Shown piece by piece: positions 1-64,000 of a stretch of 64,000 bases of DNA. Where the stretch lies: the NCBI GenBank assembly GCA_026874595.1, contig CM049306.1, positions 58,536,019 through 58,600,018 on the forward strand. Reading direction: 5' to 3'. The notes beneath the pieces are model-generated. The model worked only from the letters and a program-made list of their open reading frames with translations, was not told where the DNA came from and did no database searches. The DNA comes from Sipunculus nudus. Its lineage: Eukaryota > Annelida > Sipuncula > Golfingiida > Sipunculidae. Position numbers and translations under genes: made by a program. The first letter of the stretch is position 1. Every line of letters begins with the position of its first letter.

Positions 1-9
1 TAATTGCAG

Positions 10-101
10 GTAATGTGATTAACATCCAGACAGGTGAATGGGTCGGCAAGATGAGCGGTGTTGGAGCAGGTCTGGACTCATTCTATGAGTATTTGTTCAA
101 G
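10..101 (+). CDS. EDEM1: EDEM1-like exon a (GH47, catalytic Asp)
   Basis: The acceptor TTGCAG ends at base 9 and the donor GTAAGC starts at 102. The first codon is split with the upstream exon, so codon position 1 is outside the window. It encodes [13 protein letters not shown] followed by [15 protein letters not shown]. The Asp codon at 75-77 aligns with the GH47 catalytic Asp in the A-D-S-Y-Y-E-Y-L motif of ER mannosidase I. The exon ends in phase 0. Confidence 0.93.
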
Positions 102-3100
102 GTAAGCTCCAGTCTTATTTCTGAAACTAAGATCAGGACATTTTGTAAAATGAGTCAGAAAAAAATGTTGTCTTGACTTGTCCATAAATGAGAAACGGTT
201 CTTAGAATTTCATGCATGATAAGTGAGGGGGATATACTTTCTGTGACATAAGGTACTTAATTATTAAATTTAGATGACCATCACCTTGTCATTCTAGATT
301 ACAGACTTTTATTTGGAGAGTGATCCCACAATGGCAAGTCAGGTCCACTTCTAAACATTGACTTATCATCAAATTCAATAAGTGCTGTGGTTGTTTCAAA
401 TTTACTAGGTTAAATTATTGTAATTGTCACTTTTTCAGCATTTTGCAAGGGTTTCAATTCATAATTCATGTTACAGTAATCAAAACATTTTATCCATAAT
501 TATATATTATTATTTGACAAAGACCCAATGAAACACCTCATGAGTGGAAATTGTTTCCTTGTTATTGGTAGTTAAAATGAAAGATCTGACATTGTCTATA
601 ATAGGTGTAACAGGGATCTTAATACTTAGAAATTTTCACCTTTCCAACAGAAATGCATTGATACAGGATTGCCTTTCTGAAGAAAAATTTGCCTTTCCCC
701 TTAAGATGCATTCTACCACCATATCAAACTTTCAGTCTCACTTTGCTCAGTGTAAACCTGACTCTACCATTTACATGCAATCCTACATGCAAACTTACAT
801 TCTAAAAATCTGAGTTTTCAATACTACTTGTAACACTGTTATATGAGAATCACGATTGAAAGAATCACAGTGAAAAAAAACCTGAAAATAAAGGAGATGA
901 GGGTCTAATTGCCAGGAAGTATAAGAAATTATAGAACATTTTTATAGGAAAATAAAGGGGATTTGATGTTACACCGCCTGTAAAATATTTCTGTTTTGTG
1001 TCATGTTTGTCACTACCTATCAGCTTCTACTGTGGAAAACATCTAGGTGTTCACCTTTCTAACTGATTGGTACAAAATGAAAATACCTTTCCATGCATGT
1101 GTTTCCCTGTCTGAGACAGGGGAAAAGCATTATTATGACCCCTGCATGAGATATCAGTTGATGAGGCTTTACGATATAAATGTTCCCTGGTGTAAGTTGG
1201 TGACTTATTCACACAGCTTTTATTTTCACAAACTTTTCCCTTTTGCAAACATGAATATGAAACCCTTTGCAAACAAAGACAACAACAGTACACTCTGCGT
1301 GTGTAGTACTCTAGTATTCTGTCTATCTAAGCATATGATTTTATGGTTATAATGAAATCCACATGATTTCTTACTGATCCTACTACAGCCAGGTGTTCAT
1401 GTCATACACGTAATATCAAAATGTAACAGTTCAGTACTTTAAACTAATTAACTTTACAAATTATTGCAGGCTTTCATCATGTTTGGTGATGAGACAGATT
1501 TAGAAAAATTCAATGAAGCGTATGACACAATCAAGTATTACATAAGGAGAGGGTAAGTTAGCAGTGTAAATGAGGAGGAAATCTTTATAGAAATGTATTA
1601 GTTAAAATATACAAGTTTACTTTTTTTTATCCCAGACAAAGAAAGCACTTACTATTCTTCTTGGATAACTCTTTCTCCAGTTCTTGTGTGTTAGATGGTT
1701 GGTCTGTCTGCTGTTACCAGAAGTAGTATGGCAAACTCTTCTATACTTTCAACCAGATTGTGATAATCAATCTCAGCCAGCATTGGTACACCAGACTCAA
1801 GTGATCATGGAGCTGTTTATCTCGTTATATATATATGTAAAAATTTATAAAACTTTGAAGAAGGAAAAACCTAATAGCATGGGCATTCCATGTTTTGTGG
1901 AGAGAGAGTCCTGCACAGTGTATATAGGTGTGTATGATGTCAGAGAGTACCTCAATATGTAAATAGATGTGTATGATGTCAGAGAGTCCCTCACCATGAA
2001 TAAAGGTGTGTGTTTTGACAGGAGGAGAAGCTGTAACCATGGTACTGGCTTTACACCAATATATGTGAATGTGAATATGAAAGATGGAGAGATGGCTAAT
2101 AACTGGATAGATGCCCTGCAGGCTGCCTGGCCCGGTCTTCAGGTGAGGTTATTTTGTCTTTGCTCAATATTATTAACCCAGCTGACTGAGCATTTCTGTG
2201 ATGGTCTCTTCAACAGGTTGACTGTAGGACAACTATCCCCAAAGACAGTTAAAACCCCTACCACTGCCCCCCCCCCCCCTAAACAAATTCCACCTGAGAT
2301 AATTGCCATCAGACGATAACCCCCAGACAGTTTCCCCTCAGACAGTTACCCCATGTTATAAAATATACATTTTAAAGTATACATTACACAAAATGAAGTA
2401 CATCCTGGCACCTCATTGTGTCAGGGGGAAATTACCTTGGGTGGGGGCCTAATTTGCCAGGGGTAAATGTCCTGTTGCCAGATAAATGACACAGATATTC
2501 TTCAAATTTGATAAAAGTTAAAAAGTTAAACTTAAACAGCCCCAGAGAGCATGCACACAGCTGACCACTTGTCAGATCCAGTACCTCAAAACCCCTGCGA
2601 GTTGTCTCCCTCCTACAAAACCCTGCTTGTCTCTTTATTCAAATAAAGAGAAAAACTTTTTCATGTAATATAGATCTTTATATAACTATAGGGCCTGTAC
2701 AGGCCATCATATTGAAACTGCACCAAAACTTATAGTTCACAGCCTGCTCTGCAACCAAAATTGAAAAAATCCCACCTAACCCTGCACCAGTTAGGTTTTT
2801 AACCCATCGGATCCCACACAGGATCAAACCTAATAACAACATTATGTTCAGAACCATTGATGGGTATGAAAATATTGACATGTTTATTGAGCCTTTCAGT
2901 GCAGTTCTCAATACATGAAAGCAGGTCACTCTGACAGGTTGTTTAAGACTCTTATGTCAGAGTAGAAAAATAAACACTAGTCTTGGTGGTCTTGTAATAT
3001 GATTAAATATGTCAGAAGACCAAGGATAAGCTGAATTACTGTTCTCTGATGCACTTTAGTGCCAGGGCAGTTGAAATGTGGGCAAAGGTTGCAGGTCAGT

Positions 3101-6100
3101 AGTTAGCTTATCAAGCAGACCTAACTTCAGTTCTGTATTTAATTGGAATTAAAGGGAAATATGGCTGAATAAGAACTGAATTGGATTGAAAAACATTTAA
3201 TGGATTTAAAGTTTTAAGACTCAGCTGAATTGTATTGAATTGAAAAACAGATGAGATCTAAGTATTGCTGATTAGAAATTGCTTTCATTTTGCATATTAG
3301 CTTTGCAGAGTTTGGCTAAAGTCAAATATAGATTATTCTAAATGGATGTCACAAGAAGCGTGTTGAGTAGCTGATATGCTAATCACTGGTACTAAATATT
3401 GTGCATCAGTACACGGGCCAATTAGTGTCTTGTATGCAGAATTTTACAAATGTACTAACAATAAATTGAATTGGAAATTTTTTTTTAATACAGGTGCTGG
3501 CTGGAGACATAGAGGAAGCCATCTGTACTCATGCATTATATTACACAATCTGGAGACGTTTTGGGGCATTACCAGAGAGATACAACTGGCAGATGAAAGC
3601 CCCCGATGTCTTTTTTTATCCACTGAGACCAGAACTTGTGGAGTCAACATATCTTTTGTATCAGGCCACAAGAAACCCATTCTACCTCCATGTTGGAAGA
3701 GATATTCTAGAAAGCCTCAATACTCACACCAAAGTCAAGTAAGAAATATCTAAAGCCTCAACTCTCACACCAAAGTCAAGTAAGAAATATCTAAAGCCTC
3801 AATACTCACACCAAAGTCAAGTAAGAAACATCTAAAGCCTCAATACTCACACCAAAGTCAAGTAAGAAATATCTGAAGCCTCAACTCTCACACCAAAGTC
3901 AAGTAAGAAATATCTGAAGCCTCAACTCTCACACCAAAGTCAAGTAAGAATATCAAAAGCCTCATCTCCCACACCAAAGTCAAGTAAGAAATATCTAAAG
4001 CCTCAATACTCACACCAAAGTCAAGTAAGAAACATCTAAAGCCTCAATACTCACACCAAAGTCAAGTAAGAAATATCTGAAGCCTCAACTCTCACACCAA
4101 AGTCAAGTAAGAAATATCTGAAGCCTCAACTCTCACACCAAAGTCAAGTAAGAATATCAAAAGCCTCATCTCCCACACCAAAGTCTAGTAAGAAATATCT
4201 AAAGCCTCAATACTCACACCAAAGTCAAGTAAGAAACATCTTAAGCCTCAATACTCACACCAAAGTCAAGTAAGAAATATCTAAAGCCTCAACTCTCACA
4301 CCAAAGTCAAGTAAGAAATATCTAAAGCCTCAACTCTCACACCAAAGTCAAGTAAGAATATCTGAAGCCTCAACTCTCACACCAAAGTCAAGTAAGAAAT
4401 ATCTAAAGCCTCAACTCTCACACCAAAGTCAAGTAAGAAATATCTAAAGCCTCGACTCTCATATCAAAGTCAAGTTAAAATATCCAAAGCCTCAAATCTC
4501 GCACCACAGTCAAGTAAGATTATCAATAGCCTCAGCTCTCACATCAAAGTCAAGTAAGAATATCTAAAGCTTCACCTCTCACACCAAAGTCAAGTAAGAA
4601 ATATCTAAAGCCTTAACTTTCATATCAAAGTCAAGTTAGAATATCCAAAGCCTCAAATCTCCCACCACATTCAAGGAAAATTATCAATAGCCTCAGCTCT
4701 CTCACCAAAGTCAAGAAAGAATATCTAAAGCTTCAACTCTCACACCAAAGTCAAGTAAGATTATCAATAGCCTCAGCTCTCTCACCAAAGTCAAGTAAGA
4801 CTATCTAAAGTTTCAACTCTCACACAAATAAATCAAGAAAGATTATCAGTAGCCTCAGCTCTCACACCAATGTTAAGCATTCCTTTTGAATGTTGTATTT
4901 TTCAGTATAAATTTTCACAAATAATATTTACCTATTCAGGAGAATCTAAAGTTTGATAAATTGTGAAGTTATAAAGTACAGTTATTTGGTTTCATGAAGT
5001 TTCACACCAGTAATATCTGTATTCTGTTTGTTCAGCGTAACCTGATTATTGTATCTATCTTACTTTCTTGGCTAGATGTGGCTATGCAACTATACATGAT
5101 GTCACAAAGAAGGAGCAGTTAGAGGATCGCATGGAGAGCTTCTTCCTGAGTGAAACCTGCAAATATTTGTATCTTGTGAGTATATATATACACAGTAAAA
5201 ATACATTTTCATGCAGGAATTAGGCCTACTTAGTCATTAATTATTACTTGGTCATTTGACTTTGAAACTCTGAATAATTACATAATATTATTTAAACATA
5301 TTTAATGAAACTTTAATAATGCTCTGTAATATTTAATGATCCTTCAATAAACCTTATTTGTCAAGAGTGTACTTTAGTAACAAGTCTTTCATTCATCAAA
5401 TATTCGCCAGTATAAATGAGGTATGTGATAAATTCACTAACTAAATAAATAAAAGTAAAAGTAAAAAAGAAAATTCTCATTTGAATAAATTGAAAGCCTG
5501 AATTTATCCATTTTAGGTAAATTAAGTATACACAGTATATTAGTTTTACAAATTTGTTTGAATTAAACAAAAAGAGCCTCTCAGGCAAGGCCTTATTTGC
5601 TTGCTGAACAAGTTCTCATACCAAACTTAAGCCTGAATTTATCCATTTTAGGTAAATTAAGTATACACAGTATATTAATTTTACAAATTTGTTTGAATTA
5701 AACAAAAAGAGCCTCTCAGGCAAGGCCTTATTTGCTAGCTGAACAAGTGCTCATACCAAACTTAAAATTTAATTCTTTGAAACCAATAGGTACTTTTGTA
5801 ACTGTATGATCATGTAACCACTGTTGCTGAATGCCCCTGATCTTGCATATAAATTCTTTTCCTAAAAGAATGTGTTCACTGATGAAATTATTTCACTGTA
5901 TTATTATTTATAGACAACAATAGTTTATTGGCACAAAATCAACCAACAGCTGAGATGTTCTCATTGTCACAACCAGTGAGTCCAAAGATGCCCATACGGA
6001 TGTATGCATATTCATTAAGTTCAGGACATGTTAAGATTTGTATGCACTATCACTCTAACTGACACTCTGCTCATTTTTTTTCAATCCAAACTGGCCATGC

Positions 6101-8531
6101 TCTCATAAAGGAGCATATCAGTCTTATATTCTTGTGCAAAGGAAGATCATGAATTCAATATTCAAATTTGCATTACATCACTTATTCCTGAATACACCAC
6201 TCAGTAGGCATTTATTTTCGACTGGAAGGCTTGAGTGATACAACCCATATGAAGGAATGTACTGCAACCATCATGTATCCTGTGGCATTGATTTTTTGGT
6301 AAACATTAGGCTACAAGTGATGAATTAACACAAAAGAATACATGTAAACTCATAAACCAAACTGAAAATATGTCTCTAGATAATGAGTCATATCCTGTAT
6401 TTTGTACAAGTTAGCTTTCCTTCACTAATTCATGCAAGCCATGCTTGCAATTATGCGGTCAGAAACTTAACAGACAGGCAGAGATCTTAAAAATATGCTG
6501 AGTTAAAACAACATTTTTTCACACTCATAGTAGGAGTTTATTAGAAAGTATGATAAAAAAGCTAACAATTGTTCCAATTTATGTCAAGTGACAGAGTACC
6601 TGCGGGCCATGGTGCATTGTCAGAATGATGAAAATATTTGCATCCTTATAGAGATTTTGGGTGCATTCCTCCTTGAAGGATGTAAAAGCACTGTGACAGC
6701 CAGAACATTGGTTGTAGACTGTCTAATGTCAGAGGGCCAAAATGGCACTAAACATCAGTCAGAGAGAAGCATATTTGGGCTCGGGGGGTGGGGGGGGGGG
6801 TTGGCAAGTTGGCTCTGTAGGGGTTAGGGACATCTCGTATGCAAAAAGTTCAGCACAGGGGGCACTCATTAAGTTAAATATGGTATCTTAAATGATATAC
6901 TTGTAATTCTTTCAGATATCTCTGCTAAGTCAGCAGAGAAAATAGCATCAGTGTTTTCTTCACATGCTGCTTGTTCACAAGTGTTTGATAACTAACATAG
7001 TTATTTCTGTTTTTCCAGCTGTTCGACAAGGACCACTACATCAACCGAAATCTAGAGCAATATCTTTTTACGACAGAAGGTCATCTTATGCCAGTATCAA
7101 AACAGTTCAGGAAAAAATCGTGGAAAGTCGGCTCAATTATTCATAAAGAAGAAAGTCTGGAAGACAGAAGTATATATGTCATGAACCGGAGACCTTTGAA
7201 CCATACATCGGTGAGTTTTGTTTAGTTTATGATAAGTTATGTAGTTTATCAGAATGTTGTGTAGTTATCAGAATGTTTTGTAATCATTCAGGGCAGATGA
7301 CAATAATATAACAACTATGTAAGCTTTTTATTTTGTATTATGCAAAATGGCCTGGACTCATAGTATATAATCATAAAAATTTAGTATCATTAATCTTTGG
7401 TAGAATTGAGGAACAGTAATCATGCACTCTGTCTGCCCTGCATTCATATTAGATTGTCACACTTTTTACATCCTTGGAACACATGATTCTAATTTAGGCA
7501 GTGATGTACCTAGCTGCTGACGGCGCCCCAACAGGTTTCAGGTTTCTGTTGCCTCGTCGGCCCACCTAAGGGCTAACTGGGGTTATAGCATGATATGATC
7601 TGTTACTCTTAGAAAGGAAATTGAATATTTCCTATGGTTTTAACATACCAATGTTCACATTATGTTGTATGTCGAAAGGCCTGTAATAAAAAAGAACCAT
7701 TCCGGAAAGTCTGAAGCTCCTGTAACATCAACAACTGATTTATTTGTCCAGAGAGACTTGAAGCATTAACAGCCCGGTAGACATCTTGCATTCGGTGGCA
7801 GTCCTGTATAATGCTTTAGGCCTGTGTACTATTATGTTCATATTTTCACTTCCTTGGTGCAAAATAGTGCTAAGAATAGAACAGTAATGTTGTTCGGTGG
7901 TCAAATAAACAATACTCAAAGATGTACTGAACAATAATCTATAGATATTTGTTTAATCTCACAGTTACAAGTGTATAAAGTGTTATAATCACAGTTAACT
8001 GCAGGGGCAATCTATGGACTCCACATTGCGTCAGTCACTAAATAAAGCAATTGCGGAGTCCATTCGTTCGGGCTATGATGAAAGGTCACTGTGAGCAGGA
8101 TACAAATCTATTGAGTGCTTACTGTTCAGGGCCTCATGTGTGAAGAACTTTATTTGAACACAATAGATCTGACAAGCAAGATTTTTAGCTTAATGAACTT
8201 TCCGTCATATTCAGCTGTACTGATTGGTCATTATCCATGGGCTCTCCTTCTGGCTGTCTGACCATGGTCTGGTCATTGAACCATCATAAGCATGCTCAAA
8301 TCACTGCAATTTAACTAAAAAATCTAAATTACTGTCCAATGGGATTCTCTAGAAATCTCTGTAGAAACCTGAAAATAGGTCACAGTGACCTATTATCTGC
8401 AAACTAAGGGGGCAAAACATGATTTTGAACCTGAAAGATACTCTTAACTGGATAAAATACATATATGTACATGTTTTTGTACATGTGTATGTGTGCGTTT
8501 GTGTATACATACATACATACATACAAACATT

Positions 8532-8578
<47 letters not shown>

Positions 8579-9490
8579 GTATATATATGTATATATATAT
8601 TCATATATATATATATATATGTACTAAACGTTAAGCACGCTGGAGCATCATGTTATTACTCCGAGTTTCACGCCTTTGCCGGTATCGGCACCCGGGCGAT
8701 CATCAGATAACTGACGCTTGTCGGGGACCCAGCTATAACTAGGGTATATATATATATGTATGTATGTATGTGTATATATATGTATATGTGTACATATATA
8801 TGTATGTGTATAGGTTTGGGAATTCTATATACAGTGAAACCTTGTTGTGTAGAACTCTCTTAAGTCGAATACCCCGAATATGTTGAAGTTACAGACTTGA
8901 TATTTCAGACAAGTCTAGTTAAATTATAACAAAATAAAATCTGTTTGTGTCAAACTTCGGATGTGTCAAAGTTTTCTGAGGGTCCCTTCGAATTTGACAC
9001 AACAAGGTTTCACTGTACTTCAGTTTGGGTACCATTTAAAGATATATCTTGCCTCTTTTTGTATGTGTCTGTTCATATGTAATTGAACAGGTTAATAATG
9101 TTAGTGGAAATGTGTTGTTTTGTTATATGTGGTGATATTTAATTTTTGTTGAATCAAAAAAAAAAAGATAGACTCTTCAGATTTGTTGAGTAAATATTAT
9201 GTGTTTGTTCCTCAAATAAAAACTATGTGCCTGCTCTACATTTCCCATACTTTCAACAAGGAACATTTGAACAGAATGAGCCCATTTAGTTCTACAGAAA
9301 TGCTAATTTGCTGGTCAGAGGTCATGCTTGGCAGCTGAGCAACATCACCCTTTGGTCATTTAAAGTAATGTTTATATGAGTATTTATTTGTTTCTTTCAG
9401 TGCCTGAAAGTTGAACCAGACCGAAGTTACTTCTTGCCTATCCACAGCAGGTACTTGTCCCAGATGGAATCCATGGTTGGGCTGGTATGA
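10..9490 (+). CDS. EDEM1: EDEM1-like ER degradation-enhancing alpha-mannosidase-like protein, 3' part of gene (7 exons)
   Basis: Gene-level entry. The exons are 10-101, 1470-1552, 2022-2142, 3494-3738, 5076-5175, 7019-7210 and 9401-9490. All join in phase through GT-AG introns and end at TGA 9488-9490, giving about 307 codons. The protein matches glycoside hydrolase family 47, EDEM branch. It keeps [11 protein letters not shown] with the catalytic Asp, LRPELVES with the catalytic Glu, and the calcium-site FTTEGH. The family recognises or trims mannose on misfolded glycoproteins in the ER lumen and directs them to ERAD. The ending [10 protein letters not shown] resembles the EDEM1 C-terminus and not the long tails of EDEM2 or EDEM3, and there is no KDEL-type tail. 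The N-terminal signal or membrane anchor and the first part of the barrel are left of the window. The seven visible exons appear intact. The paralog assignment rests on remembered family sequences, not a search. Confidence 0.95.
102..1469 (+). other. EDEM1-like intron a
   Basis: A 1368-bp AT-rich intron with GTAAGC donor and TTGCAG acceptor. The open frames at 544-813 and 1047-1352 have no recognisable domain. No repeat family was recognised. Confidence 0.8.
1470..1552 (+). CDS. EDEM1: EDEM1-like exon b
   Basis: Encodes [20 protein letters not shown] and then IKYYIRR plus a split Gly codon. It corresponds to the GH47 helix after the catalytic Asp. The acceptor TTGCAG ends at 1469 and the donor GTAAGT starts at 1553. 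The exon ends with two bases of the Gly codon, completed by the first base of the next exon. Confidence 0.93.
2022..2142 (+). CDS. EDEM1: EDEM1-like exon c
   Basis: The acceptor TTGACAG ends at 2021 and the donor GTGAGG starts at 2143. It encodes [19 protein letters not shown] and then [13 protein letters not shown], the EDEM segment after the catalytic Asp helix. Phase is restored to 0 at the 3' end. The preceding intron (1553-2021) has three near-repeats of GTGTATGATGTCAGAGAG around 1930-1990. Confidence 0.93.
2143..3493 (+). other. EDEM1-like intron c
   Basis: A 1351-bp intron. It carries a run of cytosines near 2268-2279 and AT-rich sequence. No mobile element was recognised and the short frames inside it match no domain. 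Confidence 0.7.
3494..3738 (+). CDS. EDEM1: EDEM1-like exon d (GH47, catalytic Glu); source of the downstream donor array
   Basis: The largest exon in the window, with acceptor ATACAG ending at 3493. It encodes [20 protein letters not shown], then [20 protein letters not shown] and [16 protein letters not shown]. The Glu codon 3632-3634 in the R-P-E motif is the GH47 catalytic acid. The exon ends in codon phase 2 (AA, completed by A of the next exon to give Lys) at the donor CAA|GTAAGA. If the donor is not used, the next in-frame codon is TAA, giving truncation after THTKVK. The last 27 exon bases and the donor are the seed of the 41-bp array that follows. Confidence 0.96.
3739..4880 (+). repeat. 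41-bp minisatellite made of exon-d 3' end plus splice donor
   Basis: A tandem array of about 28 units with a 41-bp period (a few of 39-40 bp). Most units read close to GCCTCAACTCTCACACCAAA followed by GTCAAGTAAGAAATATCTAAA. The first member is the coding end of exon d itself (from about 3702), so nearly every unit repeats the donor context GTCAA|GTAAGA. The 5' half has a higher-order period: the unit block beginning at 3781 recurs at 3985 and 4189, 204 bp apart (four 41-bp units plus one 40-bp unit). Units decay after about 4440. The array lies wholly in the intron and its direction matches transcription. Confidence 0.95.
5076..5175 (+). CDS. EDEM1: EDEM1-like exon e
   Basis: The acceptor TTGGCTAG ends at 5075 and the donor GTGAGT starts at 5176. 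The first A completes a Lys codon split with exon d. It encodes [20 protein letters not shown] and then [13 protein letters not shown], a highly conserved EDEM segment. It ends in phase 0. Confidence 0.95.
5176..7018 (+). other. EDEM1-like intron e with a 135-bp tandem duplication
   Basis: A 1843-bp intron. The segment starting GCCTGAATTTATCCATTTTA at 5496 is repeated almost exactly from 5631, giving a direct duplication of 135 bp (5496-5630 and 5631-5765). A G-run is present around 6784-6800. The open frame 6588-6827 matches no domain. Confidence 0.75.
5496..5765 (+). repeat. Two-copy 135-bp tandem duplication
   Basis: Both units contain GTATACACAGTATATTA and AAAAAGAGCCTCTCAGGCAA and differ at only a few bases, so the duplication is recent. 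It sits inside intron e. Confidence 0.9.
7019..7210 (+). CDS. EDEM1: EDEM1-like exon f (calcium-site TEGH motif)
   Basis: A 64-codon exon with acceptor TTTTCCAG ending at 7018 and donor GTGAGT from 7211, phase 0 at both ends. It encodes [20 protein letters not shown], then [18 protein letters not shown]. The Thr of T-E-G-H aligns with the GH47 residue that helps bind calcium. The stretch after it ([18 protein letters not shown]) belongs to the variable EDEM1 C-terminal region. Confidence 0.95.
8497..8815. repeat. TA/TATG microsatellite interrupted by a 120-bp GC-rich insert
   Basis: ATAC/TA repeats run to about 8622. Sequence with ordinary composition, including GGTATCGGCACCCGGGCGAT, fills about 8623-8742, and TA/TATG repeats resume to about 8815. 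This is the arrangement of a small element inserted in, or bringing with it, a microsatellite. No terminal repeats were clear. Confidence 0.6.
8832..9015. mobile_element. pogo/Tigger-like MITE with TA target-site duplication
   Basis: A 184-bp element with terminal inverted repeats CAGTGAAACCTTGTTGTG and CACAACAAGGTTTCACTG, flanked by TA at 8830-8831 and 9016-9017. The CAGTNNAACCT terminus and TA duplication fit the pogo/Tigger branch of the Tc1-mariner superfamily. There is no coding capacity. Confidence 0.85.
9401..9490 (+). CDS. EDEM1: EDEM1-like terminal coding exon g
   Basis: The acceptor TTTCTTTCAG ends at 9400. It encodes [20 protein letters not shown] and QMESMVGLV followed by TGA at 9488-9490. 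The R-Q/S-Q-x-x-x-M-V-G-L ending matches the EDEM1 C-terminus in pattern. No ER-retention tetrapeptide is present. Confidence 0.93.
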   Translation, partial: CLKVEPDRSYFLPIHSRYLSQMESMVGLV

Positions 9491-9526
9491 TTTTAAAAAG
9501 AATGAATATTTGCTCAGGTGATGTAA

Positions 9527-9532
9527 AATAAA
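9527..9532 (+). terminator. Candidate poly(A) signal for the EDEM1-like gene
   Basis: AATAAA lies 37 bases after the stop codon and would give a very short 3' UTR. Other AT-rich hexamers occur downstream, so the site is only a candidate. Confidence 0.4.
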
Positions 9533-9987
9533 CCAAGATGTTACATTTCAAGTACAAATAATATTTTTATATATAGGATGGGGTTTTAGTATAAAATCCA
9601 TTCTTTTACTTGACATTTTTCATCTGTTCTTCTTATATATATATAGAAAGAAAAATTAGCAATTACAGATTATAGGATGAAGGGAAACTGCTAAAAGATT
9701 AAGCTTCCAAGTTCCATGTTATTTTTTTTAGTATCAGCCAAGATATATGCCAAAATGTCAGTATATTTTGCTAAGCCAAAGTGTTGGACTGTTTTTTTTA
9801 CTAGGTTTCTCTTTCAGCCATGGAGAAAGCATCAATAAAACAAGCTTCACTGGCAAGGCCAGTAGGAATGCTTATGCGTGCTAAGTTGCATTAACCCCCT
9901 TCTCTGTGAACATTCTGTCCACAGAACATGTAAAACTATCCTGGGTGTCTCTAACATGAACTGGGTAGGCCATTATGCAAGAGCCTA

Positions 9988-10115
9988 TCATTCACTCCAT
10001 TGTAATGGGTGAAAAAGAAATAAGGTTGATCTTGAATTTGAACCCAAACATGTGACACAAGTCAGATATTCTGCCCGCTTTACCAATAAAGCAAGCTTCA
10101 CTCTTGAGAAATCAG
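9988..10115 (-). mobile_element. tRNA-derived SINE, degraded
   Basis: On the minus strand, an A-box-like TGGTAAAGCGG (complement of 10075-10085) is followed after 30 bases by a B-box-like GGTTCAAATTC (complement of 10034-10044). This is the spacing of an RNA polymerase III internal promoter. The head shares CTTGCTTT, the A box and GACTTGTG with the SINE at 43390-43500, so the two are one family. It cannot fold as a functional tRNA. Confidence 0.6.
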
Positions 10116-11504
10116 TTAAGAGGGTTATTTTATACAAGTTGGATACAAAAAATAAAAAAAGAATGAAAATAATCAATAGTTTGAGCCATAATATTTTTCC
10201 ATTCCATATTTATGAAGTATACTGAGAGTTTACACTTCAGGGGGTTCTTTTTACAGAGAAAGGCTGTGTGTATATTAAAAAAATGCTACCTTTTAAAATG
10301 TGGTTGTCAGCCATAGACAGTGTATCAGGTTACTGCATGGAGACTAGTCCTGGGTGATATACCAGTATCATACTATATATCAGTATTTTTATATCATACA
10401 TAATTATCAATAATTACATTGAAATACCAGTATTTTGGATATTTCTTTTTTTTTTAATGTAACTGTATTTCATCTCTTACGTCATTGAAGTTTGTTTCTG
10501 TATTTTATGCACAAAATAAACTGCATAATGTGTGGCTAGGGGATTCTAGATACCGCCACATAAGAAAATTCAGAATAAACTAAAATTCCAAAGAAAAATT
10601 GTTTAAAATCTGATATTGTGATTATGATTTGGATTCTTCTGTATTCTTGGGCAGAAAATGGAAATTTATTTGAAAGACTGAGAAATTCAGCTGAATTTTG
10701 AGTTTAAGAATGAAATTTCAGGTCAATATTAAAAGTGGAGAAATACCTTTGAAGTGGTATGTTATACACAAATTGAATAATAATGTCTTTGTTTCAGCAC
10801 TTCTTTGCCAAAATTTCATAATTTGTATAATTTATTTGAATGTGTTTAGTTTTTAAATGATCTTCCATGGCTTTCTGTAGCATTAGGGCATAGCATGGGA
10901 GCTAGGGCTAGGACAGTGTATGCTCCAAATGGACAATCTTGTGCACAAGTGAACCCCGCCACTTTTAAAAACTGACCTGTATTAGAGCAGGGGTAGCTCT
11001 AATGTTATCAGCTGGGGGCTTTGGTGACATATTATCAATAAAATATGCAAAGGGGATTTAATTACATGTTTGACCTGCATACATGGTTTATGTGTAAGTT
11101 TCTTAGGCCAGTAATTACATATTGTGATATATATGGAGTATCATCTTAATCCTGAGATATCTTATGGTGTATATCTGAGGATGCATATCATCCAGCCCTT
11201 ATAAAGACTCTATGCTCCAACTGGATTATAATGTAATGATGTGCCAGTTTGTCATCAATCAGTCTGTGTCAGCAGTATTGCTTCTTTTACTACTTTCCTA
11301 GCCCTCTAGCAGGCTTATCACTATAACCATCTGTAAAATACAGGGTTGAGGCCAGGTATTTGTACCACTACCTGTACCCAGGTTCTCAGTTCAGAGAACA
11401 TGTAAATGTGCATCAATGTCATCAGTAGGGTTTACCTTTTACCTGGACCTGTACCTGGAAATAATGTATCTGTACCTGGACACCAGGAGTCCAAAATTCA
11501 GATA

Positions 11505-11635
11505 CAGTAAAACCTTGATCCCTCGTCTAAGTGAGGTCTTCTATAAAGAGCAACAAAGAATCAGGACCCATAAAAATTGTTGTTGTTATAAGGTGGCCAC
11601 TGAAACTGAGGTTGTCAATAGGCAAGGTTTTACTC
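11505..11635. mobile_element. pogo/Tigger-like MITE
   Basis: A 131-bp element with termini CAGTAAAACCTTG and CAAGGTTTTACT(C), flanked by TA on both sides (11503-11504 and 11636-11637). The termini are related to those of the element at 8832 but the interior differs. Confidence 0.7.
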
Positions 11636-13079
11636 TACATATATATATGGTACTAGAAATGAACTTGACTTGCATATATAACAAAAAGTATGCAATTATT
11701 ATTTGTTCTGACGTCTTTACACTTGTGCCTCAGGTACTTTCAGTGTAGCTGGACCTGTACCTATGAATGTCATGTGCATGTATCTTCAACAGATCACCCC
11801 ACAAGCATCTATAACTGAACCTCGGTACTGCTGCTTGTACCTAACATTACACTTTTTACTTTTCCTATTACATCAAGTGTCAGGCCATCTGATTACAAGA
11901 CCTTATTCATGACTGCTGTAACCATGCATTCTTAACTTAACATGTAGATGCTCCACTCTCTGTTTGTTCAAAATACTTTGAAACTAGGCCTCAGTGATCA
12001 ATACTATGTGAGCTATAGTCAAAACCAATGAAGTTTGAAAACCACTATTAGATATTTAATGATGTGATAACTGTGTAATGATTCCTGCATCCTGAAATCT
12101 GCTTTCACCATCAGAGAGGTGATTGACCTATCCACCAGAGGCCTTAGGCTCTGTCCTTTTAACCTAATTATGCTAACCCCAAAACACTCCCACACATTAG
12201 GCCTTCCATGCCAATGGTTGTATAAGCTGTTAAAAGCCAATAGTGACATCATTTGCTAGAATTGCCATAACTCTGTTCTCCAGTGATGAATATATTGCAG
12301 TCATTGTGAACTGTTTGAATATTTTTGGATTATTTGTCTCATATGAATTACGTGCCAGGTTAGACATTTTTATTCATTAGGTAGCCGGCGGAATGACTCC
12401 TGCAGTCTTTGGCCTAGAACTTTTTTATACTGCCTCCTTTGTATAAAAAATATATGGGAAAACATCCCGACACAGGTATTGGTGCATACTACATGTGTTC
12501 TGTGTGGGAGAGTTGCCCAAATTATGCAAATTTTACACTTGTGGGGTGAATCACTGTTTACTTTGCCAACATTAAATTGATTGGGTACTTGCAACTGCTC
12601 TGCTTATAATTATTCATTGAATGAATATGCTATTAAGGTCATATAGAGTTCATGGATAGGTCAATTACATCACTATGACATATGATTTGCTTATATCACA
12701 GGCTTCACTGTAAAACTTTAACATTCATTGCAACAGTTATGAATTATTTTGTCTTTAATCTACCTTAATCTGTGTGACATGCTGTAAGTTTGAATATTTT
12801 TCAACATTTCATTTAAGTAAAACTTACTGGTGGTGATTTTTATTTTATATATATTCATAGTAAGCTTGAAACCTAACCCTTTCAATAAAATGAAAAAAAA
12901 CTGATATTGCTTGGAGCCTAAATTATTTTGTTAAAGCCAGCAGATGATATCAGTATTGTTGTGATATATTTCATTCTGATGACAATCAGCCACTTTGATG
13001 CCAAGAGGCCAAGCTGTCAACAACAACATATGTTATATTCAGCACTCAAAACAAGCCACAGGATTTTATACCACTAGGT
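11636..13079. other. Intergenic, nothing recognised
   Basis: AT-rich sequence without exons, long inverted repeats or tandem arrays that could be supported. Confidence 0.6.
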
Positions 13080-14140
13080 ATTAGCTCAGCTGACCTGAAC
13101 TCAGCTTAGCTATTGAATTCACCCTTTTGCCATCCATGTCATTCTGCCCACTATTCTTGGTAGGTTTGCATATCATGACTGATGTGAGACATAAATGTAC
13201 ATATAAATGATATATAAAATGGAAAGAAACAACTGTTAGTGCTCTTTGTTATGGAACCAAGGCCATATAGTTATAACAATATAGAGGAATGTAGTATTGT
13301 CAAACAAATTTACGACTACATACATTTGTGCAACATGTTGCACTCATCAGGTGCCTCATCAGGTGTGTATGTGTGTGTGTATATATATATATAATGTATC
13401 ATATACAGTATACATGAAGTGAAACTTACTGTATACAATACATTATTTATGCTCCCCTGCATGGTAGAGCACTTTCACTGTGATGAATTGAAACTTCTAT
13501 ATGTATTACTTGGATTATATATATATATATATATATATATATAACTCTGAATAAAAAAAAACACTGTTAATTCACAACAGTCTGTTTCACGGGATATATA
13601 TATATATATATGTTTATATAAGCCACTGCACCTTTTCAGAAAATGACATACTGATACACTGCATCTTTAGTCATAACATAATTGCAGAATAAAAGACGTA
13701 CACCAGTAACTTTGGCACGACTAAAGCTATAAGATTCCTTATGTACAAAATGTGGCATGCAGAATGGTGTAGAGAGATTTCATATGTATCGGCATGGCAG
13801 CATGCATTTTTTGTATGTGTCACTACGGGATATCATGTGAAACTGGTAAAATTTGCTGCTTGTAGCGATTCATTAAGGATGCATTCCCCATGCTGTATCT
13901 GGACATAACTAATCTCACCTGATTTTATTAAGTCAATACTGAAATTATCTAAATCCCACAGGCTGCATTCCATACATAGGTAATCATAGCATTAAGCCAG
14001 AGAATGTACATTGATGACCCTTACTAAATATATTTCATTTATCTCAGCGCATATATGATGTATCATGTCAGAAAAAACTCAATAAATATATCACCGTTAT
14101 ATCAGTGCACACAGATACTAGTATCTAATCACATTATTTC
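13080..14140. repeat. Fragment of a TTAGCTCAGCTGA repeat plus TA microsatellites
   Basis: TTAGCTCAGCTGACCTGAA near 13081 resembles the start of the large element at 29858. TA tracts lie near 13380, 13516-13543 and 13596-13613. Confidence 0.5.
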
Positions 14141-14144
14141 AGAG

Positions 14145-14545
14145 GACAAGCTAGTTGTAAATTATCTTTTTAATAAGGACAAGCTAGCTATAAATGATCT
14201 TTTTAATAAGATCAAGATAGCAATGAAAGATCTTTTCAAGGAGACCAAGCTAGCTATAAATGATCTTTTCAATAAGATCAGGCTAGCTATATAAATGATC
14301 TTTTTAATAAGATCAAGATAGCAATGAAAGATCTTTTCAAGGAGACCAAGCTAGCTATAAATGATCTTTTCAATAAGATCAGGCTAGCTATATAAATGAT
14401 CTTTTTAATAAGATCAAGATAGCAATGAAAGATCTTTTCAAGGAGACCAAGCTAGCTATAAATGATCTTTTCAATAAGATCAGGCTAGCTATATAAATGA
14501 TCTTTTTAATACGATCAAGATAGCTATTAATGATCTTTTTTTAAG
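14145..14545. repeat. Tandem array with 101-bp higher-order period
   Basis: Monomers of about 33 bp containing AAGCTAGCTATAAATGATCT are grouped in threes. The marker CAATGAAAGATCTTTT recurs at 14221, 14322 and 14423, exactly 101 bp apart. The + strand frame reads as repeats of LAINDLFNK, but nothing suggests translation. Confidence 0.9.
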
Positions 14546-15044
14546 TCAGTTCTGTTTAAACATTGCAATCAGTGTCTTGCTACACTTGATGGCTTAAGAG
14601 TTGAGACCATGCCCATTCAAAGTTTTCCTGTGTACTTTTAATCCTAGGAAAATAAATAAAGGCTTCATGGCTGATTAAAAAAAAGTTAAAACCGTTGGTA
14701 GAGGTCATAGTCAGTATTAATGATTGGTATACTTTTGTTCAGAAATTAGAAGTTGAAATGTTCCAAGTATTGCATCATATTTAGTAGAATATAGAACAAA
14801 ATAATGTGTATGGACTGATATATACCAACTAAATATTATATTGATTGTTTTTAAATATCATCGTGTTGGAAAAGTTCTCATTTCAACATTTTACCCTTAA
14901 TGAAGCAGCTGGTTGCTTAGAAATATCAAATGCTTTCAATTTCCATTTACTTAGGTTTTACGTGTGAACACACACACAGGGAAAAATGTAAAAGCTTTGG
15001 ATACAAAATATATGGCATTGGTATCCATGTGCACCAGTTAATTT

Positions 15045-15084
<40 letters not shown>

Positions 15085-15837
15085 TTATATAATGTGTATG
15101 TGTTTATATAAATTATATTTGAAAATTCAGTTTATCAGGATGAGGGGAGCATTGTCTGACCGTACGGAAAGAATCAATTTTTGCTCATAGTCTGCTTTGT
15201 ATGACAGGTAATTTTACACGTTTTAAGAAGCTGTCGTCCTGTCAGTTTTATGATTTTGATATATCAAAAGGGTAACCATGTGATTTCATGTTTATTTCCT
15301 TTAATTTCACGTTATGTTTTCATTGGCTTCATTTATAATATCATAAGGTGATGCTTTTCAGCTGGGTTACTTGACCCATGTGGGGAATCGTTAATGCCAA
15401 TGTGTATGTACAACGATAACAATCAAACTGGAAATCAAAACACATTTGCTTATATAGTTTTCAATTGGGAGTAACATGTATGACTTCCTGCAGTATAATA
15501 TTTGCCAATATTCTTATCTTGATTATATTTGAATTAAAAGAGTTCTCATATTTTAAAACAGTTGTAGTAATTATTGAGGTTATATGCTACTTTTTTTTCT
15601 AAAATCTAGCTATCACATTACATCTATCATTGGTGTCTAACAGACGCTGTTTATTCGTTAGTCTTTTTTGCAAACACATTTAGGAGATATAAATTTGAAT
15701 ATTCTAACTTATGGAAATTATAATTTTTTAATATAATTTTTACTCATCTATTTGCTGAATGCTTCTTAAAGAACATCTTCAGAATTCCATTTGTGTTTGG
15801 GATTACGGAACATTTCAGTAGCACGCACGTCCTGTTA
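14546..15837. other. Intergenic, one TA microsatellite
   Basis: A TA tract lies at about 15046-15090. Otherwise AT-rich with no recognised feature. Confidence 0.6.
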
Positions 15838-16490
15838 TTATGTCCCCCCCCCCCCCCCAGGGGGAGATATGTTTTCAGTGTGGTGTTCGTGGAAGGATAT
15901 TTTGTGAAGGCGATAACTTTTGAAGGGCTGCATATTTTCCTTCAAAATTTAAAACTCATATTGTTCCTATCAAAACATGGTAAAGTTCGAAACCCGGAGA
16001 CCTTGATTTACATCCTCAAGGGGAAATCTGCCGAAATATAAAATTATTTTGAACCCCATAACTTGTGATGTATTTCACATTTTGTCCTCAAATTTGCTAC
16101 ACAAATAGTTCTTACCAAGTTCTTTGGCGAGTTTGATAACCAGTGACCTTGAAGATGATCTTCAAGGTAAAATCAGCCGAATTATAGTTATACTCTTGTG
16201 AACACAATAACTTATGACGTTTTGGGGATTTTCCCCTCACACTCGCCACAAGTTGTTTAACTGAGTTCTCGGAATAGTTTGGTTACTGATATCCTTGAAC
16301 TTGACCTTCAAGGTCGTATTTGCGCAATTCTAGGATTATTGTGACACCCATGACTTTGGAAGTACTGAAGATTTTTTCTGCAAATTTGACACACCAGTGC
16401 TTTCAGCAAAATTTCGTCGGAGTTCGAAAAGCGTTGACTTTGACCTTCAAGGTCAGATCTGCTGAAATCTAGAATCATTGTTTTGAGATG
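15838..16490. repeat. Divergent tandem repeat with GACCTTCAAGGTC cores
   Basis: Starts with a C-run and GGGGGAG able to pair as a terminal hairpin. It continues as about four diverged modules of roughly 140-170 bp. Modules carry the inverted repeat GACCTT-C-AAGGTC, clearest near 16303 and 16440 and degraded near 16010 and 16155. Motifs such as AAATTTGCTACAC and GTTCGAAA recur between them. A related piece is at about 21500-21700. Confidence 0.65.
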
Positions 16491-17441
16491 GTGCACATTC
16501 TACCCCTAATGACATTTGTAATGTTTTCGGCAGGGATTTTTTTTTTTTTTTGGGGGGGGGGCATATATCTGTTCTTGCGCAAACACAAAACCATTCGAGT
16601 TTACATTCTGGTATCAGACAAGCCAACTTCTACACCTGCATTTCCTTGTTATACAATCATCCTATTACTGCGTCAAAACACAGAGTAACATCCCCCCCCC
16701 ACTCCCCCACCAAAAAAATTGCACTCGTTCGTGAAAGGTACGCTTATGGGCATTGGGCACAGCTTTCCATTAAGCCTACAGGGCCTTACCCTGTATTTGG
16801 GCCAACTGTGAATTCCCCTGCATTTTGGCTGAGGTTTTCGGACTTAGTCTTTGTGCTTCACCCGCTAGACCACAGAAGCCATTATAATATCCGAACAATT
16901 TAATACACCGAAACAAATCAGATCCAAGTATTGAATTAGGTCAACCAGTTTATGCCCCTTGCCATTCTTATTCAAGCTGCCATGAGGACCGCGCGATATT
17001 TTTAATATTGGGAATTCAGTGTATTAATCATTAATTAAGATGACGTAGAAGAATATAATTTATAATTCAACAAGTATTAAAATCCCATGTCTAATCTGTT
17101 AATGTATTACAAATGCAGAACCAAGGGCACACGTGCAGTGAGAGGTTATTTTTTAATTCGATACCCGGATGAGCTTTACGGGGAATTGCATATACGAATA
17201 TTTTGGTTTTTGGTACATGGGTCTTCGTTTCATACCAGTTTACATGTGCCTTATTTAAAGAATTCACCACATGCTTCCATACCTTGCTCATTTCTGCTAT
17301 GTATAATCATGTCAAATCATATATTTACTAATGTTCATAATGTCAACAACGGTCTTGTTATTAATAAAATTGTTTTTGTTAATCAGGGATACATTGTGTT
17401 TTTGTTGTTTCATTGTTATGGTTCATTACCCAGTGATACTA
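16491..17441. other. Intergenic, homopolymer runs and a possible tRNA-like remnant
   Basis: T/G runs lie at about 16539-16560 and C-runs at about 16692-16710. On the minus strand, about 16855-16885 reads TGGTCTAGCGGGTGAAGC, reminiscent of a tRNA A box, but no B box was found. Confidence 0.4.
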
Positions 17442-20400
17442 TTTTTAGCGAACCTGTGAGCTAATGGGATGGTTTGGCATCGTCTGTCGTCGTCATTAAC
17501 CATACTATTTCGAAAACAACTGTTGCTAGTGTCATGAAATTTAATGCAAAAAATTAGCCATCTGAAAAACTCTACATTATTTTAGATTTTAAAGAGAAAA
17601 TGCTAAAAAACCTTTTAAAATCTTCTCCTATGAAACAGTCAAGCCAAATTGTTCAGTATTTCACAGAAATAATCTTTTATACCATCTCTCTCAAGTTTGT
17701 TCGAATGGTTCAAGTTTGGTGAATTTTGGCCGAGTTACAGGAAGTTAAACTTAGCTAACCGTCCAAAAAAAGCATACTTAAATGGCAAGCTCAAAAACGG
17801 CAGGAGCTATCTCATCAAATTTTATGCCAGTGTTGGTCACATGAGTTATATAAGAAATTCGGGTATTGGTGGCGCCACCTGCATTGACCTTTTTTTGTAT
17901 GGGGGTCATTGGTCATCTCTACATTAACCCATAATTTCTCAGGAATAGCAGGAGCTACCATCCCTAGATTTAATGCAATAATCTGTCACATATCAGCTTA
18001 TTTTTTTGCTATCTGCATTTACTTCGAATTTACTAGCTGATAAACCCGGTATACCGGGCTTTTCACCGCGGTTTGGGAGATATATTTACTGAGATATTGA
18101 AGGTTGGCTCATTTTTTATTATAAAAGTTAAAAGAAAATATAGATTTTTAGTGGGATACTCTCGGAATACAATATGTACAAATAATTTTTACTGTTATTT
18201 TGTGGCGCTGTGCTCGTAGCAAAAATCATATCCCGGTATGTTTACCTTAAAGATCTGGTCAGTGATGGTTTACATTGCGAACCGGAATGAGACGCGGAGG
18301 CATACAGTGTTTCGTTGATATTTGACTGGTTTCTATCGTTGGACGTATAAAGAATAGGTTGATGTGAGGAAAACATTAGATTAATTAAAAGTACGTTGCA
18401 AGGAAACTGTTACTGAAGAAGGAGACAGAAATATACATACATCGTAAGTAGCAGAAGCGGACCCAGCGAGACTCCATGCAGTGGGTCCGTATCCCATTTT
18501 CAGACCCCCGACACCACCCCAGCCCTGTTCCTGAATTCGGGACCTTGAATTAGGTTTTGTTATTAATCCTCCTGGGTTTCATAAAGCGAGAAACATGTGT
18601 TTTTCTCTTTTACTGACCACGCACGTGGGTCAAATCCTTATTGAAAGCAAGCGTTATTCATATTCATGAACAATAGTCCTTAGTGTTAGAAGTTAAGTGA
18701 CCACGATGTACGCAATTCGGCTGTGCTCGGTAAAAAAACGGAAAAATCACTCAAAATTATGTGTATATTAAAATTATTTATTTTCATGTCGCCTATGTCA
18801 CTGCGGGGATAATAACCTTTAAAATGATGTATGGCACAATATTATACACAACGCGGTTTTAGAGAACACCGCGAACAAACGTGAACTGAATTCCTTTTAT
18901 AAGTATTAGATAGGGAAAAAGCTGAAAAAACTTTAAAAGTCTTCTTCTTGTAAACGGTCCAGCCAAAAGGTCTTTCAGTGTGAGTAAACAGATTTACCAA
19001 CAGACCAAGATTGTGTTTGTATCTTTAAATAGGTTGAGAAACTGCCAACTGTTTCAGATTTGGCAACAGATCAAAAGTTCATTCAGTGCTGCCTGATATT
19101 GGTCAAGAGTTCAGTCAGTGCAGCCAAGCACAAGGCATGTGATCACCTCATGGGTGACATGTGAACACCTCATGGCCACCATGTAATCATCTCATGGGTG
19201 TCATGCCCCTCAGGGCTGCACGTGGACTACCAACTGTGTCAGATTATGCAACAGGTCAAGAGTTCACTCAGTGCAGCCAGGTACAGGTCGAAAGTTCACT
19301 CAGTCTAGCGAGGTGCAGGTCATGAGTTCACTTTGTGCAGTAGCCTGAGCCAGCTAGCAGATTTGTCACAGTTCACTCGGGGCAACTGCCTTTCTCACCT
19401 AAGCCTGGTCATCCCCATGCATTAGACTCAAGGTAAGTTTGATGTATTGGCCTGATATTTTGACCTGTCTATGTGTCTTTGATGGCTTCCTCGTTCACAA
19501 GACAGGTGTCGACACCTACAATGACTTTTGCACAGTGTATGTGCCTGCTTATATCTACAGAGGAATTTGATATATCAGCCTGAAATTGGGCATGCTTCGT
19601 TGTATACAAGACTTGTGGTGCCAGCTACAATCATTTTTGTGTTGTGTGCATCCATGCCAGATTTTCAGCAGTGATGTTTGTGTAATTTTTTCTTATTCAA
19701 AATGTTTAGTACTTGCATTGTTCATATACATGAGAAGTAATGGTCCAGCATTGAAGCATTATACCTGGTGTATTTACCAATGCACAGGTTATTACTAGGC
19801 ATGTAGGCCTTATTGCATGTGTATAGATCTTACATATCTTTTAATCATACACAAAATTGGTGGCGCCACCTGTCACCATTTTTGCACAGTGTCCATCTGT
19901 TCACCTGCCTTGGGATAAAAACACTCATATCTCTGCATTAGTTGAACTTATCCACCTGAGATTTTGCATGTGTATACATCCTGGACAGCTTTCTTGATTT
20001 AATGACAGGTGGCGCCACCTACGTTCAAATTTACGCTGCAGACATCCAAGCTCATATCTTAGGAACCATTTGACCGATTGGGCAAAAATTTTGCATGTTT
20101 ATAGATCTCACATAGCTCTTTATCATATGCAAAACTGGTGGCGAAATCTGCAATTATTTTTGCACAGCATCCGTTTGTGTGTCTGCAATGGGCTAAAATT
20201 ACTCATATCTCAGTAGTATTTTGACTTATCTGCCTTAAATTTTGCAATGTATATACATCTTGGATAGCTTTCTGGATTTTTTGGCAGGTGGCGCCACCTA
20301 CATTTATGTATACGCTGCAGACATTCAGGCTTATATATCAGGACTGGTTTGACATATCCCCCTGAAATTTTGCATATGTATAGATCTTACATATCTCTTA

Positions 20401-20919
20401 ATCATACACAAAATTGGTGGCGCCACCTGCCACCATTGTTGCACAGCGTCCGTCTGTTTGTCAGCCGTGGGCTAAAATCACTCATATCTCAGTAGTCGTT
20501 TGACCTATCTGCCTAAAATTTTGCATGTTTATACATCTTGGACAGCTTTCGGGATTTTGTGGTTGGTGGCGCAACCTACATACACATTTCGGCTGCAGAC
20601 ATCCAGGCTATTATGCAACACACCTCACTCTATTTCCCCTTGCCACTCAATCCATGCCTCACTTCACCTTTCCCACTCTGATTTTGGAGGATACACGTAG
20701 TCGCTTGTTTACTACCCATATTCTAGTTTTTGTGTTGTGTGCACCCATCCCAGAATTGCAGCAGTGATGTTTATTTAATTGTTTCTTGTTCTAAGTGTTT
20801 ACTACTTGCATTGTTCATATACATGTTACACATGTTCTTGAAAAGTAATGGTCCAGGATTGGAGCATTATACCTGGTGTAATCTCATTGCACAGGTTCGC
20901 ATTAGGCCTGTAGGCCTTG
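17442..20919. mobile_element. Modular TTTTTAGCGAACCTG element A (interrupted by a Helitron)
   Basis: Begins TTTTTAGCGAACCTGTGAGC at 17442 and ends CACAGGTTCGC...GGCCTTG at 20919, so CGAACCTGTG at the start is inverted at the end. It has a CGTC-rich leader ending in a TTAACC-like motif (17481-17503), then a TTTGTTCGAATGG module. A Helitron is inserted at 18033-18910. After it come a spacer with CTCATGGGTGACATG, and tandem 129/149-bp modules carrying GGTGGCGCCACC at 17868, 19859, 20008, 20287 and 20416. There is no open reading frame of transposase size. It is presumably non-autonomous. Confidence 0.65.
18033..18910 (-). mobile_element. Non-autonomous Helitron, copy 1
   Basis: Read on the minus strand it starts TCTAATACTTATAAAAGG and ends with the hairpin CCCGGTATACCGGG, then TTTATCAG and CTAG. 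It is inserted between A and T with no target duplication. These are the diagnostic Helitron ends. The host is element A: the uninterrupted copy at 26311-26320 shows the empty site as TTTTA^TAGGG. The 878-bp copy shares its ends and most of its body with the opposite copy at 37129-37933. No Rep/helicase frame is present. Confidence 0.88.
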
Positions 20920-21851
20920 TTCTTTTATTGAACCTATTCTATCTGATGTGAAGTCAAATTTGGCGAACATTCCTAAACTGAGGATACTAAAGTTGAAACT
21001 GTATTTCCAACCAAAGAATAATATGTCACAATGTTATATAGCTCACTACTAGATTTCTCTTTGAATGATTAGCAGCAACCTATAGCGGACTCAAAAATTC
21101 TTTAAACTGAATAAATAGTTTTCTTGGTCCCTCCAAACCTTATCATGGCATGGGGTTTCTAAGATTATCTTTAATTTGTGGTATATTAATTCTAAAAGGT
21201 AAAGTTTAGGTCCAAAAATCATCATTAGTCCCGTTAACAACCGTTTCCAGTCGATTACGTTTGACATCTCCCCGTGCTGAGAACGTCAAGACACTTTCTG
21301 TACAAATTTAACTGTACCATTAAGCCTATACCAAACCTTTTCAGGTTCACCATGGGCCTTCTTAACTCAATAATTAATGTTTCTACAGATACACTTCGTA
21401 TTGGTAGACGCCTAATAGCTCTCATTAATTAAGAATGTTCACTCGGATATATATTTCTAAAGGTGTAATTATAATTCTTTTCCGCCTGAAGTTAATTATT
21501 ATGCCTCCCCCTGCCCCCTCCCTGGAAGTCTCGGAAGAGTTTGAAAAGTGGTGCATCTGACCTTGCAAGGTGGAATCCGCATACTCATTCCTGAAATCTG
21601 AAAAACAAATTGTTTCTACCTAAGTCCCGGGAAACTTCAGAAATTGGTGAACTTGACTTACAAGATAAATACGCAGAAATACAAAATTTTAGTGGACCAC
21701 ATAAATTTTAGCGAACCTGTGAGCTTATGCGATGGTGCGGCGTCGTCCATCGTGCGTCATCTGTACGTTAACCCATAGTATCTCGAAAACGGCAGGAGCT
21801 AGCATCACCAAACTTCATGCAAAAAATCAGTTAATTAAAAAACTGATCCGA
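20920..21851. other. Intergenic between modular elements
   Basis: About 21490-21700 carries diverged pieces of the GACCTT/AAGGT repeat seen at 15838. A second, short TTTTAGCGAACCTGTGAGC start lies at 21706. Confidence 0.5.
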
Positions 21852-24800
21852 TTTTTAGCGAACCTGTGAGCTTATGCGATGGTGTGGCGTCGTCCGTCGT
21901 CCGTCTGTCGCCCGTCGTCTGTACGTTAACCAATACTATCTTGAAAATGGCAAGAGTTAGCATAACGAAATTTTATGCAAAAAAATTAGTCATCTAAAAA
22001 ACTCTATCGGATTTTGTTTATTTTTTGGCTAACTGCATTTTCTTAGATTTTATTGGGAAACAGCTGATAAAGCTTTAAAAATCTTCTTCTCCGAAACTGT
22101 TCAGCCAAATTGTCCAATATTTCACAGAAATGATTCCTGGGACAATCTCTCTCAAGTTTGTTCGATTGGTTTAAGTTCGGTGATTTTTGGCCAAGTTACA
22201 GGAAGTTGAACTTGGTCATCTGTCCAAAAAAGCATACTAAAATTACAATCTCAAAAATTGCTGGAGCTAAAATCACCAAATTTTATGCCAATGTTGGTCA
22301 CATGAGTCATATCTGAAATTGAGGTATTGGTGGCGCCACCTGCATCGGCCTTTTTTGTACGGGGGTCATCAGTGCCCGTATCATACTGACTGCTACAAAA
22401 AACTTCTTCTCTGAACCATAAGGCCAAATTGTTTAACATCGCACAGAAATGATTCTAGGGTAGTGCTTTCTGAAGTTTGTTCAAATGGTCTAAGTTCAGT
22501 GACTTTTGGCTGAGTTATGGAAAGCTGAATTTAGTCATATGCCATAACAGCCCATTTTAGGTCAGTGGCTACAAAGATCTTCTCAAAAACAACTGGGCAA
22601 AATACTTAAATCTCATACAAAAATCATCCTTAGATGTTGATAATTCAAGTTTGTTCAAATGGTTTTGGTTCATTCATTTTTGCTGAGTTATGGGAAGGTT
22701 AACTTAGCCATTTTGCTGTATTTTCCCATATGAGTTATAAACCTGCAAAACGTTTTTAGCGAACCTGTGAGCTTATGCGATGGCGCAGCGTCGTCCGTCC
22801 ATCGTCAGCCGTCTGCCGTCCGCCGTCCAGGGTTTGCTTTCCACCGTCCATGGCTGTAAGTCAGAAACCGTTGAAGCTAGCAGCTCCAAATTACATTTAA
22901 GAATTAGTCACATGTGAAACTTGGTGCCCTGGAGCTTTTTATTGGGTATCTGCATTTATTTAGATTTTATAGAGAAAAAGCTTAAAAACCTTTAAAAATC
23001 TTCTTCTCTGAAACTGTCCAGCCAACTTGTCCAATATTTCACAGAAATGATCCCTGGAACAATCTCTCTCAAGTTTGTTCGAATGATTCCAGTTCGGAGA
23101 TTTTTTGCTGAGTTATGGGAGGTTGAACTTAGTCATCTGTCCAAAAAAGCACACTAAAATTAAAATCCCAGAAACGGCTTCAGCTATAATCACCACATTT
23201 TATACCAATGTTTGTCACATGTCATTTTTGATTTTGAGGTATTGGTGACGCCACCTACATTGATGTGTTTTTTACAAGCGAAAATGTAATTTTAAACTCT
23301 TCTTGCTTATACACTGATTTATGATGAAACTGTTAAGCTGATTGGTTTAAACTTTACAAGAATTATTCTATGGTAGGGTTCTGCCAGTTTTATAAAGATA
23401 GATTGGGTAAATACAGTTTTAAAAAAACATTGTAGCAAATTGAAAAAGGCTTTCTGTATTTGAAAACAGATCTGACAACATGCTGAGTTTCAGCATCCAA
23501 GTCAAGAGGTCACTCAGTACAAACAGGTGGGGTCCAGACATCACCATGGCAACTGACCTGGCTCAGGGGGGGGGGTGTCAAGACAATGTGTCTAGACGTC
23601 TAGACACAGCGTCTAGACGTCTAGACACAAAGTTTAGATGCAGAATTCCCAGATTATTGGAACTATATGTTTCAACTGTTTGGAAAAACTTGGTTAGCAT
23701 TTTAAGCGAATTAGGTTTATCATCAGGTCACATGTGAACTGCTGAGCCCTCATTGTTGGTTGACCTCTGACCTTTTTTTGCTGCCCAGCGTCCATTTGTG
23801 CATCCGTTTCCACACATAAACCCGTACATCTCGGGAACTGTTTGACCGATCAGGCTAAAAATTTTGCACAAATGTAGCCCTTTGATAGCTTTATAACATA
23901 CACTAAAAATGGAGGCGCCACCTGCAACCATTTTTGCACAGCGTCCATCTGTTCATCTGCCTTGGGATAATATCACTCATATCTCAGCAGTGGTTTGACT
24001 TATCCACCTGAAATTTTGCAAGTTTATACATCCCGGACAATTTTCTCGATTTTATGACAGGTGGCGCCACCCACATTCACGTTTACTCTGCAGACATCCA
24101 AGCTCATATCTCGGGAACCGTTTGACCCATTGGGCAAAAAGTTTGCATGTGTATAGATCTCACATAGCTCTTCATCATAGGCAAAACTGGTGGCGCCACC
24201 TCCAACCACTTATGCACAGCGTCCATCTGTTCATCTGCCTTAGGATAAAATCACTCATATCTCGGCAGTGGTTTGACATATCCACTTTAAATTTTGCAGG
24301 TTTATACATCCTGGACAATTTTCTCGGTTTTATGACAGGTGGCGCCACCTACATTTACGTTTACTCTTCAGACATCCAAGCTCAAACTCGGGAACCGTTT
24401 GACCGATCAAGCTAAAAATTTTGCACAAATGTAGCCCTTTGATAGCTTTATAACACACACTAAAAATGGTGGCGCAATCTGCAGCCACTTATGCACAGCG
24501 TCCATCTGTTCATCTGCCTTGGGATAAAATCACTCATATCTCAGCAGTGGTTTGACTTATCCACCTGAAATTTTGCAGGTTTATACATCCTGGACAGCTT
24601 TCTCGATTTTATGACAGGTGGCGCCACCTACATTCACGTTTACTCTGCAGACATCCAAGCTCATATCTCGGGAACTGTTTGACCGATTGGGCCAAAATTT
24701 TGCTTGTGTATAGATCTCACATAGCTCTTCATCATAAGCAAAACTGGTGGTGCCACCTGCAACCACTTATAAACACCGTCCATCCGTTCATCTGCCTTAG

Positions 24801-25226
24801 GTAAAATCACTCATATCTCAGCAGTGGTTTGACTTATCTACCTGAAATTTTGCAGGTTTATACATCCTGGACAATTTTCTCGATTTTAATGACAGGTGGC
24901 ACCACCTACATTCACGTTTATGCTGCAGACATCCATGCTAATATGCAACACACCTCACTCTATTCCCCTTGCCACTTAATCCATGCCTCACTTCACCCGT
25001 TCCACTCTGATTTCTGCGGATACACATAGTCGCTTGTCGACTACCCATATTCTAGTTTTAAAATGTCCTAGTCTGAAACTTGCAGGCCGAAATGTCCATT
25101 TTGCTGAAATCATAATGACTAAGGTAGATATGCAGGACTTAAAAGGATCAATATTAAATTTAAAAAAAAAACCTCCATTCATACTCCCAAACTTTGCACA
25201 GGTTCGCATTAGGCCTGTAGGCCTTG
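21852..25226. mobile_element. Composite modular TTTTTAGCGAACCTG element B
   Basis: There are starts at 21852 and again at 22753 (TTTTTAGCGAACCTGTGAG, followed by a CGTC-rich leader), so one copy is nested in or fused to another. It ends CACAGGTTCGC...GGCCTTG at 25226. Perfect GGTGGCGCCACC boxes lie at 22329, 24060, 24189, 24338 and 24617, with degenerate boxes at about 23245, 23911, 24467, 24747 and 24896. The spacing alternates between 129 and 149 bp, making a 279-bp dimer repeat. Confidence 0.65.
23587..23608. repeat. Perfect 22-bp palindrome
   Basis: Two 11-bp arms, TGTGTCTAGAC and its exact complement, meet without a spacer. A second, shorter copy of the core TCTAGACGTCTAGA follows at once (about 23612-23629). 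It lies inside element B. Confidence 0.95.
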
Positions 25227-25695
25227 TTTGACTGATGCCACTGAGGCAAATTTGTTTTATATTTTACAGGAATAATCCCCTGAATAATTCTTATAATAAT
25301 TGTCTTTTATGGTTCCAAAGAATGAATTTTGGCTGAATTATAAAGATTGAATTGAGTCATTTTACCATATATGTTAGCTGTTTGAAGCAGATACATCAAA
25401 CCTGGCACCAGTTTATCAGCATCCATTACATCATGCCTCTAGACATTTAGATTTCAGATTATCTATGGTTAATATTGACAAGAATGTTTTTTAAAGCTTT
25501 TAAAAATGTAGATTTATGATTTTAGATATTCCTCATGCCAGGCAATGTTTACCCCTACAGCTCTCTGTGGGTATATAAAGACGGCTGTACATGGATTATA
25601 AATAATTGGTATCCATACTCAACTTTATTCAAGATTTTGCCATAAGTGAAATGTATCTGTATTATAATTTTGCATTCAATATGCATCTGTAGTAA
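25227..25695. other. Spacer between modular elements
   Basis: Contains TATATAAAGACGGCTGTACA near 25572, also found near 28692, so it is part of a larger duplicated repeat. No gene. Confidence 0.5.
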
Positions 25696-27845
25696 TTTTT
25701 AGCGAACCTGTGAGCTAATGCGATGGTTTGGCATCGTCTGTCGTCGTTGTTAACCCATACTATTTCGAAAACAAGTGGAGCTAGTATCATGAAATTTAAT
25801 GCAAAAAATTAGCCATCTGAAAAACTCTGCATTTTCTTAGATTTTATAGAGAAAAAAGCTAAAAAAACCTTTAAAAATCTTCTCCTCTAAAACAGTCAAG
25901 CCAAATTGTTCAATATTTCACAGAAATAATCTTTTATACCATCTCTCTCAAGTTTGTTCTGATGGTTAAAGTTTGGTGAATTTTGGCCAAGTTACAGGAA
26001 GTTAAACTCAGCTAACTGACCAGAAAACTTACTAAAATGACAATCTCAGAAACGGCCAGAGCTATCATCACCAAATTTTATGCCAGTGTTGGTCACATGA
26101 GTCATATATGAAATTCAGGTATTGGTGGCGCCACCTGCAATGGCCTTTTTTTGTACGGGGGGTCATTGGTCATCTGTACATAAACCCATAATTTCTCAGG
26201 AATAGCAGGAGCTTCCATCCCTAGATTTTATGCAATAATCTGTCACATATCAAATGTTGTCGGATTTAGCTTTTCTTTTTTTTTTTTTTTGCTATCTGCA
26301 TTTACTTAGATTTTATAGGGAAAAAGCTGAAAAACGTTTAAAAGACTTATTCTTGTAAACGGTCCAGCCAAATTGTTCAATATTTTACAAAAATGATCCC
26401 AGAGGCAAGCTCTCTCAAGTTTGTTCAAATCGTTTGCATTTGATGAATTTTAGTGGTGTAACACGAGTTTGAACAGTCATTTGGCCATTTAAGCATAGAT
26501 ACATAGTAATCTCAGAAATGACAGAAGCTAGCATTACAAAGTATTGTGCAAATATTGGTCACATGACTCATATTTGAAGTTGAAGATGTTGTGGTGCCAC
26601 CTACATTGACCTGTTTTTTTATGCGCAAAAACCTCATAATTTTAGCCTCTTTCAGCTTAAAATGTTTATGATGAAACTGTCAAGTTGAATCGTTCAACTT
26701 TTCAAAATAATTATCCTAGGACATGGTTCTTTCAATCATATCAGAAAAGCTTAAGTTGGTCTTATGACCATTATTATGTCAACTTCAAACTGAGGACTGC
26801 AAAACTGTTCTTCTAGAAAATTATTGTTTCAATTATTATTGTGGCCTTTGTTCAAGTTTACTTGAATGATTTTTGGCAGAATTATTGGACCTTTAACAAT
26901 GAAAGAACTGCATCTTTTGTTATTTTAGATATTTTGATAAAAAGTTCATGAATATGTCAGCTTGAAAAAAAGCATTTTAGCCAAAGTCTTTCATTGTGTG
27001 TGAACAGATTTACCAACAGGCCAAGATTGTGTTTGTATCTTTAAATAGGTTGAGAAACTGCCAACTGTTTCAGATTTGGCAACAGATCAAGAGTTCATTC
27101 AGTGCAGCCAGATATAGGTCAAGAGTACAGTCAGTGCAGCCAAGCACAAGGCATGTGATCACCTCATGGGTGACATGTGAACACCTCATGGCCAGCATGT
27201 GATCACCTCATGGGTGTCATGCTCCTCAGGGCTGCACGTGGACTACCAACTGTGTCAGATTATGCAACAGGTCAAGAGTTCACTCAGTGCAGCCAGGTAC
27301 AGGTCAAAAGTTCACTCAGTCTAGCCAGGTGCAGGTCATGAGTTCACTTAGTGCAGTAGCCTGAGCCAGCTATCAAATTTGTCACAGTTCACTCGGGGTA
27401 ACTGCCTTTCTCACCTAAGCCTGGTCAGCCCCATGCATCAGACTTAAGGTAAGTTTGATGTATTGGCCTGATATTTTGACCTGTCTATGTGTCTTTGATG
27501 GCTTTCTCGTTCACAAGACAGGTTTCGCCACCTACAATGACTTTTGCACAGTGTATGTGCTTGCTTATTATTACAAGGAATTTGATATATAAGCCTGAAA
27601 TTAGGCATATGTATATATCTCTGATAGCTTCAGTGTATACAAGACTGGTGTTGCCAGCTACAATCATTTTTGTGTTGTGTGCATCCATGCCAGAATTTCA
27701 GCAGTGATGTTTGTGTAATTGTTTCTTATTCAAAATGTTTAGTATTTGCATTGTTCATATACATGAGAAGTAATGGTCCAGCATTGAAGCATTATACCTG
27801 GTGTATTTCCCAATGCACAGGTTCGCACTAGGCCTGTAGGCCTTG
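25696..27845. mobile_element. Modular TTTTTAGCGAACCTG element C, most compact complete copy
   Basis: A 2150-bp unit from TTTTTAGCGAACCTG (25696) to GGCCTTG (27845), with the inverted CGAACCTGTG/CACAGGTTCG ends. It has the CGTC-type leader, TTTGTTCNAATGG modules, one perfect GGTGGCGCCACC (26124) and a degenerate box (about 26590). Its interior shows the empty site of the Helitron that interrupts element A. Confidence 0.7.
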
Positions 27846-29722
27846 TTTTTATTTTTTGGCTATCTGTATTTACATAGATTTTATGGGGGAAAAGCTTAAA
27901 AGTATTTAAAAATCTTCTTCTCCAAAACCGTCCACCCTAATTTTCCAGTATTTCACAGAAATAATTCCAGAAACAATCTCTCTCAAGTTTGTTCGAATAG
28001 TTCCAGTTCCGTAATTTTTGGCCGAGTTGCAGGAAGTTGAACCTACTCATCTGTCCAAAAAAAGCATACAAACATTCCAATCTCAGAAATGGCTGGAGCT
28101 ATCATCACCAAATTTTATGCCAATGTTGGTCTTATGAGTCATCTGAAATTGAGGTATTGGTGGCGCCACCTGCATCGGCCTTTATTTTGTAAGCTGTTTT
28201 GGGAAGCTGAATTTAGTCATATGCCATGACAGCCAATTTTAACTCAGTGGCTACAAAGATCTTCTCAAAAACCACCGGACCAAATTCTTAAATTTTACAC
28301 ATTGATTAAACTCAGATGTTGAAAATTCAAGTTTGGTCAAATGGTTTTTGTTCAGTGCTCTTGGCTGAGTTAAGGGAAGCTGAACTTAGCAAGTTTGCTA
28401 TATCTTCGTATATGAGTTATAAGCCTGCAAAACTTTTTTTGACTAACGCCGCTGTAGCCAATTTGTTTAATATTTTACAAGAATAATCCCCAGAGTCATT
28501 TTACCATATATGTTAGCTGTTTGCAGTTACATCTAGCCTGGCACCGGTGTATTAGCATCTATTACATCATGCCACTTGACATTCAGTTTATCTTTGGTAA
28601 ATATTGACAAGAATGTTTTTAAAGCTTTTAAAAAATTAGATTTATCATATCAGGCAAGGTTACAGTGATTGATATTCAGCTCTCTGTGCCTATATAAAGA
28701 CGGCTGTACATGGATTATAAAAAATTGGTATCCATTCTCAACTTAATTCAAGAATATGCCATCAGTGAGATGTATCTGTATTATAATTTTGCATTCAGTA
28801 TGCATCTGTAATAATTTTTTATATATTCCTGATTTCTTTTTTTATTAAGTCAGCTGAAAAGCATTTTGTATTGGGAAAATTTATTCAAAGTTATTTCAAG
28901 TAGGGACCATTTTTGTGTACAGATAGCAGCACTTGGTTTACCATGGACAGATTGCCAAGATTTGCCAGTGCCTGGATGTTGGCCATTAGCCAAGTTGATG
29001 TCAGCTCTATAAATAGCTTTGACACAGTGCCAGGATTGGAAGAAGTTCAGCCAGGTAGAGGTCAAGAGTTCACTCAGTGCAGTAGCTTCATTCTATTTAT
29101 AACTTTGACAGACTGCCCACTGCATCAGATTTGGCACCAAAGTTCAGCCTTGATCTTTTAATAGCTCGGGGCAAATGCCTAAGCCTGGCCAGCCCAGTGC
29201 ATCAAACTCAAGGGAAGTTTGATGCATTGGCCTGATATTTTGACCTGTCTATGCGTCTTTGATGGCTTTCTTATCCACAAGACAGGTGTTGCCACCTACA
29301 ATGACTTTTGCACAGTGTATGTGCCTGCTTATTGCCAAGGAGGAATTTGATACATCAGCCTGAAATTAGGCATATTTATACATATTGGATAGCTTTATCA
29401 TTTACAAGACTGGTGGTGCCATCTACAATTATTTTTGCATAGCGTATGTCCCTGCTTTTTTTGCTGGAGGGGTTAACTTGTCAGTCTGAAATTAGGCATA
29501 TGTATATATATCTTAGTTGTATACAAGATTGGTGGTGCCAGCTACAATCATTTTTGTGTTGTGTGCACCCATGCCAGAATTTCAGCAGTGATGTTTGTGT
29601 AATTGTTTTTGTTAAAAATGTTTAGTACTTGCATTGTTTATGAAAAGTTATGGTCCAGCATTGAAGCATTATACTTGGTGTATATCCCATTGCACAGGTT
29701 CGCATTAGGCATGTAGGCCTTG
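27846..29722. mobile_element. Modular element D, 5'-truncated
   Basis: Continues directly from element C with interior-type sequence (ATTTTTTGGCTATCTG) and ends CACAGGTTCGC...GGCCTTG at 29722. It has a perfect GGTGGCGCCACC at 28159. There is no leader, so the copy is truncated or was split by element C. Confidence 0.6.
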
Positions 29723-29857
29723 TTCAAGTATTGCACAGTTTGTCCTCAAATTTGACACGCGACTTGTTTCAACCAAGTTCAGAGACGAGTTCGAAAACTG
29801 GTGATCTTGAACTAGTCAAATAAGCAATATTATAGTTCATATATTTCCTGTTCATCG

Positions 29858-32800
29858 TTTTTAGCTCAGCTGACTTTCAGTCAAGCTGAGCTATAGCGAT
29901 CACTCTTTGTCCGTCGTCCGTCTGTCCGTCTGTCTGTCCGTCTGTCCGTTAACCTGGCACAAATCGTAACCGCTGGACTTAGAATCTTGTAACTTTACAT
30001 TCTGAGAGGTCAATGAAAAATCTCCTTGGAAACCAGAAATTAGGTCTCTGTTACCCATATCCTTCGAGCTATGGGGACCCAAAGTACCCCCCAGAAAAAT
30101 CAAAAATTTCATACAAAAACTTCAATATCTCATTAACTACTTGACTGATGGTCATGATATTTGGCATACATATTGATCATGAGATGTTCCATCAGTTCCT
30201 GACCACTGGTGGCGCCACCTGTATTTTTCGATTTTTTACGAATTTTTTTCTCTATTTTTGTTACGTTTAAAAATGTGAACATCTGTTAACAAGGCACAAA
30301 TCGTAACGACTGGACCTAGAATCTTCATTATCGACAAACTGAGAGACCTATAAAAAGTCTCCATGGAAACCAGAAATTAGGTCTCTGTTACCCAAATCCT
30401 TCCAGCTATGGGGCCCCAAAGTACCCCCCAGAAAAGTAAAAAAATTCATGCAAAAACTTCAATATCTCATTAAATACTTGACTGATGGTCATGATTTTTG
30501 GCATACATATTGATCATGAGATGTTCCATCACTTCCTGCAGACTGGTGGCGCCACCTGTATCGTTCAATTTTTTACTAATTTTTTTCTCTATTTTTGAGA
30601 CCTTTCAAAATGTGAACATCTGTTAACAAGGCACAAATCGTAAAGACTGGACCTAGAATCTTAATTCTTGACACACTGAGAGGTCCATGAAAAATATCCT
30701 TGGAAACCAGAAATTAGGTCTCTGTTAACTATATCTTTCGAGCTATGGGGCCCCAAAGTACCCCCCAGAGTAGTAAAAAATTTCATACAAAAACTTCAAT
30801 ATCTCAATAACTACATCACTGATGGTCATGATTTTTGGCATACATATTGATTATGAGATGTTCAATGAGTTCCTGCAGACTGTTGGCGCCACCTGTATTG
30901 TTCGATTTTTCACGATTTTTTTCCTCTATTTTTGAGACCTTTAAGGATGCTGTCATCTGTTAACGTGGCAAAAATCGTAACGACTGGACCTAGAATCTTC
31001 ATTCTTGACACACTGAGAGACCTATGAAAAGTCTCCATGGAAACCAGAAGTTAGGTCTCTGTTACCCATATTCTTTGAGCTATGGGGCCCCAAAGTACCC
31101 CCAAGAAAAGTAAAAAATTTCATACAAAAACTTCAATATCTCATTAACTTCTTGACTGATGGTCATGATTTGTGGCATAACTATTGATCATGAGATGTGT
31201 CATCACTTCCTGCAGACTGGTGGCGCCACCTGTATGGTTGGATTTTTTTATGAATTTTTTTCTCTATTTTTGAGACCTTTCAAAATGTGAACATCTGTTA
31301 ACAAGGCAAAAATCGTAAAGACTGGACCTAGAATCTCAATTCTTGACACACTGAAAGGTCCATGAAAAATCTCCTTGGAAACCAGAAATAGGGGTCTCTG
31401 TTACCCATATCCTTCGAGCTATGGGGCCCCAAAGTACCCCCCCCCCCGAGTAGTCAAAAATTTCATACAAAAACTTCAATATCTCAATTACTACATCACT
31501 GATGGTCATGATTTTTGGCATACATATTGATCATGAGATGTTCCATCAGTTCCTGCAGACTGGTGGCGCCACCTATATTGTTTGATTTTTTTACAATTTC
31601 TTCCTCTATTTTTGAGACCTTTAAGGATGCTGTCATCTGTTAACGTAGCATAAATCGTAACGACTGCACCTAGAATCTTCATTCTTGACACACTGAGAGA
31701 CCTATGAAAAGTCTCCATGGAAACCAGAAATCAGGTCTCTGTTACCCATATCCATCGAGATATGGGGCCCCAAAGTACCCCCCAGAGTAGTAAAAAAATT
31801 CATACAAAAACTTCAATATCTCAATATCTACATCACTGATGGTCATGATTTTTGGCATACATATTGATCAAGGGGTGTTTCATCAGTTCTTGCAGACTGG
31901 TGGCACAACCTGTATTTGTTCGGGTTTTTTTTATGATTTTTTCCTCTATTTTTGAGACCTTTAAGGATGCTGTCATCTGTTAGCGTGGCACAAATCGTAA
32001 CGACTGGACCTAGAATCTTCATTCTCGATACACTGAAAGACCTATGAAAAGTCTCCATGGAAACCAGAAATTAGGTCTCTGTTACCGATATCCTTCGAGC
32101 TATGGGGCCCCAAAGTACCCCCCAGAGTAGTCAAAAATTTCATACAAAATCTTCAATATCTCAATAACTACAACACTGATGGGCATGATTTTCGGCATAC
32201 ATATTGATCATGAGCTGTTCCATCAGTTTCTGCAGACTGGGTGCGCCACCTCTTTTTTTTTCAAATTTTTACGAATTTTTTTTCTCTTTTTTTGAGACCT
32301 TTAAAGATGTGGTTATCTGTCAACAGGGTACAAATTGCAACAACTGGATCTAGAAACTTCATTCTTGTCATGCAAGGAGGCCCATGAAGAGGGCCTGTGG
32401 AAACTTGAAATTAGGTCTCTGTTACCCATATCCTTCAAGCTATAGGACTCTGAAGTATCCCTCAGAACAATGGACAATTTGATACAAAAGCTGAAGTATC
32501 TGAACAACTTATGCGGAGATCACCATGATTCTTTGCATGGATATTGACAATTAAGTGTTTTTATTAGTTTCTGCAGATTGGTGGAGCCACCTGTATTTTT
32601 GTATCCTCCAAAACGAAGTTTTGAGTATACTATGTTTTTGACCGGGTTCCTCCGCAGCTGCCACGTTTGTTTCCAGAGAGCTCCTCTGAGAAAAATGGAC
32701 CGATTTTTCCGAAACTTACACCAATTATCTAGTCACATGTGAACTAGTGCCTAACCAATTTGTGTTGACCTCTGACCTTTCCCCTCTATCCAGCGTCCAT

Positions 32801-33935
32801 TTGTGCGTCTGTTTCCACACATAAACCCTCATATCTCGGGAACCGATTGACCAATCAGGAAATAAAATTTATACAAATGTAGCCCTTGGATTGCTTTATA
32901 ACATACACAAAAATGGTGGCGCCACCTGTAACCATGTTTGCACAGTGTCCATCTGTTCATCTGCCTTGGGTTAAAATCACTCATATCTCTGCAGTGAATT
33001 GACTAATTCACCTGAAATTCGGCATGCATATACATCCAGGATAGCTTTTTGATTTTATGACAGATGGCACCACCTACATTCACGTTCAAGCTGATCACAT
33101 CCAAGCTCATATCTCAGGAACCGTTTGACCAATTGGGCCAAAATTTTGCATGTGTATAGATATCACATAGCTGTTTATCATACGCAAAACTGTTTTTGCA
33201 CCGCGTCTGTCTGTTTTCTGCCGTGGGATAATGTCTCGGCAGTGGTTTGACATATCTGCCTAAAATTTTGCAGTTTTATACATCCTGGATAGCTTTCTTG
33301 ATTTTATGACAGGTGGCGCCACCTACTTTCTAGTTTACGCTGCAGACATCCGAGCTCATATCTCGGGAACCGTTTGAACGATTGGGTCAAAATTTTGCAT
33401 GTGTATAGATCTCCCATAGGTCTTTATCATACACAAAACTGGAGGGGCCACCTGCAACCATTTTTGCACAGCGTCTGTCTGTTTGTCTACCGTTGGCTAA
33501 AATCACTCATAAACATGTAGTGGTTTGACTTTTCTGCCTAAAATTTTGCATATGTATACAACTTGGACAGCTTTCTGGATTTGTGGTAGGTGGCACAACC
33601 TACATACACATTTACGCTGCAGACATCCATGCTAATATGCAACATACCTCACTCTATTTCCCCTTGCCACTCAATCCATGCCTCACTTCAACCGTTCCAC
33701 TCTGATTTTAGCGGATACACGTGGTCACTTGTCGGCTACCCGTATTCTAGTTTTTAACGTTTACACATTTTTTCTCTATTTTTGAGATATATAAATAAAG
33801 ACTAAATCTTGGCCTGTTGGTTAATCTGTTTGATGCTTCAGTTAAATGGGTATATACTACCATTCTGATGATAAAATTTCCTTTAGCGAATCTCTTCCCT
33901 GTCAGCTGAGCGACATGACCCATGGGTCACTTGTT
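29858..33935. mobile_element. Large modular element E with TTTTTAGCTCAGCTGA start
   Basis: Begins TTTTTAGCTCAGCTGA. A pyrimidine-rich GTCCGTCTGTCC leader ends in GTTAACC, as in the other modular elements. About eight modules 336-343 bp apart follow (30208-32591). Then come 129/149-type modules like those of element B (about 32700-33750). It ends near GTCAGCTGAGCGACATG, an inverted partial match to the start. It carries six perfect GGTGGCGCCACC boxes. No transposase was found. The boundaries are approximate. Confidence 0.6.
29956..32640. repeat. Tandem array of about eight 337-bp modules
   Basis: The box position recurs at 30208, 30545, 30882, 31219, 31562, 31899, 32239 and 32580. It is perfect (GGTGGCGCCACC) at 30208, 30545, 31219 and 31562 and degenerate at the others. 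Each module also carries ACTGGACCTAGAATCTT, AAATTAGGTCTCTGTTA and CTTCAATATCTC. The near-constant 337-bp period points to unequal exchange or slippage. Confidence 0.9.
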
Positions 33936-34508
33936 ATACGTTGTCATGGTTTTGTGTGTGAGTAAATACAGTCCATGTGTGTCTGTTTACCATTACAAGA
34001 CCTCGTGACCAGAGGAAAGATCTTAGTCGCGCACACGCGTCAGTTATAAAAAAAAAGAAGAAACAGGAAAGCATAAAAACCCGTAGAAGTTTGAAAAACC
34101 TTGATTTGTGAAGTTGGGGTGTACCACCGCCAGGTGGCGTGAGTGCTGTGTTTGTTTTTCGTCGTTGATCGCGTCTTGGGCAAGCTTTTTTCCACCGATA
34201 AAGCAATCGGTTTTAGAACAAAATATTGACAGCTACCGTAATATTTTTAAGGAGACTACACTGTATTTCATGTATACTTAATATACTTGGTATTTCAAAT
34301 GTAAATAGTTCCCGTTAGAAGCCACTTTTCGTGGATTTTAAGCTCATTAATACCAATTTACATAACTGGTAAAAAACGATTGTGCAAGCACATGCAAGGA
34401 TTTAATCCCATTGGAGATATAAGAACGCAAATATTCAACCAATTTAATCGATTATAAAAGATAGCACCAATCATTGGTTAAACAGATTGATTGGCACACT
34501 ACCAATAC

Positions 34509-34554
<46 letters not shown>

Positions 34555-34772
34555 GCTATTGCTAAAAACGATGCTACATACATAGTATGTGTTCTAATAA
34601 AAGTGAGTTTATTTCTAGATTCATGATTCTAGATTTTTATGTCACTATCAGATCAAGAACAGTTGTGTATCACATTTGTGCATTGTCTCGTTTCTAAATT
34701 TAAGTTCCATATTTTGTTTGCTATAAGCATATGAATCCCACGCAAGTGCCATAAGGCTTTAAACAAATATAA

Positions 34773-34806
<34 letters not shown>

Positions 34807-34858
34807 TCCTTCAACGTTGATCCAGCTATTTGCAAGGAGGCTGAGAACATCCATTATT

Positions 34859-34904
<46 letters not shown>

Positions 34905-34960
34905 CTTATACATTTATCCGCAGACCTGTTGTGTTATCTGTGAATCAGATCCCTAAGATT
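33936..34960. repeat. Intergenic with TA and GT microsatellites
   Basis: TA tracts lie at 34511-34551 and 34861-34902, and a TA/GT tract at about 34770-34806. No exons. Confidence 0.8.
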
Positions 34961-35180
34961 GATTATGTCGTACGTACGACATACTAGTAATATGTCGTAC
35001 GTACGAGATAGTATGTCGTACGTACGAGTTAGTATGTCGTACCTACGAAATAGTATGTCGTACGTACGAGATAATATGTCGTTCGTACGAGATATGTCGT
35101 ACGTACGAGATAGTATGTCGTACGTACGAGATATTATGTCCTACGTACAAGATAGTATCTCGTACGTACGATATAAATAA
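34961..35180. repeat. 21-bp tandem array of the palindrome TCGTACGTACGA
   Basis: About ten units of roughly GTATGTCGTACGTACGAGAT. Most contain the 12-bp perfect palindrome TCGTACGTACGA. The period is 21 bp, two helical turns, and is also divisible by three, so the + frame reads MSYVRDS-type heptads. Two further units are carried in the duplicated block at about 35415-35480. Confidence 0.92.
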
Positions 35181-35715
35181 TTTATTTTTCTTTTACCAGG
35201 TGGCAGCAATACGCTTCCGTGAGGGTACGACTTAATTGGGTGACAACAATAGTTCATCAGCCTGAGGGTTAGAAAAGTGTAAAATGAATTGCATTGCTAA
35301 ATTGATTTGATGAGGAAGGAGAATGCCGAATATCATCAATGGGATGTATGTTGGATAACTACAACTGTAGAGAAATCAGATTGGTGTGCAAAATAATTTC
35401 TTCTGATGTTGAAATTATGTCGTACGTACGAGATATTATGTCCTACGTACAAGATAGTATCTCGTACGTACGAGATAAATAATTTATTTTTCTTTTACCA
35501 GGTGGCAGCAATACGCTTCCGTGAGGGTACGACTTAATTGGGTGACAACAAAAGTTCATCAGCCTGAGGGTTAGAAAAGTGTAAAATGAATTGCATTGCT
35601 AAATTGATTTGATGAGGAAGGAGAATGCCGAATATCATCAATGGGATGTATGTTGGATAACTACAACTGTAGAGAAATCAGATTGGTGTGCAAAATAATT
35701 TCTTCTGATGTTGAT
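35131..35715. repeat. 302-bp tandem duplication including part of the 21-bp array
   Basis: The block beginning ATATTATGTCCTACGTACAA at 35131 recurs at 35433. The copies share ACCAGGTGGCAGCAATACGC and are nearly identical, ending at TTCTTCTGATGTTG. Confidence 0.92.
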
Positions 35716-35747
35716 TGCAAATAATAATAATCATTAATATGTAATTA

Positions 35748-35910
35748 AACGTAGTCTTTGTTCACTTCTATTACATTTCCTCTTTGTATACTTAGATGTA
35801 TGTTATTATTTATTTATTAGTTAGGCTTAAACGTAGTCTTTGTTCACTTCTGTTACATTTCCTCTTTGTATACTTAGATGCATGTTATTATTTATCTATT
35901 AGTTAGGCTT
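35748..35910. repeat. Two-copy 82-bp tandem duplication
   Basis: TTAAACGTAGTCTTTGTTCAC to TTAGTTAGGCT is repeated with only a few changes. Confidence 0.88.
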
Positions 35911-37128
35911 TAGTTTTCCTGACAGACCATATATCTAATACCCTAGCTGTACCCAGTTGTTACCGGATTACCCATGTAAATCAAGATGTGGTTACATTTC
36001 AGACATGCAGTGAGCGGTTGCACAAAGTGATAGTTTTGCTTCAAGCTCACTGTAACAAAGATTTTGACCTAAATTGGAAAAGCTGACGTTCAAATTGAAC
36101 TAAGGTGTATATCTGTTGTTAAATAAGCGACCTACCTGTCAAATGAAAAACTTCAACAAAAAAGAGACGGATTCCTTCCAGGTGCGTACCCATAACTCTA
36201 TTCTAGTAATAATAGAGGTATACCAATGTTGTAAATTGTCCCGTCGGACACGAACCATTTAAAGAATAATTTGCAAACGATATTGTTTGAAATTTTTTTT
36301 TCCTGCCGTGATTCCGTTTCAGTTTAGTAATAGAGAACCTCAAATTACCTCGAGGTCGACCTTCACACTCGATCAGTGTTACATTATATCTCCAATACAT
36401 GTTATAAACATCAGCTTTAGTCATTTATTTGATTTAGTTATATATAGTATATACATTTATTTTTAAATTTTAGTAAGGGTACAAGTGCCCAGAAGTAGGG
36501 GTATAAAGAAAGACACAAATGCATAGAAGATATCTAAAGACCAAACGCTGGATTTCTCAGGTTATTGTAGAATACAGAAAAGTTTTGATTCAATTATTTT
36601 AACGAATTCATTTAATTCATTAATGCCGATAAACATACGCAAGTTTATGGACGTCGTGTTGCCCTTATTAGATCGTACATTACAGGCCTGCAAGTGTCTT
36701 AGGAGATCAGCGAAAGTGTATTATTTTCCTACGTTGGCCCCTCCGCTAAATAGTTCAATAATGCAGTAATAATAAGTATGTTAACATCATAATTTGCATA
36801 CTTAGCATTATTTATATAATTAATACGCAGTTGTTTTTTTTTTTTTTCTACACAACGGTTTACCTGCTTCCGTTCTGATTTGGCCTTCGAAATTCTTCGC
36901 ACGTGTCGGTGGTGCGCTCTCCTAAGACAAGTTTGTTTTATTTTGCGGGATTTTGCCCTATTCGGATGTATAATTAATATTATTAATCTTCCCCTTCCCA
37001 AAAAGCTGATCCTATTTCTTATGTGCTTTAAGGTCCTCCACGCCTGTCGCGTTTTTTTCAGGAGGACCCTTGGGGGATTTTCCTGCAGTTCATATAGAAC
37101 CGTGGATTTTCCACGGGTGAATCTAGTA
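35911..37128. other. Intergenic, nothing recognised
   Basis: Contains a T-run near 36834-36848 and a GGTCCTCC/GGAGGACC inverted pair near 37031-37067. The overlapping open frames are not supported by codon pattern or domains. Confidence 0.5.
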
Positions 37129-37933
37129 TCTGATACTTATAAAAGGAATTCGGTTCACGTCTGTTCGCAATGTTCTTTAAAACCGCGTTGTGTACAATAC
37201 TGTGCCATACATCATTTTAAAGGTGATTATCCCCGCAGTGACATAGGCGATATAAGAATAAATAATTTTAGTAAAATAGAAAAACACATGTTTCTCGCTT
37301 TATGAAATGGAGAGCTCAACCGAGGAGGATATTAATGACAAAACCTTATTCAAGGTCCCAATTTCAGGAACAGACGTGGGGTGGTTTGGAGTGGTGCCGG
37401 GGGTTTCAGGCCTCAAAATTTGTCTGATACGATGAAAAAAAGTTGCGGTGGCTGAAAATGAGATACGGACCCTCTGCATGGAGTCCCCGTTGGGTCCGCT
37501 TCTGCTACTTACGAGGTATATGCATATGTGTTTCTTTCTTCAGGAACAGTTTCCTTGCAACGTACATTTAATAAATCTTTCATGTGTTCCACGCATCAAC
37601 CTAATCTTTATACGTCCAACGACATAATCCAGTCAAATATCATCGAAAACCTGAATGCCCCCGCTTCTTATTCCGGTTCGCAATGTAAACATCATCACTG
37701 ACCAGGTCTTTAAGGTAAACTTACCGGGGTATAAATGTCTTGCCACGTGGACAGCCCCACCAAAATAATTGTAAAAAAAAATATTTATACAAATCTTATT
37801 GAGACAGTTTCCCACTATAAACCTATATTTTCTGTTAACTTTTAGATTAAAAAATGAGCCAACATTCCACATCTCAGTTAATTTATCTCCCCAACCCGGG
37901 TAATAAGCCCGGTATACCGGGTTTATCAGCTAG
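37129..37933 (+). mobile_element. Non-autonomous Helitron, copy 2
   Basis: Starts TCTGATACTTATAAAAGG after an A. It ends CCCGGTATACCGGG, TTTATCAG, CTAG before a T. At 805 bp it is slightly shorter than the 878-bp minus-strand copy at 18033-18910, and collinear with it. Both include a diverged piece of the GC-rich AAGCGGATCC-type MITE. Confidence 0.88.
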
Positions 37934-40307
37934 TAATATATATACGAAAGCCCGTAAAATTACAATTTGGTTTAAAAGTTTTTCTTGTTAACTTGTACAC
38001 GTGTTATCAATCTGATAAAAAGTTCCCTGCTTTAAGTACAGCCAAGAGATCAATGCAAACTTAATCCGCCCCTGATCAGTCTAGTTGCAAACGATAATTG
38101 TATTGAATAATCAGAGCTGAATAAACGCTGAACTGGTTTAATAGTATTCTTAAATCAGGATATTTGAAATAGTAAAGCAAAAGTGGTTGTAAATACGGCA
38201 TTGCACGCATATCATTGTAATACCACTATTAAAACGCTCCAAGGAAATGTTTCCTGAGTGTTTATATTGTTCATTTTATCGACTGCAAAGTGCTTATTTT
38301 TAAATAACTCTTTCCCCGGCAGAACATGTTTAACTCATTTCACACGAAAAAAGTGAACGTTTTTGAAATTTATAATATAATGCGCATATATGCATAATTA
38401 TAAATCATACACTTTTTACATTTACTTTTCGAGTAATATTGTTTTTATAAAATTAATTATTTAAAGCTTCCTTTTTGAGAAATGTTCTTTCTTTTATGAA
38501 AACATTAAACTTTATTTTTTTAACATGTTTTACTTTCTAATTTCCACAATAAATTCTAATACAAATATGTATAAGCATGTCATTTTATTATGTGTACCCT
38601 ATCCAAGGGTAAACATATCAAATCCCTTCCATATATAGTCGCAAGGAATCCAAATAAATACTTCTCTCGCACACAGGCATTGCATATACACATTTCTTAA
38701 ACTAATCTTGTGATTGACAATTTTATTTTATTTTTGTCCAAGAGGGTTTCAGATTTGTCACACTAAAAGTCAACCTCTGGTTATATATACATATATTACA
38801 AATTGTTAACGGAGAAATCCCTATATGATACGAAAATTATGAAATCTGGTAAACGTCCATATTTATCACAACAACTCTACACCGCTTTGAAAGAGCAGTG
38901 AGGAAACATAGACCAACATAGGAACAATATCATCAACAAATCAAGTATGATTAACAAACTCATAACAACTTAAAGACGATTCTGCAATAGTAACGTATAC
39001 GTATACCGACAAGATTACTGTTGAACAGATTTTGTTCCATCAATACGCCTGTTTAACATGAAAGCGAGTGTAACAAAATATTTAATAACACAGAGAAAAC
39101 AGTGTTAAACTAATAAGCAGCAGCAAAATTCAGGATTCTCCTGATTAACAATGACAATCATTTACAGATAGTTCATTTTCATTTATTACGTATTTATTTG
39201 CACAATGATAATAAGGCCCACAGTAATTCCGTGCCCATTTTGCGAAACTGGCAGTGGATACGGAAAATGGATACGAATCCCTACATTAACATTCTGCACG
39301 GATCTAATTCAAGACATTTTTAGACATTATTATATCATAAGAAACATGACACCTTTATACCAGGTGTTAGCACGGACACAGAAGGAAGACATTTTCTCAT
39401 GCTGTGATCTCACAAATATTAAGTTAGCTCTTGTTTTTCTCTATAAAATCTCAGCTAAGGCAAACACAACAGCCCACCTATGTAGGCTCTACTCAGTTAC
39501 TTAAGGTTTTACGTGAGGTTACACATATTTATCCCATACACAATACAAACAACTTTGCCTTATTTTAGGAAAGCGCTTCTACGGGGTGAAACTACTTTTC
39601 TCTGTATGGGTGATATAATTGGCTAAATCCGCTAATCTGAAACACCTAGAAGTTTGATATGGTATCCATAGAAACAGGTACAAAGTAATAAATGACCAGC
39701 TGATAGGGCTCATATGCGACCAGAATAAATAGTGAAACTAACTTTTGGATTCCCGCCATCGTCCTTGTACGAAATCTTGATGTTGACAGAATGAGATAAT
39801 GGTTTGTTTTTGAAGTATACACATATTCATCCATGTTGTAACCTCATAAAGAGATATAATAATAAAAATGACCATAAAACTTATTTTCACAAAAAGCTAT
39901 TGAAACGGACGGTTGTCTGCTTCGAAAGATCAGAGGCTTAAGCGAACATAATCTATCAGTTCCTGTATTCTCATCTATTTTTCAGATCGTTCGCATATAC
40001 ATGTATTATTGTTGAAATAATGACAGATGTCTAGTAAGTCTTGTAACTACTTTTGTAAATTAAACAAAAAAATTGCTAATCCCATGGATCATCAAAAAAA
40101 AAACCTGATAGTTGGAATTCCAGCGTGCAGCAGATTCCGTAGTGTTAGACGGCATCTTTGAATTTGTCATTAAATTGTAACGTTGCCATTTTCAAATTCT
40201 GCAAACATACCAATGTGCGAAAAAGAAGAACTTCGGGACTGCTTGAAAAGTTTGTTTCGTCTGGTCCTGTTTGAGCCCAATGAACAACCAGCTTGACCGG
40301 ATATGTG

Positions 40308-40364
<57 letters not shown>

Positions 40365-40499
40365 TATCTTGAGTTCCTAGAGTGTAAATCCCTTCGAAAT
40401 AATATTGTTTTACTGGAGTGCATGTGTTAACTAATTCTGATATCAATTTGGCTGTCTGAAAAAAATGGTTTCCCGATTCCGTTGTACGTATTTGGACTT
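37934..40499. other. Intergenic, downstream of the Piccolo-like gene
   Basis: AT-rich, with a long TA microsatellite at about 40311-40361. No exon or recognised element. Confidence 0.6.
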
Positions 40500-40830
40500 A
40501 CATCTTTTATCTTCAGTCAAGTTAATTCTGCTGGACCTAGTCATTCATCGTCAATCATGTCGGTTCTGTTGGACATCAAGTTCTTAATCCTCTGTCAGAC
40601 AGAAAATATAAGACATTCAGTCCTTTATCCTGGGTCAAGAAGAAGACATCAGACATTCAGTTCTTTATCCGTAATCAAGTACATAAATCAGACAAACATT
40701 TCTTTATCCTTGGTCAAGTAGATAATATAAGAGACGGTTCTTTTTCCTCGGTCAAGTAGATAACTTTGGACATTCAGTTTTGTATCTTCGGGCAAGCAGA
40801 TAACATCAGACATTCAGTTCTTTATATGTG

Positions 40831-41040
40831 GCAGAAGCAAATCCAAGGGGGGGGAGGGGGGGGGGGGGGGGTCCAGACCTCCATCCCACTTTTTCTGTCG
40901 AAGCAACTTTAAAGGGTTAAACTCTACGGCCTGGACCCTCTCCCCCCTTTCCAGACCTTGGGGCCGTTTTTTTTTTCTAGTTTTTTTATGAGTTCTCTTT
41001 GGTTGGACCCCCCTTTTCCTAAATCATGGACCCGATCCTG
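40831..41040. mobile_element. GC-rich AAGCGGATCC-family MITE, copy 1
   Basis: Starts GCAGAAGCAAATCCAAGG, ends AAATCATGGACCCGATCCTG, and carries a central TGGACCCCCCTTTTCC. It is inserted within the 40-bp array, so it is younger than the array. Confidence 0.75.
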
Positions 41041-41106
41041 CTTGGTCAAGTAGATAATATTAGATTATCTATCTTAGTCAAGCAGATAATTGTAGACACT
41101 CAGTTC

Positions 41107-41192
41107 TTTATTCCCCCGTGAAGCAGATTACATGACACGCTCAGTTCTTTATCCTCTGCCCGGTAGATCGCATAAAACCTTCAGTTTTTATT
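41107..41192 (-). terminator. Candidate poly(A) signals of the Piccolo-like gene
   Basis: The minus strand reads AATAAA at complement 41187-41192 (about 170 bases past the stop) and at 41107-41112 (about 250 past). Both lie inside the 40-bp array. Candidates only. Confidence 0.3.
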
Positions 41193-41361
41193 AATCATCT
41201 GCTAAAAAGATATTTTTAGACATCCAGTGCTTTATCCTCAGTCAAGCAGATAATAACAAACACTCAGTTCTTTAGCATCCGTCAAGTAGATTACATCAGA
41301 CACTGGGACCTGTATCCCCGGTGAAGATGATAACTTTAGATAATTAATCCTTTATCATCGC

Positions 41362-41499
41362 TCACGTTGGTTCTATGTTGTAGGACTCGATCACTTCATT
41401 GTTCAGGTAATCGTCAAACGGCACTGCATCCAAATTCACCGTTACTGTACCGACCAACTTCTTCTGGCCAAACCGTCCTTTGTCAATGCAAACAAGAAG
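41362..41499 (-). CDS. PCLO: Piccolo-like exon 9, C2B C-terminal half and stop
   Basis: The acceptor TTTTTACAG precedes 41499. Forty-five codons and TGA at 41364-41362 encode [20 protein letters not shown] and then VNLDAV, the last strands of a C2 fold. Loop 3 has a single Asp (C-I-D-K-G) where calcium-binding C2 domains have several, like the degenerate Piccolo C2B. The protein ends YNIEPT shortly after the domain. Confidence 0.9.
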   Translation of the reverse strand, partial: LLVCIDKGRFGQKKLVGTVTVNLDAVPFDDYLNNEVIESYNIEPT

Positions 41500-44400
41500 C
41501 TGTAAAAACAAGGTAGGATTAAAAGTTAGACATCAAACGTGTTACATAATATAAATGTGTCCCATATCGTTAGTTTGGCCAACCACAAATCAAAACCTAA
41601 AAGAGAAGGGAATCGTGTTGTAGGAGGTTTTGAGGATTGATCAGTAAGTAAATCCCGGCAACCTATATGAGGATTTACGAATAAGTAGATCCCGGCACCT
41701 GAGGCTATGGGTATTCACCTGTGGCTGGTTTCCAGTACCCCAAGTAATGACTATTAAACAGCTGAGGTTAAAAGCATTCTGTTATAAGAAGATCCCGGCT
41801 GTATACGAGAATTTAACTGTACTGTGAATATATCCCGGCATCTGATGTTAAAAGATTTTCCCTATATGTGGATCCCGGCACCTGAGGGTGTGAGGATTTA
41901 CCTGTAAGTAGATCCCGGCACCTGCGGCTATGAGGATTTACCTGTAAGTAAATCTGGGCACCTGAGGTTATGAGGATGTACCTGTAAATAGCTCCAGGCA
42001 CTTTAGGTTATGAGGATTTACCTGTAAGTAAATTTGGGTACCTGAAGCTATGAGGATTTACCTGTAAGTAGATCCCAGCAGCCGCAGCTATTAGGATTTA
42101 CCTGTAAGTAGATCCCGGTACCTTGGGTTATGAGGATTTACCTGTAAGTAGATCCCGGTACCTTGGGTCATGAGGACTTACCTGTAAGTAAAACTGGGCA
42201 CCTGAAGCTTTGAGGATTTACCTGTAAGTAGATCCCGGCACCTTGGGTTATGAGGATTTACTTGTAAGTTGATCCCGGCACCTCAGGCCAAGAGGAATAA
42301 CCTTTAAGTGGATCGAGGCACCTGAGGTCATGACGATTTACCTGTAAGTAGATCCCGGCAGCTGAAGCTATGAGGATCTACCTGTAAGCAGATCGCGGCA
42401 CCAGAGGTTACGAGGATTTACCTGTCAGCATTACCATTTCCCGGCACATGGGGCTATGAGGATTTACTTTTAGTAGATCATTGCACCTTTGGTTATGAGG
42501 ATATACCTGTAAGTAGATCCCGGCACAATTCCCGTTGAAGATGAAGGTCTCGTTGAAGCAAGGAGTCGTATTTGCTTGCTGCACACAGGTTTTACGTTTT
42601 TTAATTCGACTGAATTGTCGGTCTCCTCCTCGGAGTAAGCTGACCTTCACGAACCAATCTAACAAAATAGAAAAGGAAACAGTGTCTGACAGATGGAAAA
42701 TGAATGTCTCTGCTTGCTGTACATTGCCCCCCCCCCTGGTTCTTCTACTGACAATAATTTTTTGTATGGTACTTCAATGCACAAATGTCATTTTTCAGTC
42801 AAAAACTGGATATATAAAATCCGACAAAGACTCAATTCACGAGGGAACCTCTTTGATAAATCTCAGAAATTGCGTGTGGAGGACAGTGGTTTTTAAACAA
42901 GAAACCCACATTGACGTATGTCCATATACGTGGTTAATGTGCATGTACTGTCAAATACATGGCGTTTTGACAGAGAGGAACAAATACACCCCTGAATTGT
43001 GCTTGTTTTGTATATCAGCGTATATCATACATATCATACATCATGATAATTCAACTTCAGTCAACCACTCGCGTCATTCCGATGGCATTGATGTAATTGA
43101 AAGGCAAAAGGATACATCATACTACCATGTAAAGTTAGAATAAAAAAGACAACCTGCATTTCATTTTATTTTTTTTTTGGTCTTGGAATTTTGAGAAATA
43201 TATTGACACTTTGCAACTCAGTCCAAAACGCACATACGTGTTAGTAACAACCTCTCGTATAACCATGATACTGCACATTTTTCTTGTGTCCTCATGATAA
43301 CCACATTTCCCACAGATGGCAGAGTGATACAACTATGGCTGATTTAAGGGGCTCATGGGACATCCCTGTAACAAAGACAAATTTTTCAGGGGAAAATACT
43401 GGTCCGATCGGGGCCTCGAACCCATTACGGTTGCGCACAAGTCCGGCATACCAACCGCTTCGCTAGCAAAGCAAGATTCACTAGCGAGACAGTTCGGTCC
43501 GGTTTTATGTCACCCTGTAACATCCCTCAGTATCGAACTAAACGTTAAGGGAAATAAAACATATACTTAATCAAGAAAAAAACCCTGTATTTTGCGTTTC
43601 GCACCGTTTTCTTCAAAAGATTGTACCAGCAGAGTTTTAAGTTTCAATAGGTTTCCATTATGGAAGTGGATTAGTCCATTATTTCCTCGAACTTTACTCC
43701 TGGGCCCTCCCCTTCCGAGATTTTGGTATGAACTATGAATTTTTTCACATTTTGAAGGAAAATATGCAGCCCTTCAAAAATTACCGCGTTCACAAGCTAT
43801 CCTACAGACAACGACAGACGACGGCACTGAAAACAACATGTTTCCCCTGGGGGTGGGGGGGGGGTGGGGGTGGAGGAGACATAATGATTGTTACAGTATC
43901 TATATTACCTAGAAACAAAATGATCGATGATTAATGGGTGTAACATATTATGTAACAATGGCGTTATTTTTAAGGGATATTGCCAGTTAAATGAAAGCTC
44001 ATATTTTCAGCAATAAAGAGTTTACCACAATGCATTAAACTACAACATCTGAAGCCAGAAGCAATAACTCCATCCATATTTGACTTTATATCATAAAATA
44101 CACACTACCTATTTATTGACTTACAATATATATAAAATATTTAAGAATTAACAAAATAAAAATTCCTTTTATTTATGGTGTAAGTTTGCAAACACTCGTA
44201 GAAGTAGACGGAAGACACGTATATATACATTATTCGGGAAGAATACGAATACGCAGAGCTAACAGTTTGGGGTAATAGGGGGAGGGGGAACCAAAATAAA
44301 AGAGTTATAGAGGAGGGAAAGAAAACTACTGCCCAAAGACTGCTGAAGCTTAGAAAATACTAGGATGATCGAGATACAAGAGTATTAGAGTAATTAAGGA

Positions 44401-47400
44401 ACATATGTGGTCCAGTTCAGGGAGACAGGAATAAACGGGGAACAAGAGTGATGGAAGATCGAGTACAGGGTAAGGTGCTTGTGAAAGTTTATTGAATTAC
44501 AGTGTAAAGAGCCTGTGAAAGTTTGTGGAAGAACAGTGTAAGGAGCCTGTGAAAGTTTGTGGAAGTACAGGGTAAAGAGCCTGTGAAAGTTTGTTGAAAT
44601 ACAGGGTAAGGAGCTTGTGAAAGTTTGTTGAAATACAGTGTTAGAAGCCTGTGAAAGTTTGTTGAAGTACAGGGTAAGGTGCCTGTGAAAGTTTGTTGAA
44701 ATACAGTGTAAGGAGCCTGTTAATGTTTGTTGAAATACAGTGTAAGGAGCCTGTGAACGTTTGTGGAAGTACAGGGTAAGAAGCCTGTGAAAGTTTGTGG
44801 AAGTACAGTGTAAGAAGCCTGTGAAAGTTTGTTGAAATACAGTGTAAGGAGCCTGTGAAAGTTTGTTAAGTACAGTGTAAAGAGCCTGTGAAAGTTTGTT
44901 GAAATACAGGGTAAGGAGCCTGTGAAAGTTTGTTGAAGTACAGGGTAAGGTGCTTGTGAAAGTTTGTTGAAATACAATGTAAGGAGCCTGTGAAAGTTTG
45001 GTGAAATACAGTGTAAGGAGCCTGCGAAAGTTTGTTGAAATACAGTGTAAGGAGCCTGTGAAAGTTTGTGGAAGTACAGGGTATGGTGCTTGTGAAAGTT
45101 TGTGGAAGTACAGGGTAAGGTGTCTGTGAAATTTTGTTGAAGTACAGTGTAAGGAGCCTGTGAAAGATTGTGGAAGTACAGGGGAAAAAGGATGGTTGAG
45201 ATACATGAGTAGCAGGAGGGAGAAGAAACATGTGCCGATGATATTCTGTGTTCAGAAAATCAGACAACATCGAGGTGCCATTTAAGCCAGAGGAGACAAC
45301 GTACCGAGCAATCTGTCGTGAACGTTTTGTTCCTTCATTTTACAATTCATTACAGATATGACGAGGGAGTTGGCCTCAGAGTTACGCTGGATCCCCAACA
45401 TTAGGCTGCCTGCAGAGCGGGGTTTCACATCTAGACAACGAAGCATGCACGTGATCTGTATGTATTGTAACATTTGTGACTTGATAATACTCAACAACAT
45501 ACCGTTCTAAGAAAAGATACTGGATATTCAGAGGAAAAAAAAACTTCATTGTTCTGGCATTAACAGCTAACAGATTATAATAAACCTTCACTTTTAAAAT
45601 ATTGGTTTAATCTGCGCAATAGTCAGTATGTTGAGTCTAAATTTTTGTGGTACACGTATTAAAGTCTGCATGTCAGTCATTCTCTTAGTTTACTGTAGTT
45701 TGTTGTATAGGTAAGGAGCCAACTGTTGGATCCCATCTAATTTTATCATTCATCGACAAAATAAATTAAACCTAAAAAAATTCAGTATAATACCACAATT
45801 TACCATATATTTTCTCAGTCTAAAAGGTAGCGAATAAAGCATAAATTGGGCGGGTTTTCCTCGCAGTTAATTTCGGATTGGGGTATACCGTGACAGTAAT
45901 ATATGAAATATTTATTTTCACATTGGGATTATGTCACAATGTATTTACTTTTGTAATCTAATAAAGGTAACATGGTTAAAAAACACGCGCATAATGTACA
46001 TTGGTGTATCCAGTTTAAATGTAAATTAATATTTCAATTGAATGTTTGAGCCATAATTTATGTTACCTGTGTCCCTCTTGACCTTTCGGGTGAGACCTAC
46101 GTTGAGTGTTTGACCGGGCCCCAGGGTCGGGTTGACGTCAGACCGGGACATGATATCTTTGTGAATGGCTGATATTTTCGTGCTTGTGTAGTCGACTCGT
46201 CTCCTGCCACAGCTACTGAAACCAGTGCTTCCACTGAATGACTTTTCCAGATAACGGCACGATCTATTTCTTATAATATAGAGCCATCATTCCATGGAGT
46301 TGAACCAATTAGACCATGGGGTTTTATATTCACCGATAACTATATTAGATCAATCAGGTACTTCTAAGTCTCCTAATTTAGAATTTTGAAAAAAGAAATG
46401 AACCGGTTTAAAAAAAATCAAAGCATGTGAGACAAAGAACGAGAATAAATTTTAATATCTAATTCAGTTTTATATTATTTAATAATTGTAATTATACGGA
46501 CAGACAGTGAAAGTATGATTAAGACCGGTTGTACCAGTTAGGCATTATAATCGCCCAAGCCCTCTGTGTCTGTGGCATGATTGTTTCATGTTTCAGCGGT
46601 TGAAACATCGCAATACAGTGAAAACAGGCATTTACTGCAGGAAATTAAACCGGATTATGTCTCAATTTTTATTATATTTCCCCGAATCGAATTTTGAAGA
46701 AGATGTGTGGCTCGCCACCCGAAAGAGCGCAGGCCTTAATTCCCTCACTTGCAAGTTCCAAGGTCAATTTCTAAAGGCTGGTGACATCCGGATACTTTTT
46801 AATGAATGACGGCCGCAACGATTGCTAATGACAAGGCAACCCAGAAAATAAAAATAGCGGATAGAGATACTGTTCTATGAACAGAGGATTACAACTGACT
46901 GCCAAAAATTATATCCAAAATGATATCCTTAATGCATTTATTATACTCATAGTATACATAAACGTAGGCATGAGGTTGAAAAAATAAATTATCAAAATAA
47001 TAATATCACTGACACAAAATACATGTATTTGCATGCATGATCAAAAATTCAAATAAAGTGTTACAACTTTAAAATGCTACAATTTAAAAAGTTAAATATA
47101 AGTTGTTATGGGGGGTTTAATATGCTGACCTTATACCGGTGCTTCCGTCACTGTCTGAGGACTGACCGCTGAAACTTTGGGACGGTGACATCAAATCGGA
47201 GCGATGACAATGTTCAGCTGAAAAAGAGATAAAGAAGACAAGTGTGTAATATTTATTCATACAAATAATCCAGTTACTGAACATCTAAGGATTACGTATC
47301 CAGCATCTCTCAGGGGCCGGATCCAGGATTTAGGAAGAGGGGACAGGGGTCCAACCCAGGAGGACAAATGGCCAAGCCAAAAAAAATAGTCACAAAGTCC

Positions 47401-48902
47401 GGAAAAAGGGGGTTAAGACCGCTCAATTTGGTCTGAAATCCTTGAAAAAAATTTGCGGCGACCTAAAAAAGGGATGGTGGTGGGTCTGGACCCTTTTGAC
47501 CCCCCCCCCCCCCCCCACCAGGGATCCGCTTCTGTCTCTTCAAAACCTTTGTGATGGGAGTGTCTTCAAATAATGTTTTAAATTAGAAGCATTTCAACAA
47601 ACTGAACGCTTCCTGAAACAAGTCCTCCATAATTATACTTTGCAAGGATACATATCTGTGTAAAAGCGCATATTTGTCTATTTTTGCGTGTACATATATT
47701 TACCTTGTACTAAATTATGTGATTTTCTAATTATAACTAAAATGTATGCCATCAAAACGTTACTATGAGAAATGTGATAGACAAGCAGTTGTACAGAGAT
47801 ATTTGATCATGTTAACATAAACATATATCATATTGTCTGGTATTATCAAAAGCATAGTAATTCATATCATGATTTTACAAATTAAAACTTTTCATTTAAA
47901 TATAAAAAAAATATGCTGAACTGAAACGCAACTCTATTATAACACATTCAATCTGACGAACATTCTGTATGTGGTGAAGATATATGGGGAGTGAGGTTCT
48001 GTGAAGCAGTGGTAAAGCATCCCGGTTTATTAGGAAATAAAAGATAAATCTCTTTATAACCAAGCAACCAACGATCGTCTTACATGAAGACTACCCACCT
48101 GGGTTTCGCTCTGATGTTGCGTTGTGAAGTTTAGACTCGAGTCTTCTTTTCGAGGTTTCCATGGATACCATATCAAACTTAAGTATATTTTGTGCGGATG
48201 AATTCGACATCTGGCTTGTGTTTTGCAAAGAATCATCGGACACAGTGTGCGTTCCCTTACATTTCATACTGGCTTCTTTGCCTATAGAAACAACAAAGAA
48301 AATCAGTCATACATTATGTCTTACCTTCTGTTCAGATGAACAGAAAACTTGGCAGGCAAAAAAGAGTTCAATTTCAATTTTCTCTAATTCTCCTCAAGCC
48401 ATTTTAAAAACTGCCATTTTACTTTAAAATACGGAACAGTTATAAAATAAATGAAATGGGAAATAATAAAAAATTGTTTTTCACTTACTGTCCACCTATG
48501 AAAAAACGAAATTTTTACCTTTTCTGAATATATGTAAAAATAGTGTTGCGCTTCTGTCGCATAAATTATTAAACTGAAGACGTTAAAATGTTACAACAAA
48601 GATTTCGTAATTTAAAAATAAACTGCTTTTACCGCAAGGTTGTTGATTTTTTGCACATCAGATGTGCTTTCCGGTGCATTTAGAATTAAATAAACTGATT
48701 CTATTTCAACCACCAATCCATTTACAGCAGATAACCCAACCTGGTAAACAATTATTCAAATAAAACGCTTAAATCGGGTTGTATGTAAATGCAAAACAAA
48801 ATCCACCATTGAACGGTCGATTTAAACGTATCATGCACAAATACAAGCACGACACCCACTACTAAAATACCATATAGCGGACATGCTCACTATATATTTA
48901 TA

Positions 48903-48957
<55 letters not shown>

Positions 48958-50160
48958 GAGTAGATTATGTCTATTGACTACCACAACGTGTGACGTGTAT
49001 TTTCGGCAGTTATGACGTTGACCGGATCTGTGCGTCATTTGATATTTTCCCAATATAATGGAGAATTTTTATTAAACATGAAGCCATAAAAACTAATTCA
49101 CCAAAAGCACAGCGCAAGTTAGCTGCCGTGTGCCCCTACATAATAACATATATCAGCAGATATTATGAAATAACCATTTGTAAAAAAAAAAAAGAGAGAG
49201 AGAGAGAAACTTTCTTGGTCACACTCACCAGTGTACCATATGGATGGATACATTTAACCAACAGTTTATCAAACACAGGAAGGGCAACACCTGGAGCTGT
49301 TACTCGGGTCACATGACAGGGACTATATCACTTGTCATTTGGCCTAACAATTGACAACAATACTCATAGGGCAACCACCAATATTCACCTTCATGTTGGT
49401 AATCAACGCCACCTACCGACCAGTCGTGAAACTTTCATGAAACAAATATAAGAGAAAAAAAAGTCACAAAAACATTCTTGCAAACTGATCAAATGATAAA
49501 AATATAAACAAGCCATTCGCTCCGCAGGAAAGACCTGAAGGAAATGTAACGGCAGTGTTGTTGCCATTGACGGCGCATGCACGTGCCAAAAATTGTATCT
49601 AAGACTACGGTTAGTTTAGCATAACTCTTACCAGTCCACCCAATGAAGCTATTTGTTGACATACGCTGGTTGAAGAAGGCATATGGAAAGAATTAACGGG
49701 CAGGTTAGCATAGAACATGACACACAAATAGTGATTTACAAAGGATTTGCAAATGGCGATTAGCGGATATCTAACAGTGAGGCGAGGAATCAACCTGAAT
49801 TCTGGCATAACAAAGCTTTCTTGGTGTGTTTGTCTTTCTCCTGCAAAAATATGGTTGAAAATGCTCGGTCCAATTAACAAAGTTTCAAAATGACTCCAAA
49901 AGTTAGATACAGAATTCCTGGCAAATAAACCTTCTAATTACTTTAACTTTAACAAAATAAAGTTTTGAGTAAATAAAGGGAACTTTATCAGAGAAAGTAT
50001 TATTATTATTATTATATGCATACGAGTGTGACATTAATACAAATCTGATTCCATACCATATTATGTGCAGTTAAATATTTTCTATTATTAGATAATTGTT
50101 TTCATAGATCGATATTATTTTATTCATCTGTAATAACCAACTTGTAAGAAGCGCATACGC

Positions 50161-50211
<51 letters not shown>

Positions 50212-53200
50212 GAAAGTTGTGTAAATTCATAGTTTTGCAAAAAAAATATTACTATAAATCAATCAATCATATGTGAAAAGCCGAACACATCAACTTGGCA
50301 GTTATGGTTATTTAGTAACATGCATGATTATATATTGATATATATTGCAGCCATGCAGACACCTAATGTTCGAGTGAAAATTAAACCTGAAAGGTTTGTA
50401 TGTCCAGAAATCCGTTGACTGTTGGGGGAACTTCAAATGTGAATAAAACTTGCGTTGCAACTGTGCAAACATGACATAAGACGTCAGACTGAAGGATCAC
50501 TGCATTGTACACAAACTAAATGTAGCATTCCACATATTGTTTATAACGAAATCATTCCATAAATGCAAAATGGGTTACATGCAAATGCACGTTCATACCC
50601 TTAATTTGAATATAAGAAGACCATTTGATTCATGTGTGATTACGCAGAAATTTAAATAATGTATAAAGGAGTTTACAACTGCAATGGGTTTTACGATTAC
50701 ATTAATAATTCTGCAAGCAAATATTGATCCAAAGTTTCTTGTGATAACCTTCAGAAATTAATATTCAGAGGAACGCACTGTTTATTCCTATTTGGTTGAT
50801 CACCTGTTACGACAGCTTACGAAAGATGGTTATCTGATTTGACCATCTGAGTTAACCATATTGGACACAAAATACCACATTATTTTGAAGTATGTCCTTT
50901 ACAAACCTTTGTAAGGCCATTTAGAGATATCGAACACATTTGACTTAATTCAAATGTGGATTTAGATGAGATACAAGTTTTTAAAAAATACAGAACAAAG
51001 TGAATAATTTGTGAAGCTTCACAGAAGATTTTATCTATCGTAAGATAGATGTCGCCACAGCAGGATTCTAGTGCCATTCTGAGTGCTACAGATCCAAGCC
51101 AGAAGAAAACAAAATGTGAAAAAGATACAGGTTTGTAAAACCGTCGTCCTTAGATCAAGTATGAGAAAAACGCCAATATGTTGTAAACATCCAGCCGCAA
51201 GGTCATCAGCTGATAAGAACTATTTCTATTCACAATCTATTTAAGCAAATGTCAAAATTTTATTATTACGACTTCTAGAGTTTAAATGGTGAACGATAAA
51301 ATACATTTGTTATTCAAACAACTTTTACTAATCGTGATATTTGTGACTTAACTTTGTTTTTTTCAAGTGGTTTGACAGACCATGTATAAAAGTATAAAAG
51401 TATAAAAGTAGGAAGATCAATGCTTGTACCCTGCCCTGTAATGGACCTACTGAGCACAGCCAGTTATACCAACATACACCTAATGAATATGTTAATAAGT
51501 TTCTGACTTTACCTTACCCTAATCAAATGGATTTCGGTTGTGTAACCAGGACACGATGTTATAATACTCGGCCAATCGCCTGAAACTTGTAAAACTGTCT
51601 TGAGGATTAGATTTCGTTGAGTCTCAAGCCTACTGCTGAACGAAATGTGCCCTTATTATTTTATATAATATGTTTAGTTAATTCATACATTATTTCAAAT
51701 ACCCTAATTAAACATTCTGTGGTCTAATTGTGATACCTAAGATTAATTTAAATAATATAAAAGGTATTTTTCTGGACTGTAATATTCTGCATTAGTTGCT
51801 CAATAACAAGGTTTTTATTTGTCAACAGTGCATATAAACTAAAAGACTCGTATATCTTCTCAAATGCTAGATTATCAGCAACAGCAATAGTTTTTGCATA
51901 CCCTGTGCATGAAAACAGGGCTTAACGGTTCCTCAGCATATAATTCCTCCACGTCTAGAGACCATTGACCGCAACCATCAATACCATTAAGAGTGGTTAC
52001 TGCTTAGCATTAGTTTTTCAAAACTACTAGCACAGTCTATGTAAATCCGATAAAATTTGAAGTAATTATACTTGATTATTGACTTACGTAAATTAGTGGC
52101 CTAACTGTTAACAAATACCTCCTTCACTTTTTACATAACCCCTCTACACAAAAGGTAGAACTTAGGACACTTCGTGAGGTATTTGGTATTTGAAGGACAT
52201 CTCGGAAAATGCTAAAGATATGACCAATATGCATTTACTGGTCTAGAAAACTTTAAAGTTAGAAATTCCTACTATCCTCGATGGATTTTTTATTGACATT
52301 GTGCCACCCGACTCTTAACATGACGACTCAATGCTTATTTCCAGGGCGATCGACCTTGGTTCAGACTGGACAAAGCCATCGTTTCCATAAAAACTGTATC
52401 AGTTTGCACAAGGCAGCGACACCTGCATGACAAACCAATATTTTCTATCGTACCGATGTGTCGGTTATCTGGCAGAGGCAGTGGCGTCCATTGATCTCGA
52501 AGGGCGGCGTGGGGTGGGGTGGGGATGGATTAGGTGGGGTGATGGGGATGACGCGCGGGAGTGGGAGGGTAAAATTGGGACAACTCTTTTTTAACCAGAC
52601 ATAAATGAACATTGTATCTTCTGTGTGACAAATAAATAAAAGTTAAGTATAAGGTTTTTTTTTTAAAAAAAAAAAGAATTTTGTTTCAAGTAACCAGAGT
52701 TAGATATATAATATTTCATAGTAGACTAAGAAATGGAACCAATGACTGTTATTTTTCTAATTAGTAATATATTTATTTTCCAATATTTAAGTATTATTTT
52801 TCACCTTTAAAGGGACTAGGAATTTCTGTTCTCATATCACTGATATTCTGATCAAATCATTTCAATCCACAAGACCGAATGAGTTTTGAATTTCCTAATG
52901 TAAAATAATAACGATAAAATATTTTGTTCCTCTTTTCCTTTCATTTAAAAATCATTGTTAAAAATTTCAGATTGTTATATGACATAAGAAACATTAATCT
53001 CTGATGAATTTATAACTGGTAACAACGCATGCGCATGTTTATAGGATTCTCTTTGCTAAGGTATTTGCAGCACATACTGTATTTTCTAGATTTTTTTTAA
53101 GTACACTGAATTATTAACATTTTACTTCGAAAAATTTAGGGTATTCGTGTTTTAAGGCAATGTTAATGTTGCCTAATGCACAAACAGCTCAAACTATGTG

Positions 53201-56200
53201 CGTTCAACAATGAGAATGAACTTTGTTCCCTGGGATACTTTTTATCTGACGTTCATCAAATACACCAGAGGCTAGACAACTTGAAAAATGAGTTGATGCA
53301 ATCAATACAAGCGTTAGCACTTGGTAGCCAAAGTACGTTTTAAGTTAAAGCACTGATGGGACATACTGAGCAAAAGCGTAGCTGTATCAATTTTAGTTGT
53401 AAAGGCCAATTGAATTGTCAATTTTGTATAATAGACAATCAAGATTTCCAGTATAATATAATGACTTGTGTTTAGAAGCTGATTGACTCGAGCACCACTA
53501 GGTACCGAGCAGTCTGGCTTTGCTATCTCTGCATCCAGCCGGCGGCAAATCAATCTCTGAACTGTCCATATTTCAATATTGTTTAAAACTCTATAAACCG
53601 GTCTTGCTGTTATGCAGCCCGGAGCATTCAATATATACAAAACTATCTTCCACTAATCAGCTTCCTTTAGTTGTTTAAGATTTATTTGATATTGTAATTT
53701 TTGGACATTTGCAGAGATCATGCAGTGATAGGAAGTACCGACATCGAAGGATCAAAACGCAACGTCGCTATGAACGCTTGGCTGCCACAGATATCCCTGT
53801 GACAACTTTCCTGACATCTCTTGCTCTGAAGTCAAAAGGATCCATTGGCCATGTTTTCTGTTTGCATTATCAAAAAGTGGGATGAATTCCCTATATAACA
53901 GTTGACAACATGTGCCAAGGGTTTATCTCCTGGCAAAATAATATGCAGACATGGGGGTTTATTGCCTCCGCACGTGAATTAGGACACAGCCATGATAGGT
54001 AAAAACGCCTCATTATCAACTGGAGCACAGTAGTTTTGGGGTTAAACCCCCAGTACAACAAGTAAAACACGGGAACAGTCGGCCAACCCATACACGTAAA
54101 CAAGAATACCGGCATAACGGTCAAAGTCTCTGGTACGGGAATTAGAATACAGCAATGGTTGGGAATCCCCTGGAAATTAAGGTAGAATTCTAGTTTTTGT
54201 TAATTGCTGGTTTATAGGCCTGGCTGGCTGTGCTAAAATCATATATGTTCGGTATTTCATCACAATGTGTTTTGCAGAAAATATATAGGTTCTTCCGAAT
54301 ATGAACCATTACAAATTTATCATAAAATATTACTATTGCTTGTTGAGACACAATTCTCCAAGAGATAAAATATCCAGCTGCCTTTTCATTGCTATGTTAA
54401 TGCTGACATCGAATGTCAAAATGTCCGCCGTCTTAAATCCGGATAAAATATTATAAGGTGCACATAACGTACAAAAAAAAATTCTCAAGACGTCAGTCTT
54501 ATATATTTAGAATTTTCTTTATGTTTTTTAAAATGGGGCCAATTTTTTAATATTAACACTACTACGCAAAAAAACTGCAACAAAAATAGAGACATTATAA
54601 TAAACATTTCCTACTTACGTATCTACAGTTCCTTACATTTTTAAAAGTAAAATAGTTTCTCGAAATTTCACACTGTGCAAAATACAATTGTTTTGGCGAG
54701 TACCTGACATGAATCATTGGAGAATTCGTTGTAACCTGAATATTTTCCTTCTATTTTATTAAATACCAAGAACCTTAAAGCGATCAGAATATTACGTATT
54801 ACGTTGTTCACAGAATGATTCATCTGAATTAAATGAAACGTTTGAATAAAAAGAGGAGGCGGCAGGGGCTGGGTTACACCAACTACACCTGAGTAATAAC
54901 ACATGCATGAAACCAAAGAGCAAGGGGATTGAGCAAACCAAATACCAATTTGTCATACAAATCAATGTGTCTGGCTTTGAGTTTTCTTATGTTTTATTTT
55001 TCTGCTCCAACAAGCGGAGATGCATGGCTTAAAGACTAGGGCCAGCATGCCCTTGGCCACCGCAACACCCGTGCATTTGTTACCTGTGCCGCGCAGAAAC
55101 AACAGAGAAACAGAGAGAAGGGTGATTTCACAATGCAAAGCCGACCGAGGTGCTCTATATATAAATATATACAGTCGGTACAATCGGACGGCCTCGTGGT
55201 TAACGAAATTACATGTTTGTGTGCTCGTGTGTATGAGTATTTATCTGTATGTGGATATATCATACAGTCTATATACGACACCTTTTCAACTTTTCTTTGA
55301 ACCAGGGTCTCAACCAGAAGAAAGATTAAACCAAACAACTACTTTATAATTGCATTACCTATCGTTTTTAGTACCGTAGATTACGAATAATAATAAATAT
55401 AAAAATAACAGACTGCAATTATCGGAAAAGAAAAAAATACAATGAATGTGAAGAGTGCAGAAAGTAAACGGTTCCGCAGGTGCCTGATTTAATGCACATG
55501 ATATGATATGATAATTTTTGCATCACATAACCTAAATGATACAGCGATAGCGCAACAGGTAATGGTACATTCATAGTTTTTCAGGATAATTGTTTTTATT
55601 TTAAATATGAGACAAATTGTTATGGACCAGAATAATGAAATGAAAATTGGACAGATTAATTATGAACTTAAAGTCTTTCACCTTTACTGGTACTATAATA
55701 CACTGGACAAGTGGGCATCTTATCTCAATATCTGAGACCGTCGTCGTAATCCAGGCGTTAGAGTGCACTGTGTACATAATAGCCTTAGAAAATGCAGTGT
55801 TCACTTACAGTGTAAAATTGATGAGTTTTTAGAGTTTCACAGGAAGGTGAGGATAAATCAGCCGTACCTTACAATTCTGTGGATATGGAATTTATTAAAC
55901 CTTTGTATTTTTTTATCAACATAATACAATAATACATCCTAGGTGTTATTTAAGTAACTTTAAAATAATGCATGTACAGTAGGTACATTGGTATTAAGCT
56001 ATTAAACCCCCGTAACACTACAGGCGTAATGTGCCAAAATACCATCGGAATGAAAATTCTTTGTATATTCCTGGATTTACTAAGTGCATTCTAAAAATTC
56101 TGCCTTCTTATTGCATTCCAAATATTCGGGCCCATTCTTGTGGCCGACCGAATGTTTTGCTCATGCTCAAAATATTCTAGGTGCATTCGAAGTGATGAAA

Positions 56201-59200
56201 TATCAAACGGCATTCGAAATGTATTCTAACTGCACTATGACTGCTTTCTAAATATTCTTAGGGCATTCCAACAGCATTCCAAACATTCTGATCGCATTCA
56301 AGGGAGAAAATAAACGGCAGGCCGTTTTAAATCCTGTCAGAATGTCCTAAATGCGCCTCGAATGAGTCTAAATGCAACTCGAATGCATTTCGGTTGCTGC
56401 CGCCATCTATTCCGATAGTAAAAGAATATAGCTGGAATGCACACTGAATGCCGCCGGAATCTTTCTTTCGGATTGCCGCTCGAATGCCGACGGAACGTCC
56501 CGATTGGCCTTTAAATGAGTCAGGACGTAATTCAGAACAACGCCAAATCGCATAAATACGATTTTTAGAATTCCTGAACGTTCGGCAGCTATTCCTGGAG
56601 CTTTCTGACTCCATTCCAGGTGAATTCGTACAGCATTCGAGGCACCTTCCGACCAGACTTATTCGGCCAGCAAAAGCACCGCACTCATGCGGCATTCAAA
56701 GTGCATTCTAAATATTCTGATTCCATTTTAACAGCATTCTCAGTATCCTACTATGTTCAAGCTGCATTCGAGAGCTAATACACTCTGAATGTGCAAGAAT
56801 CATTTGAGGCGGGTTCGAAGCGCATTCTTAGTATTCCAATGGCATACATACAAAGCTGTAAGTATTTAGGTCAATTTGAAATTCCCTCCCGAATGTGGCG
56901 CGATTTTTAAAAAATTCTTCATTCCAGTTTGTTCTGCTTGATATCGAATGTGTAAAGGGGATTATGCACGGAATGTGGATCCGTCATGCGGAATGCAGAA
57001 AAAAAAATTGATATTGACTAAATAAATACGGTGAGATTCCATATCCACGGCATGCGGAATAGGTATCCGACAAAAAGAATCGCTACATGAAACGATTTTT
57101 GCCAGTCCCGCATGGTATCCAAGAGCGACACAGAGCCAATATGCATGTTGGCGTGCGGGTACATAGGAAATCTCTTAACACGTATTCCGCATTCCGAACA
57201 TAAAAAAACCTTATAGCTTTACCTGGCACCTATCAGTTAATCGGTTCTTACGACATTTATAAATATCTGTCACCGGTTAGTCAATTACCTTTTCCTTATT
57301 ATTGCGCATTCATTTTAATTCAGACTCATACTACAGTGGAATGCACTGAAATTTGAATTTATTCTGTAAGATTAATTTCCACACTATCAATCACCAGGGT
57401 GACGGTCTTAAAATATATTATGATATGAAAAACATATAGGCAAAAATCAATTACATTTTCACAATAGCACAAACGTGTGACTTTTGTCTGTGCACTAGAC
57501 CAATTATCGGCAACAGTGAGATGTTTTGATAATAGAATGAGATATTTTTTATTTGTTTTGGTTTAATTCCAGTTATTTAAGTCAATGCTTCTATCCTTTA
57601 TAACAGTTTCCTTTTCAGAAGTGATGTTTTTAATATTTCCAAATTACACATATCTCTTGCAGAAGCGGATCCAGGGGGGGTCCAGGGGGTCCGGACCCCC
57701 CCCTTTTTCACCCGAAGCAACCTTTTTTAAGGGGTTTTAGACGTAATTTTAAGGCCTGGACCCCCCCTTTTCCAGACGTGATGACCTTTTTTTAGGATTT
57801 TCATTAGTCCTCCTGGGTTGGACCCCCCCTTTTCCTAAATCCTGGATCCGCCCCTGTCTTGTCATACAGCAGCGATATTATTCGCCTGTTGTTAAATTTT
57901 CTTCTGTGGAAAACAAGATGGATATGTCGAGTGATAAAGGTATGTGAAAACCACCTCAGATCTCAGAGTGGCTTCTATAAACACTCCCTATATAAACATG
58001 CAGTAGTCTAATTACATTCTCCCTAATAATCCATTGCTTTAAACAAATGAAATTAATCATTAGATGGAATGGCATGACTCCACTTCGTTTGGAGTGTAGG
58101 TGGGATCTGTGAAAAATAAAAGCTGATAAAACCTGTTTCATTGATACATTATTGCTGCCTTTTCTAACGAGATACATTACATGTTTTTCGCGGTCATTTG
58201 AACTACCTTAGTCGTAATCACTGTGACAGTGCACAGTGAGAAAACACGCCTCTCATGTAAGCATAGGGACACGTCGAGAGCAATCCCTGTGATACTCGCC
58301 TCGTACCCGTTCATATCAGGGGAACCGCATCCTTTTCGTGGAGCAGGGGCGGGTAAAGATATTAGAGTATGGAACTCATATAGTAATCCCGCAAAACCTA
58401 GGGGGTATAAAGGCTTTGAATACCTTGGCTCTAACGGTGCATTTTGGGTATACAAAAATATTTTGTTGCAAAATCCAGCTGTTCTTTTCGATATTGGGCA
58501 TGTAATATTCTATTTTTGATTGTTCTGGTCAAAAATAAAGGCCTAAATTCGCCCCTGTGAAGTATTACACTATTTACCAGTAGAAAATCTTTATGTCTGC
58601 CAGATGCAACGCTAAACTTGCGACTTTACGTGTATTAAATACTTTTTTTCATCAAGCAGAAATGAGGCACGTTTGAACGATAATTATGAGATAGACGGTC
58701 TTTCAAAGCTTTCTTTAAGCCACGTTTAGGAAGATCAATCTAGTTGGGTAAAGATTTAGTAACATACGAAACTGTCACTATTTGCTTGAGATCTAAGAAA
58801 TAATCTCTTCACCCCAACTCTTTGGGCCCCAGGTGTTCAACTGGCCAAATAATGCATGGGTGTTGTATGTCTGTGCGTCGGACGCAAGTAATATGTTTTT
58901 TACACATGCAGCAGCACCTCGGGATAGCTACGTCATGGCTCATACAAACGTCAGGTTGAACTGTGATGACTAATATTTCAGATACAAGGTTTACCAGAGG
59001 ATATGAACTAAATAAGACGAAAAAATCACACATTTTATAGGCATAGTGGATTTAAATGCAACAAGAGAATGCTTCTTTAATATAAAAACAGTAACTTGTA
59101 TGCTAGATCCGGAAGTTGTTAAATATAAATTATGTCTTGATTATACACTATGATATTATTTATTTATATTATTTATATCTGTATGGGAATCTTGAAAATG

Positions 59201-60913
59201 TCTGTTAAAAATTAGAATGTGTACATTGATTGAATCTATAATCGAATGCTTTTTTTGTGTGGGCAAGTGTGTTTACGCGCTTGTAAAAGATTTACCTGAA
59301 TGTAAGCTTAATTTACTTTAAGGTAAAATAATTAATATGTAATTTAGACAAGCCATAAAATGAGCCTCTAAAGGCTACATGTGTTCTCCAGAAGGTGTAC
59401 GTGGACGCTTATGGATGACAGAGGAGAGGCGCGTACAGATTGTACAGTCAGTATGACACAATGACACGAAGAAAGACAGCAACAACACAGTGTTAGTGAA
59501 AGATAGAGTGTGAATCTGGGCTTCTACAGTTATTAAGACAGCAGAAAATGTTATGAAGACTCAGTTATTCATTGCTACAAGTCAGATATATGGCACTACA
59601 TACAGTGGTAGCTAAGACGGATTTGAAATGTGATAAAAAAAGAGTGTGCGACCAGCTGCTGATAATAACTTGTTACAAGGTATTATTAGACTAGAAGTGA
59701 ACATACTTGTACTTACTATGTTCCTGTTTTTTAGGATCCTTCTTTCTCACCAGCCTCGGGCTTCGTTTACTTGGTGTGGCAGGTTTCTGATAAACCATGA
59801 CAACAAATAAAACATATTTAGCTAAGTACAGATGAAATTATTCTTCTACATTAAAAAAAACAATAATTAAAAGAGACACGTGTCGTTATTGACTGCCATA
59901 CATGATGGATTTTAAATTCATTATAAAGGCCAAAACATGCTAGCTCGGGGTTGCACGCTGTCGCGAAAGTGGTATTTACTTGGTAAATGTCATAAAAATC
60001 ATAAAATAGTCTTGATAAGAATATGCATTATATTATCTTTCAAATTAACACATGTTAATGAAAATATACAATCAGGTACATATATTTACAAATGTGCCCG
60101 GAAAGTACCCACAGGACGTATGTGTAGATAAATATATACATGTATGTAAAAAGGCTACAATATTTATATAAATGTGTATTTGCACATATACAAAAATGTA
60201 GGTGCACAAATATTGTTAGTGTTTTGTTCTGTCAAGTACCCCTTGGCGAAACCCATTTTCCACCAAAACTAGTGTGTTTTAGCCTGAAAGGCAAATAATA
60301 ACGTCATTAATTTACGTACGGTTTGTGTATACACAAATTTTACTTTTGTATGATTTTATGGTAGCCACGTACAGGCGGTGAGAGCTCTCGACACTGTTCT
60401 TGTGGGATTTTAGAGACAGAAGGCTCCCTCTGCCGGGTGCCCCCGGAACTAGATGTTGGTCGTCTGCCACTACTCGGGGAGTCTCTTGCAGCATCACCAA
60501 CGCTGGAGTCTCGGTGTCGGCTGCTTGTGGAAACATCGCGTGGGCGTCTGGAGGCACTGACCTCACGTGTCCGAGATTCCCTGTGGGAACCAGAGGCACC
60601 GGAGTCTCGCTGCCGTGACGATGAGCGTCCAGATTCTGGGGCCCGGCTACCACTCCCAGATGACAGCTCCCTCTGTCGGCTGGAGGAGCGACTCCGTCGA
60701 CTCCGGTGACTTGAGTCAGAAAAGGAGTCTGGTGGGGACAGGGTGTTTGAACGAGACTGTCGGGCAGAATGACCGTCATCCCGCTCCTCTAGTTTGTGCC
60801 AGTGAGGTTTGTTGTCAAGGTGCGAGTCATCTGGCAAAAGAACACACAAATCATTTAATAAACAGGATGAAAAAAATAAGGTCCTGATCATAGGGACCTT
60901 TTTTCCCCTTTAT

Positions 60914-60947
<34 letters not shown>

Positions 60948-61864
60948 CATTGGATAACCTTTACCTGATTGTCTTAATCTAACTGCTGAACTCGGATTTG
61001 TAGTTCCTCAAATCTGACCTGATGGCTCACTTCGTCTTATAGTTTGACGAGATGAAAAATTTGTCTTACGCCTACATGTGGCATAAATGTGACCTATTTT
61101 CTTGGCCCCTGAAAAGGCTGAAACTAACAAAAGTGCAACCATAAAAATATCGTAAAAATTTGAATTTTGCACGTCTATGGATACAACCAATAATGTATTC
61201 TGGTTTCGAATATGTTAGTATCCTAATATAAAGGCAGACTTTTGCACATTAAAAATCGATAATATGGATGCTAACTTAACAAAACGCATAACATGTTAAC
61301 TTTAGTAATTAGATTTAAAAGGTCTAAAGTGTAGGATTTCTCTGAAGTGATACATTGTTTCAAGATAACTATTCAGCCATTTTGGAATATACCAGCCATA
61401 TTGCATCTAAATATGACTGCCAGAATATGCCATTCCACTGTTGCTGGGTTACCTGCGACGCTCTTCATGCATAGGCAGATGTCACACCTTTAACCCGAAA
61501 ATGTAGACATTTCAAAATTTGGATATTATTTACGACACCTGTCTTTGCATTATAGACCTTGAAAACAGTATTGAAACCCGCTGTTATCTACACAAACGTA
61601 CGCATAAACACATACACACCTGGAAATGCAAATGATGCAAAAATCCTCGAAACATATTACTGTAAATGTCATGTCTCACCAGCTAAGTCCAGGAGAACCT
61701 CCCCCATGAAGTCGTTTGACTTGAGCCTGTCGTAGTCCCACACTGTCACCTCCAGGGTTTTGCGAGCCAGCTCTCGCCGGGACATGTTCATAAACACCAG
61801 CGTCTGGTGCCATTCTGGGTCTAAAGTCTTAGGGATGTACTTTGTGTGTCTCTTATTGTCAGCA
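41362..61864 (-). CDS. PCLO: Piccolo/Fife-type active-zone protein, 3' part of gene (9 exons, C2A end to C2B)
   Basis: Gene-level entry. Minus-strand exons, 5' to 3': 61864-61680, 60830-60373, 59786-59717, 48281-48099, 47217-47130, 46215-46067, 45430-45305, 42658-42507 and 41499-41362. Together they give 515 codons plus TGA with consistent phases. C2A keeps the WDYD...ND calcium-binding Asp set. A Ser/Arg-rich linker and a Ser-rich [14 protein letters not shown] segment follow, then C2B, whose third loop has lost most acidic ligands. The order, the linker and C2A phrases such as [11 protein letters not shown] and HLDNKPHW fit Piccolo, related to RIM and insect Fife. These are scaffolds at presynaptic active zones. 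Zinc-finger and PDZ parts would lie beyond the right edge. RIM is the main alternative name. Confidence 0.85.
41500..42506 (-). other. Intron 8 of the Piccolo-like gene, mostly donor-derived array
   Basis: About 1 kb. From its donor at 42506 the intron is nearly all 40-bp repeat (41626-42506). Only about 125 bases next to the acceptor are unique. Confidence 0.85.
41626..42506 (-). repeat. 40-bp minisatellite made of exon-8 3' end plus splice donor
   Basis: About 21-22 tandem units. On the minus strand a typical unit contains GTGCCGGGATCTACTTACAG followed by GTAAATCCTCATAACCTCAG. The first half is the coding end of exon 8 (GTGCCGGGATCTACTTACAG, complement 42526-42507). Nearly every unit therefore carries a CAG|GTAAAT-like donor. 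The true donor of exon 8 is CAG|GTATAT, further from the animal consensus than the array copies. Direction matches transcription of the gene. Confidence 0.95.
42507..42658 (-). CDS. PCLO: Piccolo-like exon 8, C2B central strands; source of the intronic donor array
   Basis: The acceptor CTATTTTGTTAG precedes 42658 and the donor GTATAT follows 42507. The first two bases complete an Asp codon. It encodes [20 protein letters not shown], then [17 protein letters not shown], matching the Y-V-K-V and F-N-E-T-F-x-F strands of C2 domains. It ends in phase 0 and joins LLVCID of exon 9. Confidence 0.93.
43385..43505 (-). mobile_element. tRNA-derived SINE
   Basis: On the minus strand the A box TAGCGAAGCGG (complement 43455-43465) and B box GGTTCGAGGCC (complement 43412-43422) are separated by 32 bases. 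Both match RNA polymerase III consensus well. The flanking head resembles the copy at 9988-10115. Tail and target duplication were not resolved. Confidence 0.75.
44460..45190 (-). repeat. 34-bp minisatellite in intron 7
   Basis: About 21 units of roughly AAGTTTGTTGAAGTACAGTG TAAGGAGCCTGTGA (+ strand). On the minus strand each unit includes ACTTTCACAG|GC, resembling a 3' splice site. The unit has no stop in any minus-strand frame. Because 34 is not a multiple of 3, long open frames of up to 270 codons cycle through all three readings. Confidence 0.93.
45305..45430 (-). CDS. PCLO: Piccolo-like exon 7, start of C2B
   Basis: The acceptor GTTGTCTAG precedes 45430 and the donor GTACGT follows 45305. 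The first two bases complete an Asp codon split with exon 6. It encodes [20 protein letters not shown], then [20 protein letters not shown], the first C2B strands (G-x-L-x-L-G ... L-x-I-x-V). It ends with one base of a codon completed by exon 8. Confidence 0.82.
45431..46066 (-). other. Intron 6 of the Piccolo-like gene
   Basis: A 636-bp AT-rich intron. No element recognised. Confidence 0.7.
46067..46215 (-). CDS. PCLO: Piccolo-like exon 6, linker before C2B
   Basis: Encodes [20 protein letters not shown], then [20 protein letters not shown] and LTRKVKRDT, ending at donor GTAACA after 46067. Two acceptors in the same phase are possible: TTTCAG before 46215, and ATTCAG before 46233, which would add six residues (GSTGFS). 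The shorter form is listed because its acceptor has the better pyrimidine tract. There is no domain here; the segment is basic and Ser-rich. Confidence 0.7.
46216..47129 (-). other. Intron 5 of the Piccolo-like gene
   Basis: A 914-bp intron without recognised repeats. The open frame 46588-46809 (+) has no domain. Confidence 0.65.
47130..47217 (-). CDS. PCLO: Piccolo-like exon 5, Ser-rich linker
   Basis: The acceptor TCTTTTTCAG precedes 47217. It encodes [20 protein letters not shown], then DSDGSTGI. This resembles the Gly/Ser-rich stretch before C2B in Piccolo. The donor AAG|GTCAGC (47129) is chosen because it keeps phase with exon 6. A stronger-looking GTATAAG seven bases earlier would break the frame. 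Confidence 0.65.
47218..48098 (-). other. Intron 4 of the Piccolo-like gene
   Basis: An 881-bp intron containing a GC-rich MITE at 47311-47534. Confidence 0.7.
47311..47534. mobile_element. GC-rich AAGCGGATCC-family MITE, copy 2 (inverted)
   Basis: Begins CAGGGGCCGGATCCAGGATT and ends GGGATCCGCTTCTG, the reverse of the copies at 40831 and 57660. A long C-run is inside. Confidence 0.78.
48099..48281 (-). CDS. PCLO: Piccolo-like exon 4, linker
   Basis: The acceptor TTGTTTCTATAG precedes 48281 and the donor CAG|GTGGGT follows 48099. Its first two bases complete a Ser codon begun by exon 3. It encodes [20 protein letters not shown], then [18 protein letters not shown] and [11 protein letters not shown]. 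No known domain. The assignment rests on good splice sites, an open frame and matching phases on both sides. Confidence 0.7.
48896..48954. repeat. TA microsatellite
   Basis: An almost pure TA tract in intron 3. Confidence 0.95.
50163..50209. repeat. TA microsatellite
   Basis: A pure TA tract in intron 3. Confidence 0.95.
56030..57010. repeat. Degenerate GCATTC/GAATGC-rich region
   Basis: Dozens of GCATTC, CATTCNAA and the complementary GAATGC motifs are irregularly spaced (about 12-40 bp). GCATTC dominates at about 56080-56300, GAATGC at about 56340-56500 and GCATTC again to about 56830. It looks like an old short-unit array with inverted segments. The open frame 56327-56695 (-) follows from the biased composition. 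Confidence 0.6.
57660..57856. mobile_element. GC-rich AAGCGGATCC-family MITE, copy 3
   Basis: A 197-bp element with inverted ends CAGAAGCGGATCCAGG and CCTGGATCCGCCCCTG. The interior includes TCCGGACCCCC and TTGGACCCCCCCTTTTCC. This is the best-preserved copy in the window. Confidence 0.85.
59717..59786 (-). CDS. PCLO: Piccolo-like exon 3, short basic exon
   Basis: A 70-base exon with acceptor TTTATCAG before 59786 and strong donor GTAAGT after 59717. It encodes [20 protein letters not shown] then QEH, a basic linker. Its phases fit exon 2 (ends phase 0) and exon 4. No domain, so support is from splicing and phase only. Confidence 0.65.
59787..60372 (-). other. Intron 2 of the Piccolo-like gene
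   Basis: A 586-bp AT-rich intron between exons 2 and 3. Nothing recognised. Confidence 0.65.
60373..60830 (-). CDS. PCLO: Piccolo-like exon 2, end of C2A and Arg/Ser-rich linker
   Basis: The acceptor CTTTTGCCAG precedes 60830 and the donor GTACGT follows 60373. The start [20 protein letters not shown] is the last C2A strand and matches the H-L-D-N-x-P-x-W pattern of Piccolo. About 130 residues of low-complexity sequence follow, with [14 protein letters not shown]-like and SRHRDSS-like blocks, expected to be disordered and phosphorylatable. The exon is strikingly GC-rich against the AT-rich introns, which explains the open frames on the other strand. It ends in phase 0. Confidence 0.85.
60831..61679 (-). 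other. Intron 1 of the Piccolo-like gene with a T/G homopolymer
   Basis: An 849-bp intron. About 60914-60945 is a T-run running directly into about 20 Gs. Confidence 0.75.
61680..61864 (-). CDS. PCLO: Piccolo-like exon 1 (in window), C2A domain
   Basis: The acceptor TTTCTATTACAG precedes 61864 and the donor GTGAGA follows 61680. It encodes [20 protein letters not shown], then [20 protein letters not shown] and VLLDLA. The Asp residues in W-D-Y-D and N-D are the loop-3 calcium ligands of type I C2 domains, so C2A should bind calcium. An in-frame ATG at 61887 lies upstream of the acceptor and is intronic, not a start. Confidence 0.92.
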
Positions 61865-64000
61865 CTGTAATAGAAATGATATTGCATGGTAACATCAGCT
61901 TTGGAAAAAAAAACAGCAGCTTATTAATATTTCAGATGAGAAATTGTTAATGCTTGAATCAAACTCTCTGTTTGTAACATCTTTAAGTTACATATACAGA
62001 TTATGATGGGTAAGACAGTTATTAAATTACCAGTGATTGTGTCATACAAAATAATTCCTTTTTGGTAACTGTAAATGACCGATGCAACTCGGACAAGATA
62101 AAAATCATGAATATAGAGCTTGGTCTGTGGTACTGCTAGATGGATGCGCGTATAATCATACTTGTTTCTAAAATTTTTTTTTTCGTAAATAAACAAGATT
62201 CTCTCCTTTAAATTTAAATCAGACCGACAAGTGTATTAAGATTTATTGGATTTCATTTATATATACATACACACATTGTAATAAAATTAAATTTCTCTTA
62301 AGATTCAGTAAATGTGACAGTGAAGGGGTTCTGTAAAACTAACATGAGTCTCGGCTGGGAGTTCAAGATCTGTCCTTTCCTTTGATTATTCATACATCCA
62401 TACGTATCATATTGTAATGATTTTATACCTTATACAGCAGTGAAGTGTTTATAACTGGTAAATGAGTGGTCTTAATTAATTACAGCAAGCAGCTGGGCAC
62501 CCCTGCTGTGAGATGACATTGACGCTCTTGCATAGCCTTGCCTGGGCTTTAGTATTTGCGTTTACAAATAAAATGCTTAAAATAAAACATGATTCGACTA
62601 TGATGTACCGATAGACTTAACTCAGTGTCAGCTCTTATCACAAAAGCCCTGTAAAGTCCTTATGGTGAATCCCCGATATTTGCATATTAAGGCGTCACAA
62701 GACTCTTTGAGGACCAGACGATACGCCAGTATTTGCATATCAGGCCGTCACACCTCATGTGAGTGGCACCGTTGCTATGAGAACACCAACAGCGGTCCCA
62801 CAGCTCGACCCGCTAAGTAATATTCGCACTGAAATCATGTATTCAAGTAGACACATGGACCTGGTGTCCTATGATTTATCTCAGCTGAACGATTTTGCGG
62901 TCCATGGGCCAAATCCAAAGTACATATTGTAGACACAATTGCAACAATTTTGTACCGACAGGTCCAGTAAAATTACTTCTGCCGAGATGACGAGCAGCTG
63001 GCAGCATTTGTCTGAATCCGTGTATTAACTGTAAAATTGCGACTCGCGAAGCGCGATTGTTTAAGTCAGTCGGTACATTTTGAGTGCGCTCGTCGCGTGT
63101 GCACCTGAATATCTCGCGTTGATTGGCTGAGCCAGTTTGTTAGGACAACATTATGTTTAAACAGGACCTCTTTCTAGAGTGGTGGTTCGAAAAAAAGTTA
63201 AAACTGAGGCTGAGGATTATAGTTTTTTAAAATTTTGCAGAACTCAGCATAAGCGAAGGCCTAAAACTATTATCACTAATTAAGTGGGAATATTCGTAGC
63301 CAATTGGAAGCCCGGAATAGGCGATGACTGAATGAACCATGTTGGTTTTGAAAATATTCTGGGAAAGACCACTGCTGATGTCACTGAAAAAGACCTTAGT
63401 TCAGCGAGGCGGTGATGTGTGGCGCTGCCCGTCCGGGAACCAGTCCATGCAATCAGAGGGTCAGATAACGGCAAATTAGTTATATGAGTTGCCGCAAGAT
63501 GGCGGTACCGATACTAAGTGCGATACAACGCAGGAGCGTTTGAATTCTCTGTCAGAAGCAACAATTAAGTCATAACTCTTTCATGGACTGGGCCAGTCTA
63601 CAGCTTGCATGGCCAGGTGCCTGTAGTCTGGCTGGGGTCACCCAGAGCCAAACATCGCTTGTTGCTGACTTGATTGATAAGGGGGGCATATATGTGATGT
63701 ATTCAATGTAAGTTAAGGGCGGGGTCTTTTATCGGCAGTGTATCTTCGACTTTTGACCAGTAAAGATCAGTAAAAAAATCAGCAGTGCTCTTTTTCTGTT
63801 TGTCAACTCGGTTTCACGTTGCAATATATAAAAGGACCATAACTCGTAGATTCGACATCTCATTTAACCGTACAAATTTACTATGTCCGAGATGTTTTGG
63901 AAAACGGAGCTTCTTATATATTATACTGTGAATGCATTCTGCTCGTATGAATCCTTTAAAGCAGAATGCATTATGTGGGTAAGAAGTAATGCTTCTGAAG
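61865..64000. other. Upstream intron of the Piccolo-like gene to the window edge
   Basis: No exon for the first C2A strands was found, so they should lie beyond 64000. The sequence becomes GC-richer and more complex from about 62700. It includes CAAGATGGCGGT at 63495-63506 and a TATATAAAAGG box at 63825-63835 on the + strand, whose role is unknown. Confidence 0.5.
63825..63835 (+). promoter_or_regulatory. Possible TATA-box promoter
   Basis: TATATAAAAGG fits the TATA-box consensus, but no transcript or coding exon is visible downstream before the window ends. Such motifs are frequent by chance in AT-rich DNA. Confidence 0.15.

Follow-up and report, generated by a model that had tools for sequence, protein, structure and literature searches.

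Copies of an exon end and its 5′ splice site form a minisatellite in a synaptotagmin-like gene of Sipunculus nudus and recur at other donors

Introduction

In one gene of the sipunculid worm Sipunculus nudus, an intron consists largely of tandem units that carry the end of the preceding exon together with its 5′ splice site (donor). From what did this array arise, and how could a gene tolerate a series of donor copies directly behind its true donor? We analyzed these questions in a stretch of 64,000 nt (assembly GCA_026874595.1, contig CM049306.1, positions 58,536,019 to 58,600,018 of the forward strand; hereafter the window) and in the whole assembly (1.43 Gb in 153 contigs, ~17 of them large). 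The coordinates of the main features are collected in Table 1.

Table 1. Features of the two exon-end arrays and of their host genes, in window coordinates
Feature	Position	Strand	Remarks
Exon 8 of the predicted synaptotagmin-like C2 gene	42507..42658	-	Reading frame WFVKV...NCAGIYLQ; TTAG acceptor before 42658
3′-terminal 20 nt of exon 8, which supply the exon half of the repeat unit	42507-42526	-
True 5′ splice site region (predicted), intron start GTATAT	42498..42506	-	Frame into exon 9 unbroken; 8.0 bits
Intron 8	41500-42506	-	1007 nt; acceptor TTTTTACAG|CTTCTT
Exon 9, ending NIEPT and then an in-frame TGA	41365..41499	-	Matched at 96% when the genome was searched with the protein
40-bp array of exon-end and donor copies	41642..42506	-	16 well-kept units at 42506-41862, the rest degraded
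EDEM-like (glycosyl hydrolase 47) exon, the last 28 nt of which seed an array	3495..3738	+	Pfam GH47, 1.7e-33
41-bp array of 28 units, each with 28 nt of exon end and 13 nt of intron start	3739..4876	+	Next exon from 5076

Results

The host gene and the border between exons 8 and 9

The protein predicted from the joined exons 8 and 9 matched the Pfam C2 domain (2.2e-10), and its best matches among solved structures were Syt7 (6.6e-12), Syt1 (2.9e-9), RIM1 (0.0012) and Piccolo (0.051). The original prediction had called the gene Piccolo-like. This name was not upheld, given the distance of the Piccolo match from those of Syt7 and Syt1, and the host gene is, as judged from its sequence, synaptotagmin-like.

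Continuity of the predicted protein showed that the true border would lie at the 5′-most of the repeated copies. When the genome was searched with the joined protein, eight matches were obtained besides the gene itself, all with weak E-values (4.2e-4 to 0.93). All eight spanned the exon 8/9 junction as a single match, with stops present in two of them; six were within two residues of the query in length, while the match on contig C3 was 7 residues longer and one of those on C6 was 6 shorter. An intron at the position of intron 8 is not seen in these distant relatives. As the junction was crossed by every match and the length was kept in six, the comparison argues that the exon end would be the original and the array its copy.

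The units of intron 8 copy the end of exon 8

TRF reported a repeat of period 40 with 17.2 copies at 41832-42526, and wraparound alignment resolved the 16 well-kept units followed by ~6 degraded ones, down to ~41642. We observed that the array starts precisely where exon 8 gives way to intron 8 and spans ~865 nt of the intron. Each unit reads GTAAATCCTCATAGCCTCAGGTGCCGGGATCTACTTACAG, in which the first half corresponds to the intron start (~20 nt) and the second half to the last 20 nt of exon 8. On the minus strand there are exactly three occurrences of these 20 nt, GTGCCGGGATCTACTTACAG: one closes the exon (42507-42526) and two lie in the intron, at 42222-42241 and 41902-41921. All 16 well-kept units begin with GT, and AG|GT was counted by eye at 13 of the 16 unit borders.

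The best intron matches to the exon end scored 20, 20, 19, 19, 19, 18, 18 and 18 of 20, whereas other 20-mers of exon 8, sampled every 8 nt, reached at most 14 of 20 in intron 8, and the exon end reached at most 15 of 20 in 500 mononucleotide shuffles of the intron. Similarity at the level of chance, which had been set beforehand as the refuting outcome, was therefore not what we found. The prediction that the 40-bp units contain the last 20 bases of exon 8 plus a donor, in an array seeded by the splice donor, agrees with their register and with the full identity of two units. The array also fills nearly all of the intron as had been claimed, and it is indeed one of two in the window, the other being located at the EDEM-like exon described below.

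Two neighbouring repeats were considered as donor arrays and rejected. A second, more degraded 40-bp array on the minus strand (40481-41365) starts in register within 1 nt of the coding end of exon 9, and 28 of its first 40 nt agree with the consensus. Because the frame stops there at a TGA, this array is probably not intron but 3′ UTR or downstream DNA, and the donor candidate, AACGTGAGC, scored 3.0 bits, below all 60 donors sampled in the genome. In the case of the 34-bp array at 44462-45181, exon 7 ends ~120 nt before it, and that exon end, on inspection by eye, is absent from the unit.

An array of the same build at an EDEM-like exon

The exon on the other strand matched alpha-mannosidase (3.6e-29) and EDEM1 (2.1e-28), and its protein runs without a gap from 3495-3738 into the exon at 5076. 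Five of the copies in its array are identical to the true border over the 28 exon nt plus GTAAGAA, and 21 of the 23 decoy donors above 2 bits share the 9-mer of the true donor. As those five decoys are identical to the true site in the donor and in the near exon context, they differ from it only by position. GT is kept in 25 of the 28 units, which read AA|GT.

This array (3711-4877) also has a higher-order period of ~204 bp, equal to five units, which suggests a recent block duplication or exchange.

Arrays at other donors, and the question of chance siting

We surveyed 60 donors (40 kinase and 20 myosin exon ends) and 40 acceptors. The exons were hand-picked from lists of 138 kinase and 75 myosin matches and were mostly short, internal and free of stops; the positions were called by eye, with those of L035, L048, L085 and L124 being uncertain. 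An array was counted at a period of at least 20 and at least 2.3 copies, cut-offs that were fixed after the data were seen.

An array or duplication was present at the site in 3 of the 60 donors (L034, L029 and L098). The kinase exon L034 has a straddling 65-bp array that reaches the end of the region, and the myosin exon L098 has a straddling two-copy duplication (17/18 nt). Two more straddling arrays were observed at incidental second kinase exons within the fetched regions: one of 49 bp and 2.4 copies at GTPEYLAPE| (L061), and one of 32 bp, cut by the region end, at MIVHRDIK| (L066). In addition, at L018 an array (3579-4135) lies across the donor of an aldo-keto reductase exon, and the protein is continuous at this donor (DLYQ|IHFWDD). 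Copies that straddle a donor thus occur, besides exon 8, at the EDEM-like exon, the aldo-keto reductase exon, three kinase exons and one myosin exon, the last with two copies. The reasoning given above for exon 8, that the exon end would be the original, applies to the EDEM-like and aldo-keto reductase exons as well, whose proteins are likewise continuous across the first donor.

The array at L029 (1-741) hugs its donor without including it: it is a uniform 40-bp array (15 copies, 96% matches) that begins after the first 8 nt of the kinase intron. A further array, at L022 (2881-4912; 53 bp, 38 copies), carries CAG|GTATAC in its unit on the minus strand; it was set aside as a donor array, no exon being established at its edge.

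On the acceptor side, TRF detected no array at the site in any of the 40 regions; repeats below the cut-offs were present at L080 (120 bp, 2.0 copies) and L113 (28 bp, 2.1 copies). By local alignment, a two-copy repeat ends at the L088 acceptor, with 16 of 18 nt alike and on the intron side only, and scores of at least 24 were reached at 4 of 60 donors (L034, L098, L062, L096) as against 2 of 40 acceptors (L088, L073). By the cut-offs, arrays were present in 8 of the 60 donor-side regions and in none of the 40 acceptor-side regions (p = 0.02); for boundary-linked arrays the counts were 4 of 60 and 0 of 40 (p = 0.15). With this last comparison and the repeat at L088, the evidence for an asymmetry between donors and acceptors is weak.

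It could be argued that minisatellites arise anywhere, that some of them overlap exon ends, and that donors are not favoured. Several counts agree with such chance siting. Contig C1 was sampled in 20 pieces of 10 kb at even spacing (200 kb in all); this DNA held five arrays with a period of 18-150 and 5 or more copies, of which only one was shown to sit on a donor. Only 2 of 49 consensus units, from this sample and from the window, which was itself selected for its arrays, contain a donor with a score above that of 95% of random stretches. Genome-wide, three AGGTAAGT in tandem were counted 723 times and the reversed motif 589 times; this control is dominated by a few long arrays, with all 100 of its listed rows falling at three places, and the motif count therefore neither proves nor excludes an enrichment at donors. 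Among the pre-chosen exons alone, 2 of 6 array edges fall at a donor (p = 0.09). Against chance siting, once the incidental second exons are included, four of the eight arrays in the donor survey start no more than 30 nt from a donor (p = 0.003, with post hoc cut-offs), and we consider it unlikely that donors are hit by accident only. An estimate of 4 of 11 array edges at donors was set aside, as it had counted the 40481-41365 array and the non-random window.

Decoy donors outscore the true donor and mostly break the frame

With a matrix built from the 60 sampled donors, the true donor of exon 8, CAG|GTATAT, stands at the 38th percentile of these donors with its 8.0 bits. The common decoy, CAG|GTAAAT, scored 9.8 bits and one decoy, CAG|GTAAGT, 13.3 bits. 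The score listing has 12 of the 45 GT sites of 41600-42506 at or above the true site, which is itself included by rounding, hence 11 other sites outscore it. The decoys had been described as nearer to the consensus than the real donor, and the scores support this; better-looking decoys do exist, although their number is 11 and not ~20 as proposed. With many decoys stronger than the true site, choice of the first donor needs a positional rule.

The frame of exon 9 is lost from 14 of the 15 decoys tested and kept by one (42468, +39 nt), in keeping with the expectation that their use would usually break the end of the C2 domain. At the EDEM-like exon, none of the 22 decoys tested keeps the frame of the next exon. 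Decoy use is harmful by this frame arithmetic, and reliable choice of the first donor is therefore to be expected.

Are the decoys themselves useful? The repeated sites might bind U1, aid a mediocre true donor or block early polyadenylation, and be kept by selection. Such a functional array would fit the GT kept in nearly all units of both arrays, and also the middling to low rank of some true donors: besides the 38th percentile of the synaptotagmin-like gene, those of EDEM, the aldo-keto reductase and L034 stand at the 23rd, 15th and 28th. However, the true donors of L061, L066 and L098 are strong (78th, 70th and 88th percentile), and the distal units of intron 8 have decayed. Moreover, the donor columns are conserved no better than the rest of the unit, with rank 13 of 40 circular shifts in intron 8 and rank 18 of 41 in EDEM. 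For this reason the column conservation of these two arrays gives no sign of selection on the decoys, either for or against, and a functional role of the array appears improbable to us.

Removal of the array in steps, in which each AG|GT unit acts as an acceptor and then as a donor and the exon end is restored each time, would be favoured by the AG|GT unit borders and by the human UBC arrays in which such units are described as used both ways (PMC10809524), but we give it little credence: the EDEM units, with AA|GT, cannot work as dual-specific sites, no clear pyrimidine tract precedes the AG of the units, and intron 8 has its acceptor outside the array and a length that is no multiple of 40.

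Other repeats and exons

One pair of short tandem repeats, of 22 bp and then 32 bp, is present at two places in the window, 19136-19340 and 27152-27356, which lie 8016 bp apart and look like two copies of one dispersed element. The arrays at 19813-20609 and 23828-24944, with periods of 279 and 278 bp, have a partly common consensus (GGTGGCGCCACCTGC) and may belong to one satellite family. Outside the window, four successive myosin-head matches in one gene (C2:44848559-44852248) overlap almost completely on the profile (~109-153) and are candidate mutually exclusive exons.

Discussion

The above results indicate that the locus is an exon–intron boundary minisatellite of a kind already known. 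In amphioxus, the 'mirages' are minisatellite-like tandem copies across exon–intron borders in Adh3, the globins BflGb6 and BflGb9, troponin C and PGBD5, and splicing there is reported as undisturbed (PMC3087553, PMC3902484). The likeness is close: tandem copies span the border, many of them carry AG/GT signals, and several genes of one genome are concerned. Each unit of intron 8 spans the border in register, with 20 nt of exon and ~20 nt of intron, and the signals are those counted above (GT in every well-kept unit, AG|GT at most borders). What distinguishes the present case from the mirages so described is the ~20 short units at one donor. In the genes sampled here the straddling copies lie at donors, whereas acceptor-side copies are described for BflGb6, which speaks against a donor-only rule.

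In UBC, tandem units bearing AG|GT also offer many potential splice sites; the units there are coding and the intron length is a whole number of units, whereas the array described here is intronic and does not include the acceptor (PMC10809524). Intron 8 does not have the features of an AGGT tandem-duplication or dual-specific intron: exon 9 starts with CTTCTT, the intron with GTATAT, its length is 1007 nt, and its acceptor is not in the array. A donor-site minisatellite is also known from a human interferon-induced gene. There, as here, a minisatellite offers multiple splice donor sites. We take the human gene to be IFI6 (6-16), whose repeat unit reportedly measures 12 bp and resembles the donor consensus, and where splicing reportedly uses more than one of the donors; the unit of intron 8, in contrast, has 40 bp and includes 20 exon nt. 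In the titles and abstract openings of the open-access literature, we found no whole-genome account of donor-anchored arrays.

We conclude that the exon-end array is probably a near-neutral by-product of tandem duplication, a minisatellite of the mirage type that is tolerated through use of the first donor. A tandem duplication with one end 20 nt upstream of the exon 8 border and the other ~20 nt downstream of it would have copied the exon end together with its 5′ splice site; slippage or unequal exchange would then have grown the array to ~20 units. Slippage driven by hairpins was rejected, as DNA folds of six units were no stabler than those of shuffles (z −0.78 to 1.11). With the 5′-most donor in use, every later copy would be intron and the coding exon would stay untouched, and the array would therefore be near-neutral and free to grow. 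A duplication across an acceptor should do more harm, since the spliceosome would use whichever copy is closest to the branch point. An upstream acceptor copy would thus be selected more frequently, with loss of the frame, and arrays are therefore expected to be rarer at acceptors. The build of the units, the direction of copying, the recurrence at other donors and the frame effects of the decoys follow from the sequence comparisons, whereas we infer the use of the first donor, the near neutrality and the difference between donors and acceptors from these considerations.

A wider proposition, which we hold tentatively and regard as possible rather than probable, is that 5′ splice sites are birthplaces of minisatellites throughout this genome, that tandem donors are tolerated because the first one wins while tandem acceptors are not, and that private decoy arrays accumulate at exon ends. 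Choice among equivalent 5′ splice sites has mostly been studied with engineered duplications, whereas here serial copies occur naturally in real genes, and some decoys, as in EDEM, match the true border at every one of 35 nt. If donors are indeed such birthplaces, the genome would be a natural experiment on donor choice by position only among identical sites. If the survey rate of 3 in 60 is typical, thousands of introns would carry an array or duplication at the donor, and in such a genome gene finders would meet many high-scoring false donors during annotation. If the bias towards donors is real, it would tie the rules of splicing to the places where minisatellites grow and to models of intron gain.
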